Source: Caballeronia sp. SL2Y3
GTDB taxonomy: Bacteria > Pseudomonadota > Gammaproteobacteria > Burkholderiales > Burkholderiaceae
Direction: 5' to 3'
Length of the DNA stretch: 64,000 bases
Assembly (NCBI RefSeq): GCF_022879575.1
Contig: NZ_CP084263.1
Span: forward strand, 186,001 to 250,000
Numbering within the stretch: position 1 is the first letter of the stretch; each line of letters starts with the position of its first letter. Under the pieces are notes generated by a model, which saw only the letters and a program-made list of their open reading frames with translations, was not told the origin of the DNA and ran no database searches. The position numbers were made by a program, and so were the translations under genes. This document shows positions 1-64,000 of the stretch, one piece after another.

Positions 1-127
1 TGTCCATTTTCTCGTTGCTGGCTTCCAGATGCTTGGTTCCCAGCGCCGCCGTGCCGATCATCAGCGCGACAACCGCGCCGAACGCACAGCCCAGCCGAAC
101 GCCGATCTTTAGATTCTTGATGCGCAT
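1..127 (-). CDS. Methyl-accepting chemotaxis protein, N-terminal fragment (cut by window edge)
   Basis: Only the first 42 residues are inside the window. They begin MRIKNLKIGVRLGCAFG and run into one hydrophobic helix followed by the start of a periplasmic segment (LGTKHLEASNEKMD). This is the usual opening of four-helix-bundle (Tar-like) chemoreceptors. The ATG at 127 is preceded by GGAG about 11 bases upstream. The gene reads off the left edge, so ligand domain, HAMP and signalling domain cannot be checked. A second receptor gene lies behind it on the same strand, 570 bases away, so the two are probably separate transcripts. Family call is by N-terminal pattern only. Confidence 0.75.
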   Translation of the reverse strand, partial: MRIKNLKIGVRLGCAFGAVVALMIGTAALGTKHLEASNEKMD

Positions 128-699
128 TTTGCGAATCGCTCCATGTTGTCCATTGTTTCTCCGCGTGGAGTCCTGCTGACTCGTCCTGCGCCATTTACGG
201 TGAGTGGTTGCTCGGTTGCGCTTCTGACTGTCAGCTTTCGAAAGGAATATCGGCAATTACGGCATCGGAATTAAGGGCGTGCTGAAATAAATTCATTACC
301 GACGGTGGCGTAGGCCGATGCGTTCGGCCAGCCTGAAGAGATTAGAGGCGGTTCTTTCGAGCGTCTCGATGCGGCGACGCTTAAGTAACTCGGGGGAAAC
401 GGCGAGGCGTGCCGGTGCGCGCATGAGCGGCGCGGTCGGAATGAGCTAACGGCGAGGGGCGGCGCCGGGGAAACTTGACGGCCGCCGATCATCTCCCGTT
501 GCGATCACGCTTGGCCGGGGTCCGGTCGGAACGGTTGAGCTTTATGACTGCGCGAGCGCGGCCTGACGTGGCGTCAGCTGGTCGCTCGCGCGCGAAGGTA
601 TCGTGGAGCTTGTGGTGACAGCGCCGCTGACGGAGTCACGAGGGGAAGGCGCCTCCGCGCCCGAGCGGAGTCGTCGGCGACGAGAGGCAGCCTCCGGGC
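128..699. other. Intergenic region between two chemoreceptor genes
   Basis: About 570 bases with no ORF I would defend. It must contain the promoter of the receptor fragment at 1-127 and the 3' end of the transcript from 700-2388. Short GC-rich inverted stretches occur just downstream of the second receptor stop, but I found no clear terminator with a T tract and no recognisable flagellar-type (sigma-28) promoter. Confidence 0.4.
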
Positions 700-2388
700 T
701 TAGAACGTCGACCACTCACCATCAGCCGCCGCGCCGGCCGCTACCGGCGCAGGGGCCGTTGCCTTGACCACGCGGGTGGCCGGCGGTGTTCTCTTGACAG
801 GCGACGGGCGCGTCGTCTGCGGCGCGCGACTGATCGTCGTCGGCGCGGCGGATGATTGGGCCGTGCGGAACACAGCGACGGCTGCGGTCAGTTGCTTCGC
901 CTGGTCCTCCATGGAACCCGCCGCTGCCGCGGCTTCTTCCACGAGCGCCGCGTTCTGCTGAGTGACCTCGTCCATCTGCGAAATGGCCTGATTGACTTGC
1001 TCGATGCCGCGGCTCTGCTCGTTGGAAGCGGACGCGATCTCGCCCATGATGTCGTTGACGCGCTGGATGGCGGTGCCCACGCGCTTCATCGTCTCACTGG
1101 CCTGTGCGACAAGGACGGTTCCTTCATGCACTCGGCTGCCGGACGTCTCGATGAGGTCCTTGATCTCCCTTGCGGCCGTCGAGGAACGCTGCGCGAGGTT
1201 GCGAACCTCGCTGGCAACGACCGCGAAGCCCCTGCCCTGCTCGCCTGCGCGTGCCGCCTCCACTGCTGCGTTCAGCGCCAGGATGTTGGTCTGGAATGCG
1301 ATCCCTTCGATCATCCCAATGATTTCGGTGATCTTGCCCGAACTCTGTTCGATCGAATCCATGGTTTGGATGACCTGACCGATGATCGCGCTGCCCTCGT
1401 TGGCAACGGCATTCGCGTTCTCGGCCAGCCCGCTCGCTTGCTGGGCGTTCTCGGAGTTCTGCTTGACCGTTGCTGTCAGCTCCTCCATGCTCGCCGCGGT
1501 TTCCTGAAGCGACGCGGCCTGCTGCTCGGTGCGGCTCGACAGATCGGTATTGCCCGCCGCAATCTGGACAGCACCCGACGAAACGGCTTCCGAACTCGTG
1601 CGAATGGTGGTCACCGTCGCTTGCAGACCGCGACGCATGTGCTCCACTGTGGCGAGAAGGCTGCGGTCGTCCCCATCCTTGAGCGGCGTAGGAGAACTAA
1701 GGTCGCCGGCTGCGATCTCTCGAACGACGCGCGCTGCGAACTGAGGCTCGCCGCCTAGTGCGCCCGTCACGTTCCGTATGGTTTTCCACGCCAATGCGGC
1801 AATGGCCGCGAGCGCCAGCGCAATCAATCCGCCGATCTGCAGCATCGTGTGCACGAACGTTGCACTGATATCGTCGGTGAAGAATCCCGTGCCGATCCAC
1901 CAGCCCCACGGTTTGAACTCGACGATGCCGTTCATCTTGCCCGTCATGACGCCCGTCGACGGGTGCGTGGTGACCACCATCAGCACCGGAATATGCTCCT
2001 TATCGAGCATCTCGCGATAAAGCTCGGTGTCTGGGCGTCCGTCTGGCGCCTTGCCGAGCAAGACCTTGCCGATGTTTTCCTGTTTCCGATGCACGAGTGA
2101 GGTTCCGTCCGGCAGGCGGGCCCAGTAGTAGCTCTGGTCGGAATAATTCATCCGGTTCAGTGCCGTCTTCGTGGCGGTTTGCGCCTGCTCGGTCGTCATC
2201 GCACCGGCAACTTCCTGCTGGTGGTAGTACTCGGCCAGGTGCTCGGCCATCTTCAACATGTTCACGATCTGCGCCCGCTTGTCGTCGAGCATCGCGCGTC
2301 GCACGCTGTAGACGCTATATCCGCCGACGGCAAGCAACGCGATAAGCGCGGTAATGGCAAGCAGCGCGAGCCGAGTAGAAATCTTCAT
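700..2388 (-). CDS. Methyl-accepting chemotaxis protein with Cache sensor
   Basis: A 562-residue inner-membrane chemoreceptor. Residues 7-28 form the first membrane helix. A periplasmic single-Cache-like domain follows to about 180 (it contains the [15 protein letters not shown] end typical of sCache_2), then a second membrane helix near 185-203, a HAMP segment, and a long coiled-coil signalling domain. The hairpin tip [18 protein letters not shown] and the following [15 protein letters not shown] are the hallmark contact region for CheA/CheW. A Pro/Ala-rich linker precedes the C-terminal EWSTF, which resembles the NWETF pentapeptide that tethers CheR in enteric receptors. Its ligand is unknown; sCache_2 receptors often bind small carboxylates. 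The ATG at 2388 has only a weak ribosome site. Confidence 0.93.
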
Positions 2389-2491
2389 GCTAGGTTCCAG
2401 GGCGTGGTTGCGGTGGCCGCGATGCGCGGCGTTCTACCTGCTAACGGCAGCAGCCGCGACCTCTTGAATGCGGGGAAAACCATTACCCTTT

Positions 2492-2531
2492 CGCATGAAC
2501 GCATGAACGCATGAACGCATGAACGCATAAA
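2492..2531. repeat. Octanucleotide tandem repeat (CGCATGAA)x4 plus one variant copy
   Basis: Four perfect head-to-tail copies of CGCATGAA (2492-2523) are followed by a variant copy CGCATAAA (2524-2531). The tract lies in the divergent gap between the chemoreceptor (start 2388) and the MFS gene (start 2612), 80-120 bases before the MFS start codon. Each copy carries ATG in a rotating frame, always followed quickly by a stop, so it does not encode a peptide. Confidence 0.9.
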
Positions 2532-2611
2532 CGACTAAGCGGCGAACTGGAAAATCCGCAAAAGCCAAGGCTAGAAACGGCCGATAACAATGCATCACTC
2601 CGCGCATATTC

Positions 2612-3901
2612 ATGGACCACACTGAGCATCGAAAGTCGCCCGCCGATCTGAAACGCCTCATCGTCGCGACGGTGATCAGCAACGGCTTCGTTGCGTATGA
2701 CTTCACCGTGTACGGTTTCTCCGCAGCGATGATCGGTCGGCTGTTCTTTCCCGCGCACGACGCCGCTTCGTCTCTGCTGCTTTCGCTCGCGACGTTCGGC
2801 GCCGGCTTCGTGATGCGTCCGCTCGGCGCCATGCTGATCGGACGATACGCGGACCGTCGCGGCCGCGATGCGGGCATGCGCCTGTCCATCGCCCTGATGG
2901 CGGCAGGCACGTGGCTCATCGCGTGTCTGCCGACGCCCGCGATGATCGGCGCGAGCGCGACCGTCATGATCGTGTTGGCGCGGCTCATGCAAGGACTGGC
3001 GGCGGGCGGCGAGATCGGCCCGGCATCCGCGCTGCTGATGGAGTCGGTGCCTTATGAACGGCGCTGCTTCATGGTCAGTTGGCGGGGCGCGAGCCAGGGT
3101 GCCGCAGCATGCGTGGCTGCGCTCGTCGGCGCGTGCACGTCCGCGCTGCTGTCGCACGACCAGCTCGTGCAATGGGGATGGCGCGTGCCCTTCGTCATCG
3201 GCGGATTGATCGCGCCGCTCGGCTGGTGGCTTCGTCGCGTACCGGGCGATGCGTCGCCATCGAAGCCGCGTCCCGCGCGCACGCCGCTTCGGATGGTGCT
3301 TCGCGAGCACGCACGGCCTCTCGCATGCGGCATGTTGATGATGGCCGCGCCTTCGTCGAGCATTTACATTGCCGTGCTGTACATGCCGAACTACCTGACG
3401 CATACGTTGCATCGGCCGCCCGCGATCAGCTTTCTGATCGCGTCGCTCTCGGGCCTCGTGATTCTTGTCGTGACACCGCTCGTCGCGCTCGCCGCAGATC
3501 GGCTGATGAGCCGCAAGACGCTGCAGTATGCATCGCTCGTCGGCGCGCTTGTCACGGCTTTCCCGGCCTTCCACGCGCTGACACGAGGAGCGCCCGACAC
3601 GCTCGCACTCGTGATCGTATTGCTCTATGTCGCTATTGCGTTGAACAACGCGGGCGCAGGTTCCGTGCTGATGCTCGAAGCGTTCCCGAAGCATCGGCGC
3701 GCAGCAAGCCTGTCGGTCGTCTATACGTTCGGGGCTGTGGTCTTCGGCGGATTCTCGCCGCTCGCCGTCGCATGGCTCATCGACGCGACCGGCAACGCGA
3801 TGACGCCCGCGTGGTATCTGGTCGCCGCAAACGGCCTGGCGCTGCTCGCACTCAGCCGCTTCCCCGAACGCCCCTTGAATGCGCGGCGTGCATGCGCATG
3901 A
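2612..3901 (+). CDS. MFS transporter, metabolite:H+ symporter (MHS/ProP-like) family
   Basis: A 429-residue inner-membrane protein with about twelve hydrophobic segments. The first loop has the MFS signature region GRYADRRGRD after helix 2, and RLMQGLAAGGEIGPA in helix 4 closely matches the ProP/citrate-symporter (MHS) subgroup. This family moves organic acids or osmolytes with protons; the substrate is not deducible. No good ribosome-binding site precedes the ATG at 2612, and no later Met fits, so expression may be weak or depend on the repeat-bearing upstream region. The last 50 bases overlap, tail to tail, the AraC-type gene on the other strand, which is a plausible partner regulator. Confidence 0.88.
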   Translation: MDHTEHRKSPADLKRLIVATVISNGFVAYDFTVYGFSAAMIGRLFFPAHDAASSLLLSLATFGAGFVMRPLGAMLIGRYADRRGRDAGMRLSIALMAAGTWLIACLPTPAMIGASATVMIVLARLMQGLAAGGEIGPASALLMESVPYERRCFMVSWRGASQGAAACVAALVGACTSALLSHDQLVQWGWRVPFVIGGLIAPLGWWLRRVPGDASPSKPRPARTPLRMVLREHARPLACGMLMMAAPSSSIYIAVLYMPNYLTHTLHRPPAISFLIASLSGLVILVVTPLVALAADRLMSRKTLQYASLVGALVTAFPAFHALTRGAPDTLALVIVLLYVAIALNNAGAGSVLMLEAFPKHRRAASLSVVYTFGAVVFGGFSPLAVAWLIDATGNAMTPAWYLVAANGLALLALSRFPERPLNARRACA

Positions 3902-4940
3902 CGGGATCGCTCGCCGCCGCGCGCAACAGGTCCTGTGCGCGCAGCCGCATGTCGAGCGGAGTCACATCGAAGGCGCGATAAAACGCGCGCGTGAAATCCG
4001 ACGTGCTCTTGAAACCGAGACTCATCGCGATGTCGGCAATCGGCCGATCCGGAAAGCGCGCGAGTTTATCGGCAGCTTCGCGCAAACGGCGACTGCCGAT
4101 GTACGCGCGAAGGCCGCCTTCCTGCTCGAACCCTCGATAAAGAGCCTCGCGGTCGAGACCGAGTGCATCGACGATCTTTGCCGGCGTGAGATCCGCCCGA
4201 TGCAGGTGCGTCTCGACATAGTGCTTCACCTGTCGTTTCGCCGCGAATCGCAGCGTGTCGCCCAAGTCGTGCATGTCGTGCAAGGCATCCGCGTTGTCGG
4301 CAAATGCGGCGAGCATGAGTTGCGCGCCGGCACCGAGCGCGTCGATGGCTTCGGACCGGTTCAGCGTCGGCAGTGCGTGTGCGACCGCTTCGAAATGCCG
4401 GAAGACCTCGCGCGCGAGTGGCGCGTCTTCGGGCAAGACGCGGCCGTGCAGCGCATCACAGTCGCCGATATGCGCTGCCACGACCGAACGCGGCAGGAAC
4501 ATGGTCAGCACGCGGCACGCGGGACGCTCGATGCGAAAGCGCTGGTTCAGATCGAACGCCGCGATTCCACGCACCGAATCCGGCGCGCTGCGCTTCTTGC
4601 GCACGCCGCTGACATGGCCGGACTCGCCTTCCGCATAAACGTGAAACACAAAATCGTGGCGTGTATCCGTCGACACGCGCGCGATCGACCGCTCGAGCAC
4701 CAGCGCTTCGGTGCGCGCTTGCGTGAACACCAGCCCGCCCGCCGCATGAAGGTCGATACTGCCCGCGAAGCCGCGCGCGATCTGATCCTTGTCGGGCAAT
4801 ACGTCGACGACGTGCCCCACGCGGTCGCGCCATGCGAGCAATTGACGCTCGCGCGGGAACGTCAGCGTCGAAAAGCGCGTGGCTAGCGTAGGCGGACTGC
4901 TCGGCGGGCATGATGGGATGTCGAGTTCGGTCCGTTTCAT
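3852..4940 (-). CDS. AraC-family transcriptional regulator
   Basis: A 362-residue regulator if started at the ATG at 4940 (MKRTELDIPSC); an upstream in-frame start at 5012 would add 24 poorly supported residues. The N-terminal two thirds resemble the AraC-binding-like domain of NdR/FeaR-type activators. The C-terminal ~100 residues hold the two AraC helix-turn-helix units, including the conserved second one (ADIAMSLGFKSTSDFTRAFY). It converges on and overlaps the MFS gene by 50 bases, and is divergent from the sigma-54 activator gene at 5363, so either neighbour could be its target. The inducer is unknown. Confidence 0.88.
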   Translation of the reverse strand: MKRTELDIPSCPPSSPPTLATRFSTLTFPRERQLLAWRDRVGHVVDVLPDKDQIARGFAGSIDLHAAGGLVFTQARTEALVLERSIARVSTDTRHDFVFHVYAEGESGHVSGVRKKRSAPDSVRGIAAFDLNQRFRIERPACRVLTMFLPRSVVAAHIGDCDALHGRVLPEDAPLAREVFRHFEAVAHALPTLNRSEAIDALGAGAQLMLAAFADNADALHDMHDLGDTLRFAAKRQVKHYVETHLHRADLTPAKIVDALGLDREALYRGFEQEGGLRAYIGSRRLREAADKLARFPDRPIADIAMSLGFKSTSDFTRAFYRAFDVTPLDMRLRAQDLLRAAASDPVMRMHAAHSRGVRGSG

Positions 4941-5362
4941 GTTCGATAACTTGCGGGCGCACGATGCGGTCCAGCGAAGCCGCACAGAAGGTTTACGGCT
5001 GGATAAGACCAAATCTACAGGCCGGCGTTCGATCCTCTTTCGATATTTGCCGCCACCGGTTTGCCTATGGAGAACTCAATGAGCAATCTCCCGCGCGCTC
5101 TCACGTTTTGCGGCGTAGTGGAAAGCGCGAATCCACGCCGAAATATTTGTGTTCGATCAAGCGCCTGCCCCGGCAGACCGCTGTAGCATGGGTCCGAGAA
5201 CACCTGCCACCGGCGCGAGACACTTCACTGCGCCGCCCCTCGCCGTCCCTATACTTTCTTTTGCTGTAGAAGTCGACGCGTGGCGCACATTGGCCCGGTG
5301 CTTGCTTGTTTCGGCGCCACACTATCCGGCGAATCGACCGGCACTTGCACAAGGAGGAGACG
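4941..5362. other. Divergent intergenic region AraC regulator / sigma-54 activator
   Basis: About 420 bases without a supported gene. Toward its right end lies a sigma-54 promoter match (5291-5306, listed separately) and then the strong ribosome site AAGGAGGAGACG just before the activator start at 5363. I see no other convincing element. Confidence 0.45.
5291..5306 (+). promoter_or_regulatory. Sigma-54 (-24/-12) promoter for the activator gene
   Basis: TGGCCCG-GTGC-TTGCT matches the RpoN consensus TGGCACG-N4-TTGCW, with the essential GG (5292-5293) and GC (5304-5305) exactly ten bases apart. It lies 57 bases before the start of a sigma-54-dependent activator, suggesting that the activator is itself RpoN-transcribed and probably autoregulated. 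Confidence 0.7.
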
Positions 5363-7300
5363 ATGCAAGACGAGATCCGCGAGATCGCGGGCATCCCCGA
5401 TGAAAGGGAAAACGGTTGGCTCATCCCGGCGATCCGCAACGCCCATCAGCGATCGGAGACCTTCGGCCTCCACGCTTCCACGCGCCCCGACTACGACGTC
5501 CTCACCCGCGCCGACCTGCTGCTCAAGCTCGAGCAGAACCGCGTGCTATGCGCGCACGCGACGCCGGTCATGGAAAGCCTGCGGGAGCAGATCGTCAATA
5601 CGCAAAGCATGATCGTTCTCACGGACGCGCAAGGCCTGATCCTCCACTCCACCGGTGACGACGACTTCCTCGCGCGCGCCGAGAAGGTCGCGCTCAGAGC
5701 GGGAGCAAACTGGGCGGAGGAACGACAAGGCACGAATGCAATCGGCACCGCGATCGCCGAACGCTCGGCCACGGTCGTGCATGGCGACCAGCACTATCTC
5801 GCGGCCAACCGTTTCCTCACCTGTTCGAGCGTGCCGATCCTCGATCCATACGGTGATCTGATCGGCGTGCTCGACGTAACGGGCGATCATCGCAGCTACC
5901 ATCGACACACGATGGCGCTCGCGCGCATGTCGGTGCAGATGATCGAAAACCACCTGTTTTCCAGCACTTTTCAGGGCATGCTGCAGATTTCCTTCCACGG
6001 CCGGCCGGAATTTCTCGGCACGCTCATGGAAGGAATCATGGCGTTCAGCTTCGATGGCCGCTTCCTGTCGGCCAATCGCAGCGCACAATTCCAGTTCGGC
6101 CTGCCGCTGTCGGCGTTGCGCGCGCATACGCTTTCGTCGCTCTTCGGCCTGACGAGCGCGCAACTGATCGATCGTTCGCAAGCGAGCCGCGCGCCGCACA
6201 TTTCGCTCAACCTGAACAACGGCACCGTCGTCTGCGCGCGCGTGCGCCTCGACCGCGCGCCCTTCGCCGACGCGACGACGCCCGCCGCACGGCCTGCCCC
6301 GCGCGCGTTGGCTCCTTGCGAGCCGTCGTCCAGGCTCGCATCGCTCGAGACGGGCGATGCCAGAATCTCGGCCGTGATCGGCAAGGTGCGCAAGGTCATC
6401 GGCAAGGGTATCCCCATCCTCATCACCGGCGAAACGGGCACGGGCAAGGAACTCCTCGCGCAAGCCATTCACAGCGATTCGCCGCGTCGCGGGGGGCCGT
6501 TTATCGCGGTGAACTGCGCATCGATCCCGGAAAACCTGATCGAATCCGAGCTGTTCGGGTACGAGGAAGGCGCATTCACGGGCGCGCGGCGCAAAGGCGC
6601 GGCGGGCAAGGTGCTTCAGGCGAACGGCGGCACGCTTTTCCTGGATGAAATCGGCGACATGCCCTACCACTTGCAGGTGCGGCTGCTTCGCGTGCTCCAG
6701 GAGCGCGTGATCGATCCGCTCGGCTCAAGCAAGTCCATACCGGTGGACGTGGCGATCATTTGCGCGACGCACCGCAATCTGCGCGAGATGATCGCTCAGA
6801 ACACGTTCCGCGAAGACCTGTACTATCGGATCAACGGGCTCGTGGTCAAGCTGCCGCCCTTGCGCGAACGCACCGACCTCGCCGTCGTCATCACGAACAT
6901 GATGCGGACGTTGAGCGCCGAAGAAGCATGCAACACGCGTCTGTCCATCGATGACGACGTCTTGGCACTGTTCGAACGCTACGCGTGGCCGGGAAACTTC
7001 AGGCAGTTGTGCAACGTGTTGCGCACCGCCGCCGCGATGGTCGACGACGATGGCTGCATCCGCCGCGAGCATCTTCCCGAAGACTTCTTCGATGACCCGC
7101 GCGTCCCTACGCCAGCCGTCAGTGAAGCAAGCGTTTCATCGGCATTGGATGGTGAACGGCTCGAAGAGGTCACCGTGGCCGTCATTGCCGCGGCGCTCGC
7201 GCGTCATCATGGCAATGTGTCGGCCGCGGCGCGCGCGCTCGGGATCTCACGGAATACGATCTATCGCAAGATGCCCGGCTGTTCATCCATGGAGCAGTGA
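5363..7300 (+). CDS. Sigma-54-dependent AcoR-like transcriptional activator (GAF-AAA+-Fis)
   Basis: A 645-residue enhancer-binding protein. The ATG at 5363 is chosen because AAGGAGGAGACG immediately precedes it; an ORF extension to 5306 lacks this. A GAF-like sensory domain occupies roughly residues 60-200 ([21 protein letters not shown] is typical of AcoR proteins). The AAA+ domain has Walker A GETGTGKE near 356-363 and the sigma-54 contact loop GAFTGA at 403-408. A Fis-type helix-turn-helix ([20 protein letters not shown]) closes the protein. The genes after it (pqqA, quinoprotein alcohol dehydrogenase, aldehyde dehydrogenase) carry RpoN promoter matches, so this protein is the obvious activator of alcohol oxidation here. 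AcoR relatives respond to acetoin, alcohols or aldehydes; the effector is not shown by sequence. Confidence 0.95.
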
Positions 7301-7309
7301 ACTGTTGCC

Positions 7310-7352
7310 CGGGTGTTGCACTTTGGAGCACTCCGGTGCCGGAGCGTGTTGC
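7310..7352 (+). promoter_or_regulatory. Putative upstream activator element before pqqA
   Basis: The 19-base element CGGGTGTTGCACTTTGGAG (7310-7328) recurs with only two changes, on the opposite strand, at 7699-7717 before the alcohol dehydrogenase. A second GTGTTGC core lies at 7346-7352, and between them is the perfect palindrome CTCCGG-TG-CCGGAG (7331-7344). The cluster sits about 45-60 bases upstream of the RpoN promoter at 7371, where enhancer sites for the neighbouring activator are expected. The assignment to that activator is inference. Confidence 0.55.
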
Positions 7353-7370
7353 GCGCGATCTCTTTGTCGA

Positions 7371-7386
7371 AGGCATGGACCTTGCA
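7371..7386 (+). promoter_or_regulatory. Sigma-54 promoter for pqqA
   Basis: AGGCATG-GACC-TTGCA matches the RpoN consensus with GG (7372-7373) and GC (7384-7385) ten bases apart. It lies 61 bases before the pqqA start and downstream of the shared 19-base element. Confidence 0.65.
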
Positions 7387-7446
7387 CCTTTGAGCGCCGG
7401 TTGCGAAACGGTTCGCGACCGCTCACGCATCATTCAAGGAGACGCC

Positions 7447-7521
7447 ATGCAATGGACTAAACCCGCCTTCACCGATCTGCGCTTCGGCTTCGAAATCACG
7501 ATGTATATCGCCACGCGCTGA
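7447..7521 (+). CDS. pqqA: Coenzyme PQQ precursor peptide PqqA (stand-alone copy)
   Basis: A 24-residue ORF, too short for routine gene calling. It opens [14 protein letters not shown] and contains Glu16 and Tyr20 in the invariant E-x3-Y arrangement, the two side chains that PqqE cross-links to build pyrroloquinoline quinone. Length and surrounding residues (KPAF-DLR) match known PqqA peptides closely. AAGGAGACGCC directly precedes the ATG. No pqqB, C, D or E gene lies in the window, so this is a solo precursor gene that must use maturation enzymes encoded elsewhere. It sits 383 bases before a PQQ-dependent alcohol dehydrogenase, under its own RpoN promoter, which suggests extra precursor supply when alcohol oxidation is induced. 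Confidence 0.92.
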
Positions 7522-7531
7522 AGCCTCAATA

Positions 7532-7574
7532 AGCATATGTCCGGCTCGGAGCGGGATCGGTCCGGACATATGCT
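7532..7574. terminator. Perfect 13-bp stem-loop after pqqA
   Basis: AGCATATGTCCGG (7532-7544) is followed, after a 17-base loop, by its exact reverse complement (7562-7574). It begins ten bases after the pqqA stop codon. There is no T tract, so it may act as an mRNA 3' stabiliser or partial terminator. A hairpin behind pqqA is known in classical pqq operons and gives an excess of the short pqqA transcript. Confidence 0.65.
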
Positions 7575-7677
7575 CCTCCTCCACTATTCCCTCCACATTA
7601 TGTAGGGGTCCGAAGTCTTCAGCGACCCTGAGACGCGACGCGCCTTGTAACGACTGATCGTGCCACTGCCCCATCCG

Positions 7678-7717
7678 GCAACACTCGACGTCCCACTACT
7701 CCACATTGCAACACCCG
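7678..7717 (-). promoter_or_regulatory. Inverted copies of the putative activator element before the alcohol dehydrogenase
   Basis: On the minus strand, 7717-7699 reads CGGGTGTTGCAATGTGGAG, 17 of 19 bases identical to the element before pqqA. A second GTGTTGC core, also inverted, lies at 7684-7678, 30 bases away. The sites are about 90-125 bases upstream of the RpoN promoter at 7804, a normal distance for a sigma-54 enhancer. Confidence 0.55.
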
Positions 7718-7803
7718 TGCATCCATGCGCTGCGGCATGAGCTCGAGTTGCATCGACCGCCGCGTCCGCATGGGGCAAGCCTGTCAGGCGCTTCCTCGAT
7801 CAA

Positions 7804-7819
7804 TGGCACGTGAGTTGCC
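7804..7819 (+). promoter_or_regulatory. Sigma-54 promoter for the alcohol dehydrogenase
   Basis: TGGCACG-TGAG-TTGCC is a nearly perfect RpoN site with GG (7805-7806) and GC (7817-7818) ten bases apart. It stands 101 bases before the quinoprotein dehydrogenase start codon. Confidence 0.8.
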
Positions 7820-7904
7820 TTGACGATGCGGCAACCGTTTCGCGTGTCTATCGTTATCGGACACGCAAGAGAGAAGACGTTGCATTCATATCCAGGAGAC
7901 GACG

Positions 7905-9644
7905 ATGAAGACTCGACCAGTCCCGGCGATGCGCTTGGCGGCCCTTGCAGCAGGGGCCGCGGTGACATTCGCTTTTGCACAGCATCAGGCCATCGCGGCG
8001 GATGGCACGCCGGCGCAATACTCCGATGTCACTTATGAACGCCTGACAAGCGCGCAGGACGACCCGGGCTGGCTCACGTACTACCGCACCTACAACGGTC
8101 ATGCTCACTCTCCGCTCAAGCAGATCGACACACGCAACGTCAAGGACCTGAAGCAGGCATGGAGCTACAAGTTTCCCGCTGAGCTGCAGCAGGGTTTCGA
8201 AGCGACGCCCATCGTCAACGGGCGCTTTATGTTCGTGACGACGCCCAAGGACAACGTCTACGCATTCGATGCCGCGACGGGCAAGCAGCTTTGGAAGTAC
8301 GAGCCGCAACTCGACGCCAAGTCGTTCAAGACCGCCTGTTGCGACGTGGTGAATCGCGGGGTCGCGCTCTACGGAAAGAACGTCTACGTCGCGATGCTGA
8401 ACGGCGAAGTGGCCGCGCTCGATGCACAAACCGGCGCACTCGTATGGAAGAAGGCCATGTTCGATCCGGGCATGGGCTACGCATTCTCGCTTGCGCCGCT
8501 CGCCCTCGACGGCGCACTCGTCGTCGGCAGTTCGGGCGGCGAGTACGGCGCGCGCGGTTTCATCGCAGCGCTCGATCCCAACGATGGCAAGTTGCTGTGG
8601 AAGCGCTTCACGGTGCCCGGCGCGAAGGAGCCGGGCGGCGACACGTGGCCCGATGGCATGCAGGAACATGGCGGCGCGCCCGCATGGCTCACCGGCACCT
8701 ACGACGCGGCAAGCAAGACGCTCTACTGGGGCGTGGGCAATCCCGGGCCGTGGCTTGCCGACCTGCGGCCCGGCGATAACCTGTATTCGGATTCACTGCT
8801 CGCGCTCGATCCGAAGACGGGCGATCTCAAGTGGCATTATCAGTACACGACGCATGATACGTGGGACTACGACGGCGTGAACACGCCGGTGCTCGCCAAC
8901 GTCAAGTATCAGGGCAAGGACTACGACGCGATCATTCATGCGGACCGCAACGGCTTCTTCCATGCCATTGATCGCAGCAACGGCAAGCTGATCTACGCGC
9001 GGCCGTTCGTGAAGGCCACATCGGTCACGGGCTATACCGCTGATGGCAAACCGGTGCAGGATGCCGCGAAATACCCGAAAACAGGCACGACCATCGAGAC
9101 GTGTCCCAGCTTCCTTGGCGGCAAGAACTGGTGGTCCGTGTCGTACGATCCCGAGACACACCTTGCCATCGTGCCCGCGCTGCATGCGTGCATGTCCTTG
9201 TCCGGCAAGTCGGTGAACTACATGGAAGGCCTGCCCTATCTCGGAGAAGGCTTCGAGATCAAGCCTGAGCCTGGCAGCAAGGGCTATGGCGAACTGCAGG
9301 CGATCGACGTCGATACCGGCAAGAAGGTGTGGAGCTATTGGACCAAGCTGCCATGGAACGGCGGCGTGGCGACCACGGCGGGCGGCCTTGCGTTCAGCGG
9401 CTCGCTCGACGGCCACTTGCTTGCGTTCGACGAAAAGACGGGCAAGGTTCTGTGGAAGAGCCCGAAGCTCGCGAGCGGCATCATCGCGCAGCCTTCGGTG
9501 TATGAGATCGACGGCAAGGAATATGTCGCCATTCTCGCGGGCTACGGCGGCGCCAATCCGATCTGGGGCGGTCCGATGGCCAAGGTCGCCGACAAGGTGC
9601 CGCGCGGCGGCACGCTCTATGTGTTCGCGCTCAATCGTACGTGA
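7905..9644 (+). CDS. PQQ-dependent alcohol dehydrogenase, predicted lanthanide type
   Basis: A 579-residue periplasmic quinoprotein that oxidises primary alcohols to aldehydes. A signal peptide ends near AIAADG (residue 33). Tryptophan-rich beta-propeller repeats (for example TGKQLWKY, DGKLLWKR, TGKVLWKS) run through the chain. The vicinal disulfide Cys145-Cys146 that stacks on PQQ is present. Likely metal ligands are Glu213 (GGEYG), Asn279 (GNPGPW) and the catalytic base Asp321. Asp323 lies two residues on, in THDTWDYDGVN; this extra Asp is the marker of lanthanide-dependent XoxF/PedH enzymes, where calcium enzymes have Ala or Ser. A good ribosome site (CAGGAGACGACG) precedes the ATG. The cytochrome fusion follows 85 bases later and is probably the electron acceptor. 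Metal dependence and substrate are inferred. Confidence 0.94.
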   Translation: MKTRPVPAMRLAALAAGAAVTFAFAQHQAIAADGTPAQYSDVTYERLTSAQDDPGWLTYYRTYNGHAHSPLKQIDTRNVKDLKQAWSYKFPAELQQGFEATPIVNGRFMFVTTPKDNVYAFDAATGKQLWKYEPQLDAKSFKTACCDVVNRGVALYGKNVYVAMLNGEVAALDAQTGALVWKKAMFDPGMGYAFSLAPLALDGALVVGSSGGEYGARGFIAALDPNDGKLLWKRFTVPGAKEPGGDTWPDGMQEHGGAPAWLTGTYDAASKTLYWGVGNPGPWLADLRPGDNLYSDSLLALDPKTGDLKWHYQYTTHDTWDYDGVNTPVLANVKYQGKDYDAIIHADRNGFFHAIDRSNGKLIYARPFVKATSVTGYTADGKPVQDAAKYPKTGTTIETCPSFLGGKNWWSVSYDPETHLAIVPALHACMSLSGKSVNYMEGLPYLGEGFEIKPEPGSKGYGELQAIDVDTGKKVWSYWTKLPWNGGVATTAGGLAFSGSLDGHLLAFDEKTGKVLWKSPKLASGIIAQPSVYEIDGKEYVAILAGYGGANPIWGGPMAKVADKVPRGGTLYVFALNRT

Positions 9645-9729
9645 AGCGCACCTGAACCGCTGATCGGACCGCAGGGCGCCACGTCTTTCGCGCGCTCTGC
9701 GGCGCTCTCATACCACCGGACGTCTGGCC

Positions 9730-10941
9730 ATGACTCATTCACTCCACACCTTTCGCGCGGCGGGGATGCTCGCGGCATTCATCGCGCTCGCTCCTTCCGT
9801 GTCCCATCCCACGGTAAAAATCTGCACGTTTCCCGGTAGTCCGTCTGCGTCTCTGGATCGCGCCGTCGCACAAGCGGTCTTCGCGCGCGCCAACATTCCG
9901 ATCGAGTTCGTCCATGGTATCGGCGAAGGCGATGACGACGGCGTTTCGCTCAGGGAACTCGACAAGCTGCTCACTCGCGATTGCGACGTGATCGCAGGCT
10001 TCCCGCGTTCGACGGTCGCCGATGCTTCCGGCGGCAAAATGCGCTTTTCCAGCGGTTATCTGCGTGCGGGATATGTGAGCGTCGAGGCGCCCGGCACCGT
10101 GTTACAGGGCGCAGCGAAGCGCACCGTCGCGGCCACGTATGCGAGTCCAGCGCAACTTATCGCCGTGCAGCAGAAGGACGTGACGCTCGATCTCGAGAAT
10201 AGCTGCGCATCGACGGTCGACGCAGTGGCGACCGGACGCGCGCGAAAGGCCATCGTGTGGTATCCGGCCGTCGTCGCTTATCGCCTGATGCATCCGCAGC
10301 GCAGCTTCGATATCGCGCTCGCCGACTCGCCGTATGCGCAATGGCAGCTCTCTTTCGCGTTCGGCGCCAGGGCCGCTGCATCGCGCCCGCTGATCGACGA
10401 AACGCTCTCGGCCATGCGCAAGGATGGCGCGCTTCAGGCGCTGACGAAGCAGTGGACCTTGCCCGTGCAAACGACATCGACCGGTTATCTCGACAAGCCG
10501 TCGACGGCATCGCCTTCAGTCGGGGGCATCATGCTCGCGAACGCGAACGCCTCGCGCATGGGCCGCAACATCAAGGTTTCGAACGAAGTCGGCGCAGAGC
10601 CGCCATCATTCGAACAGGCTCAGACCTCGCACGGAAAGACGCTATATGGAAGCTCGTGCGCGAAGTGCCACGGCGCGCAACTTCAGGGGGTGACGGCGCC
10701 CGCATTGCAGGGGCCGTCGTTTGCACCGCCGGCGAATTCGCATCTGACGGTCGGCGGAATATTCACCTACATGGCGACCAACATGCCCGCCGATCGCCCG
10801 GGCAAGATGAAGGATCAGGACTATGCGGACATCATGGCGTTCCTGCTCATGTCGAACGGATACAAGCCAGGCCCGACCAAGATGACCGCCGACATTGCAC
10901 GTGCCTCGAAGCTGCCGCTGAACGCGGGGCCTGGTCATTGA
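9730..10941 (+). CDS. Fusion of XoxJ-like periplasmic binding domain and XoxG-like cytochrome c
   Basis: A 403-residue exported protein. After a short signal sequence, residues ~28-245 form a periplasmic binding-protein fold of the MoxJ/XoxJ kind (VKICTFPGSPSASLDRAVA at the start, QLSFAFG and ALTKQW near the end). A Ser/Thr/Pro-containing linker (~246-290) leads to a class I cytochrome c domain with heme motif CAKCH (310-314) and the probable axial Met352 in MATNMP. In methylotrophs, XoxJ and XoxG are separate proteins that serve the lanthanide methanol dehydrogenase XoxF, as a maturation/activation partner and an electron acceptor. Here both functions are on one chain directly behind a XoxF-like enzyme. 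The reading frame is continuous and a strong hairpin follows the stop. I do not know of a characterised fusion. Confidence 0.85.
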   Translation: MTHSLHTFRAAGMLAAFIALAPSVSHPTVKICTFPGSPSASLDRAVAQAVFARANIPIEFVHGIGEGDDDGVSLRELDKLLTRDCDVIAGFPRSTVADASGGKMRFSSGYLRAGYVSVEAPGTVLQGAAKRTVAATYASPAQLIAVQQKDVTLDLENSCASTVDAVATGRARKAIVWYPAVVAYRLMHPQRSFDIALADSPYAQWQLSFAFGARAAASRPLIDETLSAMRKDGALQALTKQWTLPVQTTSTGYLDKPSTASPSVGGIMLANANASRMGRNIKVSNEVGAEPPSFEQAQTSHGKTLYGSSCAKCHGAQLQGVTAPALQGPSFAPPANSHLTVGGIFTYMATNMPADRPGKMKDQDYADIMAFLLMSNGYKPGPTKMTADIARASKLPLNAGPGH

Positions 10942-10960
10942 TTCGGCCTCGGCGGACGTG

Positions 10961-10994
10961 CACCGCGCGCCTTCGATCTCGAAGGGGCGCGGTG
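10961..10994. terminator. Stem-loop terminator after the cytochrome fusion
   Basis: CACCGCGC (10961-10968) pairs with GCGCGGTG (10987-10994), and inside it CCTTCG pairs with CGAAGG around the tetraloop ATCT, with one G-G mismatch. It starts 20 bases after the stop codon. There is no long T tract, but the stem is very stable and separates the dehydrogenase/cytochrome unit from the aldehyde dehydrogenase. Confidence 0.7.
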
Positions 10995-11454
10995 AATCGA
11001 CAGCGCTTGCAGCCACGCGGCTACGGTCCGTGAGCTGCCCTCATACTGTTCCCACACCGCCTGCGCTCTGTTCCATCGACTCCGCGATCGGCGCCGCGAA
11101 TGCGGCAAGGCGTGTGACTTTCGCGTCACGCATCGTCACCGCGTACCAACACCAGGCGGCAGGCAAGAGCTTGGCTCAACGTGGGTATCCCCACCCTTCC
11201 ATCGTATCGGCGCTACGCGCCCGCTCTAAGCGTTCACGCCAAGACCCCGATTCACGAGTGCTACAGCACGATACACCTGTCGCGAATATGAACAGCCGCC
11301 GCCTGCGCCCGCAACGCACGGTCTCGCCCAAACCCACGCTGCGCATGACGATGCCGCGCGCGCGGTCAATGGCATGGAACTCGCAATGTACTGGCAGCGG
11401 CGGCGCGCATCGCCAGCGCTGGACCGCTTCTATCGACATGCGAGGAGCACACAG
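10995..11454. other. Intergenic leader of the aldehyde dehydrogenase
   Basis: About 460 bases without a supported gene. It holds a small palindrome GTGCT-AC-AGCAC near 11258-11269 and, at its right end, a sigma-54-like promoter (11370-11385). I did not find the 19-base element seen before pqqA and the alcohol dehydrogenase. Confidence 0.4.
11370..11385 (+). promoter_or_regulatory. Sigma-54-like promoter for the aldehyde dehydrogenase
   Basis: TGGCATG-GAAC-TCGCA keeps the essential GG and GC at ten-base spacing (GG 11371-11372, GC 11383-11384) with one deviation (TC for TT). It lies 70 bases before the start codon and would place the aldehyde dehydrogenase in the same RpoN regulon. Confidence 0.5.
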
Positions 11455-12975
11455 ATGAACCATGCGGAGATGCAGTTCCTGAGCACCGACTATCCGTACA
11501 AGAAGCAGTATGGAAATTTCATCGGCGGCAAGTGGGTGCCGCCCGTCGGCGGCGAATACTTCGACGACATCTCGCCTATCACAGGCGAGCCGTTCACCTC
11601 CATTCCACGTTCGCGCGAAGCGGACATCGAAGCCGCCCTCGATGCGGCTCATGCCGCGAAGGCATCGTGGGGCAAGACGTCCACAACGGACCGGGCCAAT
11701 GTGCTGATGAAGATAGCGGATCGCATGGAAGCGAACCTCGCGCGGCTCGCGGTAGCCGAATCGATCGACAACGGCAAGCCGCTGCGCGAGACGATGGCGG
11801 CCGATATTCCGCTCGCCATCGATCATTTCCGCTATTTCGCGAGCGCCGCCCGCGCGCAGGAAGGCTCCATTTCGCAGATCGACGAGGACACCGTCGCGTA
11901 TCACTTCCATGAACCGCTCGGCGTCGTCGGTCAGATCATCCCGTGGAACTTCCCCATCTTGATGGCCGTATGGAAGCTCGCGCCCGCGCTTGCGGCCGGG
12001 AACTGTGTGGTGCTGAAGCCCGCGGAACAGACGCCCGCGTCGCTGCTCGTGCTGCTCGAGGCCATTCAAGACTTGTTGCCGCCGGGCGTGGTGAACGTGG
12101 TCAACGGCTTCGGGCTCGAAGCCGGCAAGCCACTCGCATCGAACAAGCGCATCGCGAAGATCGCGTTCACCGGCGAAACGACGACAGGGCGCCTCATCAT
12201 GCAGTACGCCAGCCAGAATCTGATACCCGTGACACTGGAACTCGGCGGCAAGAGCCCGAATATCTTCTTTGCCGACGTGCTCAATGCAGACGACAGCTTC
12301 TTCGACAAGGCGCTCGAAGGCTTCGCGATGTTCGCGCTCAACCAGGGCGAAGTGTGTACGTGCCCATCGCGTGCGCTGATCGAAGAGTCCATCTACGAGC
12401 GCTTCATGGAGCGCGCGCTCAAGCGTGTCGCGGCAATCACGCAAGGGCATCCGCTGGACACGAAGACGATGATCGGCGCGCAGGCCTCGCAGGAGCAGCT
12501 CGAAAAGATTCTGGCTTACATCGACCTCGGCAAGCAGGAAGGCGCGGACTGTCTCATCGGCGGCGAACGCAATGCGCTCGAAGGCGAGCTTGCCAAAGGC
12601 TTCTACGTGAAGCCGACAGTATTTCGCGGCCACAACAAGATGCGCATCTTTCAGGAAGAGATCTTCGGACCGGTGCTGTCGGTGACGACATTCAAAAACG
12701 AAGAAGAGGCGCTCGCCATTGCGAACGACACGCTCTATGGCCTCGGAGCAGGCGTCTGGACGCGCGACGGCACGCGGGCGTATCGCTTCGGGCGCGCAAT
12801 CCAGGCGGGCCGCGTATGGACCAACTGCTATCACGCGTATCCGGCGCACGCGGCGTTCGGCGGCTACAAGCAATCGGGCATCGGGCGCGAGAACCACAAG
12901 ATGATGCTCGATCACTACCAGCAGACGAAGAACCTGCTCGTGAGCTATAGCGAAAAGCCGCTTGGTTTCTTCTAA
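11455..12975 (+). CDS. NAD-dependent aldehyde dehydrogenase (ExaC/AcoD-like)
   Basis: A 506-residue cytoplasmic aldehyde dehydrogenase that would oxidise the aldehyde produced by the quinoprotein to the acid. The ATG at 11455 follows GAGGAGCACACAG; the frame is open to 11374 without a better site. The NAD-binding segment ([20 protein letters not shown]), the glutamate motif LELGGKSPN and the catalytic Cys301 (GEVCTCPSR) are all present. [15 protein letters not shown] and the C-terminal PLGFF ending are typical of acetaldehyde dehydrogenases AcoD/ExaC, which accompany alcohol and acetoin catabolism under AcoR-type control. Length is normal. The truncated ABC permease sequence starts immediately after the stop codon, hinting at a rearrangement junction. 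Confidence 0.95.
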
Positions 12976-13649
12976 CCTTCGAGCGCGCGGAGCCGCCGCA
13001 ATGGCGCGCATTCGTCGACGCCTGGCATGGCCGTCTTCAGGGCGGCCTGCCGCTCTCCGACCATCTGCTCTGGAGCGCGATCCGCGTGTTCGGCGCGTTC
13101 GCGCTGGCGGTCGTCACGGCCGTGCCCGTCGGCATCGCGATGGGCGTGAGCCGCATTGCGCGCGGGGTGCTGGACCCGCCGCTGGAGTTCTATCGGCCGC
13201 TGCCGCCGCTCGCGTATCTGCCGCTCGTCGTCATCTGGTTCGGCATCGACGAGACCGCGAAGATTGTCGTCATCTGGCTCGCGTGCTTCGCGCCCATCGC
13301 GATGGCCGCGCGTGCCGGCGTGCGCAGCGCGAGCGCCGAGCAGGTCAACGCGGCGTGGTCGCTCGGCGCGAACTTCCGGCAGGTGGTGTGGCACGTCGTA
13401 TTGCCCGCGGCGCTGCCTGAAATATTGACGGGCTTGCGCATCGCCGTGGGCTTTGGCTGGACGACGCTCGTTGCGGCCGAGATGGTCGCCGCCACGGCCG
13501 GCCTCGGTCAGATGGTGCTCAATGCGTCGAGCTTTCTGCGCACGGACGTGGTCGTCATGGGAATCATGCTGATCGGAGCGATTGCGTGGATCTTCGACTA
13601 CGGCATGCGCGCGCTGGAACGGCGGCTCGTGCCGTGGAAGGGGCGTTGA
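12976..13649 (+). pseudogene. 5'-truncated ABC transporter permease (taurine/sulfonate TauC type)
   Basis: The frame ending at 13649 encodes the last ~220 residues of a TauC-like permease. It has the EAA loop region (AAWSLGANFRQVVWHVVLPAALPEILTGLR) and the C-terminal LERRLVPWKGR, and lines up with TauC from about residue 50 onward. Homology can be read back in frame to FERAEPPQWRAFVDAWHG, right behind the aldehyde dehydrogenase stop codon. The first ~50 residues with the first membrane helix, and any start codon with a ribosome site, are missing; a GTG at 13086 would give 187 residues starting mid-helix. No ATPase or binding-protein partner is adjacent. I read it as a deletion remnant, not a working gene. 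Confidence 0.75.
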
Positions 13650-13741
13650 AGGTCTCGCCTGCAGGCGCATGCCGCGGTCGCGCATGCCCAAGCGGCACGC
13701 GTGTTGCTTCCCGGCGATGCTGAAAGCCGCTGGAGGTAGCC

Positions 13742-14842
13742 ATGAAACGCATATCGGCGCAGCAGGAGCTTCAAAGCAGCGCCCGCTCGATCGTGCAACC
13801 ATTGGCCGCGAGACTGGGCGCGCGAAGCTATCTGTATTTCGAACTCGGTGCAACGCCAGCCAAAGACCTGACGATCTCGGTCCGGTATCGTCCGCCCGAA
13901 GAGGTCGTGCTGTCGGAATATGGCGAACGGTTCTATGAAGACGATCCGTTGACGCGGCCCTTCCGCTCGTGGCTGCAAGGAGAAGGGACAACGGTTCCCG
14001 AACCGCTTGTCGTCGCACTGCGCGAACTGCCGCAACTTGCGAAGACGAGCTACGAGACGCGCTTTCTCCACCGCGCACGAATCTACGACGTCATCGGCCT
14101 CGGGATACCGATGTCGCTTGCTGGCGCGCGCAAGGTCGTTTGCTTCGGCATGCATAGACGTGCGACGGAACCGTGGTTCACTGCGTCCGAAGCGAAGACG
14201 CTGCGGCGCGCCGCGACCGCGCTGCGCGTGAACGCAGAGAACCTCGCGCTTCGCGAGCAACTCGCACTGCGCGACCGGGTTACGGATGCTTTCTCGCGCA
14301 GCGGTTCGCACAACTGGATACTGTTCGACTCGCACTTGCGCGTGCGTGACATGAGAGGAGACGCGCTATGCCGGTCAGGCGCGCGTTCAACGATCGTCGA
14401 GCGCATACGAGCGCAGCTCGAAGCATGTCGCTGCGCCAGGGACAGCCATACGCGTTCGATCAGCCTGCGCGTTCATTTAGGCGTGGAAGAAGACGCTGCC
14501 GCAACGCTTGCCGCCCGGGAAATCGCAGGCGAAGGAGGCGAGCGATGGTGGCTCGTCCACACCGACACGGCCCCCCGCTCAATCACAAGCAGGGGCTTCG
14601 ATTCATTCTTCGACGCCGCAGGACTCACAGCGCGCGAGCGAGAAGTGGCTCGCGTAGTCGCCGAGGGCGCAAGTAATGCGGCCGTCGCGAGAGCCCTCGG
14701 CATCTCGGTGCTCACGGTTGAAAACCACCTGCGATCGGTGTACGGCAAACTCGGCGTTTCGAGCCGCCTGCAAATGCTTCGCGCGATGCACGATGCCTCC
14801 CCTACCTCAACTCCCGAGCGAAGCCACGCAAGTCGTCAATGA
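13742..14842 (+). CDS. LuxR-family transcriptional regulator
   Basis: A 366-residue protein with GGAGGTAGCC just before the ATG. The C-terminal LuxR helix-turn-helix is clear: LTAREREVARVVAEGASNAA followed by VARALGISVLTVENHLRSVY (about residues 297-345). The N-terminal ~250 residues have no motif I can name; a GAF- or PAS-like sensor is likely. There is no receiver aspartate pattern at the N terminus, so it is not an ordinary response regulator. Its last 41 bases overlap the end of the convergent epoxide hydrolase gene. It may control that gene or the alcohol module upstream (LuxR-type regulators control ethanol oxidation in pseudomonads), but neither is shown. Confidence 0.85.
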   Translation: MKRISAQQELQSSARSIVQPLAARLGARSYLYFELGATPAKDLTISVRYRPPEEVVLSEYGERFYEDDPLTRPFRSWLQGEGTTVPEPLVVALRELPQLAKTSYETRFLHRARIYDVIGLGIPMSLAGARKVVCFGMHRRATEPWFTASEAKTLRRAATALRVNAENLALREQLALRDRVTDAFSRSGSHNWILFDSHLRVRDMRGDALCRSGARSTIVERIRAQLEACRCARDSHTRSISLRVHLGVEEDAAATLAAREIAGEGGERWWLVHTDTAPRSITSRGFDSFFDAAGLTAREREVARVVAEGASNAAVARALGISVLTVENHLRSVYGKLGVSSRLQMLRAMHDASPTSTPERSHASRQ

Positions 14843-15980
14843 GTGCATCGGGGTCCTCGTAGAACGGAAAGTGTCCGCCCGTCGGCATGGTCGTGTAGCG
14901 CACGACCGAGTGCGACAGAGCAGCGACCTCGCGTGGCGGCATGGGGAATACGGGATCGCGATACGCCGCGAGTGCGACGGGCACCTCGATGGACCGTCCT
15001 CGCGGAAGCGTTTGATACCCTTCCAGACCTTCCGCGACGTAGATCCATGTCGAAGGTCCGAAGCTGTCCGTGACCAGGTAAAGCATGATCTCGGTCAGGA
15101 GCCGGTCCATTGATATCGCGTCGCCGAATGATCGTTGCGACAGATCCGACCATGCGTGAAAGGCTTCTGCAATCCATGCGGCGACTCCGACCGGGCTGTC
15201 GAACATCGAATACGCCAGCTTGAGCGGCTTCGTTGCCTGAATCCGCGCATAGGCGCTCTCGTTCTTCCACAACTCGGCTTCGCGCGCGGCGAACGAGCGT
15301 TCGTTCGCATCGGCATTCTCACTCACAGCACCCGTGCGAGGCGCGGCGCCGTGATGACGGACGCTCTGCATCGTCAGATGGAGCCCGCGGATATGCGCGC
15401 GATGATGGAACCCGAGCATCTCCGCGATGGCACTGCCCCAATCGCCGCCGTGGACCAGGTACTCGTCATAGCCGAGCGCTTGCGTCATTAGCTCGTTGAA
15501 AAGCGACGCAATGCGTCGCGGGCCGATGGGCGTTGCCGGTGGCGGCGAAAAGTCATAGCCGGGCAGAGAGGGAATGACAACGCTGAAAGCGTCTTCTTCG
15601 CGACCGCCGAAGCGCTCGGGGTGGGCAAGCGGCTCTAGCAAGTGAAGATAGCTTGCGAACGTGTAGGGCCAGCCGTGGATGATCAAGAGCGGGCGCGGTC
15701 GCGCTCCAGAACCTCGCTCGTGAACGAAGTGGAGTTCCTGACCGTCGATATTCGTTAGAAAATGTTCGGCGGCGTTGATGTTTCGCTCGGCCTCCCGCCA
15801 TTGGTACTCGGTTAGCCAGTACTCGCACAATGCGCGCATCCATGCAGCAGGTGGTCCATACCGCCAATCGGCGGCGTCGCGCGGCTCGGGAAATCGGTGC
15901 CAACGATAAGACCGTATGCGTTCCCGGATGCGGGAGAGGTCTTCGTCCGGAACGTGGACGCGAAACGGAGTCAACGACAT
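14802..15980 (-). CDS. Epoxide hydrolase (alpha/beta hydrolase with EHN domain)
   Basis: A 392-residue protein from the ATG at 15980, preceded by GGAGACGCCATC. The N-terminal EHN domain (FRVHVPDEDLSRIRERIRSY) is followed by an alpha/beta-hydrolase core with the oxyanion-hole motif HGWPYTF (102-108), the nucleophile Asp180 in HGGDWGSAI, and the C-terminal catalytic His in GGHFPFYED. This family opens epoxides to diols by a covalent ester. There is no signal peptide. It stands alone on its strand, tail-to-tail with the LuxR gene, with which it overlaps by 41 bases. The substrate is unknown. Confidence 0.92.
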   Translation of the reverse strand: MSLTPFRVHVPDEDLSRIRERIRSYRWHRFPEPRDAADWRYGPPAAWMRALCEYWLTEYQWREAERNINAAEHFLTNIDGQELHFVHERGSGARPRPLLIIHGWPYTFASYLHLLEPLAHPERFGGREEDAFSVVIPSLPGYDFSPPPATPIGPRRIASLFNELMTQALGYDEYLVHGGDWGSAIAEMLGFHHRAHIRGLHLTMQSVRHHGAAPRTGAVSENADANERSFAAREAELWKNESAYARIQATKPLKLAYSMFDSPVGVAAWIAEAFHAWSDLSQRSFGDAISMDRLLTEIMLYLVTDSFGPSTWIYVAEGLEGYQTLPRGRSIEVPVALAAYRDPVFPMPPREVAALSHSVVRYTTMPTGGHFPFYEDPDALIDDLRGFARELR

Positions 15981-16176
15981 GATGGCGTCTCCATGATTGC
16001 GACACTTCATCATGGCCGGATGAGCCGAACCTGTCATGACGGAATTCCGTCATCCTTCGATTGTGGAAGGCTTCTCTCGATACCGCATCGTGCACAAGCG
16101 GAATCGCGAGCACAGCCTCAGGCAAGCGCCCGATCACGACTGACGCGCCTCTCCGATTGCGCACGAACCTCGACTG

Positions 16177-17193
16177 CTATCGCGGCGTCGGCGCATCCTG
16201 CCGGATCAACTCACGACGTTTCAGCTCGGCCCAGAATTCTGCCGGTATCTCGGTGCGGAAGGTGCGCAGGTTGTCTTCGAGTTGCGCGACCGTGCGCACT
16301 CCCGGGATGCTGGTCGGGATCGCAGGATGGCCGAGGACGAATTGCAGTGCAGCGGCCTTGAGCGGCACCGAGAAGTCCCGGCATACCTGCTCCATCTGAC
16401 GTACGCGCTCCAGAATGGCTTCGGGCGCGGGCGCGTAGTTGTATTTCGCGCCGGGAATCGCGCCCGTGGCGAGGATGCCGCTGTTGAAGCCGCCGCCGAG
16501 AACGACCGACACCTGTCTTGCTTCACACAGCGGCAGAAAGCCGTCCAGCGCGTCCTGCTCGAGCAGTGTGTAGCGGCCGGCCAGCAGCAGGCAGTCGAAG
16601 TCCTGCCTGCGGATCGCTTCGTGAGCCACCTGCCACTCGTTGACGCCCAGCCCGACCGCCTTCACGACGCCTTCGTCGCGCAGCTTCAGCAATGCTTTCG
16701 ATGCGCCCGCCATCGCCGCCCCGAACATCTCCGGCTGGCGCTCGCCGTGCGTGAATACATCGATGTCGTGGATCAACGCAATATCGATGTGCTCCAGCGC
16801 CAGGCGTTGCAGACTGTCTTCGATAGAACGCATCGTGCCGTCGTAGCTGTAGTCGAAGGCGAGCTCGAACGGCAGCCCGTCGACCCACGGTGCGAAGTCG
16901 ATGTCGGCGCGCTTGCCCGGCTTGAGCAGCCGCCCGACCTTCGTCGACAGCACGAACTGATCGCGCGGGTACCAGCGCAGCCCCTGCCCGCAGCGCGCTT
17001 CGCTCAGGCCGTGTCCGTACATCGGCGCAGTGTCGAAGTAGCGTACGCCCGCGTCCCATGCTGCCTTGATCAAAGCCGCCGAATCCTCTTCGCTGATCGG
17101 CCTGAAGATGTTGCCTATCGGCGCGGCGCCGAAGCCCATCACCGTTGTTTCGAGCCCTGAACGCGGCCATTTTCGTTTGGCGACTGGATCCAA
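16177..17193 (-). CDS. Aldo/keto reductase (D-threo-aldose 1-dehydrogenase-like)
   Basis: A 338-residue TIM-barrel oxidoreductase. Translation probably starts at TTG 17193, because AAGGAGACAGAC lies just upstream; a rare TTG start. GVRYFDTAPMYGHGLSE holds the catalytic Asp and Tyr, STKVGRLL supplies the Lys, and the sequence resembles the L-fucose/D-threo-aldose 1-dehydrogenase branch (VMGFGAAPIGN near the start, IPGVRTVAQLEDNL near the end). Such enzymes oxidise aldoses at C1 with NAD(P). It is the last gene of an operon behind a sugar-binding protein (36-base gap) and a DUF1479 protein, so a sugar or sugar-like substrate is plausible. Confidence 0.9.
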   Translation of the reverse strand: MDPVAKRKWPRSGLETTVMGFGAAPIGNIFRPISEEDSAALIKAAWDAGVRYFDTAPMYGHGLSEARCGQGLRWYPRDQFVLSTKVGRLLKPGKRADIDFAPWVDGLPFELAFDYSYDGTMRSIEDSLQRLALEHIDIALIHDIDVFTHGERQPEMFGAAMAGASKALLKLRDEGVVKAVGLGVNEWQVAHEAIRRQDFDCLLLAGRYTLLEQDALDGFLPLCEARQVSVVLGGGFNSGILATGAIPGAKYNYAPAPEAILERVRQMEQVCRDFSVPLKAAALQFVLGHPAIPTSIPGVRTVAQLEDNLRTFRTEIPAEFWAELKRRELIRQDAPTPR

Positions 17194-17229
17194 GTCTGTC
17201 TCCTTGTTGTGAGTGAGATTGCGCGTCGC

Positions 17230-18477
17230 TTACTTGACCTTTGCAGCAGCCGCGAGCTTGCGCACGCCCTCTTTCGCATCCTCGTTCGAGTTCATGAAGT
17301 TCGTCACCACATCCGTGATTGCGCCAGCCGTGACCGGCGACTGAAGTTCACCGAAAGCGAGCGATGGCAGAAACCCGCCCGTCTTGATCGTCGCCTGCTC
17401 GTCTGCGCGAGACTTCTTGGCGCAGCTGTCGAACTTGTCCATCGGCACGTCCAGCCTGACAGGAATGGAGCCCTTGTAGAGGCTGAACTGCTGCTGGAAA
17501 TCGACGGACATGATCGTTTTCGCGAGCGCGATCTGTCCCGGCGTCGCGTCGTTCTTGCCGTTCTGCTGAAAGAACACAAAGGCATCCGCCGTGTACGTGT
17601 AGGCGTTCGACGTTCCGGGCGCCGCCGCGCAGACATAATCGACATCCGCCTTCTTGTTCGCATTGGCGAATTCGCCCTTCGCCCAGTCGCCCATGAACTG
17701 CATGCCGCCCGAGCCGGAAATGACCATCGCGGTGGCGAGGTTCCAGTCGCGGCCCTGATAGCCCTTGTCGAAGTAAGAGCGGATCTTCTGAACGGTCTCG
17801 AAGACCTGAATCATTTGCGGCGATGTCAGCGTCTTCTGATCGAGATCGACAAGGGCTTTGCGATAGAAGTCCGCGCCCTGCGACAGCACGACCGTCTCCC
17901 AGATCGTCATGTCTTGCCACGGCTGTCCGCCATGCGCGACCGGTGTGATGCCCGCCGCGCGGAACTTGTCGGCGAGCGCGAAGAACTCCGGCCATGTCGT
18001 CGGCGGCGTGCCGCCGACCTTGTCGAGGTCCGCCTTGTTGATCCACAGCCAGTTGATTCTGTGGACGGAGAACGGCGCGGCCACATAGTGACCGCCCGCC
18101 TTTATGTCGCTATCGATGAGCGCGGGCGTGTGCGCTTTCCAGTCCGCCGCAGGCGCATCCACCGTGACGAGCATCCCTTGCTCGGCCCAGTCCTGAATCA
18201 GCGGCCCCTTGATCTGCGCGGCCGAAGGCGCATTGCCCGAGATCACCTGCGTCTTCAGCGCCGTCATGGCCGCCGCGCCCGCCCCTCCTGCAATCGCAAA
18301 GTCTTTCCACTCGTAGCCCTGTTTGCTCATGTCCTCCTTGAGCACGCGAATGGCTTTTGATTCACCGCCCGAGGTCCACCAGTGAAGCACCGAAACCTGT
18401 TCCGCAGCGAGAGCAGCATGGGCGCCCGAGACAAGCAGCGCGACAGCCGTCGCAACCGACGTCAGTTGTTGTTTCAT
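17230..18477 (-). CDS. ABC-type sugar substrate-binding protein (orphan)
   Basis: A 415-residue periplasmic binding protein from ATG 18477 (GGAGACTGCA upstream). A signal peptide ends at AALAAEQ; the mature chain opens VSVLHWWTSGGESKAIRVLK, typical of the glucose/mannose-binding GtsA/family 1 group. No permease or ATPase gene is adjacent: it lies between a DUF1479 gene and an aldo/keto reductase. It may borrow a transporter encoded elsewhere, or serve as a sensor or scavenging protein. The frame is intact and the length normal, so it is unlikely to be a decaying remnant. Confidence 0.92.
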   Translation of the reverse strand: MKQQLTSVATAVALLVSGAHAALAAEQVSVLHWWTSGGESKAIRVLKEDMSKQGYEWKDFAIAGGAGAAAMTALKTQVISGNAPSAAQIKGPLIQDWAEQGMLVTVDAPAADWKAHTPALIDSDIKAGGHYVAAPFSVHRINWLWINKADLDKVGGTPPTTWPEFFALADKFRAAGITPVAHGGQPWQDMTIWETVVLSQGADFYRKALVDLDQKTLTSPQMIQVFETVQKIRSYFDKGYQGRDWNLATAMVISGSGGMQFMGDWAKGEFANANKKADVDYVCAAAPGTSNAYTYTADAFVFFQQNGKNDATPGQIALAKTIMSVDFQQQFSLYKGSIPVRLDVPMDKFDSCAKKSRADEQATIKTGGFLPSLAFGELQSPVTAGAITDVVTNFMNSNEDAKEGVRKLAAAAKVK

Positions 18478-18565
18478 TGCAGTCTCCGAATTTATCGTTA
18501 TGGATCGAGCGACGCATGCGCGATCAACGCGATCAATGCGATCGCGCATGCGTGCCGTATTACCG

Positions 18566-19810
18566 CTACAGATTGAAACCGAGTTGCGCCTTGCCGAGTG
18601 GAGTCAAGTCGTCAGCCGTTGCGCGGCCGATGAAGTCGACTTCGAAATGGTCGGTCGGGAAGTCAGGCGGACTTTCGCCTTTCAGGAAGCTCGGCAACTG
18701 GCGCTTCAGATACGCGTCGTTTTTGGCGCACGCCGGCGCCGAGGCGATATACATCACATTGCTATAGCCCGCGCCGTTATGCGCGTCTTCGACGGCATGA
18801 ATGACGTCGCTGTGCCAGAACACGGTATCGCCCGCTTGCATCTTCGGAATGGACGACAAGGCCTCGAACAGCGGCGCATGGAACTCCGGCTTGATCGAGA
18901 GCGCGCGACCGGGCATCGCGCCGCAGAGATCATCGTCGGCGACATCGTCCTGAAGCGCGCGCAAGAGGATGTACACCATCGAATTGGCAATGGGCACGAG
19001 TTGCAGCGTGCCGTCGCCCGGGCCTTGCGCCGTCAGCGCCGTCCACCCTTGGAACGTGCGGAACATCGAGCAGACGGCGGGCGAGGCGATCTCCTGCACA
19101 TCCGTGCGAAAAGCCGCGTCGAACGCATCGTACTCGCGCCAGTTGCCGGAGAACACGTGGCGGTACACCTTGCGAAAATTGCTCTCGATCCAGCGTTCGA
19201 CCGAGCCGCCGTCGCAATGCGCCGACAAGCCGAGCGATGCCGAACCCGGCGGCCGCCGGCGCAGACGGTCGGCGTAGACGGGCACATGTTCCGGATCGAA
19301 GTGAACGCGTCCGTCGCTTTCGTTGCGCCAGAGTTTGTTGAGGAAGACGCGCGCCGCGGTCAGCGATTCCGACTGACGCGCCAGCACTTGCGGCTTCGAC
19401 CAGTACACGCCGTAGATCTGCGGCTTGCTGGAAGCAAGTTGTCCGAAGTATTTGTCCTCGGCGCGGTTTTCGAGGCGCTTGTCGAGATCATTGCGTTCGA
19501 CGTATTGCGCGATATCGTCATCCCATTGCTGCACCTGTGCGCGCGGGAAGACGTTACGAATCACACATGCGCCACGCGATTTGACGAGCGCGATCTGTTC
19601 GGCCGTCACGCGCTGTTCAGTGATGTCGGAGAATTGAATCTCCGGAATGACGTTTTCTCCGCGATCGCGCTGCGCTGCGATTCGCTTGGCCTGTGCGCCG
19701 ATCGATTCTTCGACTTCGGCGAAGACCTCCCGGTAGTTCGGCAACGCCGCGCGAAGCTCTTTTTTTGCCTGCCGGATTGCGGCCGGCACGTCGTCGATTA
19801 TGAGCGCCAT
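18566..19810 (-). CDS. DUF1479 protein (YbiU-like, putative Fe/2-oxoglutarate oxygenase)
   Basis: A 414-residue cytoplasmic protein from ATG 19810 (AAGGAGACAAGC upstream). It matches the YbiU/DUF1479 family over its length. [12 protein letters not shown] and the later [16 protein letters not shown] give an H-x-D plus distal His arrangement compatible with a 2-oxoglutarate/Fe(II) dioxygenase fold. The family's reaction is not established. It is the first gene of the operon with the sugar-binding protein and the aldo/keto reductase, and is divergent from an AraC regulator with 93 bases between them, so oxidation of a sugar-type compound is a reasonable guess only. Confidence 0.88.
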
Positions 19811-19903
19811 GCTTGTCTCCTTGTGAAGCATCGTGGCGATAGCATATGACGCGTACTCGCAACCGGGTGATACTATCCAGTCGATTCATTTGCGCTTTCG
19901 GCC

Positions 19904-20872
19904 ATGAAACCTGCATACGAGCATGTCGAATTCGGCGAGGACTCTTCGGTCCGGGTTTACCATCGGCGGCTTCCGCGTATTCCGTTCGAGTGGCATCACC
20001 ACCCCGAATACGAGCTGACCCTGACGATGAACAGTCATGGCAAGCGCTACATCGGCGACTCGGTCAACGACTACGGCGCGGAAGATCTCGTCCTCGTGCC
20101 GCCCGATTTGCCGCATACGTGGGCGTCCAACCGCTCTATCGAGCCGTCTTCGCCGCAGGTGGCCATCGTTATCTGGTTCGACGGCGACTGGGCGCGGCGC
20201 ATGGCGGATTGCTGCCGCGAATATGAACCGCTGCGCAGGCTCTTGCGCAGAGCGGCGTGCGGACTGACATTCGAGCCGCCTGCCGGCGAATGGATGCGCG
20301 GCCGTGTGGACGCGTTGCTTTCGAACGTGGCGCGCGAACGGCTGAGCGCGGCGCTCGACATTCTCTGCACGCTCGCCGACGCGCCCGGCCAGCCGCTCGC
20401 TTCACCGAGCGCCTTCGATCAGGCGACGACCGGTCCGTCCGGCCATGAACCGGAGCGGATCAACCGCGTGCTGTCGATGATCGATGCGCGTTTTGCCGAA
20501 CCGCTGCGGCTGTCCGAACTCTGCGCGGCGGCCAGTTTGTCGGAGCGCACGCTCACGCGGTACTTCGTGCAGCATATTGGCGAGAGCGTCGGACGGTATA
20601 TCACGCGTGTCCGGATCGGGCACGCGTGCCGGATGCTCGCCGATACGTCGCTGCCCGTGGCCGTCATCGCCGCCCGCTCGGGCTTCGCGAACGTGGCTAA
20701 TTTCAACCGGCAATTCAAGGCTGCGAGGCACGCGACACCGGCCGAATATCGGCGGCAGTTCGCGGCGGCGGCGCCTGCTCTTAGCGACGATGCCGCGTTG
20801 CTGACCGAGCGGTCGCCTTCGCTCGAACGCGAGCGCAAGTCATCCGGCGAGAGAAAGCGGCGAAGCGCCTAG
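19904..20872 (+). CDS. AraC-family regulator with cupin sensor domain
   Basis: A 322-residue regulator. The N-terminal cupin segment has FEWHHHPEYELTL and LVLVPPDLPHTW, the usual sugar-sensing half of AraC proteins. The C-terminal region has the two helix-turn-helix units, the second being VAVIAARSGFANVANFNRQF. A basic, low-complexity tail (about 40 residues) follows. Divergent position to the DUF1479/binding-protein/reductase operon makes it the likely regulator. The stop codon shares CTAG with the stop of the oppositely oriented LysR remnant, a four-base overlap of the two gene ends. Confidence 0.9.
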   Translation: MKPAYEHVEFGEDSSVRVYHRRLPRIPFEWHHHPEYELTLTMNSHGKRYIGDSVNDYGAEDLVLVPPDLPHTWASNRSIEPSSPQVAIVIWFDGDWARRMADCCREYEPLRRLLRRAACGLTFEPPAGEWMRGRVDALLSNVARERLSAALDILCTLADAPGQPLASPSAFDQATTGPSGHEPERINRVLSMIDARFAEPLRLSELCAAASLSERTLTRYFVQHIGESVGRYITRVRIGHACRMLADTSLPVAVIAARSGFANVANFNRQFKAARHATPAEYRRQFAAAAPALSDDAALLTERSPSLERERKSSGERKRRSA

Positions 20873-21828
20873 TGTCTCACCTGCGCGGCGTGTTCTTGAG
20901 CCATCGGCAGCGCGACGCCGCCTGACGCATCGCGGTGCATGATCTCGGCAAGCGCGGCTTCATCGCGGGCAATCACGCCGGGAAGATGCGCACGCAGGAA
21001 GTCGACCCAGGTCCGCGTCTTTGCATCGATGAATTTGCGCGACGCATAGAGCGCATAGAGATTCGTGGACTGAAGCGTATGCTGCGGCAGTACGCGCACG
21101 AGCGAACCGTTGCGCAAGCCGTCGATTGCGGCATAGAGCGGCAGCATGCCGATGCCCATGCCTTCGCGAATAGCCACCACGAGCGACTCCGCGATATTCA
21201 CCTGCACCGGCCCGCTGATCTGCAAGGTCTCGCGGCCTTGCGGACCTTCGAGCGTCCATTCGCGCGCGGGAAATGCCGGCGTCTGCAAGGTGAGGCAATC
21301 GTGATCCGCAAGATCGGCGGGCTGCATCGGTGCGCCGCGTGCGCGAATGTAGTCGGGCGACGCGCACAGTATGCTGAACGTGCTGCCGAGCCGGTGCGAA
21401 ATCACTTCCGAATCGGACAGCGCGGCTGCCGAGACGACCGCGACATCGCTGCTGCCTTCGAAGAGATCGGGCATGCGCTGCGACAGCGTCAATTCGACCT
21501 TCACGTCCGGATACAGCGCACGGTATTGCGCGATGGCGGGAAGAATATAGTGCTGCCCTACGCTTGCGAAGCTGAACATGCGCAGCGTGCCCGACGGGTG
21601 CTCGTGCGCGCAGCTCGCTTCTTCCTCCGCCCCGTCCACGTCCGCGAGAATCTGCACGACACGCTTCAGATACCGCTCGCCTGCCGATGTCAACGCAAGG
21701 CGCCGTGTCGAGCGGTTCATCAAGCGCGTGCGCAAGTGCGCTTCGAGTTCCGATACGGCGCGCGACATGGCGCCGGTCGTCGAGTTCATCGACTGCGCGG
21801 CGGCGGTGAAGCTGCCGGTCTAGCGCAT
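20869..21828 (-). pseudogene. LysR-family regulator with disrupted N-terminus
   Basis: The effector-binding domain and the second half of the winged helix (MNSTTGAMSRAVSELEAHLR onward) are intact in a 306-residue frame from ATG 21789. In-frame codons just upstream read TGSFTAAAQS, the standard continuation of the LysR DNA-binding helix, but they are preceded by TAG (21820-21822) and then ATG CGC (21823-21828). The ~12-15 residues normally found between the initiator Met and TGSFTAAA are absent. Starting at the internal ATG would lose the first helices of the DNA-binding domain. A small deletion or stop mutation is the simplest explanation. The rest of the gene shows no further damage, so the event may be recent. 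Confidence 0.65.
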
Positions 21829-21979
21829 CCTGAATTTTCCGTGCGGCGACGCACGGCAATCAAAGCGTCAGGCAATACTTATAATCCCGGCGTCGCTCGC
21901 AACGCTCTCTGCACGGCTTATCAGTCAGGCGCAAGACGGATGCGAGCGCGTGATTCATGCAGTGTTGGTGGAGATACCG

Positions 21980-23497
21980 ATGTTTGAAGACCGCATTCGT
22001 TGTGCCGCGTTACGCGGAAAGATTACTTCCGCAGCCGACGCAGCGCAGCTCGTGCGCAATGGCATGCGCGTGGGTGCAAGCGGCTTTACCCGCGCCGGCG
22101 ATGCGAAAGCGGTACCGCTCGAAATAGCGCGCCGGGCGCGCGTGGAAAGCGATCCGCTTCGTATCACGCTCATGACGGGCGCATCTCTTGGCAACGACAT
22201 CGACCGCATTCTCACGGAAGCGGGCGCACTGGAGCGCCGCCTGCCGTTTCAGGTCGATACCACGTTGCGTCGCGCCATCAATCGCGGCGAAGTCATGTTC
22301 GTCGATCAGCATCTCTCGGAGACCGTCGAACTATTGCGCGATCAGCGCCTCGGCGCGCTCGATATCGCGATCATCGAAGCGGTCGCAATCACCGAAACCG
22401 GCGGCATTGTGCCGAGCACATCGGTAGGCAATTCGGCGACCTTCGCGATGCTTGCGCAGAAGGTGATCGTGGAGATCAATCTTGCGCAGCCGTCCGCGCT
22501 GGAAGGCTTGCACGATATCTGGTCGCCCGCGCCGCGCCCGTCGCGCACGCCGCTGCCAGTCGTTAATCCGAGCGATCGCGTGGGCACGCCGTCTATCGAC
22601 ATTCCGCTCGAAAAGATTGCGGCCATCGTCATGACGAACCAGCCTGACAGCCCCTCGACCGTGCTGCCCGCCGATGACGATACAGCGATGATCGCGGGCC
22701 ATCTCATCGAATTCTTCCAGCATGAAGTGTCGCGCGGCCGTCTGCCGAAGGCATTGCCGCCTTTGCAGGCCGGCATCGGCACCATTGCGAACGCGGTGCT
22801 GTCAGGCTTCGCCGCCTCGCCCTTCGAAGCGCTCACGCTCTATTCCGAGGTGTTGCAAGACTCGGCTTTCGATCTCTTCGATGCAGGCAAGCTCGCGTTC
22901 GCGTCCGGCGCGTCCATGACGCTATCGGCCAAACGCCAGGAACAGGTCCTGAGCGATCTTGACCGCTATCGCGACCGGCTCGTGCTGCGCCCGCAGGAAG
23001 TGAGCAATCATCCCGAGGTCATTCGCCGCCTCGGACTCATCGCAATCAACACCGCGCTCGAGGCCGACATCTACGGCAACGTGAATTCAACGCATGTGGG
23101 CGGCACTCACATGATGAACGGCATCGGCGGGTCGGGCGACTTCGCGCGCAATGCATCGTATGCGGTCTTCGCGACGAAGTCCATCGCGAAGGACGGCTGC
23201 ATTTCAAGCATCGTTCCGATGGTCCCGCATTGCGATCACAACGAGCACGACGTGGACGTGATCGTGACGGAACGCGGACTCGCCAATCTGTCCGGCCTTG
23301 CGCCTCGTGAACGGGCGCTGACCGTGATCGACAAGTGCTCGCACCCGCTGTATCGAGATTTCCTGCGCGACTATTACCGCGACGCGGAAGCACGCGGCGG
23401 GCACACTCCGCATTGCCTGGAAAAGGCTTTCGCGCTGCATGAATGCTTCGCGAAGACCGGCTCGATGCTGCAAGACGGAAGCAAGCCGGGCCGTTGA
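21980..23497 (+). CDS. Acetyl-CoA hydrolase/transferase family CoA-transferase
   Basis: A 505-residue enzyme from ATG 21980 (GGTGGAGATACCG before it), of the succinyl-CoA:acetate (or propionyl-CoA:succinate) CoA-transferase type. Landmarks are the N-terminal IRCAALRGKITSAADAAQLV, VGNSATFAMLAQKVIVE, the region YSEVLQDSAFDLFDAG with the probable catalytic Glu, and the C-terminal GGSGDFARNASYAVF and IVPMVPHCDHNEHDVDVIVT. The family moves CoA between short-chain acids through a glutamyl-CoA intermediate. It is monocistronic: the decayed LysR gene is divergent upstream and another LysR gene converges from downstream. Confidence 0.93.
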   Translation: MFEDRIRCAALRGKITSAADAAQLVRNGMRVGASGFTRAGDAKAVPLEIARRARVESDPLRITLMTGASLGNDIDRILTEAGALERRLPFQVDTTLRRAINRGEVMFVDQHLSETVELLRDQRLGALDIAIIEAVAITETGGIVPSTSVGNSATFAMLAQKVIVEINLAQPSALEGLHDIWSPAPRPSRTPLPVVNPSDRVGTPSIDIPLEKIAAIVMTNQPDSPSTVLPADDDTAMIAGHLIEFFQHEVSRGRLPKALPPLQAGIGTIANAVLSGFAASPFEALTLYSEVLQDSAFDLFDAGKLAFASGASMTLSAKRQEQVLSDLDRYRDRLVLRPQEVSNHPEVIRRLGLIAINTALEADIYGNVNSTHVGGTHMMNGIGGSGDFARNASYAVFATKSIAKDGCISSIVPMVPHCDHNEHDVDVIVTERGLANLSGLAPRERALTVIDKCSHPLYRDFLRDYYRDAEARGGHTPHCLEKAFALHECFAKTGSMLQDGSKPGR

Positions 23498-23510
23498 TCC
23501 CGCCCAGCGG

Positions 23511-24416
23511 CTAGCTTCTGTCCAGAAAGAGATCAGCCACAACGGAGCGAAGCCACCGGTTCCCTGCCTCGTGGTGATACTTCGCATGCCAGTGCTGTCG
23601 TACTGCAAATGTGTCTACCGCGAGAGGGCAGGAATGAACCGCGATGCCATTGACTCGGGCCAACGTCTCGCCAATGTTTCTCGGCAACGTGGCGATCAGG
23701 TCCGTGGATGCGATGATCGATCCGAGCCCGAGCATACCCGGCAGCTCCAGCACTACGTCGCGCTCGACGTTCTCGCGCAATAACGCTTGTTCGAGCAACT
23801 GGGCTCCCGTGCCGCCAGCGATGATTACATGGCCCTCGCGACAGTACTGTTTCAAACTAAGCCTGCTACGCACGCGCGGATGGTTTCGATTCGCCAGGCA
23901 CACCCAGTCTTGCATGTACAGCTGCTGCTGATACATCCCGCCGCCCAGCCAAGGAACGTGTCCGATCGCAAGATCCGCTTCACCTGACTCCAGCGCCCGT
24001 TCGGTGTTCCCGTCGATCCGCGCGGCTTCGAGCCGAATACCCGGCGCCTCGGCGCGCACATGGGCCAGCATCCGCGGCAAAAGCGTGATGTGGCTCGCGT
24101 CTGTCATGCAGATGCGAAAGCGGCGCTTGGCCGTACTCGGGTCGAACGAGATCTCCCATGCGGCAAACCGCCGAAGTGATTCCAGGATTTCTCTGCACGG
24201 GCCGATCAGCGCGTCTGCTTGCGGCGTCGGCGTCATGCCGCCCGGCGTACGAACGAACAGCGGGTCCTGCAAATGTTCACGCAGACGCCCTAGCCAGATA
24301 CTGATTGTCGGCTGACTTTGGCCGAGTTGCTCCGCCGCCCGCGTGACGCTGCGCACGTCGTACAGAAGGTCGAAAAGCTGAAGCAGTTTGAGATCGGGAA
24401 GTTCGGATGGGTTCAC
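23511..24416 (-). CDS. LysR-family regulator (NodD/NahR-like) of the aro-type catabolic operon
   Basis: A 301-residue regulator if started at GTG 24416 (VNPSELPDLKLLQLFDLLY), the usual opening of the NahR/NodD-like subgroup; the frame is open to an ATG at 24476 but that start would put the operator palindrome inside the coding region. The helix-turn-helix is RSVTRAAEQLGQSQPTISIW. It lies 94 bases behind aroQ in the same direction. A GCAAT-N15-ATTGC palindrome directly upstream recurs in the promoter of the seven-gene operon at 30 kb, so this protein is the likely regulator of that operon and of itself. Inducer unknown. Confidence 0.88.
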   Translation of the reverse strand: MNPSELPDLKLLQLFDLLYDVRSVTRAAEQLGQSQPTISIWLGRLREHLQDPLFVRTPGGMTPTPQADALIGPCREILESLRRFAAWEISFDPSTAKRRFRICMTDASHITLLPRMLAHVRAEAPGIRLEAARIDGNTERALESGEADLAIGHVPWLGGGMYQQQLYMQDWVCLANRNHPRVRSRLSLKQYCREGHVIIAGGTGAQLLEQALLRENVERDVVLELPGMLGLGSIIASTDLIATLPRNIGETLARVNGIAVHSCPLAVDTFAVRQHWHAKYHHEAGNRWLRSVVADLFLDRS

Positions 24417-24431
24417 GGCGTATTGTCCAGC

Positions 24432-24456
24432 GCAATGGTCGCATTGTAGCCATTGC
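24432..24456. promoter_or_regulatory. LysR-type operator, copy 1
   Basis: GCAATGG (24432-24438), an 11-base spacer, and the exact reverse complement CCATTGC (24450-24456), ending 15 bases before the GTG start of the LysR gene. The core GCAAT-N15-ATTGC is the same as the one at 30124-30148. Confidence 0.6.
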
Positions 24457-24509
24457 ATTGCGCCTTGCGGACACATCGCCGTGAATGCGGCGCGTCAGGC
24501 CCGCGAAGA

Positions 24510-24947
24510 TCACCCAGCCGCCGACACCACCGCGCGGAGCCCGAGCGAATAACTGTCGATGCCGAAACCGCAGATCTGCCCTTTCACGATTTCCGCGAAC
24601 ACCGAGTGATGGCGAAACGCTTCCCGCGCATGGATATTCGACATATGAATCTCGACGACAGGCACAGTCAGTATCGCGAGCGCGTCTCGTATGCCGTAGC
24701 TGTTGTGCGTCCAGGCACCGGCATTGATCATCACGCCGTCGACCCGATCGGCGAACGCCTTGTGGATGCGCTCGCACATGTCGCCTTCGCTGTTCGTCTG
24801 ATAAGACTCGACCGTGACGCCTAATTCTTTGGCCAGCGCGTGAAGCTGCGCATCGATGTCGGCGAGCGTGGCCGTTCCGTATTGAACAGGATCGCGCTTG
24901 CCGAACATGTTGTGATTGATACCGTGCAGCATGAGAAACGTTTTCAT
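24510..24947 (-). CDS. aroQ: Type II 3-dehydroquinate dehydratase
   Basis: A 145-residue enzyme interconverting 3-dehydroquinate and 3-dehydroshikimate. The loop Tyr23 (RDPVQYG), the substrate motif INAGAWTHNSYGIRDAL, and EIHMSNIHAREAFR with the catalytic His and Arg are conserved. The N terminus reads LHGINHNMFGKRDP where housekeeping AroQ has LNGPNLNLLGxREP, a divergence that suggests a catabolic or altered-specificity paralogue. It is the last enzyme gene of the operon, 9 bases behind the Gfo/Idh/MocA gene and before the LysR regulator. Quinate/shikimate-type substrate handling is likely. Confidence 0.9.
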   Translation of the reverse strand: MKTFLMLHGINHNMFGKRDPVQYGTATLADIDAQLHALAKELGVTVESYQTNSEGDMCERIHKAFADRVDGVMINAGAWTHNSYGIRDALAILTVPVVEIHMSNIHAREAFRHHSVFAEIVKGQICGFGIDSYSLGLRAVVSAAG

Positions 24948-24956
24948 CGTCTGATC

Positions 24957-26036
24957 CTAGTGTTCGACTTCGCGCTGGGCCGCAGGCGCGACGTTCGTCT
25001 CGACAACGGCTCCCGTCTTCGCGGCGGTCACGATTGCGTTGGTGATTCGGAGGTTCTCCAAACCATCGCGCGCTGTGACGAGAGGACTTGCTTCGCCGCG
25101 TATGACGCGCCGAAAGTGCTCCATTTGATGCCGCAGAGGATCGTCGCGCGTCAACTCGGCGACACTCACATCGAAGGGCTTCCACCACGAACGATCCTCG
25201 GCTTTCCCGTAGGTCTTGAGCCGCATGGTCGGAATCGACAACGATCCGAAGGTGCCGGCAATGGCATAGCAGTCTTCATCCGAGTATGACGAATACGCTT
25301 TGTTTTCCTGCGAGGTCTGTTCCCAGCTTCGCGCGCTCGCTGCGGTATCGGATAACAGAAAGGTGCCCAGTGCGCCGCTCGCGAAACGCAGAATGATCGC
25401 AGCGGTATCTTCCACCGGGAACCCGCGCGTCGCGTTCGATGAAAACGCCTGCACGGCAACGATGTCGCCGCATAGCATGCGCAGATTGTGGATCTCGTGA
25501 ATCAGGTTAAGCAGTATCGGGCCGCCTCCTGGTTCCTTGCGCCAAGGCGCGGCCGTGAAATAGTGATCGGGCTTGAAGAATAACGCGCTGCCCATCACGG
25601 CGACGAGCGGACCAAGCGTTCCATCTTCGATGATTTGCTTCGCCCGCATCATGATCGGGCTATGCGCGCGGTGATGCCCGATGAGCACTGACGCGTTGTA
25701 TCGATCCGCGGCGGCAACGAGTGTTTCGGCCTCGTCGACGGTCGCAGCGATGGGCTTCTCCAGCAGCATCGGCAAGCCTGCTTGCATGCATACGAGCGCG
25801 TGCGGGAGGTGCAACTGATTCGGCGTGGCTAGTACGACGCCATCGGGGCGGTCCTTCGAGATCAGTTCTTCGAGGGACCGGTAGTGGGAAACGCCCGCGG
25901 CCGCGGCGACATCGCCTGCGGCGTCCGACGGATCGACGACCGCCGACAGCACGCAGTGAGTGCTTTCCCGAATGACGCGAATATGTTCGAGGCCGATGTA
26001 ACCGGCGCCGGCAACAGCGATGCGTGTCTTCTCCAT
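24957..26036 (-). CDS. Gfo/Idh/MocA-family oxidoreductase
   Basis: A 359-residue NAD(P)-dependent dehydrogenase with CGGAGAGTGAC before its ATG. The Rossmann motif GAGYIGLEHI opens the protein. The EKP motif (LLEKPIAATVDEAE) and the GGGPILLNLIHEIHNLRM segment with the conserved His are characteristic of inositol- and sugar-type dehydrogenases. A 166-base gap separates it from aroE upstream. It probably oxidises or reduces a polyhydroxylated ring or sugar acid in the same pathway as the AroE and AroQ homologues; the exact substrate is unknown. Confidence 0.9.
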   Translation of the reverse strand: MEKTRIAVAGAGYIGLEHIRVIRESTHCVLSAVVDPSDAAGDVAAAAGVSHYRSLEELISKDRPDGVVLATPNQLHLPHALVCMQAGLPMLLEKPIAATVDEAETLVAAADRYNASVLIGHHRAHSPIMMRAKQIIEDGTLGPLVAVMGSALFFKPDHYFTAAPWRKEPGGGPILLNLIHEIHNLRMLCGDIVAVQAFSSNATRGFPVEDTAAIILRFASGALGTFLLSDTAASARSWEQTSQENKAYSSYSDEDCYAIAGTFGSLSIPTMRLKTYGKAEDRSWWKPFDVSVAELTRDDPLRHQMEHFRRVIRGEASPLVTARDGLENLRITNAIVTAAKTGAVVETNVAPAAQREVEH

Positions 26037-26202
26037 GTCACTCTCCGTAGCTTTCGGGGCCGGCGGGGATCGCGCTCTTCGAGATCAGATTGCGCAGGAT
26101 GCCGAGCCTCGATAGCGGAATTGTGTCGGGAACGCGTCGGCCAGACAAGCGGGGTGAACGCCAGCAGTGCGGCGTCGGACACGTCAACGCGCCTCAGCCG
26201 CG

Positions 26203-27036
26203 TCAAGCCAGCGGGACAGTCAAACGATCGATGACAGCGCGCGTTTGCGGGCGAACGCCGCGCCACCACGCGAAGGCTTCGGCCGCTTGCTCGACCAGCA
26301 TGCCGACGCCATCGGCGAGGCTGCGAATGCCGGCATCGCGGGCGAGGCGCAAGAAGGGCGTGAGTCCCTTACCGTAGGCCAGCTCATAGGCGCTTCCCGT
26401 CGGACTGAAGACACTCGACGGGACCGGCGGCAGTTGTGCGGTGAGACTCGCCGACGTCGCATTGACGACGAGATCGAACCGGCCCATCGATGCCAGCTCG
26501 GGATACCCGCACGCGCTCAGGAAGTCGCCCGCTGTCACCTGGTCGACAAGACGCTTTGCCTTTTCCACGTCCCTGTTCGCAACGACGAGTTCGCTCGGCT
26601 GTGCGGCAATGAACGGCAGCAATGCGCCCCGCACCGCGCCGCCGGCACCGAGAATCAGTACCCGCTTGCCCGCCATCGGCTGATGCAGGTTCTCTTCGAT
26701 ATCCCTCACCAATCCCACGCCATCGAAGTTCTCCGCGATGATGCGCCCGTTCTCGAACTTCATCGCGTTGACTGCGCCCGCAAGCGTTGCGCGCTGGCTG
26801 CGTTCGTCTGCCATGGCGAACGCCTGTAGCTTGAAAGGTGCGGTCACGTTCATGCCCTTGCCGCCCGCAGCGATGAACTCTCTGACCGTATCGACAAAGG
26901 CGTTCTCGGGTTCGAGAGGACCTTCGATAGCGACATACGTCATGTCCTGCCCGGTCTCTTGTGCGAACAGACCATGAATAAGCGGAGACTTGGTGTGCCC
27001 GATCGGGTTGCCGATTACCGCGTACTGATCGCTCAT
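26203..27036 (-). CDS. aroE: Shikimate 5-dehydrogenase family protein
   Basis: A 277-residue enzyme. The substrate half has NPIGHTKSPLIHGLFA (the two Ser/Thr-type contacts) and GMNVTAPFK with the catalytic Lys. ENFDGVGL replaces the usual NTDGxG, and LILGAGGAVRGALLPF is the nucleotide-binding loop. It overlaps the CoA-transferase stop codon by ATGA. Being in a catabolic operon with AroQ, a CoA-transferase and dehydrogenases, it more likely oxidises shikimate or quinate-like compounds than serves aromatic amino acid synthesis. Gene name is by family only. Confidence 0.88.
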   Translation of the reverse strand: MSDQYAVIGNPIGHTKSPLIHGLFAQETGQDMTYVAIEGPLEPENAFVDTVREFIAAGGKGMNVTAPFKLQAFAMADERSQRATLAGAVNAMKFENGRIIAENFDGVGLVRDIEENLHQPMAGKRVLILGAGGAVRGALLPFIAAQPSELVVANRDVEKAKRLVDQVTAGDFLSACGYPELASMGRFDLVVNATSASLTAQLPPVPSSVFSPTGSAYELAYGKGLTPFLRLARDAGIRSLADGVGMLVEQAAEAFAWWRGVRPQTRAVIDRLTVPLA

Positions 27037-28256
27037 CGCGCGCTCCGTTTCGAGAACAACACGCCGTCGGTTTGCATCGCGTCGATCTCGGCCGCGCTGA
27101 AACCGAGCGACTGCGCCACTTCCTCGTTGTGTTGCCCGAGGTCCGGTCCCACTTCGGCAATCGACGTGTCGCAGTCGGAGAAACGGAACGGCAGATTCGG
27201 CAGACGCAATTTGCCAAGACGCGGGTGCTCCTGTTCCACCACCATGCCGCGCGCAACGATCTGCGGATCGGCCACCACTTCATCGATGCGCTGAACCTTC
27301 GCGCACGGAACGTCGACGCTGTCGAGTAATCCCAGCACATCTGCAACCGGCCGGGATGCGACCCAAGGCTTCACCACTGCAAGAATCGCTTCGCGATTCG
27401 CGTTGCGCCCGTTGAGGCTATGAAAGCGCGTATCCGTGCCGAATCCCTCGGGCCCGCCATGACGTTCGACGAGCGCGGCGAACCGCTTCCACGAATCATC
27501 GACCTGGGCGGCAATCACGAGGTCGCCATCGGCTGCGCGGAACACGCCGTACAACGTCGAGGTCGGCATATCGTGGCCGGTCTGCTCGGGAACCACGCCC
27601 TGCATGGTGTAACACTGCACTGCGTACTCGTGCATCGAAAAGAGCGTGTCGTACAACGCCATGTCGATATGCTGACCACGTCCGCTCTTGACTCGACCGA
27701 GCAGCGCCGCGTTGATGGCAGCAACCGCGTGGATGCCTGTGTACATGTCGCCGAGCGAGATGCGCATGAGCGGCGGCGGCTCGCCCGGATTGCCGATCAT
27801 CTGCATGATGCCGCTCTTGGCTTCCGCGATGAGACCAAAGCCCGCACGATGCGCGTCCGGCCCAGTGTGTCCGTATGCGGAGATCGAGCAATAGACGAGC
27901 CCTGGATTGCGCGCTGACAGCGCGGGATAGCCGAGACCGAGTTTGTCGAGCGCACCCGGCCGATAGTTTTCGATGAACACGTCGGCCGAATCGCAAAGAC
28001 GCTCCATGAACGCCTTGCCGCGTGGGTCCTTCATATTGACGCTCACGCCGCGCTTGCCCATGTTGAGCTGCAGGAAATAGGCACTTTGCTGATCGTCCAG
28101 AATCGTGGCGTGCTGACGTCCTGCGTCGCCGCTACCGGGGCGCTCGACCTTGATCACCTCGGCGCCCAGCGCGGCGAGGCATCGGCCGACATACGGACCA
28201 GCGAGGAAGTGGCTGTAATCGACCACGCGGATACCTTCCAGCGGACGCGCTTGCAT
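27033..28256 (-). CDS. CaiB/BaiF (family III) CoA-transferase
   Basis: A 407-residue enzyme from ATG 28256. The family features GIRVVDYSHFLAGPYVGR, LGAEVIKVERPGSGD, and the catalytic Asp in ISLGDMYTGIHA are visible. These enzymes move CoA from a donor thioester to a carboxylic acid. Its start codon shares one base with the MaoC stop (TGATG) and its stop overlaps aroE, so translation is coupled across the operon. Together with the MaoC hydratase it implies that the pathway passes through a CoA thioester, which is not part of classical quinate/shikimate degradation. Confidence 0.92.
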   Translation of the reverse strand: MQARPLEGIRVVDYSHFLAGPYVGRCLAALGAEVIKVERPGSGDAGRQHATILDDQQSAYFLQLNMGKRGVSVNMKDPRGKAFMERLCDSADVFIENYRPGALDKLGLGYPALSARNPGLVYCSISAYGHTGPDAHRAGFGLIAEAKSGIMQMIGNPGEPPPLMRISLGDMYTGIHAVAAINAALLGRVKSGRGQHIDMALYDTLFSMHEYAVQCYTMQGVVPEQTGHDMPTSTLYGVFRAADGDLVIAAQVDDSWKRFAALVERHGGPEGFGTDTRFHSLNGRNANREAILAVVKPWVASRPVADVLGLLDSVDVPCAKVQRIDEVVADPQIVARGMVVEQEHPRLGKLRLPNLPFRFSDCDTSIAEVGPDLGQHNEEVAQSLGFSAAEIDAMQTDGVLFSKRSAR

Positions 28257-28726
28257 CAGTTTGCTCCCGGACGGCGTGGAATCATCAGGCGATGTTCCCC
28301 GCGCTGAACGACCTGCCCATCCTGATTGATCAACTCCGAAGGCAGTACGACGATGCCCCATTGCGGCTTGCTCTTGCTCGCACGCATCGAGCCGACGCGG
28401 AATTTCACATGCAGGACGTCATTGACCTTGATCGGCAGCAGAAAGTCCCACGTCCAGCCGAGCGACATGCCCGGCAGGAATCGATAGTCACTCTGCGTCT
28501 TCAGGCCATCCGCTATCGACAAGCCGAAGAGCCCGTGCGCCACGATCGACCCGAAGTGGCTCGCGTTCGCATATTCCTCATCGACATGCACCGGCGTGTA
28601 ATCGCCCGTGAGATCCGCGTAAGCGAGAATGCGCTCTTTCGTGACGGTGTACGTCGGGCTCACGCATTCGTCGCCTTCGCGCGCGTCGTCCCAGTACTTT
28701 TCGGTGATAGTGGTGCTCATGCTCAT
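28256..28726 (-). CDS. MaoC-family (hot-dog) dehydratase/hydratase
   Basis: A 156-residue single hot-dog domain protein, start ATG 28726 (GGAGG seven bases upstream; another ATG at 28720). The R-specific hydratase motif is intact: GDYTPVHVDEEYA with Asp and His, and later GSIVAHGLFGLSIADG. The family adds or removes water from enoyl-CoA, or, in mesaconyl-CoA hydratase relatives, from branched CoA esters. It begins two bases after the VOC stop codon and is followed by the CoA-transferase with a one-base overlap. Confidence 0.9.
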   Translation of the reverse strand: MSMSTTITEKYWDDAREGDECVSPTYTVTKERILAYADLTGDYTPVHVDEEYANASHFGSIVAHGLFGLSIADGLKTQSDYRFLPGMSLGWTWDFLLPIKVNDVLHVKFRVGSMRASKSKPQWGIVVLPSELINQDGQVVQRGEHRLMIPRRPGAN

Positions 28727-28728
28727 GC

Positions 28729-29121
28729 TCACGCCTCCGCGCGTGGATCGATCGACAACGCCTGCGCGACGCACGCTGCCGGCCTGGCCTGAATGAGTTC
28801 GACAGCGAGTCCGTCCGGAAGACGCAGCCAGTTGCGTCCCTGCGCCATTTCGCTGACACCGAACCCTTGCGCCGCTTGCAGTGCGGCATCGAGGTCTTCG
28901 CACATCACGCCGAGATGCGCGAGCCGGCCCTCCGGGCCTTCATAGCGAGGCTCGCTGATGAACTGCAGGCCGCCGAGCGTCCAGTATTGACGCGGCTCAT
29001 CGACGCTCCCGTCCACTTCGCGCATCGTCATGCCGAGCACCTGCTCGAAGAACCGGATATGCCAGTGAATGTCCTTGACCCAGATCGCCACATGTTCGAG
29101 GTACGCTTTCGGCACGCTCAT
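28729..29121 (-). CDS. VOC-superfamily (glyoxalase/dioxygenase fold) protein
   Basis: A 130-residue single-module VOC protein starting at ATG 29121, overlapping the stop of the upstream gene by ATGA. LEHVAIWVKDIHWHIRFFEQ carries the first metal-type His and LAHLGVMCEDLDAALQA the second, with Glu in LAVELIQA near the end. Members include isomerases, lyases and epimerases such as methylmalonyl-CoA epimerase; the precise activity cannot be read from the sequence. Its position before MaoC and CaiB suggests an epimerase or lyase on the same intermediate. Confidence 0.85.
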   Translation of the reverse strand: MSVPKAYLEHVAIWVKDIHWHIRFFEQVLGMTMREVDGSVDEPRQYWTLGGLQFISEPRYEGPEGRLAHLGVMCEDLDAALQAAQGFGVSEMAQGRNWLRLPDGLAVELIQARPAACVAQALSIDPRAEA

Positions 29122-30068
29122 GCTGCGGCTCCTTGCTTCTGGCGGTCCGTCATCGCGCGCTCGATCCCTTTGATGCAGGCGACCAGCGTCGAATTGACGG
29201 GCGTCGGCACGCCGAGGCGTTGGCCCCAGCGCACCACTGCTCCATTGATGAAGTCGATCTCCGTGACCGATGACTTCTCGATGCTTTGCAGCATGGAGGT
29301 CTTGAATGCGGGCGACAGCCCATCCGCCGCCATCTTCCAGGCGTCCTCGGCAGTCGGAATGGAGAGCGCGACGCCTGCGGCCCTGGCCGTAGCCATTGCT
29401 TCTTCGATGGCCGCGAGCGATGTCGCCTTGAGAACGGGCTCGTCGTAGAGTTGTCCGTAGGTGAGTCCCGTGATGCCGGTGATCGCGCCGGTCGCGACGT
29501 TGATCAGCAGCTTGTCCCACATGGTGCCGATAATGTTGTCGCTGACGGTGGTCGTCAGACCGGCGCTATTGAAAGCGTCTGCAATCGCCGTCACGCGGCT
29601 CGTCATCCGGCCGTCGAGTTCCCCGATGATCGTCCGCTTCCCGGTGACGCCGGACTGGATATGGCCGGGCGCACGCAGCACGCCGCCGACATACGTCTTG
29701 CCGGCGAGAACGCGTTCGCGTCCGACGATCTCGCTCAGCACGTCTTCGTGGCCCAGACCGTTTTGCAGCGATAGCACGACCGTTTCAAGTCCGACGAGAT
29801 CGAGCGCGCCGCGCATCGCCGAATCGGTATGGAAGGATTTCACCAGCACGATGACGACATCGACCGTGCCGACTTCGGCCGGGTCCATCGTCGCGCGAAC
29901 CTTGACGCGGCGAGTGCCCCGCTCGTCGTCGACTTGCAGGCCGTCGCTCGACATGGCTTTCACGTGTTGCTCGGAGCGATCGACGAGCCAGGTCTCGTGG
30001 CCTCCTTCGGTGAGCGCGGAGCCGATGGCACAACCGAGTGCGCCAGCCCCAAGAAAAGCGATCTTCAT
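29118..30068 (-). CDS. Ketopantoate-reductase-like NADP dehydrogenase (PanE family)
   Basis: A 316-residue enzyme from ATG 30068 with AAGGAGACGCCA upstream. The N terminus MKIAFLGAGALGCAIGSAL is the NADP loop, LVKSFHTDSA and LQNGLGHEDVL hold the conserved Lys and Asn of PanE-like reductases, and the helical C-terminal domain includes MWDKLLINVATGAITGI. First gene of the seven-gene operon. In this setting it is more likely a catabolic 2-oxo/2-hydroxy acid dehydrogenase than the pantothenate enzyme. The promoter region carries the second copy of the GCAAT-N15-ATTGC operator. Confidence 0.88.
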   Translation of the reverse strand: MKIAFLGAGALGCAIGSALTEGGHETWLVDRSEQHVKAMSSDGLQVDDERGTRRVKVRATMDPAEVGTVDVVIVLVKSFHTDSAMRGALDLVGLETVVLSLQNGLGHEDVLSEIVGRERVLAGKTYVGGVLRAPGHIQSGVTGKRTIIGELDGRMTSRVTAIADAFNSAGLTTTVSDNIIGTMWDKLLINVATGAITGITGLTYGQLYDEPVLKATSLAAIEEAMATARAAGVALSIPTAEDAWKMAADGLSPAFKTSMLQSIEKSSVTEIDFINGAVVRWGQRLGVPTPVNSTLVACIKGIERAMTDRQKQGAAA

Positions 30069-30123
30069 TGGCGTCTCCTTGATATGGAGACGAAGATACG
30101 GGCTACACCGCCATGCTGGCAAT

Positions 30124-30148
30124 GCAATGGCTTCAATAGCGTTATTGC
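30124..30148. promoter_or_regulatory. LysR-type operator, copy 2
   Basis: GCAATGG (30124-30130), an 11-base spacer, then TTATTGC (30142-30148): the same GCAAT-N15-ATTGC geometry and the same GCAATGG half-site as the palindrome in front of the LysR gene at 24.4 kb. It lies 56 bases upstream of the PanE-like start and in the divergent gap with the SDR gene, so it could serve both directions. Confidence 0.6.
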
Positions 30149-30312
30149 CTCACGCAATACACCTGTCTTACCGTTTGGCAGAGCTCGCGTGGACCGCTTG
30201 CGCCTGCCTGGCTGAAACCACGTACACTCTGCGGCGGCCACTTAAGACGGCCTCTATCGCGCGACGCTCGGCGTCAGCATAAATTTCTCTTTCTTCTATC
30301 AGTCCCTCACGC

Positions 30313-31041
30313 ATGGCAAACATTACGCTTCAAAACATCAATGTCGTCATCGCGGGCGGCACTTCGGGCATCGGCTTCGCCGTCGCACAAGCCGCGGCGC
30401 AGGCGGGTGCGGAAGTCATCATTGCATCGAGCAATCAGCAGCGTGTCGAAGCTGCATTGAAGCGGCTGCCGCAAGGCGTGCGCGGCGAGCCGCTCGACGT
30501 CACCGACGAGGCGCAGGTCAGCGCCTTCTTCGCGCGCATCGGAGCGTTCGATCATTTTGTCTACACCGCTGGCGAGGCGCTCCTGCTGGAGAACCTCGCG
30601 GACCTGTCGATTGCTGCCGCGCAGCGCGCTTTCGAAGTGCGCTACTGGGGCGTGTTGAAAGCCGTCAAGTATGGCGCGCCTTTGATTCGCGAGAATGGCT
30701 CGATCACGTTGACGAGCGGCGTCGCGTCGTCGCGTCCCCTGCCCGCATGGACGATCCCGTCGAGCATCCTCGGGGCGATCGAGTCGCTGACCCGCACGCT
30801 GGCCGTCGAACTCGCACCACTGCGCGTCAACGCGGTGGCGCCTGGCGTGCTGCGCACTGAGATGTGGAACAGCATGAGCGACGCGGATCGCCAAGGCCTC
30901 TACGACTACATCGCCGAGAAGATGCCGGTACGGCGCGTCGGTGAAGCGAGCGATGTCGCGCGTACCTATCTTTACCTGATGCAGCAGGGCTTTAGCACGG
31001 GCCAGGTAGTCGTCGTAGATGGCGGGCACGTGCTGGTCTAA
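30313..31041 (+). CDS. SDR-family protein lacking the catalytic Tyr-Lys pair
   Basis: A 242-residue classical short-chain dehydrogenase fold. The cofactor loop GGTSGIGFAVA, the YTAG segment in place of NNAG, Ser135 (LTSGVASSRPLP) and the C-terminal TGQVVVVDGG are all present. The active-site YxxxK is replaced: the aligned positions are Pro149 and Leu153 in AWTIPSSILGAIES, and the nucleotide sequence reads unambiguously. It may therefore bind nucleotide without normal dehydrogenase chemistry. Divergent from the aro-type operon, with 244 bases between; the ribosome site is weak. Confidence 0.88.
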   Translation: MANITLQNINVVIAGGTSGIGFAVAQAAAQAGAEVIIASSNQQRVEAALKRLPQGVRGEPLDVTDEAQVSAFFARIGAFDHFVYTAGEALLLENLADLSIAAAQRAFEVRYWGVLKAVKYGAPLIRENGSITLTSGVASSRPLPAWTIPSSILGAIESLTRTLAVELAPLRVNAVAPGVLRTEMWNSMSDADRQGLYDYIAEKMPVRRVGEASDVARTYLYLMQQGFSTGQVVVVDGGHVLV

Positions 31042-31218
31042 ATAGGCGGCCCGCCGCGCAAATGGCGCGGGATACGGCGTCGTGCCGATAGGTCGTTCGA
31101 TTGCGCGCGAGCCTGCTTTGCAAGCCGCAGGCCGCGTGCGCAACGAAGAATCATTAGAAAGTAGCGAGCGCAGTCACCGCGACTGAAGCGGACTGGCGCA
31201 ATGCGCAAATGTCTGCTC

Positions 31219-31254
31219 GCGCTTCGGGAACCCGTCGGCGGGCTCCCGAAGCGC
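31219..31254. terminator. Strong bidirectional stem-loop terminator
   Basis: GCGCTTCGGGA (31219-31229) pairs perfectly with TCCCGAAGCGC (31244-31254). After one A-C mismatch, CCCG pairs with CGGG around a TCGG tetraloop. It lies between the convergent SDR gene and the small monooxygenase gene and can serve both transcripts. A smaller CCGCGC/GCGCGG hairpin (31054-31070) lies closer to the SDR stop. Confidence 0.75.
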
Positions 31255-31296
31255 ATGGCAGCGTTGTGACAACGCGCTACATCGCTGCACAGTCGA

Positions 31297-31593
31297 TCAT
31301 GCCAACTCGCGGAGCAGTTGAACTTCAATCGGCCCTTCCAGGCGCGTCTTGAACGCCTCGGCCATAGCAAGAAAATGCGGTTCCTGCTCGTGCCTAGCGA
31401 GCGCTTCGCGCGTCTCCCATCTTTCGATGAACACGAAGCGACCAGCATGCTGCGGATCGGAATGCGCGGTGTACAGTCGACAGCCGGACTCCTTGCGCGT
31501 GGCGGAAACACAGGTTCTGATGACGCTTTCTACTTCTGCTTCCATCCCGGCTCGGGCCTGAACCGTTGCAACGACGGTGACTTCTTCGGACAT
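31297..31593 (-). CDS. Antibiotic biosynthesis monooxygenase (ABM/YgiN-like) domain protein
   Basis: A 98-residue ferredoxin-like single-domain protein. ATG 31593 is chosen because GAGGAG lies nine bases upstream; the frame extends to a TTG at 31611. VVATVQARAGMEAEVESVIR, YTAHSDPQHAGRFVFIERW and the HxxxPHFLAMAEAF segment are characteristic of quinol monooxygenase-like proteins. It lies 14 bases behind the quinone-oxidoreductase gene on the same strand, so the pair probably handles quinones or reactive electrophiles together. Confidence 0.9.
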   Translation of the reverse strand: MSEEVTVVATVQARAGMEAEVESVIRTCVSATRKESGCRLYTAHSDPQHAGRFVFIERWETREALARHEQEPHFLAMAEAFKTRLEGPIEVQLLRELA

Positions 31594-31607
31594 GAGACGA
31601 CTCCTCT

Positions 31608-32597
31608 TCAATTGACGATATCGATAACGACTTTGCCTACCGCGTCCCCGCCGGCCAAGCGCCCGTGAGCCGCTGCGGTGTCCGCAAGCTGGAAGCGGAC
31701 CGGATCGACGACCGGCGAGAGCTTACCTTCATCCACCAGCGCCGCAATCTTGCGCAAGATGACGCCGTGGCGCTCGAGCCCCTGCCCGGTCAGCATCGGC
31801 AACAGCATGAAGATGCCGATAAGGCTCAGACTCCGCCCGAGCACCGGGGCGAGGTCGTGCTGCTCCCACGCTGCGCAAGTAACGAGCCTCCCGTACAAGC
31901 GAGTCGCCATGGCGGACTGTTCGAGAAGCGCACCGCCCACTGTGTCATAAACGATGTCGAAGCCGATGCCATCCGTGTATCGAGCGACATAGTCCTCGGT
32001 TGACATGTCGCGATAGGGGATCGCTACGGCGCCGAGGCGTTCTGCGAGCGCGAGTTTCTCAGGCGTCGATGCCGTCGCGAACACTTTGGCGCCGAAGACC
32101 TTCGCAAGCTGAATGGCGATATGGCCGACACCGCCCGCCGCCGCATGGACCAGGACCTTCTCATCGAGGCTCACCTTCGCTCTGTCCACCAGACCTTCCC
32201 AGGCGGTGATCGCAACGAGCGGGAGTGCGGCGGCTTCTCGCATCGAAAGGCGGGCCGGTTTCGGAGCGACGAGGCGAGCGTCGACCACCATGTATTCGGC
32301 AAGCGATCCGGCTCTGCCTTTGACGCCGCCCGCACAGCCGTAAACGGCGTCACCCACGTCGAAACCTTCGACGCCTGCACCGACCTTGCTGACGATGCCG
32401 GCGAAGTCCATGCCCAGAACGGCGGGAAGCGCGGGCGCGGCCGGGCCGAGTTCCCCCGCCTTGATCTTGAGATCCGCTGGGTTGACACCGGAGGCGTGCA
32501 CGGCAACGAGCAGTTCGCCCGCCTTGGGTTCGGGAATCGCGAGCGTATCGAGCAATTGCCCTTCGACGCCGAATTCGTTCAATACAAATGCTTTCAT
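31608..32597 (-). CDS. NADP-dependent zinc-free alcohol dehydrogenase / quinone oxidoreductase
   Basis: A 329-residue medium-chain oxidoreductase from ATG 32597 (GGAAGG upstream). It has the quinone-oxidoreductase opening ASGVNPADLKIKAGE, the middle MDFAGIVSKVGAGV, and the nucleotide motif AAAGGVGHIAIQLAKVFGAKV. The structural zinc cysteines of true alcohol dehydrogenases are absent. It forms an operon with the ABM-type protein and is divergent from a LysR regulator (128 bases between), the usual arrangement for a redox- or quinone-induced detoxification pair. Confidence 0.9.
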   Translation of the reverse strand: MKAFVLNEFGVEGQLLDTLAIPEPKAGELLVAVHASGVNPADLKIKAGELGPAAPALPAVLGMDFAGIVSKVGAGVEGFDVGDAVYGCAGGVKGRAGSLAEYMVVDARLVAPKPARLSMREAAALPLVAITAWEGLVDRAKVSLDEKVLVHAAAGGVGHIAIQLAKVFGAKVFATASTPEKLALAERLGAVAIPYRDMSTEDYVARYTDGIGFDIVYDTVGGALLEQSAMATRLYGRLVTCAAWEQHDLAPVLGRSLSLIGIFMLLPMLTGQGLERHGVILRKIAALVDEGKLSPVVDPVRFQLADTAAAHGRLAGGDAVGKVVIDIVN

Positions 32598-32725
32598 AGA
32601 TGGACCTTCCGATTGGAGGCAGAACGATAGCGCCCGCCCCACCATTTGCAAAACGACAAATTCAAATCGCGTGCATGAGCGCCGCTAATGCTAAGATCCG
32701 CGCTCTTATTTCTTGGTGCAGCGCC

Positions 32726-33604
32726 ATGACGACGCCTCGGCTCGAACTCGACAGTCTTCGCACCTTCCTGGCTATTGCAGACGGCGGGAGTTTCACGGCA
32801 GCAGCAGCGAGTGTCGGACGGACGCAATCGGCGATCAGCCTGAAGATTCGGAAGCTCGAGGAAACGCTGGACAAGCAGCTACTCGTGCGCAACGCACACC
32901 GCACGACACTGACGCCCGCCGGGGAATTGCTGCTGGGCTACGCCCGGCGTCTCGTACGTGACAGCGACGCTGCGATCGCGCACCTGCGCAGCGCGGAGGC
33001 GACGGGGACGATACGGCTCGGCATCGGTGAACTGTTCGTGCCCGATCATCTGCCGCGAGTGCTCACGCGTTTCAGGCAGGCGCATGCCAAGGTGCGACTC
33101 CAGGTGCAGGTGGGACTATCGGCCGATCTGATCGAGCAGATGCGATCGGGCGGCTTGGAGGTTGTCGTCGCCAACCGCGAAGGAGACGAACGCGGGGGGC
33201 GCGTGGTATGGACCGAGCCACTGAGGTGGGTCGCAGCCAATGACTTCGAGTTGGGCGACAGCGGGCCCGTGCCGCTGGTGGCACTGCCCGATCAGTGCGC
33301 ATATCGGCGCATGGCCATCGATGCTCTCGCGTCCGTCGGACGTCCCGGCGACGTGGTGTACGCGTGCACCAGCCTTCTCGGAGTCGAGGCGGCCATCGCC
33401 GCAGGGTCGGGCCTGGCCATACTCGGCCAGTCTTCGCTCGCCCGTAACCCCGGTTTGCGAGACCTGAGCCAGCACTTGCCGCCGCTGCCCGCGTGCGAAA
33501 TAGCCGTTTATGGCGAGGCCGCCGACAACGGCCGCGCCTTGCGCGCACTGATTCAATTCATCGAAGACAGCTTGCGATCGGACTCGGTGCTGCGGAAGAC
33601 ATAG
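32726..33604 (+). CDS. LysR-family transcriptional regulator
   Basis: A 292-residue regulator from ATG 32726 (MTTPRLELDSLRTFLAIADG); the frame stays open upstream to 32600 but homology begins here. The DNA-binding helix-turn-helix is GSFTAAAASVGRTQSAISLK, followed by the LysR linker helix and an effector domain (IRLGIGELFVPDHLPRVL onward). Divergent from the quinone-oxidoreductase/ABM operon, which it most likely regulates. Confidence 0.92.
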   Translation: MTTPRLELDSLRTFLAIADGGSFTAAAASVGRTQSAISLKIRKLEETLDKQLLVRNAHRTTLTPAGELLLGYARRLVRDSDAAIAHLRSAEATGTIRLGIGELFVPDHLPRVLTRFRQAHAKVRLQVQVGLSADLIEQMRSGGLEVVVANREGDERGGRVVWTEPLRWVAANDFELGDSGPVPLVALPDQCAYRRMAIDALASVGRPGDVVYACTSLLGVEAAIAAGSGLAILGQSSLARNPGLRDLSQHLPPLPACEIAVYGEAADNGRALRALIQFIEDSLRSDSVLRKT

Positions 33605-33734
33605 CCGACGATCGGCACGCTTGCGTACAGGCCGCGTACCTTCGTTGCCACCTTTATCGTCCTGATACGCAACACGTTTGCGTGAACACCGGGCTTCCCG
33701 CAGCTTGCGGCGCGAGACGCGATCGTGTTACCTT

Positions 33735-33793
33735 TGTTACCGATAACATCCTATCGATCCGACCCTGCATTGCCTTCAATGTTACCGGTAACG
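33735..33793. promoter_or_regulatory. Two LacI-type operators before the MFS transporter
   Basis: TGTTACCGATAACA (33735-33748) and TGTTACCGGTAACG (33780-33793) are near-perfect palindromes of one consensus, centred 45 bases apart, with a further half-site TGTTACC at about 33726. They match the GntR/LacI-family style TGTTACC-GGTAACA. They lie 134-192 bases before the MFS start at 33927, in a 322-base gap that has no other supported feature. The two-site layout suggests looping repression. No LacI-family gene is in the window. Confidence 0.65.
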
Positions 33794-33926
33794 AACGGCG
33801 CTCGGGTTCGACGATGGGAAAGTGCATGCACCGGAGCACGGCGGACAGAGACTGCTGTCGTCCACACCGTCGCCCGGGCGCAAGCCACGACTCAAGCTGA
33901 CTACACACAGTACGGAGACAAACACG

Positions 33927-35279
33927 ATGCCAACCATCACTCAGGCTGCCGCAAACACGGCGGTCGTCGGGGACGAGGCCGAAGACCAGTTGTACCGGAA
34001 AGTCCTGAAGCGAATCTTGCCCTTGCTGCTGCTTTGCTACGTGGTCGCCTATCTGGACCGGGTCAACGTCGGCTTCGCGAAGTTGCAGATGCTGGATGCA
34101 CTCGGACTCAGCGACAGCGTCTACGCAGTGGGCGCGAGCATCTTCTTCTGGGGCTATTTCCTCTTCGAGATGCCGAGCAACCTTCTGCTTCACAAGTACG
34201 GAGCGCGCTTCTGGATTGCCCGCATCATGGTGACGTGGGGAATCGTGTCTTCGTCGCTGGCATTCATTTCGCCGCTGGCCAGTTTCTTTCATGTCGGGAC
34301 AGGGACGATGTTCTACATCCTCCGTTTCCTGCTGGGCGTCTGCGAAGCGGGATTCTTCCCGGGCATCATCCTGTACATGAACTACTGGTTTCCGGCTCGG
34401 CGTCAAAGCGTCGCCATGTCGGGATTTCTGATTGCCATTCCGGTAAGCCTCACGCTCGGCGGAGTCGTGTCGGGCTGGCTGATGCAGAACACGCATGGCC
34501 TCTTCGGCATGGGCGGCTGGCAATGGATGCTGTTGCTGGAAGGCATCCCGTCGATACTGGTTGCTTTCGTCGTGCTGTTCCGCATGGGCGATGGCATTCA
34601 GTCCGCTAAATGGCTCACGGCCGCGGAAAAAACTGTACTGCAACAAAACCTCGAAAAGGAAAGCGCCAAGAAGACGCATAGCGTCGCTGCGGCGTTGAAG
34701 AGTCCGCGCGTCTGGCTGCTGACATTCATTCTCTTGACGTTCAACACGGGCTTTTATGGTTTGGCATTCTGGCTGCCGTCGATCATCAAAGCCTCAGGCG
34801 TGAAGAGCACACTCAACATCGGACTACTGACGGCCATTCCTTATATGTGCGCTGTCGTCGCAATGATCTGGAACGGCGCCCATTCACGCAAGACTGGTGA
34901 ACGGCGTTTGCACGCCGCCATTCCGGCGTGCATCGGTGGAATCGGCCTGATTCTCAGCGCGCATTTCGCGAGCAATGTGCCGCTGTCCATCTTTCTGTTG
35001 ACGGTTGCGACTTGCGCGATTCTCGGCCTGATGCCGATCTACTGGACCTTTCCCGGACAGATCCTGTCTGGAACGGCTGCGGCAGCAGGCATCGCGCTCA
35101 TCAACTCCGTCGGCAACCTCTCGGGCTTTACCGGCTCGATGATTACGAGTGTCGCCAAGGATTTGACCGGGAATATCAATAACGGAACGTATGCACTCGG
35201 GGCGTGCTTACTGGTCAGTTGCGTTCTGATTCTGGCGATTCCCAAAAACATGCTCAACGCAGAGCGGGTAGAACACTAA
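33927..35279 (+). CDS. MFS transporter, anion:cation symporter (ACS) family
   Basis: A 450-residue inner-membrane permease from ATG 33927 (CGGAGACAAACACG upstream). The N terminus LLLCYVVAYLDRVNVGFAKL, the helix-4 region FLLGVCEAGFFPGIILYMNYWF and the loop ARRQSVAMS are signatures of the ACS branch (phthalate, tartrate, glucarate, hexuronate, 2-ketogluconate permeases). About twelve hydrophobic segments. LacI-type operators upstream point to a sugar-acid substrate, which is an inference from regulator style. It stands alone; no catabolic enzyme genes are adjacent. Confidence 0.93.
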   Translation: MPTITQAAANTAVVGDEAEDQLYRKVLKRILPLLLLCYVVAYLDRVNVGFAKLQMLDALGLSDSVYAVGASIFFWGYFLFEMPSNLLLHKYGARFWIARIMVTWGIVSSSLAFISPLASFFHVGTGTMFYILRFLLGVCEAGFFPGIILYMNYWFPARRQSVAMSGFLIAIPVSLTLGGVVSGWLMQNTHGLFGMGGWQWMLLLEGIPSILVAFVVLFRMGDGIQSAKWLTAAEKTVLQQNLEKESAKKTHSVAAALKSPRVWLLTFILLTFNTGFYGLAFWLPSIIKASGVKSTLNIGLLTAIPYMCAVVAMIWNGAHSRKTGERRLHAAIPACIGGIGLILSAHFASNVPLSIFLLTVATCAILGLMPIYWTFPGQILSGTAAAAGIALINSVGNLSGFTGSMITSVAKDLTGNINNGTYALGACLLVSCVLILAIPKNMLNAERVEH

Positions 35280-35294
35280 CGTTCCGTCTCTTAA

Positions 35295-35327
35295 GCGCGG
35301 TGTCCGCTTTCGTGGTGGTCACCGCGC
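35295..35327. terminator. Stem-loop terminator after the ACS transporter
   Basis: GCGCGGTG (35295-35302) pairs perfectly with CACCGCGC (35320-35327) across a 17-base loop, 15 bases after the transporter stop codon. The remaining ~260 bases to the next gene at 35591 hold no feature I can support; a minus-strand frame of 118 codons there has no recognisable homology. Confidence 0.6.
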
Positions 35328-35590
35328 CGGTCTGTTGCTTCGAACGGGCCGAACATCTGAACCGATACCGGCTTGCCTGCGCCGCGTCTCCGCGCCAAGT
35401 ACTCTGACAAGAGTCTTGGCCGACAGGCGACATCCAAACACGGCCTTGTTGGCTTTAGCCGCGTCGTTAATCCAGTCCCGCCGCACCATGAGGTCGCGGT
35501 GCATGTAGCCGATTAGCGCGACCGTCCGGCGAATTCGAACGTGGCGTCTGTAGACTTGGAGTGTCCAGTGTTGCGTTCCAGGCAAGCCAA

Positions 35591-36655
35591 ATGTTCTCTT
35601 CCAACTCTCGTTTCGGCCCGATTGCCACGGCCTTAGCGGCTGCTGTGCTATTCGGCGCGGCCACACCGGTCGCAAAGGCTTTGCTGGGCTCGAACTCCCC
35701 GTTCGTCGTGGCGGGACTGTTCTATCTCGGCAGCGGGCTCGGGCTTGGAATAGCCATTCTCGCCCGAAGCATCAGGGGGACCGGCCCGAAGTTGCATCAA
35801 GGCATGACGAGGGCCGAGTTGCCATGGCTGCTCGGCGCCATCGCCGCCGGCGGCGTTGCAGGCCCCGCTCTACTGATGATCGGCCTGTCGACCACACCCG
35901 CCGCGACCAGTTCCTTGCTGCTGAACCTGGAGGGCGTCCTTACCGCAGTGATCGCCTGGGTCGTGTTTCGCGAGAACGTCGACCTTCAAGTGTTCCTCGG
36001 CATGGTGGCAATCGTCGCTGGCGGCGTTTTGCTGTCATGGCAATCAGGCGAAGGCGGCGTCTCGCTCGGCGCTGTCATGATTGCGGGGGCATGCCTGTCA
36101 TGGGCGATCGACAACAACCTCACGCGCAAGGTGTCAGCCAACGACGCGATGGTCATCGCTTGCCTTAAAGGATTGATAGCCGGGCCGGTCAACCTCGCGA
36201 TCGCATACGCGACAGGTTCATCGCTACCTGGCTTCCTGATGGCCGGTGCAGCGATGGCGACGGGATTCGCAGGCTACGGCATCAGTCTCGTGTTGTTCGT
36301 CGTCGCCCTTCGTAATCTCGGCACTGCTCGGACAGGAGCCTACTTTTCGGTTGCCCCGCTTTTCGGGGTGGCTCTTTCTCTCGTCATATGGCCTCAAGTT
36401 CCGAGCACCCTTTTCTGGGTAGCAGCGGCACTCATGGCTTCAGGCATCTGGCTGCACGTCCGCGAACGACATGAGCACGAGCATACGCATGAGCGAATGG
36501 AACATGCACACCGCCATCGCCACGACGAGCATCATCAACACGAGCATGATTTCCCCTACGATGGGACCGAGCCGCATTCCCATCCGCACGTCCACTTGCC
36601 GATCACGCATTCTCATGCCCACTTCCCGGACGTCCATCATCGCCATCGGCATTAG
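35591..36655 (+). CDS. EamA/DMT-family transporter with histidine-rich C-terminal tail
   Basis: A 354-residue membrane protein from ATG 35591; a GTG at 35561 would add ten residues but has no ribosome site. Two EamA repeats give ten hydrophobic segments (FGPIATALAAAVLFGAATPV opens the first). The final ~60 residues are extremely rich in His, with clusters such as HEHEHTHERMEHAHRHRHDE and ending VHHRHRH; at least 25 are His. Such tails bind Ni, Co, Zn or Cu, so metal export or metal-sensed export is likely, although the DMT core usually carries small metabolites. Monocistronic, with no metal regulator adjacent. Confidence 0.9.
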   Translation: MFSSNSRFGPIATALAAAVLFGAATPVAKALLGSNSPFVVAGLFYLGSGLGLGIAILARSIRGTGPKLHQGMTRAELPWLLGAIAAGGVAGPALLMIGLSTTPAATSSLLLNLEGVLTAVIAWVVFRENVDLQVFLGMVAIVAGGVLLSWQSGEGGVSLGAVMIAGACLSWAIDNNLTRKVSANDAMVIACLKGLIAGPVNLAIAYATGSSLPGFLMAGAAMATGFAGYGISLVLFVVALRNLGTARTGAYFSVAPLFGVALSLVIWPQVPSTLFWVAAALMASGIWLHVRERHEHEHTHERMEHAHRHRHDEHHQHEHDFPYDGTEPHSHPHVHLPITHSHAHFPDVHHRHRH

Positions 36656-36875
36656 CGCAGTACCGACGATTCACCTTGCCCCTTCTTGTAGCGCGAAGGA
36701 ACGCACTTCGCCCGAATTTCGTGCATCGTGACGCGTTGCAGTGCAGGCCGTCACCCGGACCGAGCATCCTTCGCTCGATATATGCCCCACAGGCTCGATT
36801 CTCCGCGCTTGGCACGCTTCCCGCTTTAAACGGTGTGCAAGGAGCCGGCGCGTCATCCGGTTCACAGACAATCTG

Positions 36876-36972
36876 AAATGGACGGCTAGGGTTCCGGTCT
36901 GCTCGCAGACGCTGGTCCGAGAGCTGTCGACCTCGAACGAGGTTACACGGCGGGACAAAAGCCCGGGAGAGA
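36876..36972 (+). ncRNA. Guanidine-I (ykkC subtype 1) riboswitch
   Basis: Three conserved blocks of the ykkC aptamer occur in the correct order and spacing: GGCTAGGGTTCCGG (36884-36897), CTGGTCCGAGAG (36912-36923) and ACACGGCGGGACAAAAGCCC ending in GGGAGA (about 36945-36970). The intervening variable stem CCTCGAACGAGG is self-complementary. This RNA binds free guanidinium and switches on downstream genes. It lies about 58 bases before the start of the binding-protein gene that heads a guanidine transport and degradation operon, so the biology agrees. Downstream, GGGAG near 36964 can pair with CTCCC near 36990, a possible expression platform. Confidence 0.93.
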
Positions 36973-37029
36973 ACGCGATGTTTGCGCTGCTCCCTGCCGT
37001 CGCCAACCGTCTCCTCCGAGGTCAACCTC

Positions 37030-38100
37030 ATGCGCAAGCTCGCCCGCTGTCTCGGCATCGCCGCCGTTTCCCTCGTCACGCTCGCTTCGAGCGCCGCGTT
37101 CGCCGCGCCCCGCAACGACTTCAAGGTGTGCTGGACCATCTATGCGGGCTGGATGCCCTGGGGTCAGGCGAAGACTCAGGGCATCGTGTCGAAGTGGGCG
37201 AAGAAGTACGGCATCAACGTCGATGTCGTGCAGCTGAACGACTATGTCGAGTCCATCAATCAGTACACGGCCGGCAAGTTCGATGGCTGCGCCATGACCA
37301 ACATGGATGCGCTCACCATCCCGGCTGCGGGCGGCGTCGATTCGACCGCGCTCATCGTGAGCGACTACTCCAACGGCAACGACGGCGTGCTCATGAAGGG
37401 CAAGGGCAAGCAGATCGCCGATCTGAAGGGCCAGCAAGTCAACCTCGTGCAGTTCTCCGTGTCGCACTATCTGCTCGCACGCGCGCTCGACAGCGCCCAC
37501 ATGAGCGAGCGCGATCTCAAGGTCGTCAATACATCCGATGCCGATATCGCAGGCGCATTCGCGACGCCGGCCGTTCACAACGCGGTGACATGGAACCCGA
37601 TGCTCGCGGATCTCAAGGCCCAGCCGAACGTCACCGAAGTCTTCGATTCGAGCAAGATTCCCGGCGAGATCATGGACATGATGGTCGTCAACACGAAGAC
37701 GCTGCAGGAGAATCCCGCCCTCGGCAAGGCGCTGACCGGCGCATGGTTCGAGATGGTGGCGCTCATGCACGGCAACTCCGCCGAGACCACGAACGCGCTC
37801 ACCGCGATGGCGAAGTCTTCCGGCACCGATCTCGCCAACTTCAAAGGCCAGTTGTCCACCACTGCCCTCTTCTACACGCCGAAAGCGGCGCTCGATTTCG
37901 TCACGAGCCCGGACATGCCGAAGATCATGACGCGCGTCGCGAAGTTCTCGTTCGATCACGGCCTGCTCGGTCAGGACGCGAAGAGCGCGGACGCAGTGGG
38001 CATGGCGTTCGACAAGGGCGTCGTGATCGGCAACAAGAGCAACGTCAAGCTGCGCTTCGATCCGACCTATGTCGAGATGGCGGCAGCGGGCAAGCTCTGA
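37030..38100 (+). CDS. ABC transporter substrate-binding protein, guanidine/urea-carboxylase cluster
   Basis: A 356-residue periplasmic protein from ATG 37030 (GAGG upstream). The signal peptide ends near AAFAAPRN. The mature chain starts DFKVCWTIYAGWMPWGQAKT and matches the NMT1/nitrate-taurine-like binding proteins found only beside urea-carboxylase genes. With the following permease and ATPase it forms an importer that is now best interpreted as guanidine-specific because of the riboswitch and the downstream enzymes. First gene of the operon. Confidence 0.93.
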   Translation: MRKLARCLGIAAVSLVTLASSAAFAAPRNDFKVCWTIYAGWMPWGQAKTQGIVSKWAKKYGINVDVVQLNDYVESINQYTAGKFDGCAMTNMDALTIPAAGGVDSTALIVSDYSNGNDGVLMKGKGKQIADLKGQQVNLVQFSVSHYLLARALDSAHMSERDLKVVNTSDADIAGAFATPAVHNAVTWNPMLADLKAQPNVTEVFDSSKIPGEIMDMMVVNTKTLQENPALGKALTGAWFEMVALMHGNSAETTNALTAMAKSSGTDLANFKGQLSTTALFYTPKAALDFVTSPDMPKIMTRVAKFSFDHGLLGQDAKSADAVGMAFDKGVVIGNKSNVKLRFDPTYVEMAAAGKL

Positions 38101-38131
38101 TCATCGTCGAGTCTTCAACGAGGCGGTCACC

Positions 38132-38947
38132 ATGCGACTCATCAATCGACATCCGAGCAGGACCGGCGGCCTGATGCTGCTGCTGTTGCCGTTCGTCGTG
38201 CTGTTTGCGGTCTATTTCACCGGATCGTCGATGCGGCTTTCGGTCAATCCCGACGACAAGCTGCTGCCGAGCGCGGCGCAAATGAGCGATGCCGTGAAGT
38301 CGGTCGCCTTCACCGAGGACAAGCGCACGGGCGAGTATCTGTTGTGGGCCGACACGCTGTCGAGCTTGCGGCGGCTTTGCATCGGCCTCGTGGTGAGCGC
38401 GGCGATCGCGCTGGTGGTCGCCATTGCGACAGGCTCGTTGCCGCTCGTCAGCGCGACGCTCTCCCCGTTCATCACCGTCATTTCGATGGTGCCGCCGCTT
38501 GCCGTGCTGCCGATTCTCTTCATCGTGTTCGGGCTCGACGAGTTGTCGAAGGTCGTGCTGATCGTCGTCGGCATCACGCCGATGATCATTCGCGACCTGC
38601 ATGCGCGCGCGGGCGACATTCCCGCCGAGTTGTGGGTCAAGGCGCAGACGCTCGGCGCAAGCAGCTGGACGCTGATTCTGCGGCTCGTGCTGCCTCAACT
38701 CCTGCCGCGCTTGCTGGTGGCGCTGCGTCTGTCGCTCGGCGCCGCGTGGCTCTTTCTGATCGCGGCGGAAGCGATCGCGTCCACCGACGGCCTCGGCTAC
38801 CGCATCTTTCTCGTGCGCCGCTATCTGTCGATGGATCTGATTCTGCCGTACGTCGCGTGGATCACGCTGCTCGCATGGCTCACTGACGAGCTGCTCCGAC
38901 GCATCACGCAATGGTGCTTTCCGTGGTACGGCGGGAGCGCGCGATGA
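38132..38947 (+). CDS. ABC transporter permease (guanidine importer)
   Basis: A 271-residue inner-membrane permease from ATG 38132 (GAGGCGGTCACC upstream). Six hydrophobic segments; the cytoplasmic EAA loop is LWVKAQTLGASSWTLILRLV followed by LPQLLPRLLVALRLSLG. It belongs to the nitrate/taurine (TauC/SsuC) permease class. It follows the binding-protein gene by 31 bases and overlaps the ATPase gene by ATGA, so the three transporter parts are co-translated. Confidence 0.93.
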   Translation: MRLINRHPSRTGGLMLLLLPFVVLFAVYFTGSSMRLSVNPDDKLLPSAAQMSDAVKSVAFTEDKRTGEYLLWADTLSSLRRLCIGLVVSAAIALVVAIATGSLPLVSATLSPFITVISMVPPLAVLPILFIVFGLDELSKVVLIVVGITPMIIRDLHARAGDIPAELWVKAQTLGASSWTLILRLVLPQLLPRLLVALRLSLGAAWLFLIAAEAIASTDGLGYRIFLVRRYLSMDLILPYVAWITLLAWLTDELLRRITQWCFPWYGGSAR

Positions 38948-39750
38948 TCGAAGTCCGCAACGTATGGAAGGAATACGGCGATCAGGTCGTGCTGGAACGC
39001 CTGAACCTCACCATCAAGGAAGGCGAATTCTGCTCGATGGTCGGCGCCTCGGGCTGCGGCAAGTCGACGTTTCTGCGGCTCTTGCTCGGCCAGGAACGCC
39101 CGACGCGCGGCGAGATTCTGCTGGATGGCGCGCCGCTGCCGGGTGAACCGGACGCGCATCGCGGCGTCGTGTTTCAACGCTATTCCGTGTTCGATCACCT
39201 CGACGCGCTGCATAACGTGATGCTCGGTCTCGAACTGCCGCGCGCGAAGTTCACGGGCCGGCTGTTCGGCACGCAGCGACGCGCCGCGCGCGACGAAGCA
39301 GCCGCGATGCTCGAACGCGTGGGTCTGGGCGCTGCGCTCACCAAATATCCGCAGCAGCTTTCGGGCGGCATGCAGCAACGGCTCGCCATCGCGCAGGCGC
39401 TGATGATGAAGCCGCGCGTGCTGTTGCTCGACGAGCCGTTCGGCGCGCTCGATCCGGGCATACGCAAGGACATGCACGCGCTCTTGTCCGAGCTATGGCG
39501 CGAATCGAAGCTCACCATCTTCATGGTCACGCACGACCTGAAAGAAGGCTTCACGCTCGGCAGCCGCGTGCTCGTGTTCGACAAGGTTCGCGTGGACCCG
39601 CAAGCGCCCGGCGCGTACGGCGCGCGCATCACCTACAACATTCCGCTCGATCGCACCCGCGACTCCGCCTCGGCCGTTCATATCGCGCAGGCGGCAGTGC
39701 AGGGTGCTTCGGACACCGAACTTGTTTCACTTGAGGGAATCCGTTCATGA
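38944..39750 (+). CDS. ABC transporter ATP-binding protein (guanidine importer)
   Basis: A 268-residue ATPase from ATG 38944, overlapping the permease stop by four bases. Walker A GASGCGKST, Q-loop VVFQRYSVF, signature LSGGMQQRLAIAQAL, Walker B VLLLDEPFGALD and the switch His in FMVTHDLKE are all intact. It energises the permease at 38132 for uptake of the ligand delivered by the binding protein at 37030. Overlaps the next gene by ATGA. Confidence 0.94.
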   Translation: MIEVRNVWKEYGDQVVLERLNLTIKEGEFCSMVGASGCGKSTFLRLLLGQERPTRGEILLDGAPLPGEPDAHRGVVFQRYSVFDHLDALHNVMLGLELPRAKFTGRLFGTQRRAARDEAAAMLERVGLGAALTKYPQQLSGGMQQRLAIAQALMMKPRVLLLDEPFGALDPGIRKDMHALLSELWRESKLTIFMVTHDLKEGFTLGSRVLVFDKVRVDPQAPGAYGARITYNIPLDRTRDSASAVHIAQAAVQGASDTELVSLEGIRS

Positions 39751-40451
39751 CATTGCTGCTCGAAGAAACCGTCCCCGGTGGCGGGCATACGTCGCTCATC
39801 GTGAAACGCGGACAGTCGTTGCGCGTGACGGACCTGCGCGGCGGCGCGAACGTCAGCGTGATGATGGTGAACGCGACTGAGAAGAGCGAACGGCTCAACC
39901 TGCCCGATTCGCTGAAGTGCCAGCACACCGCGAAGCTCACGGCGGGCCATTGCCTCTACTCCGACATGGGACGCGTGCTGGCCGCGATCGTCGCGGATAC
40001 GTGCGGCTGGCACGACAGCATCGGCGGCGTATCGAACGCAGAGGAAGTGACCGAGCGATACGGCGTGGGCCGCTATCAGGAATTGCGTAACGCCTTCTAT
40101 CGCAACGGCACGGACAACCTGCTCGTGGAGATGGGCAAGTGGGGCCTCGGCATCTCCGATCTGATGATGACGCTCAATCTGTTCAGCCGTGTCGATGTCA
40201 CCGACGAAGGCGCGCTGCGCTTCGTGCCCGGCAACTCGAAGGCGGGCGACTACGTGGAGCTTTACGCGCCGATGAACACGCTCGTCGTGCTCACGGCCAT
40301 TCAGCATCCGCTCGACCCGAACCCCGAGTACTCGCCGAAGCCCGTCAAGCTCGAACTGAGCACGGCGCAAGCGGATGTCGCGGAACTCTGCCGCACCGCG
40401 TGCGACGAGAACGTACGCGGCTTCATCAACACCGAACGCTTCTTCCTGTGA
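39747..40451 (+). CDS. Urea-carboxylase-associated protein 1; carboxyguanidine deiminase subunit
   Basis: A 234-residue protein (DUF1989 family). Its core contains [20 protein letters not shown], with the Cys-x2-His pattern that recurs in the next gene, and the C-terminal [16 protein letters not shown]. Pairs of such proteins have been shown to deaminate carboxyguanidine to allophanate, between guanidine carboxylase and allophanate hydrolase. Which of the two named subunits (CgdA or CgdB) this is I cannot decide from sequence alone. It overlaps the ATPase stop and the next start. Confidence 0.9.
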
Positions 40452-40465
40452 GCACGGACCTACTC

Positions 40466-41107
40466 ATGACCAGCACGCTTACCGTCAGCGACAAACATCC
40501 CGAAAGCGCGGTGTATCGCGAAACGCTCGCCGCGGGCGAGCCCTGGCTGCACGAGGTGAAGGCCGGGCAGACGCTGCGCATCGTCGATCTGGAAGGCAAT
40601 CAGGCCGTCGATACGCTCTTCTACAGTCTCGCCGATCCGCGCGAACGGTTCGATCCGCAACGCACGCTGCGCCGCCAACAGAGCCTTTATCTGACGTCCG
40701 GCTCCGTGCTCTATTCGAACCTCGGCAATCCGATGCTCACCATCGTCGCCGATACGTGCGGCCGTCACGACACGCTCGGCGGCGCGTGCGCGCAGGAAAG
40801 CAATACGGTGCGCTACGCGCTCGAAAAGCGCTACATGCATAGCTGCCGCGACAACTTCCTGCGTGCCTGCGCGCACGACGGGCGGCTTTCGAAGCGCGAC
40901 ATCGGCGCGAACGTCAACTTCTTCATGAACGTGCCGGTGACTGCGCAAGGCGGCCTGACGTTTGAAGACGGCATTTCAGCACCGGGCAAGTACGTGGAAT
41001 TGCGCGCGGAAATGGACGTGATCGTGCTGATCTCTAACTGCCCCCAACTGAACAACCCGTGCAACGCCTATAACCCGACGCCTGCGGAGCTCTTGATATG
41101 GAACTGA
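40466..41107 (+). CDS. Urea-carboxylase-associated protein 2; carboxyguanidine deiminase subunit
   Basis: A 213-residue paralogue of the preceding gene (DUF1989 family), sharing [20 protein letters not shown] and ending in [16 protein letters not shown] 40466 is listed; a GTG at 40448 in the same frame overlaps the upstream stop (GTGA) and would add six residues, so coupling could favour it. Two similar subunits are thought to form the heteromeric carboxyguanidine deiminase. After it comes a 177-base gap carrying the guanidine-II element. Confidence 0.9.
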
Positions 41108-41217
41108 AGCGCATCCGTAGCTTGATCTATCACATCATGCTCGTTCGCTCGGGACGATGCTTCGCGCGCACGCCCGAGGAATTAGCACAAGCGCATCGCT
41201 GAACGCGTGTCGTGTCG

Positions 41218-41264
41218 GCCGTGGACGACCACGGCTCGCCATTCTCACGGCGGGACGGCCCGCC
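41218..41264 (+). ncRNA. Guanidine-II (mini-ykkC) riboswitch candidate
   Basis: Two perfect hairpins, each closed by an ACGR tetraloop, stand side by side. GCCGTGG-ACGA-CCACGGC spans 41218-41235 and GGCGGG-ACGG-CCCGCC spans 41249-41264, with a 13-base linker. This is the whole consensus of the mini-ykkC RNA, which binds guanidinium through its two loops. It ends 20 bases before the start codon of the carboxylase, whose own ribosome site is weak, as expected when translation is regulated by the second hairpin. Another riboswitch of a different class (guanidine-I) heads the same operon. Confidence 0.85.
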
Positions 41265-41284
41265 TTCGAATCAAGACTGCCTCC

Positions 41285-44200
41285 ATGTTCGAGAAGATAC
41301 TCATTGCCAACCGTGGCGCCATTGCGTGCCGCATTCTTCGAACGTTGCGCGAACTGAATGTCACCGGCGTCGCCGTTTATGCCGAAGCCGACCGCGCGAG
41401 CCGTCACGTCAGCGAAGCGCCCATTGCTCATGCGCTCGGCGACGGCCCCGCCGCCGTGACGTATCTCGACACGGCGAAGATTCTGGAGGTCGCGCGTCGC
41501 GAAGGCGTGCAGGCGATTCATCCGGGCTATGGCTTTCTGTCGGAGAACGCGGCGTTCGGCGAAGCATGCGAAGCGGCTGGCATCGCGTTTATCGGACCGA
41601 CGCCCGCGCAGTTGCGCGCCTTCGGCCTCAAGCACACGGCGCGCGAAATCGCCGCGAGTCAGGGCGTGCCGATGCTCGAAGGCACGGGACTGCTCGAAGG
41701 CGTGGCGGCGGCGCTGGAAGCGGCGCAGGCCATCGGCTATCCGGTGATGCTGAAGAGCACGGCGGGCGGCGGCGGCATCGGCATGCGCGTGTGCTGGAAC
41801 GCCGACGAACTCGCCACGCATTTCGATGCGGTCAAGCGTCTCGGCGAAAACAACTTCAGCGATGCGGGCGTGTTTCTGGAGAAGTACATCGAGCGGGCGC
41901 GGCATCTCGAAGTGCAGGTGTTCGGCGACGGCCACGGCGACGCCATCGCGCTCGGCGTGCGCGACTGTTCGGTGCAGCGTCGCAATCAGAAGGTGCTCGA
42001 AGAAACGCCCGCGCCGTGTCTGCCCGAAGGCATATCCGACGCACTGTGCGACGCCGCCGTGAAGCTCGCGAAGGCCGTCGGTTACCGCTCCGCAGGCACG
42101 GTCGAATTCGTGTACGACAGCGCGGCCCGCCAGTTCTATTTTCTCGAAGTGAATACGCGCCTTCAGGTGGAACATGGCGTGACCGAGCAGGTCTGGGGCG
42201 TCGATCTCGTGCGCTGGATGATCGAGCTTGCGGCCGGAACGCTCGCGCCTTTGAAAGAACTCGTGGCCGGTCTCACGCCGCGCGGCCACGCGATACAGGC
42301 GCGGCTCTACGCGGAAGACCCGGGGCGCGATTTCAAGCCGAGTCCGGGCCTGCTCACCGATGTGGCGCTCCCGCCCGCCGATGGCCGCGCGCTGCGCATC
42401 GATACGTGGATCGAAGCGGGATGCGAGGTGCCGCCCTACTTCGACCCAATGCTTGCGAAAATCATCGCGTGGTCGCCAACGCGCGACGAAGCCCGCCACG
42501 CTTTGGATGCGGCGCTCGACGAGACGCGCATCTACGGCGTCGAAACGAACCGCGACTATCTGCGCCAGATCGTGCAGGACACGCCTTTCGCATCGGGCGA
42601 ACCGTGGACGCGCTGCCTGGAGGCGCTCGCTTATCGCGCGACGACCGTTGAAGTCGTGAGCGGCGGCACGCAGACGACCGTGCAGGATCATCCGGGACGG
42701 CTCGGCTATTGGGCGGTCGGCATTCCGCCGTCGGGACCGATGGACGACCGCGCGATGCGGCTCGGCAATCGCCTCATCGGCAATGCGGCGGATGCCGCCG
42801 CGCTCGAAATCACGATGAGCGGCCCGACGCTGCGCTTCAATACGGACGCGGTCGTCGCCATCACGGGCGCGCAGATTCCCGTGCATCTGAACGATGTCGA
42901 ACAGCCGCTGAACACGAGCATCCACGTCCCCGCAGGCGCCACGCTCGCGCTCGGCACGATACGCGGCGCGGGCGCGCGCGCTTACCTGTGCGTGCGCGGC
43001 GGGCTCGATGTCGCGTCGTATCTCGGCAGCCGCAGCACGTTCACGCTCGGCCAGTTCGGCGGACACGGCGGCCGCGCGCTGCGCGCAGGCGACGTGCTGC
43101 ATCTTTATCCGCTCGCGGATAAGCACGCGGGCGCGGTGCTTCCCAACGTGCCGGCGCTCGACAGCGTGCGCACCATTCGCGTGATCTACGGACCGCACGG
43201 CGCGCCCGAGTACTTCACCGCGCCGTATATCGAGCGGTTCTTCGACACCGAGTGGGAGATTCATTTCAACTCCAGCCGGACCGGCGTGCGCCTGATCGGG
43301 CCGAAACCGGAATGGGCGCGCGAGGACGGCGGCGAAGCGGGGCTGCATCCATCGAACATTCACGACAACCCGTATGCGGTCGGCGCGATCGACTTCACCG
43401 GCGACATGCCGGTGATTCTCGGCCCCGATGGCCCGAGCCTCGGCGGTTTTGTGTGTCCGGTGACGATCATCGAAGCGGACCTGTGGCACATCGGTCAGTT
43501 GAAGGCGGGCGACAAGGTGCGCTTCGTGCCGGTCGATATCGACGCAGCACGCGAGGCCGCGCGCCAGCGCCGCCGCGAGATCGACACGCTGACCGTCGAG
43601 CCGAACGCACTGCCTGAGCGGAGCGCGCCGCTGACCTCGCCTATCGTTCTGGACACGGGCTCGGGCCATGAAAGGCTCGTTGCGCGCGTTTCCGGCGACA
43701 CGCATCTGCTGCTCGAAATCGGTCCGGCGGAACTCGATCTCGTCTCCCGCTTTCGCGGTCATGCGCTGATGCAGGCGCTTGAAGCGCAGGCACTTGCCGG
43801 CGTCATCGACCTCACGCCGGGCATTCGCTCGCTGCAGGTTCACTACCGGCCCGACGATCTGCCGCTCGCGCGCCTGCTTGCGATCGTCGCCGAGGCGTGG
43901 CAGCAGGTGCTCTTGCAACGGGATCTGCGCGTGCCGTCGCGCGTGGTTCATCTGCCGCTTTCGTGGGACGATCCGGCGTGCCGGCTCGCCATCGAAAAGT
44001 ACATGACCACCGTGCGCAAGGATGCGCCGTGGTGCCCGAGCAATCTGGAGTTCATCCGCCGCATCAACGATCTCGATTCCATCGATGCCGTGAAGCGCAT
44101 CGTCTTCGACGCGAGCTATCTCGTGATGGGCCTGGGCGACGTGTATCTCGGCGCGCCGGTCGCGACGCCGCTCGATCCGCGTCACCGGCTCGTTACGACG

Positions 44201-44884
44201 AAGTACAACCCGGCGCGCACGTGGACGGCGGAGAACTCCGTCGGTATCGGCGGCGCGTATCTCTGCGTGTACGGCATGGAAGGGCCGGGCGGTTATCAAT
44301 TCGTCGGCCGCACGTTGCAGATGTGGAACCGCTATCGCAAGGTCGCGGACTTCGCGGGGCAGCACTTCCTGCTGCGCTTCTTCGATCAGATTCGCTTCTA
44401 CGAAGTCCCGGCAGACGAGCTGCTTCGCATCCGCGCGGATTTTCCGCTGGGCCGTTATCCGTTGCGCATCGAGCAAACGGAGCTGTCGTTGTCGGACTAT
44501 CAGGCGTTTCTCGCGGAAGAATCCGCGAGCATCGACGCTTTCCGCTCGCGGCAACAGGCAGCGTTCAACGCGGAGCGCGAACGCTGGCGCGAAGCGGGCG
44601 CGACCGAGGACGCGCTGGATGCGCCGGCCGTCGAAGAAGCGCCATTCGCCGCGCTCGAAGACGGCGAAGTCGCCGTGGACAGCGAGATCGCGGGCAGCCT
44701 CTGGCAAGTGAAGGTGGCGACCGGCGACATCGTATCCGCAGGCGACGTGCTGGTCGTCATCGAGTCGATGAAGATGGAGATCGCCGTTTGCGCGCCCTGC
44801 GCGGGCAAGGTCGGTCCGATCCATGTCGCGCCGGGCTCGCCCGTGCGCGCCGGCCAGCGCGTCGCCGTCATCCAACGTCACTGA
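41285..44884 (+). CDS. Biotin-dependent guanidine (urea) carboxylase
   Basis: A 1199-residue enzyme from ATG 41285. Domains in order: biotin carboxylase (about 1-450; MFEKILIANRGAIACRILRT, the glycine-rich loop STAGGGGIGMRV, and FLEVNTRLQVEHGVTE), two carboxyltransferase-type domains AHS2 then AHS1 (about 455-1000), and a C-terminal biotinyl domain with the attachment Lys1163 in ESMKMEIAV. Such enzymes were named urea carboxylases; those in ykkC-controlled operons with the two associated proteins act on guanidine, giving carboxyguanidine. The riboswitches on both sides of the operon favour guanidine. I did not check the discriminating active-site residue by alignment. Confidence 0.93.
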   Translation: MFEKILIANRGAIACRILRTLRELNVTGVAVYAEADRASRHVSEAPIAHALGDGPAAVTYLDTAKILEVARREGVQAIHPGYGFLSENAAFGEACEAAGIAFIGPTPAQLRAFGLKHTAREIAASQGVPMLEGTGLLEGVAAALEAAQAIGYPVMLKSTAGGGGIGMRVCWNADELATHFDAVKRLGENNFSDAGVFLEKYIERARHLEVQVFGDGHGDAIALGVRDCSVQRRNQKVLEETPAPCLPEGISDALCDAAVKLAKAVGYRSAGTVEFVYDSAARQFYFLEVNTRLQVEHGVTEQVWGVDLVRWMIELAAGTLAPLKELVAGLTPRGHAIQARLYAEDPGRDFKPSPGLLTDVALPPADGRALRIDTWIEAGCEVPPYFDPMLAKIIAWSPTRDEARHALDAALDETRIYGVETNRDYLRQIVQDTPFASGEPWTRCLEALAYRATTVEVVSGGTQTTVQDHPGRLGYWAVGIPPSGPMDDRAMRLGNRLIGNAADAAALEITMSGPTLRFNTDAVVAITGAQIPVHLNDVEQPLNTSIHVPAGATLALGTIRGAGARAYLCVRGGLDVASYLGSRSTFTLGQFGGHGGRALRAGDVLHLYPLADKHAGAVLPNVPALDSVRTIRVIYGPHGAPEYFTAPYIERFFDTEWEIHFNSSRTGVRLIGPKPEWAREDGGEAGLHPSNIHDNPYAVGAIDFTGDMPVILGPDGPSLGGFVCPVTIIEADLWHIGQLKAGDKVRFVPVDIDAAREAARQRRREIDTLTVEPNALPERSAPLTSPIVLDTGSGHERLVARVSGDTHLLLEIGPAELDLVSRFRGHALMQALEAQALAGVIDLTPGIRSLQVHYRPDDLPLARLLAIVAEAWQQVLLQRDLRVPSRVVHLPLSWDDPACRLAIEKYMTTVRKDAPWCPSNLEFIRRINDLDSIDAVKRIVFDASYLVMGLGDVYLGAPVATPLDPRHRLVTTKYNPARTWTAENSVGIGGAYLCVYGMEGPGGYQFVGRTLQMWNRYRKVADFAGQHFLLRFFDQIRFYEVPADELLRIRADFPLGRYPLRIEQTELSLSDYQAFLAEESASIDAFRSRQQAAFNAERERWREAGATEDALDAPAVEEAPFAALEDGEVAVDSEIAGSLWQVKVATGDIVSAGDVLVVIESMKMEIAVCAPCAGKVGPIHVAPGSPVRAGQRVAVIQRH

Positions 44885-44901
44885 ACACGGGACACATCAT
44901 C

Positions 44902-46707
44902 ATGCCGTCATTCGATCTGCGCCTATCCACGCTTCGGTCCGCCTATCGCGCGAAGACACTCACGCCGCGCGCGTTGATTGCGCAATTGCGCGACAAAGCT
45001 GCGGCGCTGAATCCCGAGTTCAATCTTTTCATTCACCTTTTGAGCGAAGCGGAACTCGCCCCGTACCTCGAACGGCTAGACGCGCAGGACTCCGAAACAA
45101 TGCCGCTCTACGGCATTCCGTTCGCGATCAAGGACAACATCGACCTCGCGGGCATACAGACGACAGCCGCCTGCCCCGCGTTCGCCTACACGCCATCGGA
45201 GTCGGCAACCGTCATCGCGCGCCTGATCGAACTCGGCGCGATACCGCTTGGCAAGACCAACCTCGATCAGTTCGCGACCGGTCTCAACGGCACGCGCTCG
45301 CCGTACGGCAAGTGCCGCAACAGCGTGCGCCCGGAGTATCCGTCGGGCGGATCGAGCGCGGGATCGTCGCTCGCCGTCGCGCTCGGCGTAGCGAGCTTTG
45401 CGCTCGGCACGGACACGGCGGGTTCTGGCCGCGTGCCTGCCGCGCTGAACAATCTCGTCGGACTGAAGCCGACGAAGGGCCTGCTTTCGATGGCCGGCGT
45501 CGTGCCCGCCTGCCGCACGCTGGACTGCGTGACCTACTTCACGGCGACGGCGCAAGAAGCGAGCGAACTGCTCTCGCTGACCGCGCAAGCGGACGACCGC
45601 GATGCCTATAGCCGCCAGAATCCGCAGTGGAACACGGCGCGCGCGTTCGGCACGCCCGCCGCGTTTCGCTTCGGCGTGCCTGCGCAACTGGAATTCGCGG
45701 GATGCGCCGAAAGTCCCGCATTGTTCGATGAGGCTCGCGCGATGCTCGAAGCAGCCGGTGGCGAGGCCGTCGAGATCGACTTCGCGCCGTTCGTCGAAGC
45801 GGCGCAGCTTCTGTATCAAGGTCCGTGGGTCGCCGAGCGTTACAGCGTCGTGCGCGACCTGATGCTCTCGCAGCCGGATGCGGTGCTGCCCGTCATTCGC
45901 GATGTGCTGGCGAAGGCGCCCGGCGCAACCGCTGTCGACCTGTTCCGCGCGCAGTACCGCTTGCAGGCGCTGAAGGCAATCTGTGACGCGTCGCTCGATT
46001 CGCTCGACTTCGTTCTCACGCCGACGTATCCGCGTCCGGTCACGCTCGCCGAACTGGAAGCGGATCCTATCGGGCCGAACTCGCTGCTCGGTCACTACAC
46101 GAACTTCATGAACCTGCTCGACTACGCCGCCGTCGCGACGCCGACAGCTTTCATGCAGAACGGTCTGCCGTGGGGCGTCACCGTCTTCGGCCGCGCTTTC
46201 ACGGACCAGTATCTGCTGGGCGTCGCCGACTTGCTGCAACGCACGAGCGGCATTGCATGCGTCGGCGGCAACGTGATGTCGGCGGGCGAGCGAAGCATCG
46301 CTACGAACGATCGCGTTCGCATCGCGGTGTGCGGCGCGCATATGCAGGGCTTGCCGCTCAACCGGGACCTGCTTTCCCGGGGCGCGCATCTCGTGCAGGC
46401 CACGCGCACCGCTGCGTCGTATCGGCTCGCGGCGCTGCCGGCGTCGTCCGATGGAACGCGTCGGCCCGGCATGTGGCGCGTGGCGGAAAACGGCGTCGAA
46501 ATAGCGGTGGAAGTGTGGGAGATGCCGTTCGCCGAACTCGGCTCGTTCATCGCCACCGTTCCCTCGCCGCTCGCCTTGGGCAAGGTCGAACTCACGGACG
46601 GCTCGTGGGTGATCGGCTTTGTCTGCGAGCCGTATGGCGTTGAGTCGGGCACGGACATCTCCGCGTTCGGGGGATGGCGAGCGTGGCTTGCCGAACAGCG
46701 GCGATGA
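44902..46707 (+). CDS. atzF: Allophanate hydrolase
   Basis: A 601-residue amidase-signature enzyme, 17 bases behind the carboxylase. Lys77 (FAIKDNIDL), the Ser151/Ser152 motif YPSGGSSAGS and Ser175 in GTDTAGSGRVPAA form the Ser-Ser-Lys triad. After the amidase domain comes the ~150-residue AtzF C-terminal domain (RIAVCGAHMQGLPLNRDLLS onward) that completes allophanate breakdown. It releases ammonia and carbon dioxide from allophanate, the final step of guanidine nitrogen assimilation. Last gene of the operon; an AraC regulator converges from the right. Confidence 0.94.
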   Translation: MPSFDLRLSTLRSAYRAKTLTPRALIAQLRDKAAALNPEFNLFIHLLSEAELAPYLERLDAQDSETMPLYGIPFAIKDNIDLAGIQTTAACPAFAYTPSESATVIARLIELGAIPLGKTNLDQFATGLNGTRSPYGKCRNSVRPEYPSGGSSAGSSLAVALGVASFALGTDTAGSGRVPAALNNLVGLKPTKGLLSMAGVVPACRTLDCVTYFTATAQEASELLSLTAQADDRDAYSRQNPQWNTARAFGTPAAFRFGVPAQLEFAGCAESPALFDEARAMLEAAGGEAVEIDFAPFVEAAQLLYQGPWVAERYSVVRDLMLSQPDAVLPVIRDVLAKAPGATAVDLFRAQYRLQALKAICDASLDSLDFVLTPTYPRPVTLAELEADPIGPNSLLGHYTNFMNLLDYAAVATPTAFMQNGLPWGVTVFGRAFTDQYLLGVADLLQRTSGIACVGGNVMSAGERSIATNDRVRIAVCGAHMQGLPLNRDLLSRGAHLVQATRTAASYRLAALPASSDGTRRPGMWRVAENGVEIAVEVWEMPFAELGSFIATVPSPLALGKVELTDGSWVIGFVCEPYGVESGTDISAFGGWRAWLAEQRR

Positions 46708-46763
46708 CCGTGGCGTTTTGCCGATCGTAGCCATTCACGCTGGCCCGATCGAAGTGCCGGACT

Positions 46764-47885
46764 CTACGCGGCGTCGTTAATACGATGTTCGCGATGCGTT
46801 CCCACGCCCGTTGGCACGGCGAATGACGCGCACGCTTCCTCGTCCGCTTCGCCACCGACCACGCTCGACGAGGCATCGCCTACCGCGCGGCCCTGACTAC
46901 GCCGCCAGCTTGCAGGCGGCATGCCGAACTGGCGCTTGAACGCCCGATTGAACGCCGCCTCCGATTCGTAGCCCACGCGCTCCGCCACTGCCGCAATCGG
47001 ACGCGGCCCGGCGAGCAGGTCTTGCGCGGCCACTTGCAAGCGCCAGCACGCGAGGTATTGCATCGGCGCCTGACCGAGCAATTGCGTGAAGCGCTGCGCA
47101 AGCGCAGAACGCGAGAGACCGACGCGGCGCGCCAGTTCATCGACGGTCCAGTCATGACCCGGTTGCGCGTGCAGCAACGCAAGTGCCTTGCCGACGAAGC
47201 GGTCTTCGACGCCCGCGAGCCAGCCACGGCGATCCTCGGGCATGGAAGCGATGCAGCGCCGCACCGCTTCCACGAAGAGCAGTTCAGAAAGCCGCGCAAG
47301 CACGGTCGCGCTGCCGGGACGCCACTCGGCCGCCTCCATCACCGCGAATCTCAGCGACGATTCGAGCCACGCGGATTGCGGGTCGTTGCGCATGTCGATC
47401 TTGAAGAGACGCGGCAACGATGCAAGCACTGGATTGACCAGCATATCGTCGCAAGCGAGAAAGCCGCAGACGATGCGCGTGCGGCCCGCTTCCTTTCCTC
47501 CTTCCTTACCCGCGCCGTCTCCACCGACACATAGCCGCATCACGTCGCCGGGCGACGTCGCCAGATATCTCGCCACGAGTTCCTCGGCGGGTGTCGGATC
47601 GAGATCCAGCGAACTGCCCATCAGATGCGCCTCGCCTCGCGGCACGACGAGTAGTTCCCCCGCATCGACGCGAACGGCCGACGCGGGATCGTCGGTCAAC
47701 GCTGCCCTGCACCACCCTTCCAGGATGAGGTGAAACGACACGACGCGTTCGGCGCGCGGCAGGAACGTCGTGCACATGGCGGGCGCAACTTGCCCGAACA
47801 CGCACCATGGCGCCGTGAAATGGCCGTTCAGATACACGGCTCCGCTGAGACGCAGAAGACGAAGAACGTCGGAAAGCGCATCCAT
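46764..47885 (-). CDS. AraC-family transcriptional regulator (cupin_6 type)
   Basis: A 373-residue regulator from ATG 47885 (MDALSDVLRLLRLSGAVYLNG), the standard opening of AraC proteins with a cupin_6 effector domain; upstream in-frame codons to 48023 lack homology. FHLILEGWC and LLVVPRGEAHLMGS are cupin strands. The C terminus has two helix-turn-helix units, LARRVGLSRSALAQRFTQLL and VAERVGYESEAAFNRAFKRQ. It is divergent from a GFA-family gene (162 bases apart), which is the more likely target than the guanidine operon. Confidence 0.9.
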   Translation of the reverse strand: MDALSDVLRLLRLSGAVYLNGHFTAPWCVFGQVAPAMCTTFLPRAERVVSFHLILEGWCRAALTDDPASAVRVDAGELLVVPRGEAHLMGSSLDLDPTPAEELVARYLATSPGDVMRLCVGGDGAGKEGGKEAGRTRIVCGFLACDDMLVNPVLASLPRLFKIDMRNDPQSAWLESSLRFAVMEAAEWRPGSATVLARLSELLFVEAVRRCIASMPEDRRGWLAGVEDRFVGKALALLHAQPGHDWTVDELARRVGLSRSALAQRFTQLLGQAPMQYLACWRLQVAAQDLLAGPRPIAAVAERVGYESEAAFNRAFKRQFGMPPASWRRSQGRAVGDASSSVVGGEADEEACASFAVPTGVGTHREHRINDAA

Positions 47886-48047
47886 GGCCAGTCCCAAAGT
47901 TTCGGCGTCCCGCGCAAAACATCTGGACGCCCGGTCATTCAACGAAGGGCTCCGCGCGCCGATACTGGCATCCACGCGAAACACCACTGACGCAAGGTTA
48001 AGCCTAGACGTTGCGTTCGCCAACCCACACTAACGAGGGGTCTGCAG

Positions 48048-48482
48048 ATGAATGACACAGCTACTTACCAAGGCAGTTGTTTTTGCGGCGCAGTGCGCTT
48101 TACGGTGAACGGCAAGCCCGAAGGCATGGGCTATTGCCATTGCGAATCGTGCCGACGCTGGTCCGCGGGCCCCGTCAACGCGTTCACGCTCTGGAAGCCG
48201 GATGCGCTGCGCATCATTCGCGGAGCGGACCATATCGCCACTTACAACAATACTGAGCAGAGCTATCGAAAATGGTGCAGGATCTGCGGCGGGCATCTTT
48301 TCACCGAACATCCGCATTGGGGGCTGATTGACGTCTATGCCGCCGTGATCGACGACTTCCCGTACGAACCCGGCGTGCATGTGAATTACAAGGAATCGAA
48401 GCTGCCGATGAAGGACGGTCTGCCGAAGATGCAGGACTTGCCGAAGGAAATGGGCGGCTCTGGTACGAGCGTCGCCGAGTAA
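48048..48482 (+). CDS. GFA (CENP-V/glutathione-dependent formaldehyde-activating-like) family protein
   Basis: A 144-residue zinc-fold protein with GAGGGGTCTGCAG before the ATG. The zinc cysteines occur as CFCGAVRF, CHCESCRRW and CRICGGHLF. The family was named for formaldehyde activation by glutathione, but most members have no proven activity and some demethylate or bind small thiols. Divergent from an AraC regulator and followed by a methyltransferase gene on the same strand, 87 bases on. Confidence 0.9.
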   Translation: MNDTATYQGSCFCGAVRFTVNGKPEGMGYCHCESCRRWSAGPVNAFTLWKPDALRIIRGADHIATYNNTEQSYRKWCRICGGHLFTEHPHWGLIDVYAAVIDDFPYEPGVHVNYKESKLPMKDGLPKMQDLPKEMGGSGTSVAE

Positions 48483-48569
48483 TACGAGTTGTTCCGTAGT
48501 AGTCCGCAAACAGGCAGCACACCTAAGCGATCTCGCCGCGCTGCCATCTTGTCTATCAGGAGCCATGTC

Positions 48570-49403
48570 ATGTCCGCAGTCGCTACCGCATTCTCGCCCG
48601 CCGCCGATCTCGCCGCCGTCAAGGTTCGTCAGCAAGCCGCCTGGTCCACGGGCAACTACGCAGTCATCGGCACGACTTTGCAGATCGTCGGAGAGAGTCT
48701 TTGCGAGGCGCTCGACTTGCGCGCAGGCAGTCGCGTGCTGGATGTCGCAGCGGGCAACGGCAATGCGACGCTCGCCGCCGCGCGCCGTTATTGCGACGTC
48801 GTCTCCACCGACTACGTCGCTTCGCCGCTCGATGCAGGTCGCGCACGCGCGCAAGCCGAAGGCCTCGCCGTTCACTTCCAGGAAGCAGACGCCGAAGCCT
48901 TGCCTTTCCCGGATGCATCGTTCGATGTCGTGCTATCGACGTTCGGCGTGATGTTCACGCCGAATCAGCAACAGGCGGCGAGCGAACTGATGCGCGTGTG
49001 CCGGCCGGGCGGAAAAATCGGCCTCGCGAACTGGACGCCGGAGAGTTTCATCGGACAGGTCTTCAAGACGATGGGCCAATACATCACGCCGCCCACTGGC
49101 GTGAAGTCGCCGGCGCTGTGGGGCACGGAGACGCGCCTCGCCGAATTGCTGGGAAGCGGCGCCGCGCGCATCAGCGCAGTGAAGCGTGAGTTCGTCTTCC
49201 GGTATCGGTCGGCGGAGCATTTCGTCGATGTATTCCGCAGCTACTACGGCCCGATGAACAAGGCGTTCGCCTCGCTCGAAGGCGAGCGGCAAGCCGCGTT
49301 TCTCGGCGATCTGATGGCGCTTATCGGGAGTCGCAATCGTTCCGGCGATGAGACGCTCGTCTTGCCAAGTGAATATCTCGAAGTCGTGGTGGAACGCAAA
49401 TGA
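48570..49403 (+). CDS. Class I SAM-dependent methyltransferase
   Basis: A 277-residue protein from ATG 48570 (CAGGAG eight bases upstream). Motif I is VLDVAAGNGNATLAAA, the acidic post-I loop is STDYVASPLDAGRARA, and ADAEALPFPDASFDVVLSTF is the UbiE/type-11 motif. The C-terminal half (FRSYYGPMNKAFASLEGE) resembles methyltransferases acting on small hydrophobic substrates. Same strand as the GFA gene and possibly co-transcribed. Substrate unknown. Confidence 0.9.
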   Translation: MSAVATAFSPAADLAAVKVRQQAAWSTGNYAVIGTTLQIVGESLCEALDLRAGSRVLDVAAGNGNATLAAARRYCDVVSTDYVASPLDAGRARAQAEGLAVHFQEADAEALPFPDASFDVVLSTFGVMFTPNQQQAASELMRVCRPGGKIGLANWTPESFIGQVFKTMGQYITPPTGVKSPALWGTETRLAELLGSGAARISAVKREFVFRYRSAEHFVDVFRSYYGPMNKAFASLEGERQAAFLGDLMALIGSRNRSGDETLVLPSEYLEVVVERK

Positions 49404-49600
49404 TCCCGCTTAAACATGTGTTCGAGGAAGCGCTGGACGCCGGTTTGCGCCTGCACGTGCTGGTCTCTTCGACAGAGTTGCGGCGCGGGTCGTCGCTAAT
49501 CATGGGTATGCCGTTGTTGTCCTCCGTGTGCTTCTTCGTTCTTCGACTTGCGCTGTCGCGGATAGGTGTAGTGGTTTGAGCGGAGATACAGCTAGCAAGG

Positions 49601-49624
49601 CGGCGCGGACGTACGCCCGCGCCG
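49601..49624. terminator. Stem-loop terminator of the aldehyde oxidoreductase operon
   Basis: CGGCGCGG (49601-49608) pairs perfectly with CCGCGCCG (49617-49624) around an eight-base loop, nine bases beyond the stop codon of the minus-strand molybdenum-subunit gene. The 230 bases between that gene and the convergent methyltransferase hold nothing else I can support. Confidence 0.6.
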
Positions 49625-49632
49625 TTCCGCCG

Positions 49633-51897
49633 TCACGCGAAAAGCGTATCCAGAGTGATCGGCAAGTCCCGCACGCGCTTGCCCGTCGCGTGCCAGATGG
49701 CGTTGGCGACAGCCGCCGCCACGCCGACCACGCCGATCTCTCCCACGCCTTTCGCGCCCAGCGGATTCACGACGTCGTCGTGCTCGTCGACGAAGATCAC
49801 GTCGATGTCGTGTATATCCGCGTTCACCGGAACGTGATACTCCGACAGGTTGTGATTCATCTGCCGGCCGAGCTCGTGATCGAACTGCCCGTGCTCGTGC
49901 AGCGCCATGCTGATGCCCCAGACCACGCCGCCCGACACCTGACTCGCCGCCGTCTTCGGATTCACGATGCGACCCGCCGCCACCGCGTTGACCACGCGCG
50001 TCACGCGCACGGTGCCGAGCGCGGCATCGACGCGCGCTTCGACGAACACCGCCGAATGCGTGCCGATCGAGTACGACTGCTGCTTGTCGTGCGGCGTCAC
50101 GGTCACCTGCGCATCGAGCGTGTCGAGGCCCGCGCGCGTCATCAGTTCGCGCAGCGACACGCGTTGCTCGTTGCCCTCGCCGCACGCGACGTATTCGCCG
50201 TCGAGCCGCACGGCGTCCGGCTGCGCGCGTGCGAAGGCATCGCCGCCGTGTTCCTTCGCGATCGACGCGAGCTTGCCGCGCAGGCGCGTGCACGCCGCAT
50301 GCACCGCGCTGCCGACCGACGACACGGTCCACGATCCGCCTTCGAGCGGCGCCTTCGGCAAACGGCTGTCGCCCAGACGGAATTCGACGTGTTCGAGCGG
50401 CACGCCGAGCGCATCGGCGGCGAGTTGCGTCATCACCGTATAAGTGCCCGTGCCGATGTCCGCTGTGGCGCTCGACACGACGACACGCCCGTCGGCGCCG
50501 ATCTCCGCCAACGCGGACGCCTCGTTCTGCATGGCGTCCCAGATGCCGGTCGCCATGCCCCAGCCGACGAGTTCGTTCCCTTCGCGCATCGAGCGCGGCG
50601 CGAGCGGGCGCTTGTCCCATCCGAAGCGTGCCGCGCCCTCTTCGAAGCATTCACGCAGCGCCTTGCTGGAGAACGGCAGGTTCTTGTTCCCGTCGCGCTC
50701 CGCATAGTTGATGAGCCGTAGCTTCAGCGGGTCCATGCCGAGCGCCTCGGCGAGTTCGTCCATTGCCATTTCCAGCGGAAAAAGCGCCTGCGCCGCGCCC
50801 GGCGCGCGCATGTCGGCGGGCGTCGGCACGTCGAGCTTGCTCACCTTGTAGTCCAGCCGCACGTTGTCACAGGCATACAACTGTCCGGCCCAGTTCACGA
50901 TGACGTCGCAGTAGTCTTCGTATTGGGATGTCTCGGACACCGCCTCGTGGATGACCGCCTCGAGCCTGCCGTCGCGATTCGCGGCCAGCGCGACGCGTTG
51001 CAGGCTCATCGGCCGATGCGCGAACGTGAACATCTGCTGCCGCGTCAACACCACGCGCACGGGCCGCTTGAGATCGCGCGCGGCCATGACGGCCAGCGGC
51101 AGATGATATTGCGGACGCAAGCCCGAGCCGAACGCGCCGCCGACGAACGGCGAGACGACTTCGAGCATGTCGTCGTCGAAGCCGAAGATCTTCGTCAGAT
51201 ACTGCTTGGTGTTGAGCACGCCCTGCGTCTTTTCATAGACGGTGAACTTGCCGGACGGCTCGGGAATGACCGTGCAGCCGTGCAGTTCGATCGGATTGTG
51301 ATACTCGGCCGGCGTCGAATAGCGGCTGTCGATCTTGAACGCGGCGGCGGCCAGCGCGCCGTCCGCATCGCCGCGCGGCGGTGGCGGCGGCTCGAAGCCG
51401 CCCTTCTCGGTCGATGGCGGATAGCTGTCGGCTTCGACTTCGCGCAAATCCGTGCAGTGGCTCGTGCGCTCGTAGGTCACTTCGATCAGCGACGCCGCAT
51501 GTCGCGCGAGCTCATAACTCTCCGCGACGACGAGCGCGACCGGCTGCCCGCTATACCAGATGCGATCGTCCCAGAGCGGCCGAAACGGCATGCCGCCCGG
51601 CGCGGACTGGTCCTTCCATGCGGCGTCGTTAAGCGGCAACTCGGGCCGGTTCTCATGCGTGAGCACCATCAGCACGCCGGGCAGTTCGAGCGCGCGCCGC
51701 GATTCGATCGACACGATGCGCCCGCTCGCGATGCGGCTCGGAAGAACGAAGCCATAGCTCATGTCATCCGCGAAGAATTCGCCTGCGTAGCGCGCCTCGC
51801 CCGTCACCTTCTTTCTGCCGTCGACGCGGTTGACGGGCTTGCCGCTGAAGTGCGCGCCCTGCCGCGCGATGCGTTCCAGTTCGTTCGGAGAATTCAT
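49633..51897 (-). CDS. paoC: Aldehyde oxidoreductase molybdenum-binding subunit (PaoC-like)
   Basis: A 754-residue xanthine-oxidase-family large subunit from ATG 51897, overlapping the FAD-subunit stop by ATGA. It starts with GKPVNRVDGRKKVTGEARYAG; the cofactor regions VVSPFVGGAFGSGLRPQYHL and MRAPGAAQA are present, and the catalytic Glu lies near the C terminus in GAKGVGEIGVVG. PaoC binds molybdopterin cytosine dinucleotide and oxidises aromatic and other aldehydes. The XdhC/PaoD-type insertion chaperone is not in the window. Confidence 0.93.
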   Translation of the reverse strand: MNSPNELERIARQGAHFSGKPVNRVDGRKKVTGEARYAGEFFADDMSYGFVLPSRIASGRIVSIESRRALELPGVLMVLTHENRPELPLNDAAWKDQSAPGGMPFRPLWDDRIWYSGQPVALVVAESYELARHAASLIEVTYERTSHCTDLREVEADSYPPSTEKGGFEPPPPPRGDADGALAAAAFKIDSRYSTPAEYHNPIELHGCTVIPEPSGKFTVYEKTQGVLNTKQYLTKIFGFDDDMLEVVSPFVGGAFGSGLRPQYHLPLAVMAARDLKRPVRVVLTRQQMFTFAHRPMSLQRVALAANRDGRLEAVIHEAVSETSQYEDYCDVIVNWAGQLYACDNVRLDYKVSKLDVPTPADMRAPGAAQALFPLEMAMDELAEALGMDPLKLRLINYAERDGNKNLPFSSKALRECFEEGAARFGWDKRPLAPRSMREGNELVGWGMATGIWDAMQNEASALAEIGADGRVVVSSATADIGTGTYTVMTQLAADALGVPLEHVEFRLGDSRLPKAPLEGGSWTVSSVGSAVHAACTRLRGKLASIAKEHGGDAFARAQPDAVRLDGEYVACGEGNEQRVSLRELMTRAGLDTLDAQVTVTPHDKQQSYSIGTHSAVFVEARVDAALGTVRVTRVVNAVAAGRIVNPKTAASQVSGGVVWGISMALHEHGQFDHELGRQMNHNLSEYHVPVNADIHDIDVIFVDEHDDVVNPLGAKGVGEIGVVGVAAAVANAIWHATGKRVRDLPITLDTLFA

Positions 51898-52904
51898 GAT
51901 GCGTCGTCCTCTCTGCTGGCGAGGCTGATACCCGATGCCTGTTCGAAAGCGCGCTCGATGGCGCGCGCGGTCAGTTCGATCTTGAATGCGTTGCCGGGAC
52001 GGCCGCGCGCGTCGCGCACCATTGCGCTCGCGAAGTCGCGCACGGTGGCGGCGTCGAGCGTCTTGCCGCGCAGCGCGGCTTCGGCGTCGCGGTTGCGCCA
52101 CGGCTTATGCGCCACGCCGCCGAGCGCGCAACGCACTTCTTCGATGCGAGAGCCGTCGAGCTTCAGCGCGAGCGCGACCGACACCAGCGCGAACGCATAC
52201 GACGCGCGATCTCGCACCTTCACGTAGGCGTTATGTTGCGCGAAGCCATCGGCGGGCAAGGTGATGCCGACGATGATCTCGTCGTCGCGCAGGTTCGTGT
52301 CGATGTGCGGGGTATCGCCGGGAAGCCGGTGAAACGCGTCGAACGGGATCACGCGCTCGCCTGCGTCGCTCGTCACGCGCACGGACGCGTCGAGCGCGGC
52401 GAGCGCCACGCACATGTCCGACGGATGAACGGCGATGCAATGCTCGCTCGCGCCGAGAATGGCGTGAATGCGGTTGACGCCATTCATCGCGCCGCAGCCG
52501 CTGCCCGGCTGGCGCTTGTTGCACGGCGTGGCGGTGTCGTAGAAATAATGGCAGCGCGTACGTTGCAGCATGTTGCCGCCGACGGTCGCGACATTGCGAA
52601 TCTGCGCCGAAGCACCGGCCAATATCGCCTTCGACAGCAGCGGATAGCGCGACTCGATGCGTTCGTCGTAGGCCACGGCGCTGTTCGTGGCGAGCGCGCC
52701 GATGTCCATGCCGCCGTCCGCGTTCGGCTCGATGCCGGTCATCGGCAGACGTCGAATATCGACGAGGCTTTCGGGGCGCGCGACGCCTTCCTTGATCAGA
52801 TCCACGAGGTTCGTGCCGCCTGCGAGAAACGCCGCCGACGGCGCGCGGTGCGCGTCGAGCGCTGCGGATACGTCGTTCGCGCGCGTGTAGGAGAAGCGGT
52901 TCAT
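51894..52904 (-). CDS. paoB: Aldehyde oxidoreductase FAD-binding subunit (PaoB-like)
   Basis: A 336-residue subunit. FLAGGTNLVDLIKEG is the FAD pyrophosphate loop and ASAQIRNVATVGGNMLQRTR the second FAD motif. Cys118, 128, 137 and 156 have the C-x9-C-x8-C-x18-C spacing of the extra 4Fe-4S cluster found in E. coli PaoB, which places this enzyme in the PaoABC branch instead of ordinary xanthine dehydrogenases. Starts and stops overlap neighbours by ATGA, so the three subunits are translationally coupled. Confidence 0.93.
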   Translation of the reverse strand: MNRFSYTRANDVSAALDAHRAPSAAFLAGGTNLVDLIKEGVARPESLVDIRRLPMTGIEPNADGGMDIGALATNSAVAYDERIESRYPLLSKAILAGASAQIRNVATVGGNMLQRTRCHYFYDTATPCNKRQPGSGCGAMNGVNRIHAILGASEHCIAVHPSDMCVALAALDASVRVTSDAGERVIPFDAFHRLPGDTPHIDTNLRDDEIIVGITLPADGFAQHNAYVKVRDRASYAFALVSVALALKLDGSRIEEVRCALGGVAHKPWRNRDAEAALRGKTLDAATVRDFASAMVRDARGRPGNAFKIELTARAIERAFEQASGISLASREDDAS

Positions 52905-53458
52905 GGACGCGCCTCCTCGTTCTGAATGTCGGTCCCTTCCACCCGTTGCCCGCCCGACGCCTGCAGGATGGCGTGCACGATGTTCTGATACGCGCCGCAG
53001 CGACAGATGTTGCCGCTCATCGCTTCGCGCACTTCGGCGGCGTCGTGGGCGTGTCCTTCCGCGAGCATGCCGACGGCCGAGCAGATTTGCCCCGGCGTGC
53101 AGTAGCCGCATTGAAAGGCGTCGCAGTCGATGAACGCCCGCTGCATAGGATGCAGCGCGTCGCCGTCAGCCAAGCCTTCGATGGTGGTGATGGAAGCGCC
53201 GTCGTACGAAACGGCGAGCGCGAGACACGTATTGATGCGCTGGCCATCGACGAGCGCAGTGCACGCGCCGCATTGTCCGTGGTCGCAGCCCTTCTTCGTG
53301 CCGGTAAGCTGGCAGTGTTCGCGCAGCAGGTTGAGCAGTGTGGTCCACGGCTCGATGTCGAAACTACGCGCTTCGCCGTTGATCTTGAGCGTGCAGGCGA
53401 CGCGCTGCGCATGCGGCGCGTCCACGTCCAGCGCGGTCGCGGTCGATGAGGTATTCAT
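52901..53458 (-). CDS. paoA: Aldehyde oxidoreductase 2Fe-2S subunit (PaoA-like)
   Basis: A 185-residue subunit with two 2Fe-2S centres: the plant-ferredoxin-like GCDHGQCGACTALVDGQR and the C-terminal CGYCTPGQICSAVGM plus SGNICRCGAY. E. coli PaoA has an N-terminal twin-arginine signal; here the chain begins directly MNTSSTATALDVDAPHAQRV with no RR motif, so the complex is predicted to stay in the cytoplasm. First gene of the operon; divergent from the tartrate dehydrogenase gene. Confidence 0.93.
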   Translation of the reverse strand: MNTSSTATALDVDAPHAQRVACTLKINGEARSFDIEPWTTLLNLLREHCQLTGTKKGCDHGQCGACTALVDGQRINTCLALAVSYDGASITTIEGLADGDALHPMQRAFIDCDAFQCGYCTPGQICSAVGMLAEGHAHDAAEVREAMSGNICRCGAYQNIVHAILQASGGQRVEGTDIQNEEARP

Positions 53459-53637
53459 GGGATCTCCTTGCGGGAATCCCGGTGCGAAGCATGCGCCGTG
53501 CCTTGCGCCATGCTTGCGGCAATAAGAAGTCGGAGGGCAACGCCAAACGACCTGGCTCAGAATGTAAGAACCGCGAGAACCCGAGTACGATCAGGCAAGC
53601 GCAGCAATAAAAAACGCCCAGACAGGAGCCAACTGAA

Positions 53638-54705
53638 ATGTCAAAGAGTCAGTACCGCATAGCCGTGATTCCCGGCGATGGAATCGGCAAGGAAGTGATG
53701 CCCGAAGCACTGCGCACGCTCGATGCTGTGAGCAAACGCTTCGGCATCGCGCTGGAGTACCAGCACATCGAATGGGCAAGCTGCGACTACTACGCCGCCC
53801 ACGGCCAGATGATGCCCGACGACTGGAAGGCGCAACTCGAAACCGCCGACGCCATCTTGTTCGGCGCCGTCGGCTGGCCGCAAAGCGTCCCCGATCACGT
53901 CTCGCTGTGGGGGTCGCTCCTCAAGTTCCGCCGCGAGTTCGATCAATACATCAACCTGCGGCCGGCGCGTCTCTTCGAAGGCGTGCCGTCGCCGCTCGCC
54001 AACCGCAAGGCCGGCGACATCGACTTCATGATCGTGCGCGAAAACACCGAAGGCGAATACTCGTCCGTCGGAGGAGTCAGTTTCGAAGGCACCGAGCGCG
54101 AATTCGTGTCGCAAACCTCTATCTTCACGCGTCAGGGTGCTACGCGCGTGCTCAAGTTCGCGTTCGATCTCGCGCAGCAACGCGCGAAGAAAATCACGGT
54201 GGCGACCAAGAGCAATGGCATCTCCATCAGCATGCCGTGGTGGGACGCCCGCGCCGCCGAAATCGCCGCGCAGTATCCGGATGTCGCATGGGACAAGCAG
54301 CATATCGACATCTTGTGCGCGCGCTTCGTGCTGAACCCGGATCGCTTCGATGTGGTCGTCGCAACGAATCTCTTCGGCGACATTCTCTCGGACCTCGGCC
54401 CCGCCTGCACCGGCACGATCGGCATTGCGCCGTCCGCGAACATGAATCCCGAGCGCGCGTTTCCGTCGCTCTTCGAGCCCGTGCACGGCTCCGCGCCGGA
54501 TATCGCGGGCAAAGGCATTGCCAATCCTATCGCGATGATCTGGTCCGCCGCGATGATGCTCGACTTTCTCGGTCAGCGCCCCGCGCACGATGCGATTCTG
54601 TCCGCCATCGAGGCCGTGCTGAAGGAAGGACCGCATACGGGCGATCTCGGCGGCAAGGCCAGCACGAAGGAAGTCGGCGAAGCTATCGCGCAACGGCTCG
54701 CCTGA
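53638..54705 (+). CDS. Tartrate/D-malate dehydrogenase (isocitrate/isopropylmalate family)
   Basis: A 355-residue NAD-dependent decarboxylating dehydrogenase with CAGGAGCCAACTGAA before the ATG. AVIPGDGIGKEVMPEALRTL, the substrate Arg region LRPARLFEGV, the Tyr in RENTEGEYSSVGG, and ATNLFGDILSDLGPACTGTI with its metal-binding Asp residues are conserved. The sequence is closest to TtuC/DmlA (tartrate dehydrogenase / D-malate dehydrogenase) and not to LeuB. Monocistronic between the divergent Pao operon and a hairpin terminator. Confidence 0.92.
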   Translation: MSKSQYRIAVIPGDGIGKEVMPEALRTLDAVSKRFGIALEYQHIEWASCDYYAAHGQMMPDDWKAQLETADAILFGAVGWPQSVPDHVSLWGSLLKFRREFDQYINLRPARLFEGVPSPLANRKAGDIDFMIVRENTEGEYSSVGGVSFEGTEREFVSQTSIFTRQGATRVLKFAFDLAQQRAKKITVATKSNGISISMPWWDARAAEIAAQYPDVAWDKQHIDILCARFVLNPDRFDVVVATNLFGDILSDLGPACTGTIGIAPSANMNPERAFPSLFEPVHGSAPDIAGKGIANPIAMIWSAAMMLDFLGQRPAHDAILSAIEAVLKEGPHTGDLGGKASTKEVGEAIAQRLA

Positions 54706-54752
54706 TCAGTTATTGCTAGGTAGTACGGCTTCCTAACTACTTCTAAATGCTT

Positions 54753-54793
54753 CGTAGCGAACCGTTCGTTGTTGTTGAGAACGGTTCGCTACG
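54753..54793. terminator. Perfect 14-bp stem-loop, bidirectional terminator
   Basis: CGTAGCGAACCGTT (54753-54766) is matched by its exact reverse complement (54780-54793) across a 13-base loop. It lies between the convergent tartrate dehydrogenase and beta-helix genes, 18 bases from the end of the latter. Confidence 0.75.
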
Positions 54794-54810
54794 TCGCTCG
54801 TGCTTCGAGC

Positions 54811-56196
54811 TTAGCCGATCTTAGGATTCACGACCGACACCTTCGGGCCGTTGCTGTCCCACTGACTGAGATACCAGTTGCGCTTCCACACCGGGTTCGT
54901 GGTAGTGATCGCGCCCGTCACGACGCAGCCATTCAGTCGGAGACCGCCGACCGCAAACGAATCGCTCGTGCAGGTGTCGGTATGGTTCGTGATCTGAATG
55001 TCGACGTTCTTCGCGACCGCTCCAGGGAACGCGCCGAGGTAGACCAGAATGCCGCCGCCGGAGCAACCCCGAGTCGTCGGACTGACGATCTTGATGCCCT
55101 GGAGGACTGCGTCGTTGTTGTTCGGCTCGATGTCGAGACCATACGCCGGCGCGGTGCCCGAGATGTTCTCCCAAAGCGGATTGTTGAACGTGATGCCGCT
55201 GCCGGACGTGATCGTCGCGCCTTGACGGCGGCAGCCGTTCGCGTGGTGGCCGCTGATCGATACGTTCGAGCTCGGCTTGTTCGAGCCGCTCTGGCTATTG
55301 CCGATGTAGATGCCGTCGCCCCAGCAGTTGATCGTCGTCGGGTTGGTGATCGTGACGCCGGTGGAGCCGTTGATCGAGATGCCCATGCCCCATTCGCCGG
55401 AACCGGCCGAGTTCAGTTCCTTGCTGCCATCGAGGTACGGTGCTTCGATATTCACGTTGCTCACGTCCCACACGCGCATCATCTGATACGTGCTGCTGTT
55501 GTGCGACAGCATCTTGATCGACGCGCCCGGCGCGAAGCGGATATGCGTGTTCGAGCGCAGCGTGAGGCCAGTTGCGTCGATGCGGCTTTTGCCCGTGATG
55601 AGCAGAATCTGGCCGACCGAGCCGTCGATGGCAGCCTGAAGCGCCGCGCGGTCGTTGCTCGAGCCATCGCCCTTCACGCCGAACGACTTGTCTTGCAGCA
55701 CGCCGGCCGTGCTCGTGTTGCTCGTGCCTTGCGAGCCGGTGCTCGAAGCGGCGACGCGCGGGTCTGCCGTGCCGAGGTTCTGCCACGGCGTGGTCCCGCT
55801 CTTGAACCAGTTGCCCGCCGTGTTGCGGCCATAGATCGCGCCGTTGAGGTACACGAGTGTGGTGTACGCGACCGGGGAACCGGTGCTCATCGACGTGCCG
55901 TTGCGCACCGCATGACCGCCAACGAGCGTCCACACGGCGCCCGAGCTATCGGTGATGGATGCTGCCGGCGGAATAGCCGTTCCGTTCGACGACGCGGCCT
56001 TCGCCACGGCTGCGGTATCGCCGAGTCCATCGGCGCCCATTTCGCTGCCGCCGCCGCAGGCGGCCAAGGCGGCGCTGCCCGCGCCCGCCATCATGAACGA
56101 CAGGAATTTTCTACGCGTAAGGGGTCCGCTTGCGTCGGCTGCAACGCCGATCAGGGAATTTTCGCTCTGTGCTTTAAGTAGACGATTCGACGACAC
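54811..56196 (-). CDS. Tat-exported lipoprotein with right-handed parallel beta-helix
   Basis: A 461-residue protein read from a GTG at 56196, which lacks a clear ribosome site. Residues ~28-47 carry a twin-arginine signal (LTRRKFLSFMMAGAGSAALA) running into a lipobox-like LAACGGG, so it is probably a folded, lipidated, surface-associated protein. From about residue 170 the chain is a beta-helix: DGSSNDRAALQAAID is the usual pectate-lyase_3 opening, followed by regular short strands (ISINGSTGVTITNPTTINCW and similar). Many such proteins are polysaccharide lyases or hydrolases; catalytic residues cannot be assigned. The residues just after the lipobox are Ser/Thr/Gly-rich. The upstream DNA is clearly AT-richer than the surroundings. 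Confidence 0.82.
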   Translation of the reverse strand: MSSNRLLKAQSENSLIGVAADASGPLTRRKFLSFMMAGAGSAALAACGGGSEMGADGLGDTAAVAKAASSNGTAIPPAASITDSSGAVWTLVGGHAVRNGTSMSTGSPVAYTTLVYLNGAIYGRNTAGNWFKSGTTPWQNLGTADPRVAASSTGSQGTSNTSTAGVLQDKSFGVKGDGSSNDRAALQAAIDGSVGQILLITGKSRIDATGLTLRSNTHIRFAPGASIKMLSHNSSTYQMMRVWDVSNVNIEAPYLDGSKELNSAGSGEWGMGISINGSTGVTITNPTTINCWGDGIYIGNSQSGSNKPSSNVSISGHHANGCRRQGATITSGSGITFNNPLWENISGTAPAYGLDIEPNNNDAVLQGIKIVSPTTRGCSGGGILVYLGAFPGAVAKNVDIQITNHTDTCTSDSFAVGGLRLNGCVVTGAITTTNPVWKRNWYLSQWDSNGPKVSVVNPKIG

Positions 56197-56640
56197 GGGA
56201 AATTATTCATGTTTGCTCAAGGAGGCCGAAGTTTAATGTCCCGAATCTACCGAATGGGTTTCGCGATGTAACAGAAAGAAAGAGCAAAGCACGAGCGTAT
56301 TCTCATACCGTAAGGAGAAAAAACCGCTAGCAGTACTTCTCTTTCGGAGAAAGATCAGACTTTTTGCGTGAAATAATGACCTCCAATTAATAGGTTTATT
56401 CCGAGTTCTTGTAACGGTCGACTCAGAATGAGTAGGTATTTCCGATAAATTTTGGCAGTGGGCGTCGTGCCTACATGTCTGCCGCGAGGCTCTTATTATT
56501 CATACGAATCGCTTAAGTTTAGCTGTTACCTCAGTCCGGCGATGAGGCGGTGAGTTACTTGGCGGATCGGCGCGCGAATGAGCCATCGACGGAGGGCAAT
56601 ACCGAACGAGTGATCGTTTGCAGTTCTAATTGCTTTGGGG
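56197..56640. other. AT-richer intergenic region upstream of the beta-helix gene
   Basis: About 440 bases that stand out for low GC (for example 56370-56460 and 56500-56525), with no supported gene. It must hold the beta-helix promoter. The base composition resembles the regulatory regions of surface-polysaccharide or horizontally acquired genes. I see no clear operator palindrome. Confidence 0.45.
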
Positions 56641-56762
56641 TTGTACAGTGGTAGCTGTGCAAGGCTCCCACTTGGCTTCGCGTATAGGGACAACGCCCCT
56701 GCTTAGGGGCGCCATTAATCCGGGATGCGAGTGAACCTGCCGTACCCATCTTCAACGGCAGG
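56641..56762 (+). other. Structured leader-like RNA region (three hairpins)
   Basis: Three stems follow one another on the plus strand: TTGTACAG/CTGTGCAA (56641-56648 with 56655-56662, one G-T pair), GCCCC/GGGGC with loop TGCTTA (56695-56710), and CCTGCCGT/ACGGCAGG (56736-56743 with 56755-56762). They end 40 bases before a tiny ORF with a good ribosome site. It matches no RNA family I recognise, so its role as a regulatory RNA is only a suggestion. Confidence 0.35.
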
Positions 56763-56802
56763 AAGGCATCGAACCTCTGTTACTCACGTTTAGGAGACCT
56801 TC

Positions 56803-56883
56803 ATGATCGGAGAGCTTCTCGTGCCGGCGCACAGCACGCGATCGCGTGGAAAGAAGAAGAAAGTAAGAGAAGCGGGCCCGTAA
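56803..56883 (+). CDS. Possible 26-residue basic small protein
   Basis: ATG 56803 is preceded by TTTAGGAGACCTTC, an excellent ribosome site. The ORF runs 26 codons to TAA (MIGELLVPAHSTRSRGKKKK then VREAGP). It has a short hydrophobic start and a strongly basic KKKK centre, with no homology I know. Upstream lies the three-hairpin region and downstream an inverted repeat (56882-56930). The DNA-level context looks like a real small transcription unit, but length alone makes chance possible. Confidence 0.35.
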   Translation: MIGELLVPAHSTRSRGKKKKVREAGP

Positions 56884-56930
56884 AGTCACATAGAGACCGA
56901 CGCCGATCTCGGGAACTGCAAAGTGACTTT
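56882..56930 (+). terminator. Inverted repeat behind the small ORF
   Basis: AAAGTCAC (56882-56889) is matched by GTGACTTT (56923-56930), with an internal GAGA/TCTC pair, and the right arm runs into TTTT. It may terminate the small-ORF transcript; the loop is long (33 bases), which weakens the call. Confidence 0.4.
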
Positions 56931-57003
56931 TGGAGAGAGAAGTTTATAGCGCCTGAGACGATCGCCCGGGCAAATCGGGTCGATCGCTCACTGGCGGTTC
57001 GCG

Positions 57004-57291
57004 CTACACGCCTTCGACAAGAACGGCGCGATACCGCGCACCGCGGAATCGGTGCTGCGCGACCTCTTGATATGCCGAACTGTCGTACCACGCGCGCGCT
57101 GCGTCAGTAGACGGAAACTCTACGATCACGACACCCTCGGGCGCGTCGCCTTCGAGGACTTGCTGAGGTCCGTAGGCGGCGAGAACTTTTACCGGATGAC
57201 CTTGCAGGGTTTCGCCGACCTTGCTTTGATACTGGTCGAGTTCACCTTGATCTTGCGTGCTCTCTCTTGTGAAGACAATGTAAGTGGCCAT
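57004..57291 (-). CDS. DUF1330 domain protein
   Basis: A 95-residue single-domain protein (MATYIVFTRESTQDQGELDQ, GDAPEGVVIVEFPSTDAARAW, YRAVLVEGV) matching the DUF1330 ferredoxin-like family over its length. CGGAGAGCATGCGTC precedes the ATG. Function unknown; relatives are small dimeric alpha/beta barrels. It lies behind the hydroxyproline operon on the same strand but is separated from it by a stem-loop, so probably an independent transcript. Confidence 0.88.
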   Translation of the reverse strand: MATYIVFTRESTQDQGELDQYQSKVGETLQGHPVKVLAAYGPQQVLEGDAPEGVVIVEFPSTDAARAWYDSSAYQEVAQHRFRGARYRAVLVEGV

Positions 57292-57373
57292 GACGCATGC
57301 TCTCCGAGTAGTGTGAAGGTGTGCGTCATGATGCCACGAATCGGGCGAATACCTCGGTGCACATAGTGCAGTG

Positions 57374-57414
57374 GAGAAAGTTATACGCGGCCCCTTCCGA
57401 AGCCGCTCTTTCTC
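57374..57414. terminator. Stem-loop terminator of the hydroxyproline operon
   Basis: GAGAAAG (57374-57380) pairs with CTTTCTC (57408-57414), with an inner GCGGC/GCCGC pair (57387-57391 with 57402-57406). It begins ten bases beyond the stop codon of the minus-strand DapA-family gene. Confidence 0.65.
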
Positions 57415-57423
57415 AACCAGGGA

Positions 57424-58368
57424 TCACGCACTCACCTCTTTCGACCAACCGGCATACCACTTCTTGAACAATTCGAATTGCGTCTCGGCATAGCGGCGTT
57501 GCGCTTCGCTCAGTGCATCCGTCTCATTGAAATGAAGCGTGTATTCCTTCTCGCCGTTGAGCACCATCAGGTATTTGTAGTACAGCACCAGATCCGTGCC
57601 TTCGTCGAACGATGAAAGCACTGCAAGCGCGCTTTCGAGTTCACGTGCCTGACGACGCGCCGTCATATCTCCATCGCTCGCTTTGCGGCACAGATCGACC
57701 AGCTGCAAGACTTCGCGCGGCAACGCATTGCCGATGCCGGTGATCGCACCTCGCGCGCCGCAGTTGACGAAGCCGTGAAAGACCTGCGTGTCCACGCCGA
57801 CCATCAAGGTGACGTTCTCGTCCTGGCTGGTGATGTTCTCCGCTGCATAGCGCATGTCCGCCGCACCGCCGAACTCCTTGAACCCGATCAGGTTCGGATA
57901 CTTCGCCCGCAGCTCGAAAAACAGATCGGCACGCGTGGCAAAGCCATAGTAAGGGCTGTTATAGATGACTGCGGGGAGCGCAGGCGCCGCTTCGAGAATG
58001 GCAGAAAAGTGCGCCTTTTGCGCGGCGGGCGACGCACCGCGCGACAGCACGCGCGGAATGACCATCAGCCCGCTGGCACCGACCTTCGCCGCGTGCGCTG
58101 CATGCGATACGGCTTCCCGCGAATTCACCGCACCGGTGCCGACGATAGTCGGGACGCCGGCATCGACCAGCCGCGCCACGCCTTCCTGACGCTGCGCTTC
58201 GCTCAGAAGGGGCCAGTCACCCATCGATCCGCAGTACACCACCGCGTTCATGCCCAGACCGACGAGTTCGCGGCCTTTGGAGACGAGCGCGTCGTAGTCC
58301 GGCGTGCGCTCGGCCGTGCACGGCGTCATGAGCGCCGGAATGGTGCCCGTGAAGATGTTGTTGCCCAT
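57424..58368 (-). CDS. Pyrroline-4-hydroxy-2-carboxylate deaminase (DapA family)
   Basis: A 314-residue TIM-barrel lyase of the dihydrodipicolinate-synthase family. The Schiff-base Lys164 is in NLIGFKEFGG and the partner Tyr136 in AVIYNSPYYG; the pyruvate-binding loop is YCGSMGDWPLL instead of the GTTGE of true DapA. Co-location with a 4-hydroxyproline epimerase and a D-hydroxyproline dehydrogenase assigns it as the enzyme converting pyrroline-4-hydroxy-2-carboxylate to 2-oxoglutarate semialdehyde. Last gene of the operon, after a 162-base gap. The semialdehyde dehydrogenase that should follow is not here. Confidence 0.88.
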   Translation of the reverse strand: MGNNIFTGTIPALMTPCTAERTPDYDALVSKGRELVGLGMNAVVYCGSMGDWPLLSEAQRQEGVARLVDAGVPTIVGTGAVNSREAVSHAAHAAKVGASGLMVIPRVLSRGASPAAQKAHFSAILEAAPALPAVIYNSPYYGFATRADLFFELRAKYPNLIGFKEFGGAADMRYAAENITSQDENVTLMVGVDTQVFHGFVNCGARGAITGIGNALPREVLQLVDLCRKASDGDMTARRQARELESALAVLSSFDEGTDLVLYYKYLMVLNGEKEYTLHFNETDALSEAQRRYAETQFELFKKWYAGWSKEVSA

Positions 58369-58530
58369 GTTGTTGCCCTCGACATTCGGTGACTATGATT
58401 CGTTGATTGAACTCGCCGATACCGCTCGCGATATGCCGCGGTATCACAAGTCAGAAGCATTAAGGCTTGCGTCGATTCCTGTTGGTCAGTGACGAAATCG
58501 GCACAGCGACGCATGTGTGCCGATTCGACT

Positions 58531-59817
58531 TCATTGCGCATGCTCGTCGACGAGAGGCGGCTCGACCTCCAGTAGCGTTGCTATGCGCGCCGGGACGAAT
58601 GGCGGGCGTTGCGCATCCGTCTTCCAGCCGAAACAGAACGCAGCCGCTTCTCCGCAGATCTTTCCTTGACAAGGACCCATGCCGCAGCGCGTGTGCAACT
58701 TCGCATCGCGCCACGAGCGATACTTCGACGCATCGCCGAAAGCGACGTCTTCGCATCGGCACAAGATGGTGTCCGCTTGGGCTAACGCGCGAAGCTCAGG
58801 ATTCAAACGGAACGCCTCGTGCATGCGTCGCGCGAATTGCCGATAAGCGTCGCGCGCTGCAAATAACTTGCGCGCGTGCTCGCGATTGCCTATTGCCGCA
58901 TGCGCGGCTATTCGGCCTTCGAGCGCGGCAAGCTCCATGCCGCCCACGCCCGTGCATTCGCCTGCGGCATAGACATCGGGCACGGAAGTGGCCTGCCATT
59001 CATCGACGCGTAATGCTGCTTCGAACGGTGCCTCGACAATCTGACAGCCGAGCGCGATGCCGACCTGAACATTCGGCACGAGTCCATATGCGCAAGCGAG
59101 GCGATCGCAATCGATATCGATGTCTTCGTCGCCATGACGCACGCGCACCCGGGTTAGATGCGTCTCGCCGTGCGCTTCTGAGACGTAAGCGCCGCGATAA
59201 TACGGCGTCGCGCGTAAATCGAAGCGCATGCGCGCCGCCTGGACGAGCTTCGCGGGCGTCTTCAGCAGCCCGGCAGCGAAGCGCCGAACATGGCTTGCCG
59301 AAGCCTGCTCGACGATAGCCGCCACCGTAGCGGCGTGTTGACGCGCCGTGATGGCCGCCGCCCAAAGAAGCGGCCCGGTGCCCGCTACCACGACACGCTG
59401 CCCCGCGACCGGCATGCCGCCCTTGATCAGCGCCTGCAAGCCGCCCGCGCCCGTCACGCCCGGCAAAGTCCAGCCGGGATACGGCAGAAAACGTTCGCGC
59501 GCGCCCGTCGCGACAATCAGCTTCTCGTAGCCGACTCGATAGCCGCGCGCGGCATCTTCGACGAGCAGCGTCTTACCGGTCAGTGATTGCACCACGCGCG
59601 TACCGCAAAGTCGTGCGATGTTCTGATGCCGAGCAAGCGCGTCGATGGCGGCGCGCGCCGGGCCTTTCGGCGCGTGTTGCGGCCCTTGCCGCCAGATTTG
59701 CCCGCCGGGCAGCGCGTTATCGTCGATGATGCCGACCTGCACGCCCGCTTCTGCCGCCACGCGCGCCGCATGAAGTCCCGCGGGACCCGCGCCGATGATA
59801 AGGACATCGAACTTCAT
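58531..59817 (-). CDS. D-hydroxyproline dehydrogenase, FAD/NAD(P)-binding subunit with BFD-type 2Fe-2S site
   Basis: A 428-residue flavoprotein from ATG 59817, overlapping the ferredoxin-subunit stop by ATGA. VLIIGAGPAGLHAARVAAEA is the FAD loop, VVVAGTGPLLWAAAITA the second nucleotide fold, and the C-terminal region has CRCEDVAFGDASKY plus CGMGPCQGKICG, a BFD-like iron-sulfur motif. This matches the alpha-type subunit of heteromeric D-hydroxyproline (and related D-amino acid) dehydrogenases such as HcnB-like proteins. Works with the 2Fe-2S and FAD subunits encoded directly upstream. Confidence 0.9.
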   Translation of the reverse strand: MKFDVLIIGAGPAGLHAARVAAEAGVQVGIIDDNALPGGQIWRQGPQHAPKGPARAAIDALARHQNIARLCGTRVVQSLTGKTLLVEDAARGYRVGYEKLIVATGARERFLPYPGWTLPGVTGAGGLQALIKGGMPVAGQRVVVAGTGPLLWAAAITARQHAATVAAIVEQASASHVRRFAAGLLKTPAKLVQAARMRFDLRATPYYRGAYVSEAHGETHLTRVRVRHGDEDIDIDCDRLACAYGLVPNVQVGIALGCQIVEAPFEAALRVDEWQATSVPDVYAAGECTGVGGMELAALEGRIAAHAAIGNREHARKLFAARDAYRQFARRMHEAFRLNPELRALAQADTILCRCEDVAFGDASKYRSWRDAKLHTRCGMGPCQGKICGEAAAFCFGWKTDAQRPPFVPARIATLLEVEPPLVDEHAQ

Positions 59818-60083
59818 GATGTTGTGCTTCCCGTCTCGACCGACATACCCTGCGCGCACAAGGTCTGACAGGCGAGCCGATGCCGCACGCCATCGATGGT
59901 CACCCTGCATTCCTGGCAGATGCCCATCCCGCATAACGGGCCACGGGCGTCACCGCTCACCGAGCGCCGCGTGACGAAACCCGTTCCACCCGCAGCGAGG
60001 GCCACGGCCGCCAGCACCGAACTGCCGCTCGCCACGCTCAAGGCGCGTCCATCGATTCGGACCGTCAACGATTGCTCAGACAT
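59814..60083 (-). CDS. D-hydroxyproline dehydrogenase, 2Fe-2S (HcnA-like) subunit
   Basis: An 89-residue ferredoxin-like protein. [20 protein letters not shown] opens a beta-grasp fold, and RGPLCGMGICQECRVTIDG plus RLACQTLCAQGM supply the four cluster cysteines. It passes electrons between the two flavin subunits. It overlaps the upstream subunit gene by eight bases and the downstream one by four, so the three chains are produced together. Confidence 0.92.
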   Translation of the reverse strand: MSEQSLTVRIDGRALSVASGSSVLAAVALAAGGTGFVTRRSVSGDARGPLCGMGICQECRVTIDGVRHRLACQTLCAQGMSVETGSTTS

Positions 60084-61281
60084 GCATGGCTCCGTTGCTG
60101 GCGCCGCCTGTCACGCGGCTCGTTTGGAAACGCGACGGCAGGTACGGCGTCGCGTCGATCGGCAGCTGAGACGTCGCGCCCGTCATCTGCGCGGCGATCA
60201 GCTTCGCGGTGGCGAGCGCCGTCGTCACGCCCAGTCCTTCGTGTCCCGTCGCAATCCACACCGGAACGTGTGCCGCGTCGCTGTGAATAAAGTGCGCAGC
60301 CGGGCCGATGAGCGGCAGGCCGTCGAGCGTCGCGGGCCGAAAGCCGGTCCACGCGCGGATCGCATTGAGCGCAGGCAGCCGGGGAAGATACTCGCTCGCG
60401 CGCCGAAGCATGCGGGCCATGATCTCGGGTTCGACGGTCGAATCCGCGTTGTCGAACTGCCGTGACGAGCCGATCAGCAATTGCCCGGTCGGACGCGGCT
60501 GCACGTTGAACGCCACCGACGTGCCGCTCGCGTTGTGCGCGCTCTTGATATAGCCGAGTTCGAGAATCTGATGCCGGATGGTGCCCGGATAGCGATCCGT
60601 GATGAGCAGATGCCCCTTCTTCGCCTGCATCGGCAAATCGGGCATCAAGTCGATGGCCTGCAAGCCATTCGCGACGAGCACCGCGCCCGCCGCGATGACT
60701 TCGCCGCTCGCCAGCACGACGCCTTCGCGCGTCAATCGCGCGACCGTTGCGTCTAGCCTGCAGCTCACGCGGCCTCCACCCGACGCGTCTGCGATCAGCC
60801 ACGCAGCGGCGGCCGGCGCGTAGACGACGGCATCATCGGGAACGATCATGCCGCCCCTGAAGCCCTCGCGCAGTTCGGGCTCCGCTTCGCGCAACTGCTG
60901 CGCATCCAGCATGTCGCATGCGATATTTTCGCGCGCGAGCGAAACGCGACGCTCATGCGCGAGATCGAATTCTTCGTCGTCGGCGGCAACCCATAGCGTT
61001 CCGCAACGCACGAAAGCCTGATGCTTGTCGAGACGCGGCGCGAGGTCGAGCCATAACTGACGCGACCACGACGACAGCGCGAATTCAGCGGGCGTATCGT
61101 CCATCACCACGACGTGGCCCATGCCAGCCGCCGTCACGCCCCCGCCGATTCCCGCGCGATCCAGCACGAGCACATCCATGCCCTTGCTCGCGAGTTCGCG
61201 CGCGCACGCGGCGCCGACGATGCCCGCGCCGATCACGATCACATCCGGGCAAGCATGTCCCGAGACGGCACTCGCTTTCAC
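60076..61281 (-). CDS. D-hydroxyproline dehydrogenase, substrate-oxidising FAD subunit (DadA-like)
   Basis: A 401-residue flavoprotein of the glycine/D-amino acid oxidase family. [20 protein letters not shown] is the FAD loop; [15 protein letters not shown] and [20 protein letters not shown] are the C-terminal signatures. The listed start is GTG 61281, whose GTGA overlaps the epimerase stop like the other junctions here; an ATG at 61296 would add five residues. It oxidises the D-hydroxyproline formed by the epimerase to pyrroline-4-hydroxy-2-carboxylate. Confidence 0.9.
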
Positions 61282-62234
61282 GTGCGAATGCCCCACGCGA
61301 ACGGATCGTCGCTGGAAAAGACGAGCTTCGCTTCGGCGTTCACGTGCGCGGTTCCGCGAACGCTGGGCCGCACGCGTCCGACGTCATCGCCCATGCTTTC
61401 ATAGCGCGCCTCGAACACGCTGCCGACGATGCTTTCCTGCCGCCAGAGCGCGCCCGGCGCAAGCAGGCCATCGGCCGCGAGGCATGCGATCTTCGCGCTC
61501 GTGCCCGTTCCGCACGGCGAGCGGTCATACGCCTTGCCGGGGCACAGCACGAAGTTGCGGCTATCGACATCGGGCGTCGCCGAATCGGCGAACAGTTCGA
61601 TATGGTCGATGAGCGCGCCGCCCTCGCCCGTGATTCCGTTCGCTTCGAGGGCTTCACGAATCGCCCATGCAACGTCCGTCAGTGATTCGACGCGCGAGAA
61701 ATCGAGCGCCTGACCATGATCGGACACGAGGAAAAACCAGTTGCCGCCCCACGCGATATCGCCATGAACGCGCCCGAGCTTCGGCACGTCGAGCGGCACT
61801 TGCACACGGTAACGGTACGCGGGAACGTTGCGCACGGTCACGCTGAGATCGCTGTGCAGTTCGGCTTCGACGATACCGACAGGCGTTTCTATGCGATGCA
61901 CGCCGGGCTGGATGCGCCCGAGATGTGCGAGCGAAACGACGAGCCCGATGGTGCCGTGACCGCACATGCCGAGAAAGCCGACGTTATTGAAGAAGATGAC
62001 GCCCGCCGAGCACGATGCGTCGTGCGGTTCGCACAACAGCGCGCCGACGATCACGTCCGAGCCGCGCGGTTCGTTGACAATGCCGGCGCGCACGCGGTCG
62101 TAGTCCCGGCGAAAGATCTCGAGGCGTTCGGACAGCGGACCGAGACCGAGATCGGGGCCGCCTGCGATGACGAGTCGAGTCGGCTCTCCGCCGGTATGCG
62201 AGTCGACGACTTCGATATGAGTGAGTGTGTTCAT
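61278..62234 (-). CDS. 4-hydroxyproline epimerase
   Basis: A 318-residue proline-racemase-family enzyme from ATG 62234. Both catalytic cysteines are visible, Cys91 in [12 protein letters not shown] and Cys241 in [11 protein letters not shown], as is the substrate loop [14 protein letters not shown]. It converts trans-4-hydroxy-L-proline to cis-4-hydroxy-D-proline, the first step of the pathway completed by the dehydrogenase subunits and the DapA-family deaminase. Having Cys at both positions makes it a true epimerase and not a hydroxyproline dehydratase. First gene of the operon. Confidence 0.93.
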
Positions 62235-62543
62235 GAGGCAATGGTAAGCGCGCGCACTGCCAGCGTCTTGGCCGAACGCGTCTGCGCGAGTGATGAAATC
62301 GGCATAGCTTCGCGTGCGGCACACACGGGTACAAACCCGACTAGTCAACGCGCATAACGCCTCTGCCGCCCGAACACTGCGCAACTATGCGGATTTCTGC
62401 ATCGCGACTGATTATTTCCCGCAAGACGCGGCGATCTTCGGCTTCGTATATTTGTGCGCGCCGCTGGGACGGCGCCGATGAGAAGCCAACAAAGAACACC
62501 AACACTACGACACACGATCAAACCAAAGAGGATGCCTGAGACA
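62235..62543. other. Divergent intergenic region, hydroxyproline operon / binding protein
   Basis: About 310 bases holding two divergent promoters. The only structure I see is a small hairpin CGGGT-ACAA-ACCCG (62326-62339). No regulator gene for the hydroxyproline operon is present on either side within the window. Confidence 0.4.
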
Positions 62544-63701
62544 ATGAAAGTCGCCACTTCGTACGTATCCGCCGCGCTGCTTGCGTGCTCCACTTTTGCC
62601 GGCGCATCGTATGCGCTCGCTGCGTCCGCATCGCCGCAGAACGTCCAGATCGGCTTCGCGGCGCCGCTTACCGGCGGCCAGGCGCACTACGGCGCGGATT
62701 TCCGAAGCGGCGTCGAACTCGCGATTGCAGACATGAATGCGACGAAACCGGTCATCGGAGGGCAGCCCGTGCAGTTCGTGCTCAACGCACAGGACGATCA
62801 GGCCGATCCGCGCACGGGCACCACGGTCGCTCAGAAGCTCGTGGACGATGGCGTGGTCGCTGTCATCGGCCACTACAACTCCGGCACCAGCATTCCCGCC
62901 GCGCCCATCTATGCGAAAGCGGGCATCCCCGAAGTCGCGATGGCAACGGCGCCCTCGTACACGCGGCTCGGCTTGCCGACCACCTTTCGCCTGCTGACAT
63001 CCGATACACAACTCGGCAGCGTGCTCGGCGAATACGTCGCGAAGGGCCTCAAGTTCAAGCGGCTCGCCATCGTCGATGACCGCACCGCGTACGGTCAGGG
63101 CGTCGCCGAAGAGTTCGCGAAGGCAGCGAAAGCGGCGGGCGCGACTATCGTTGATCAGGAGTACACAACAGACAAGGCCGTCGATTTCCGCGCGATTCTC
63201 ACGAAGATCAAGTCCGCCGATGTGGATGCGGTCTTCTACGGCGGCGCCGATACGCAAGCCGCGCCGATGCTCAAGCAAATGCGTTCGCTCGCGATCAAGG
63301 CGGTGTTGATCGGCCCGGACATGCTTCAGTCCGAGAACCTGATCAAGATCGCAGGCGGCGCGGCTGAAGGCACGCTGGCGGCATCGGAAGGAAGTCCGCT
63401 TGCGCAGATGCCGGGCGGCCACGCATTCGCCGAGCACTACAAGGCGCACTTCAGCAAGCCGGTGGAACTGTACGCGCCCTATGCGTACGACGGCACCATG
63501 GCTGTTTTCAACGCGATGAAGAAAGCGGATTCCACCGATCCGCGCGTGTTCCTCACCGCTCTCAAAAGCACGAACATGAAGGGCGTGACCACGAGCGAGC
63601 TGTCATACGACAATTACGGCGACCTGAAATACGGCGGCGTGACGGTCTATAAGGTCGCCAACGGCAAGTGGGTGCCGTTGCAAACCGTCGGCACGAAGTA
63701 A
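62544..63701 (+). CDS. Branched-chain amino acid-type ABC substrate-binding protein (orphan)
   Basis: A 385-residue periplasmic LivK-type protein from ATG 62544; an ATG at 62532 in the same frame is possible. The signal peptide ends near YALAASAS. QIGFAAPLTGGQAHYGADF, the AVIGHYNSGTSIPAAPIYAK region with its ligand-binding Ser/Thr, and ELYAPYAYDGTMAVFNAM are typical. A strong stem-loop follows the stop codon, so no permease genes are co-transcribed. Divergent from the hydroxyproline operon, which suggests hydroxyproline or a related amino acid as ligand. Confidence 0.92.
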   Translation: MKVATSYVSAALLACSTFAGASYALAASASPQNVQIGFAAPLTGGQAHYGADFRSGVELAIADMNATKPVIGGQPVQFVLNAQDDQADPRTGTTVAQKLVDDGVVAVIGHYNSGTSIPAAPIYAKAGIPEVAMATAPSYTRLGLPTTFRLLTSDTQLGSVLGEYVAKGLKFKRLAIVDDRTAYGQGVAEEFAKAAKAAGATIVDQEYTTDKAVDFRAILTKIKSADVDAVFYGGADTQAAPMLKQMRSLAIKAVLIGPDMLQSENLIKIAGGAAEGTLAASEGSPLAQMPGGHAFAEHYKAHFSKPVELYAPYAYDGTMAVFNAMKKADSTDPRVFLTALKSTNMKGVTTSELSYDNYGDLKYGGVTVYKVANGKWVPLQTVGTK

Positions 63702-63709
63702 CGCGAGCG

Positions 63710-63743
63710 CGGTGGCCGCGTGCTTGGATAAGCGCGGCCACCG
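63710..63743. terminator. Perfect 11-bp stem-loop terminator
   Basis: CGGTGGCCGCG (63710-63720) pairs exactly with CGCGGCCACCG (63733-63743) across a 12-base loop, nine bases after the binding-protein stop. It lies between two convergent genes and can act in both directions. Confidence 0.75.
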
Positions 63744-63766
63744 TTGGGTGAATGTCAGTGGCGCGA

Positions 63767-64000
63767 TCAGTCAATTGCGCGTTGACCACCACCGACATGC
63801 GGCAACAGCGCCGCGAGCCAGAGCGAGACGGCGACCGCGCCTGCGTCCGGCGAACCCACGGCGCGCGTGCCGAGATAGCTCGCGCGACCCGCTCGCGGCG
63901 TCATCTGCGCGGTGTTCTGCGCGCCCTGCTGCGCCGCCGACACTGCCAGTTCCCAAGCCTTATTCACGGGACTGCCGGAGTTCAGCGCCTCTTCATAGGC
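63767..64000 (-). CDS. DhaL-like dihydroxyacetone kinase ADP-binding domain, C-terminal fragment
   Basis: The last 77 codons of a gene that continues past the right edge. AQMTPRAGRASYLGTRAVGSPDAGAVAVSL is, split at any point, the standard C-terminal end of DhaL/DhaK2 domains (the RASYLG and PDAGA signatures). Whether it is a separate DhaL subunit or the end of a fused DhaKL-type kinase for dihydroxyacetone or a sugar acid cannot be seen here. Confidence 0.85.
   Translation of the reverse strand, partial: AYEEALNSGSPVNKAWELAVSAAQQGAQNTAQMTPRAGRASYLGTRAVGSPDAGAVAVSLWLAALLPHVGGGQRAID

What the first reader, a model, noticed from the sequence alone, without database searches (positions are those of the whole stretch)
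5291..12975. Sigma-54 regulon for alcohol oxidation with its own pqqA
An AcoR-like activator, a stand-alone pqqA, a quinoprotein alcohol dehydrogenase and an aldehyde dehydrogenase are all preceded by GG-N10-GC promoter matches (5291, 7371, 7804, 11370). The alcohol oxidation route and the precursor of its own cofactor thus appear wired to one activator. Known lanthanide switches use two-component or LuxR-type regulators; sigma-54 control of a lanthanide-type enzyme together with a solo PqqA precursor is unfamiliar to me.
Basis: partly seen in the sequence, partly recalled or inferred. Interest (0 to 1): 0.75.

Follow-up and report, generated by a model that had tools for sequence, protein, structure and literature searches.

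The report
Sigma-54 regulon pairing alcohol oxidation, pqqA
In this Caballeronia-like soil bacterium and its Burkholderia relatives, one activator protein probably switches on an alcohol-burning enzyme, the enzyme that removes its toxic aldehyde product, and the small peptide from which the enzyme's own cofactor is made, so that enzyme and cofactor supply rise together.

Summary
The four sites (5291, 7371, 7804, 11370) rank 5th, 1st, 2nd and 3rd of 127,970 window positions. They are conserved: in front of the alcohol dehydrogenase in 79 of 80 named Burkholderia-group loci (the last has it further upstream), of pqqA in 57 of 57 loci where it was found, of acoR in 53 of 56 measurable, of exaC in 30 of 30 fetched. 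A palindrome, TGTTSC-N5-GSAACA, lies upstream of the dehydrogenase (77 of 79), pqqA (54 of 57) and linked exaC (13 of 14), but rarely of acoR (2 of 53) or a control gene (5 of 79). acoR and dehydrogenase orthologues share the same 28 of 58 genomes. So three of four promoters look wired to AcoR; acoR itself probably has another activator. The enzyme has the lanthanide-ligand residues. The parts have precedents: sigma-54 exaA in Azospirillum, AcoR-ExaC in Ralstonia, orphan pqqA in methylotrophs. A pqqA sharing its client enzyme's enhancer did not turn up in my paper searches. Expression and binding are untested.

The parts
5291..5306 (+). sigma-54 promoter element of acoR (TGGCCCGGTGCTTGCT)
   Evidence: rank 5 of 127,970 in the window; a site scoring 10 or more in 53 of 56 measurable named loci
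5363..7300 (+). AcoR-like sigma-54 activator: GAF, AAA+ with GAFTGA loop, Fis-type HTH; no receiver domain listed
   Evidence: Pfam PF01590, PF00158, PF02954; GAFTGA in the translation
7280..7296 (.). second enhancer-like site of pqqA, TGTTCATCCATGGAGCA, overlapping the end of acoR
   Evidence: 10 of 12 consensus positions
7314..7330 (.). enhancer palindrome upstream of pqqA, TGTTGCACTTTGGAGCA
   Evidence: 11 of 12 positions; one of 13 places in the genome at one mismatch or fewer, reversed control 7
7371..7386 (+). sigma-54 promoter element of pqqA (AGGCATGGACCTTGCA)
   Evidence: rank 1 in the window; a site scoring 10 or more in 57 of 57 named loci where pqqA was found, 12 or more in 38
7447..7521 (+). 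pqq[25 protein letters not shown], stand-alone
   Evidence: TIGR02107 and PF08042 over cut-off
7532..7574 (+). hairpin just after pqqA, possible transcript end (not flagged by the terminator scan)
   Evidence: -25.1 kcal/mol for 7519-7600, z -2.24, 5 of 200 shuffles as good
7667..7683 (.). distal enhancer palindrome of the dehydrogenase, TGCCCCATCCGGCAACA
   Evidence: conserved block about 120 nt before the -24 box
7697..7713 (.). proximal enhancer palindrome of the dehydrogenase, TACTCCACATTGCAACA
   Evidence: 89 nt before the -24 box in window and L048-L067
7804..7819 (+). sigma-54 promoter element of the dehydrogenase (TGGCACGTGAGTTGCC)
   Evidence: rank 2 in the window; 79 of 80 named loci within 250 nt, the 80th at 359 nt
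7905..9644 (+). PQQ alcohol dehydrogenase, lanthanide-type ligand set E213, N279, D321, D323
   Evidence: TIGR03075 over cut-off; best solved relative 6zcw, 430 bits (that 6zcw is PedH is recalled); ligand set in 80 of 80 named loci
9730..10941 (+). periplasmic binding-protein-like N-terminus fused to cytochrome c, likely electron acceptor (inferred)
   Evidence: PF13442/PF00034 at 298-373; weak binding-protein match at 93-242, E 0.008
11258..11294 (.). two weak enhancer-like sites upstream of exaC (TGCTACAGCACGATACA and TGTCGCGAATATGAACA)
   Evidence: second scores 10 of 12; 24 of 30 genus exaC loci have a site of 10 or more
11370..11385 (+). sigma-54 promoter element of exaC (TGGCATGGAACTCGCA)
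   Evidence: rank 3 in the window; site in 30 of 30 fetched genus exaC loci
11455..12975 (+). ExaC-type acetaldehyde dehydrogenase
   Evidence: NF050026 946 bits, cut-off 900
13693..13708 (+). fifth sigma-54-like site, 33 nt before a LuxR-type gene (13742-14842); membership doubtful
   Evidence: rank 4 in the window; gene not found in L048/L049

Best explanation
This is a sigma-54 regulon for oxidation of ethanol or similar short alcohols. The AcoR-like activator (probably sensing the alcohol, acetaldehyde or a related product through its GAF domain: inferred) binds paired TGTTSC-N5-GSAACA enhancers some 40-160 nt upstream of the -24/-12 promoters of pqqA, of the periplasmic PQQ alcohol dehydrogenase with its cytochrome, and of exaC, and drives RNA polymerase-sigma-54 there. 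PqqA is consumed one-for-one as substrate for PQQ, so a private pqqA raises cofactor supply in step with the apoenzyme, while the PQQ-making enzymes (one pqqE found, elsewhere in the genome) act catalytically. The dehydrogenase very likely uses a lanthanide. Shown by sequence: genes, promoter elements, enhancer motif, conservation, co-inheritance. Inferred: binding, signal, sigma-54 dependence, metal, and the supply role of pqqA. acoR's own sigma-54 promoter lacks the shared enhancer and is probably fired by another activator.
For: The four sites rank 5, 1, 2 and 3 of 127,970. Conservation in unaligned best-site scans: genus loci plus window, ADH 28 of 28, acoR 25 of 25 rows with a full gene, pqqA 27 of 28, ALDH 4 of 4 where linked. 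Named loci at score 10 or more: ADH 79 of 80, pqqA 57 of 57, acoR 53 of 56, ALDH 14 of 15, control cytochrome gene 1 of 79; at 12 or more: 79, 38, 52, 13 and 1. The sites stay with their genes where the cluster is rearranged (L068-L074). Enhancer (10 or more of 12 positions): ADH 77 of 79, pqqA 54 of 57, ALDH 13 of 14, acoR 2 of 53, control 5 of 79, shuffles 1.4%; outside Caballeronia 59 of 61, 37 of 39, 12 of 13, 1 of 37 and 5 of 61. acoR and ADH orthologues in the same 28 of 58 genomes. pqqA: 67 cluster copies taken by position, no stop, E-x3-Y in 67 of 67; variable sites 9, 9 and 20 of 24 at codon positions 1, 2 and 3. The sigma-70-type scan found 2 sites in 5000-13800, neither upstream of these genes. 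Two rpoN genes, one pqqE over cut-off, three pqqA in the genome.
Against: No expression or binding data. The palindrome was defined on Caballeronia ADH promoters, so their score is partly circular; the non-Caballeronia, pqqA and ALDH counts are less so. One search left out rows without a site of 10 or more and rows with too short upstream sequence (1 ADH, 3 acoR, 1 ALDH of the measurable ones). exaC has its promoter in genomes without this acoR, and 21 of the 28 cluster genomes also have the other AcoR, so another AcoR can serve it. In the window the exaC enhancers are weak (10 of 12 at best). acoR's promoter lacks the motif. The plain consensus scan shows no excess. Genome-wide, single motifs are only mildly enriched: TGGCAYRNNNNTTGC 15 against 9 for the reversed control, the palindrome at one mismatch 13 against 7. 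pqqA was found in 57 of the 80 named loci; several of the other 23 end near the place where it would lie, and the rest were not followed.
Confidence: 0.83

Rival explanations
1. The sigma-54 promoters are real, but they answer to more than one activator: AcoR drives pqqA and the dehydrogenase, while exaC and acoR itself answer to an AcoR paralogue or a global activator, so it is a network and not one regulon.
For: acoR's promoter lacks the shared enhancer (2 of 53); all 18 exaC-bearing genomes without the cluster have a 62-67% AcoR paralogue, beside exaC in 13 genomes in all.
Against: The window's genome has no such paralogue (one hit at E<=1e-150); the only other AcoR-like protein I compared is the 42% one on C2. 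exaC has enhancer-like sites (24 of 30 at 10 or more).
Confidence: 0.35
2. The private pqqA is not for PQQ supply but has another role (for instance the peptide or extra PQQ as a metal binder), or is a redundant copy kept by hitch-hiking.
For: Two further pqqA copies exist; for the orphan pqqA genes of Methylorubrum a part in lanthanide uptake is suggested (PMC11317620, passages).
Against: The sequence keeps the E-x3-Y core in 67 of 67 copies and matches TIGR02107; it shares the client enzyme's enhancer. PqqA availability is reported as rate-determining in Methylovorus (Ge 2015, as cited in PMC11317620).
Confidence: 0.1
3. The GG-N10-GC matches are chance and sigma-70 promoters drive the genes.
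For: Plain consensus scan shows no excess over the window.
Against: Conservation of -24/-12 with variable spacers and flanks, specificity against the control gene, and no sigma-70-type site found upstream.
Confidence: 0.03

Closest known systems
Azospirillum brasilense exaA (Singh 2017; not held, seen only as cited in PMC6115532 and PMC12826043 passages)
   Same: Quinoprotein alcohol dehydrogenase expressed through sigma-54; pqqA and exaA fusions both induced by glycerol and fructose (PMC12826043)
   Different: Activator is LuxR-type and not an AcoR-type enhancer-binding protein; the pqqA result concerns RpoE6, and no shared enhancer is described in what I read
Ralstonia solanacearum AcoR (Rsc3129)-ExaC (PMC4676750, passages)
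   Same: AcoR homologue predicted to control acetaldehyde dehydrogenase ExaC by sigma-54; rpoN1 needed for growth on ethanol
   Different: No PQQ dehydrogenase or pqqA there ('PQQ' and 'alcohol dehydrogenase' have no occurrence in the main text)
Pseudomonas putida ped cluster, PedS2/PedR2 and PedR1/AgmR (PMC6115532, PMC12997753, PMC13390443, passages)
   Same: PedH (recalled as PDB 6zcw) is the nearest solved relative of the dehydrogenase; an ExaC-type ALDH belongs to the route
   Different: LuxR-type response regulators, a Ca/Ln enzyme pair, pqq operon co-regulated elsewhere; no local pqqA under a shared enhancer in what I read
Orphan pqqA copies in Methylorubrum and Methylovorus (PMC11317620, PMC9851590, passages)
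   Same: Extra stand-alone pqqA genes with their own expression; PqqA supply can limit PQQ
   Different: In what I read, not shown to sit on the activator of a client dehydrogenase
Burkholderia symbiosis-associated region (PMC9088363, passages)
   Same: PQQ genes, PQQ-ADH, pqqA and a sigma-54 Fis-type regulator in one region; a region that looks like it is on C2 of this genome
   Different: Different contig, a paralogous activator (42% identity) and a C1 pathway; not the window cluster

Membership tests
AcoR-type sigma-54 regulon | Activator with GAF sensor, AAA+ domain with GAFTGA loop, Fis-type HTH, no receiver domain | tested here: met
   PF01590, PF00158, PF02954; no receiver family among the 9 Pfam families listed; GAFTGA in the sequence
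AcoR-type sigma-54 regulon | -24/-12 promoters at target genes | tested here: met
AcoR-type sigma-54 regulon | Common enhancer upstream of targets | tested here: met
   met for ADH, pqqA and ALDH; not met for acoR itself
AcoR-type sigma-54 regulon | Transcription dependent on rpoN and the activator | not testable with these tools
   two rpoN genes present; no expression data
Lanthanide-dependent PQQ alcohol dehydrogenase (PedH/ExaF type) | Glu, Asn, Asp and the extra Asp two residues on (role recalled from the literature) | tested here: met
   E, N, D, D in 80 of 80 named loci and in the window
Lanthanide-dependent PQQ alcohol dehydrogenase (PedH/ExaF type) | Activity with lanthanides and not with calcium | not testable with these tools
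   no assay
Lanthanide switch (Ca/Ln enzyme pair with PedS2/PedR2-like control) | Calcium-type partner enzyme in the same genome | tested here: not met
   the two other methanol/ethanol-type PQQ dehydrogenases among the hits (L076, L080) also carry the extra Asp; the more distant PQQ proteins were not checked
PqqA precursor peptide | Family match with E-x3-Y core | tested here: met
   TIGR02107 47.6 bits against 20; PF08042 45.6 against 21.1; core in 67 of 67 cluster copies
PqqA precursor peptide | Is processed to PQQ | not testable with these tools
   one pqqE over cut-off elsewhere in the genome

The most novel reading that the evidence does not exclude
PQQ supply in Burkholderia and kin is set by which pqqA gene is switched on. 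Each alcohol-oxidation module has its own sigma-54 activator and its own pqqA, while the shared PQQ-making enzymes are left free-running. The window carries the module for higher alcohols, and the C2 region of the same genome carries a second one with an AcoR paralogue, an XoxF-like enzyme and a pqqA behind a strong site (in own genome and the 3 relatives, of 30 loci fetched, that have pqqA at that spot; the other 26 have none there, and their pqqA genes elsewhere were not tested). Enzyme and ribosomal cofactor precursor would thus be co-dosed by one enhancer-binding protein, a logic not described for PQQ in the papers I searched.
Probability: 0.4. Interest if true: 0.72.

Novelty: new variant of a known kind. 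Interest (0 to 1): 0.55.

Why it matters
PQQ is a ribosomal peptide-derived cofactor consumed one PqqA per PQQ, and how bacteria match it to apoenzyme is open; orphan pqqA genes are a known puzzle. Here an orphan pqqA shares promoter type and enhancer with its likely client enzyme in Burkholderia, Paraburkholderia and Caballeronia loci, which makes the supply hypothesis directly testable in easily grown strains. It also suggests control of a lanthanide-type enzyme by AcoR and sigma-54, and gives a clean enhancer motif for predicting such regulons.

Tried and rejected
Plain consensus scan was not informative: 113 hits, 125.5 expected. Whether the LuxR gene at 13742 with the site at 13693 belongs: not found in L048/L049, left as doubtful. 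Whether acoR is autoregulated by the same enhancer: no sign of it (2 of 53). By eye, a palindrome TTTGCAT-N5-ATGCCAA is seen upstream of acoR in many Caballeronia loci but not in the window, and I saw no common motif in three other groups (the output was cut). Whether the linkage reaches beyond Burkholderia sensu lato: I fetched one place each from 20 of the 38 other order-level genomes with a hit (about 38-47% identity). Of these 20, 8 have a site scoring 13.9 or more within 300 nt (random stretches at 12.5 or more: 2.4%), 6 of the 8 with an AcoR-like gene near; 3 more have an AcoR-like gene but no such site at the dehydrogenase. The only pqqA within these loci (L187) has no site. So sigma-54 control is wider than the pqqA link. 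The palindrome is not general there: best scores upstream of the 8 dehydrogenases are 8-11 of 12, 10 or more in 2. The third pqqA of the genome (C2:443161) has no convincing site (best 6.0). rpoN transcriptome papers: a P. phymatum table (PMC5979394, passages, header not seen) lists formylmethanofuran dehydrogenase A at -3.5, which would bear on the C2 region and not on this cluster; the terms I looked for gave nothing on this cluster in PMC5748707, PMC12316311 and PMC5491218. No structure was predicted, and the search for homologous proteins was not used.

Errors of mine: searches used pqqA one base out of frame (its empty family result there is void; corrected). In later scripts pqqA is labelled 'rosterKO'. 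One search dropped L048, L049, L050 and L066 from the pqqA rows by a too narrow pattern; and one search have them. In one search the best pqqA site of L070 was at 159 nt; the conserved one is; L120, the same genome, behaves alike. One search demanded the FGFEITMY core when collecting pqqA (57 copies); one search repeats it without that demand (67 copies, 57 with the exact core). L075 (G026) is a broken copy and was left out of the site counts. The one control hit is L095, where the matched cytochrome gene lies away from the dehydrogenase.


Full report
What is in the window. The window is 64 kb of a 5.5 Mb, five-contig genome (G000:C4:186001-250000). The nearest named hits are Caballeronia: in the plasmid collection the dehydrogenase is 96.9% identical in Caballeronia sp. 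M1242. The genes, all on the + strand, are an AcoR-like activator (5363-7300), pqqA (7447-7521), a PQQ alcohol dehydrogenase (7905-9644), a binding-protein/cytochrome c fusion (9730-10941) and an ExaC-type aldehyde dehydrogenase (11455-12975). The dehydrogenase is above the cut-off of the methanol/ethanol PQQ family, and its best solved relative by sequence is 6zcw (430 bits), labelled quinoprotein ethanol dehydrogenase in the listing and identified from recall as P. putida PedH. ExaC is above its equivalog cut-off. pqqA is 24 codons long, ends in a stop and is followed by a hairpin (z -2.24; no terminator was flagged there), so it looks stand-alone.

Promoter elements. A plain scan with up to three mismatches finds no excess over the window, so the raw observation alone is weak. 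With a weighted matrix (recalled, approximate weights) the four rank 5, 1, 2 and 3 of 127,970 positions; rank 4 is 13693, in front of a LuxR-type gene.

Conservation in the genus. Of 57 other genomes of the genus, 27 carry an orthologue of the dehydrogenase (81-96% identity). I fetched these 27 loci and one broken copy. The best-scoring site in the upstream region, chosen without alignment, was the expected element in front of the dehydrogenase in 28 of 28 rows (window included) and in front of acoR in 25 of 25 rows with a full gene. It was also in front of pqqA in 27 of 28 (L070's best was elsewhere, but its conserved site is) and of exaC in 4 of 4 linked cases. The GG, GC and neighbouring bases are conserved while the spacer and flanks vary (where rows were chosen by a pattern that demands the core). 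In L068-L074 the cluster is split or inverted, and the elements stay with their genes.

Conservation beyond the genus. A scan of named genomes kept the best 80 of 251 loci; 62 are outside Caballeronia, mostly Paraburkholderia and Burkholderia, one a Ralstonia-labelled metagenome bin. Within 250 nt, at score 10 or more, the site is in front of the dehydrogenase in 79 of 80 (the exception, L101, has TGGCATGCGACTTGCC at 359 nt), of pqqA in 57 of 57 loci where pqqA was found, of acoR in 53 of 56 measurable and of exaC in 14 of 15 measurable. It is in front of the cytochrome gene that follows the dehydrogenase, the control, in 1 of 79. At 12 or more the numbers are 79, 38, 52, 13 and 1. In the genus exaC has the site in 30 of 30 fetched loci; 44 of 58 genomes have exaC.

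Enhancers. Upstream of the dehydrogenase two blocks are conserved at 89 and about 120 nt before the -24 box. They and the pqqA upstream region share a palindrome, TGTTSC-N5-GSAACA. At 10 or more of 12 positions it is found upstream of the dehydrogenase in 77 of 79 loci, of pqqA in 54 of 57 and of linked exaC in 13 of 14, but of acoR in 2 of 53 and of the control gene in 5 of 79; shuffled sequence gives 1.4% (rows without a promoter site or with short upstream sequence were left out). The consensus came from Caballeronia dehydrogenase promoters, so the non-Caballeronia counts are the fairer ones: 59 of 61, 37 of 39, 12 of 13, against 1 of 37 and 5 of 61. Thus three of the four promoters share an enhancer. 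acoR's own promoter does not, and what fires it is open.

Co-inheritance. The acoR orthologue (72% identity or more) and the dehydrogenase orthologue (81% or more) occur in the same 28 of 58 genomes. These include G014 and G053, where acoR lies on another contig. In G026 both are broken and no pqqA is found. A more distant AcoR (62-67%) is present in all 18 exaC-bearing genomes without the cluster and in 21 of the 28 with it; it lies beside exaC in 13 genomes, and all 44 genomes with exaC have one AcoR or the other. The window's genome has no such paralogue. So AcoR-exaC is the older link, and this AcoR probably took exaC over in the window's clade (inference).

Cofactor side. The genome has three pqqA genes and one pqqE over cut-off, on C2; pqqB, C and D beside it were recognised only from their translations. 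Of 67 cluster pqqA copies taken by position none has a stop, all keep E-x3-Y and 57 the exact FGFEITMY core; variable sites by codon position are 9, 9 and 20 of 24. PqqA is consumed in making PQQ (established knowledge), and PqqA availability is reported as rate-determining in Methylovorus (Ge 2015, as cited in PMC11317620). A private pqqA on the enhancer of the client enzyme therefore most simply couples cofactor supply to enzyme level. PMC9088363 (passages) calls the roughly 100-bp pqqA of Burkholderia a degraded fragment. The copies read here encode the full short peptide by family match, so that reading looks mistaken.

Metal. Glu213, Asn279, Asp321 and Asp323 align with 6zcw, and the set is intact in 80 of 80 named loci. 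The other two methanol/ethanol-type enzymes found in this genome also have the extra Asp, so no calcium-type partner was found and a Ca/Ln switch of the ped kind is not expected. Metal use itself was not tested.

Wider picture. Of 20 more distant Burkholderiales dehydrogenases (from 20 of 38 genomes with a hit), 8 have a strong sigma-54 site upstream and 6 of these an AcoR-like gene near, but none has a pqqA with a site. So sigma-54/AcoR control of PQQ dehydrogenases looks broader than Burkholderia sensu lato, while the pqqA link was seen only there. On C2 a region like the published symbiosis-associated region holds an AcoR paralogue (42%), a pqqA behind TGGCATGGCGCTTGCG, C1 genes and pqqE. 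Of 30 loci fetched, 4 (own genome and 3 relatives) have pqqA at that place, all 4 with a strong site; 26 have none there.

What is known. Sigma-54 control of a quinoprotein alcohol dehydrogenase is reported in A. brasilense with a LuxR-type regulator (not held; seen as cited). An AcoR homologue predicted to control ExaC and rpoN1-dependent ethanol growth are reported in R. solanacearum (passages). The ped cluster uses LuxR-type regulators (passages). Orphan pqqA genes are known (passages). My ten paper searches turned up no description of a pqqA sharing a sigma-54 enhancer with its dehydrogenase; of their hits I looked into 14 papers by passages or term look-ups and saw the others as listings. 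The library is open-access only, so this is not proof of absence.

Verdict. It is a new variant of a known kind: known parts in a combination that appears undescribed and is easy to test. The mended counts did not change my odds.

Noticed in passing
L077:3698-7988, L078, L076 (own genome C2:1098000-1137000): A second sigma-54-like module: AcoR paralogue (42%), pqqA with TGGCATGGCGCTTGCG 85 nt upstream, a site CGGCATAGACCTTGCA in front of an fhcB-like gene, XoxF-like dehydrogenase with a weak site (11.6), and pqqE with pqqBCD-like genes; resembles the published insect-symbiosis-associated region.
   Followed up: partly
window 9730-10941: Binding-protein-like domain fused to cytochrome c (J-G order); from recall, the known cytochrome cGJ fusion of Methylacidiphilum has the opposite order.
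   Followed up: partly
window 13693-14842: Strong sigma-54-like site 33 nt before a LuxR-type regulator next to a transporter permease; not found in the loci of the two nearest relatives.
   Followed up: partly
own genome C1:804399-804413 (- strand): TGGCATAGGTGTTGC lies about 84 nt upstream of the second rpoN match (C1:802864-804315), which may be under sigma-54 control itself.
   Followed up: no
L050-L067, upstream of acoR: Palindrome TTTGCAT-N5-ATGCCAA seen by eye upstream of acoR in many Caballeronia loci, not in the window; possible site of the unknown acoR activator.
   Followed up: partly
L075 (G026, a 3.7 Mb genome): Joint decay: acoR and dehydrogenase are broken into pieces and no pqqA is found in that genome.
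   Followed up: no
PMC9088363: Calls the short pqqA of Burkholderia a degraded fragment; the 24-codon gene seen here is a complete PqqA by family match, so that statement is probably a misreading.
   Followed up: partly
window 7730-7800: A further conserved block (CCGCATG..GCAAGG) between enhancers and -24 box of the dehydrogenase in relatives, of unknown role.
   Followed up: no
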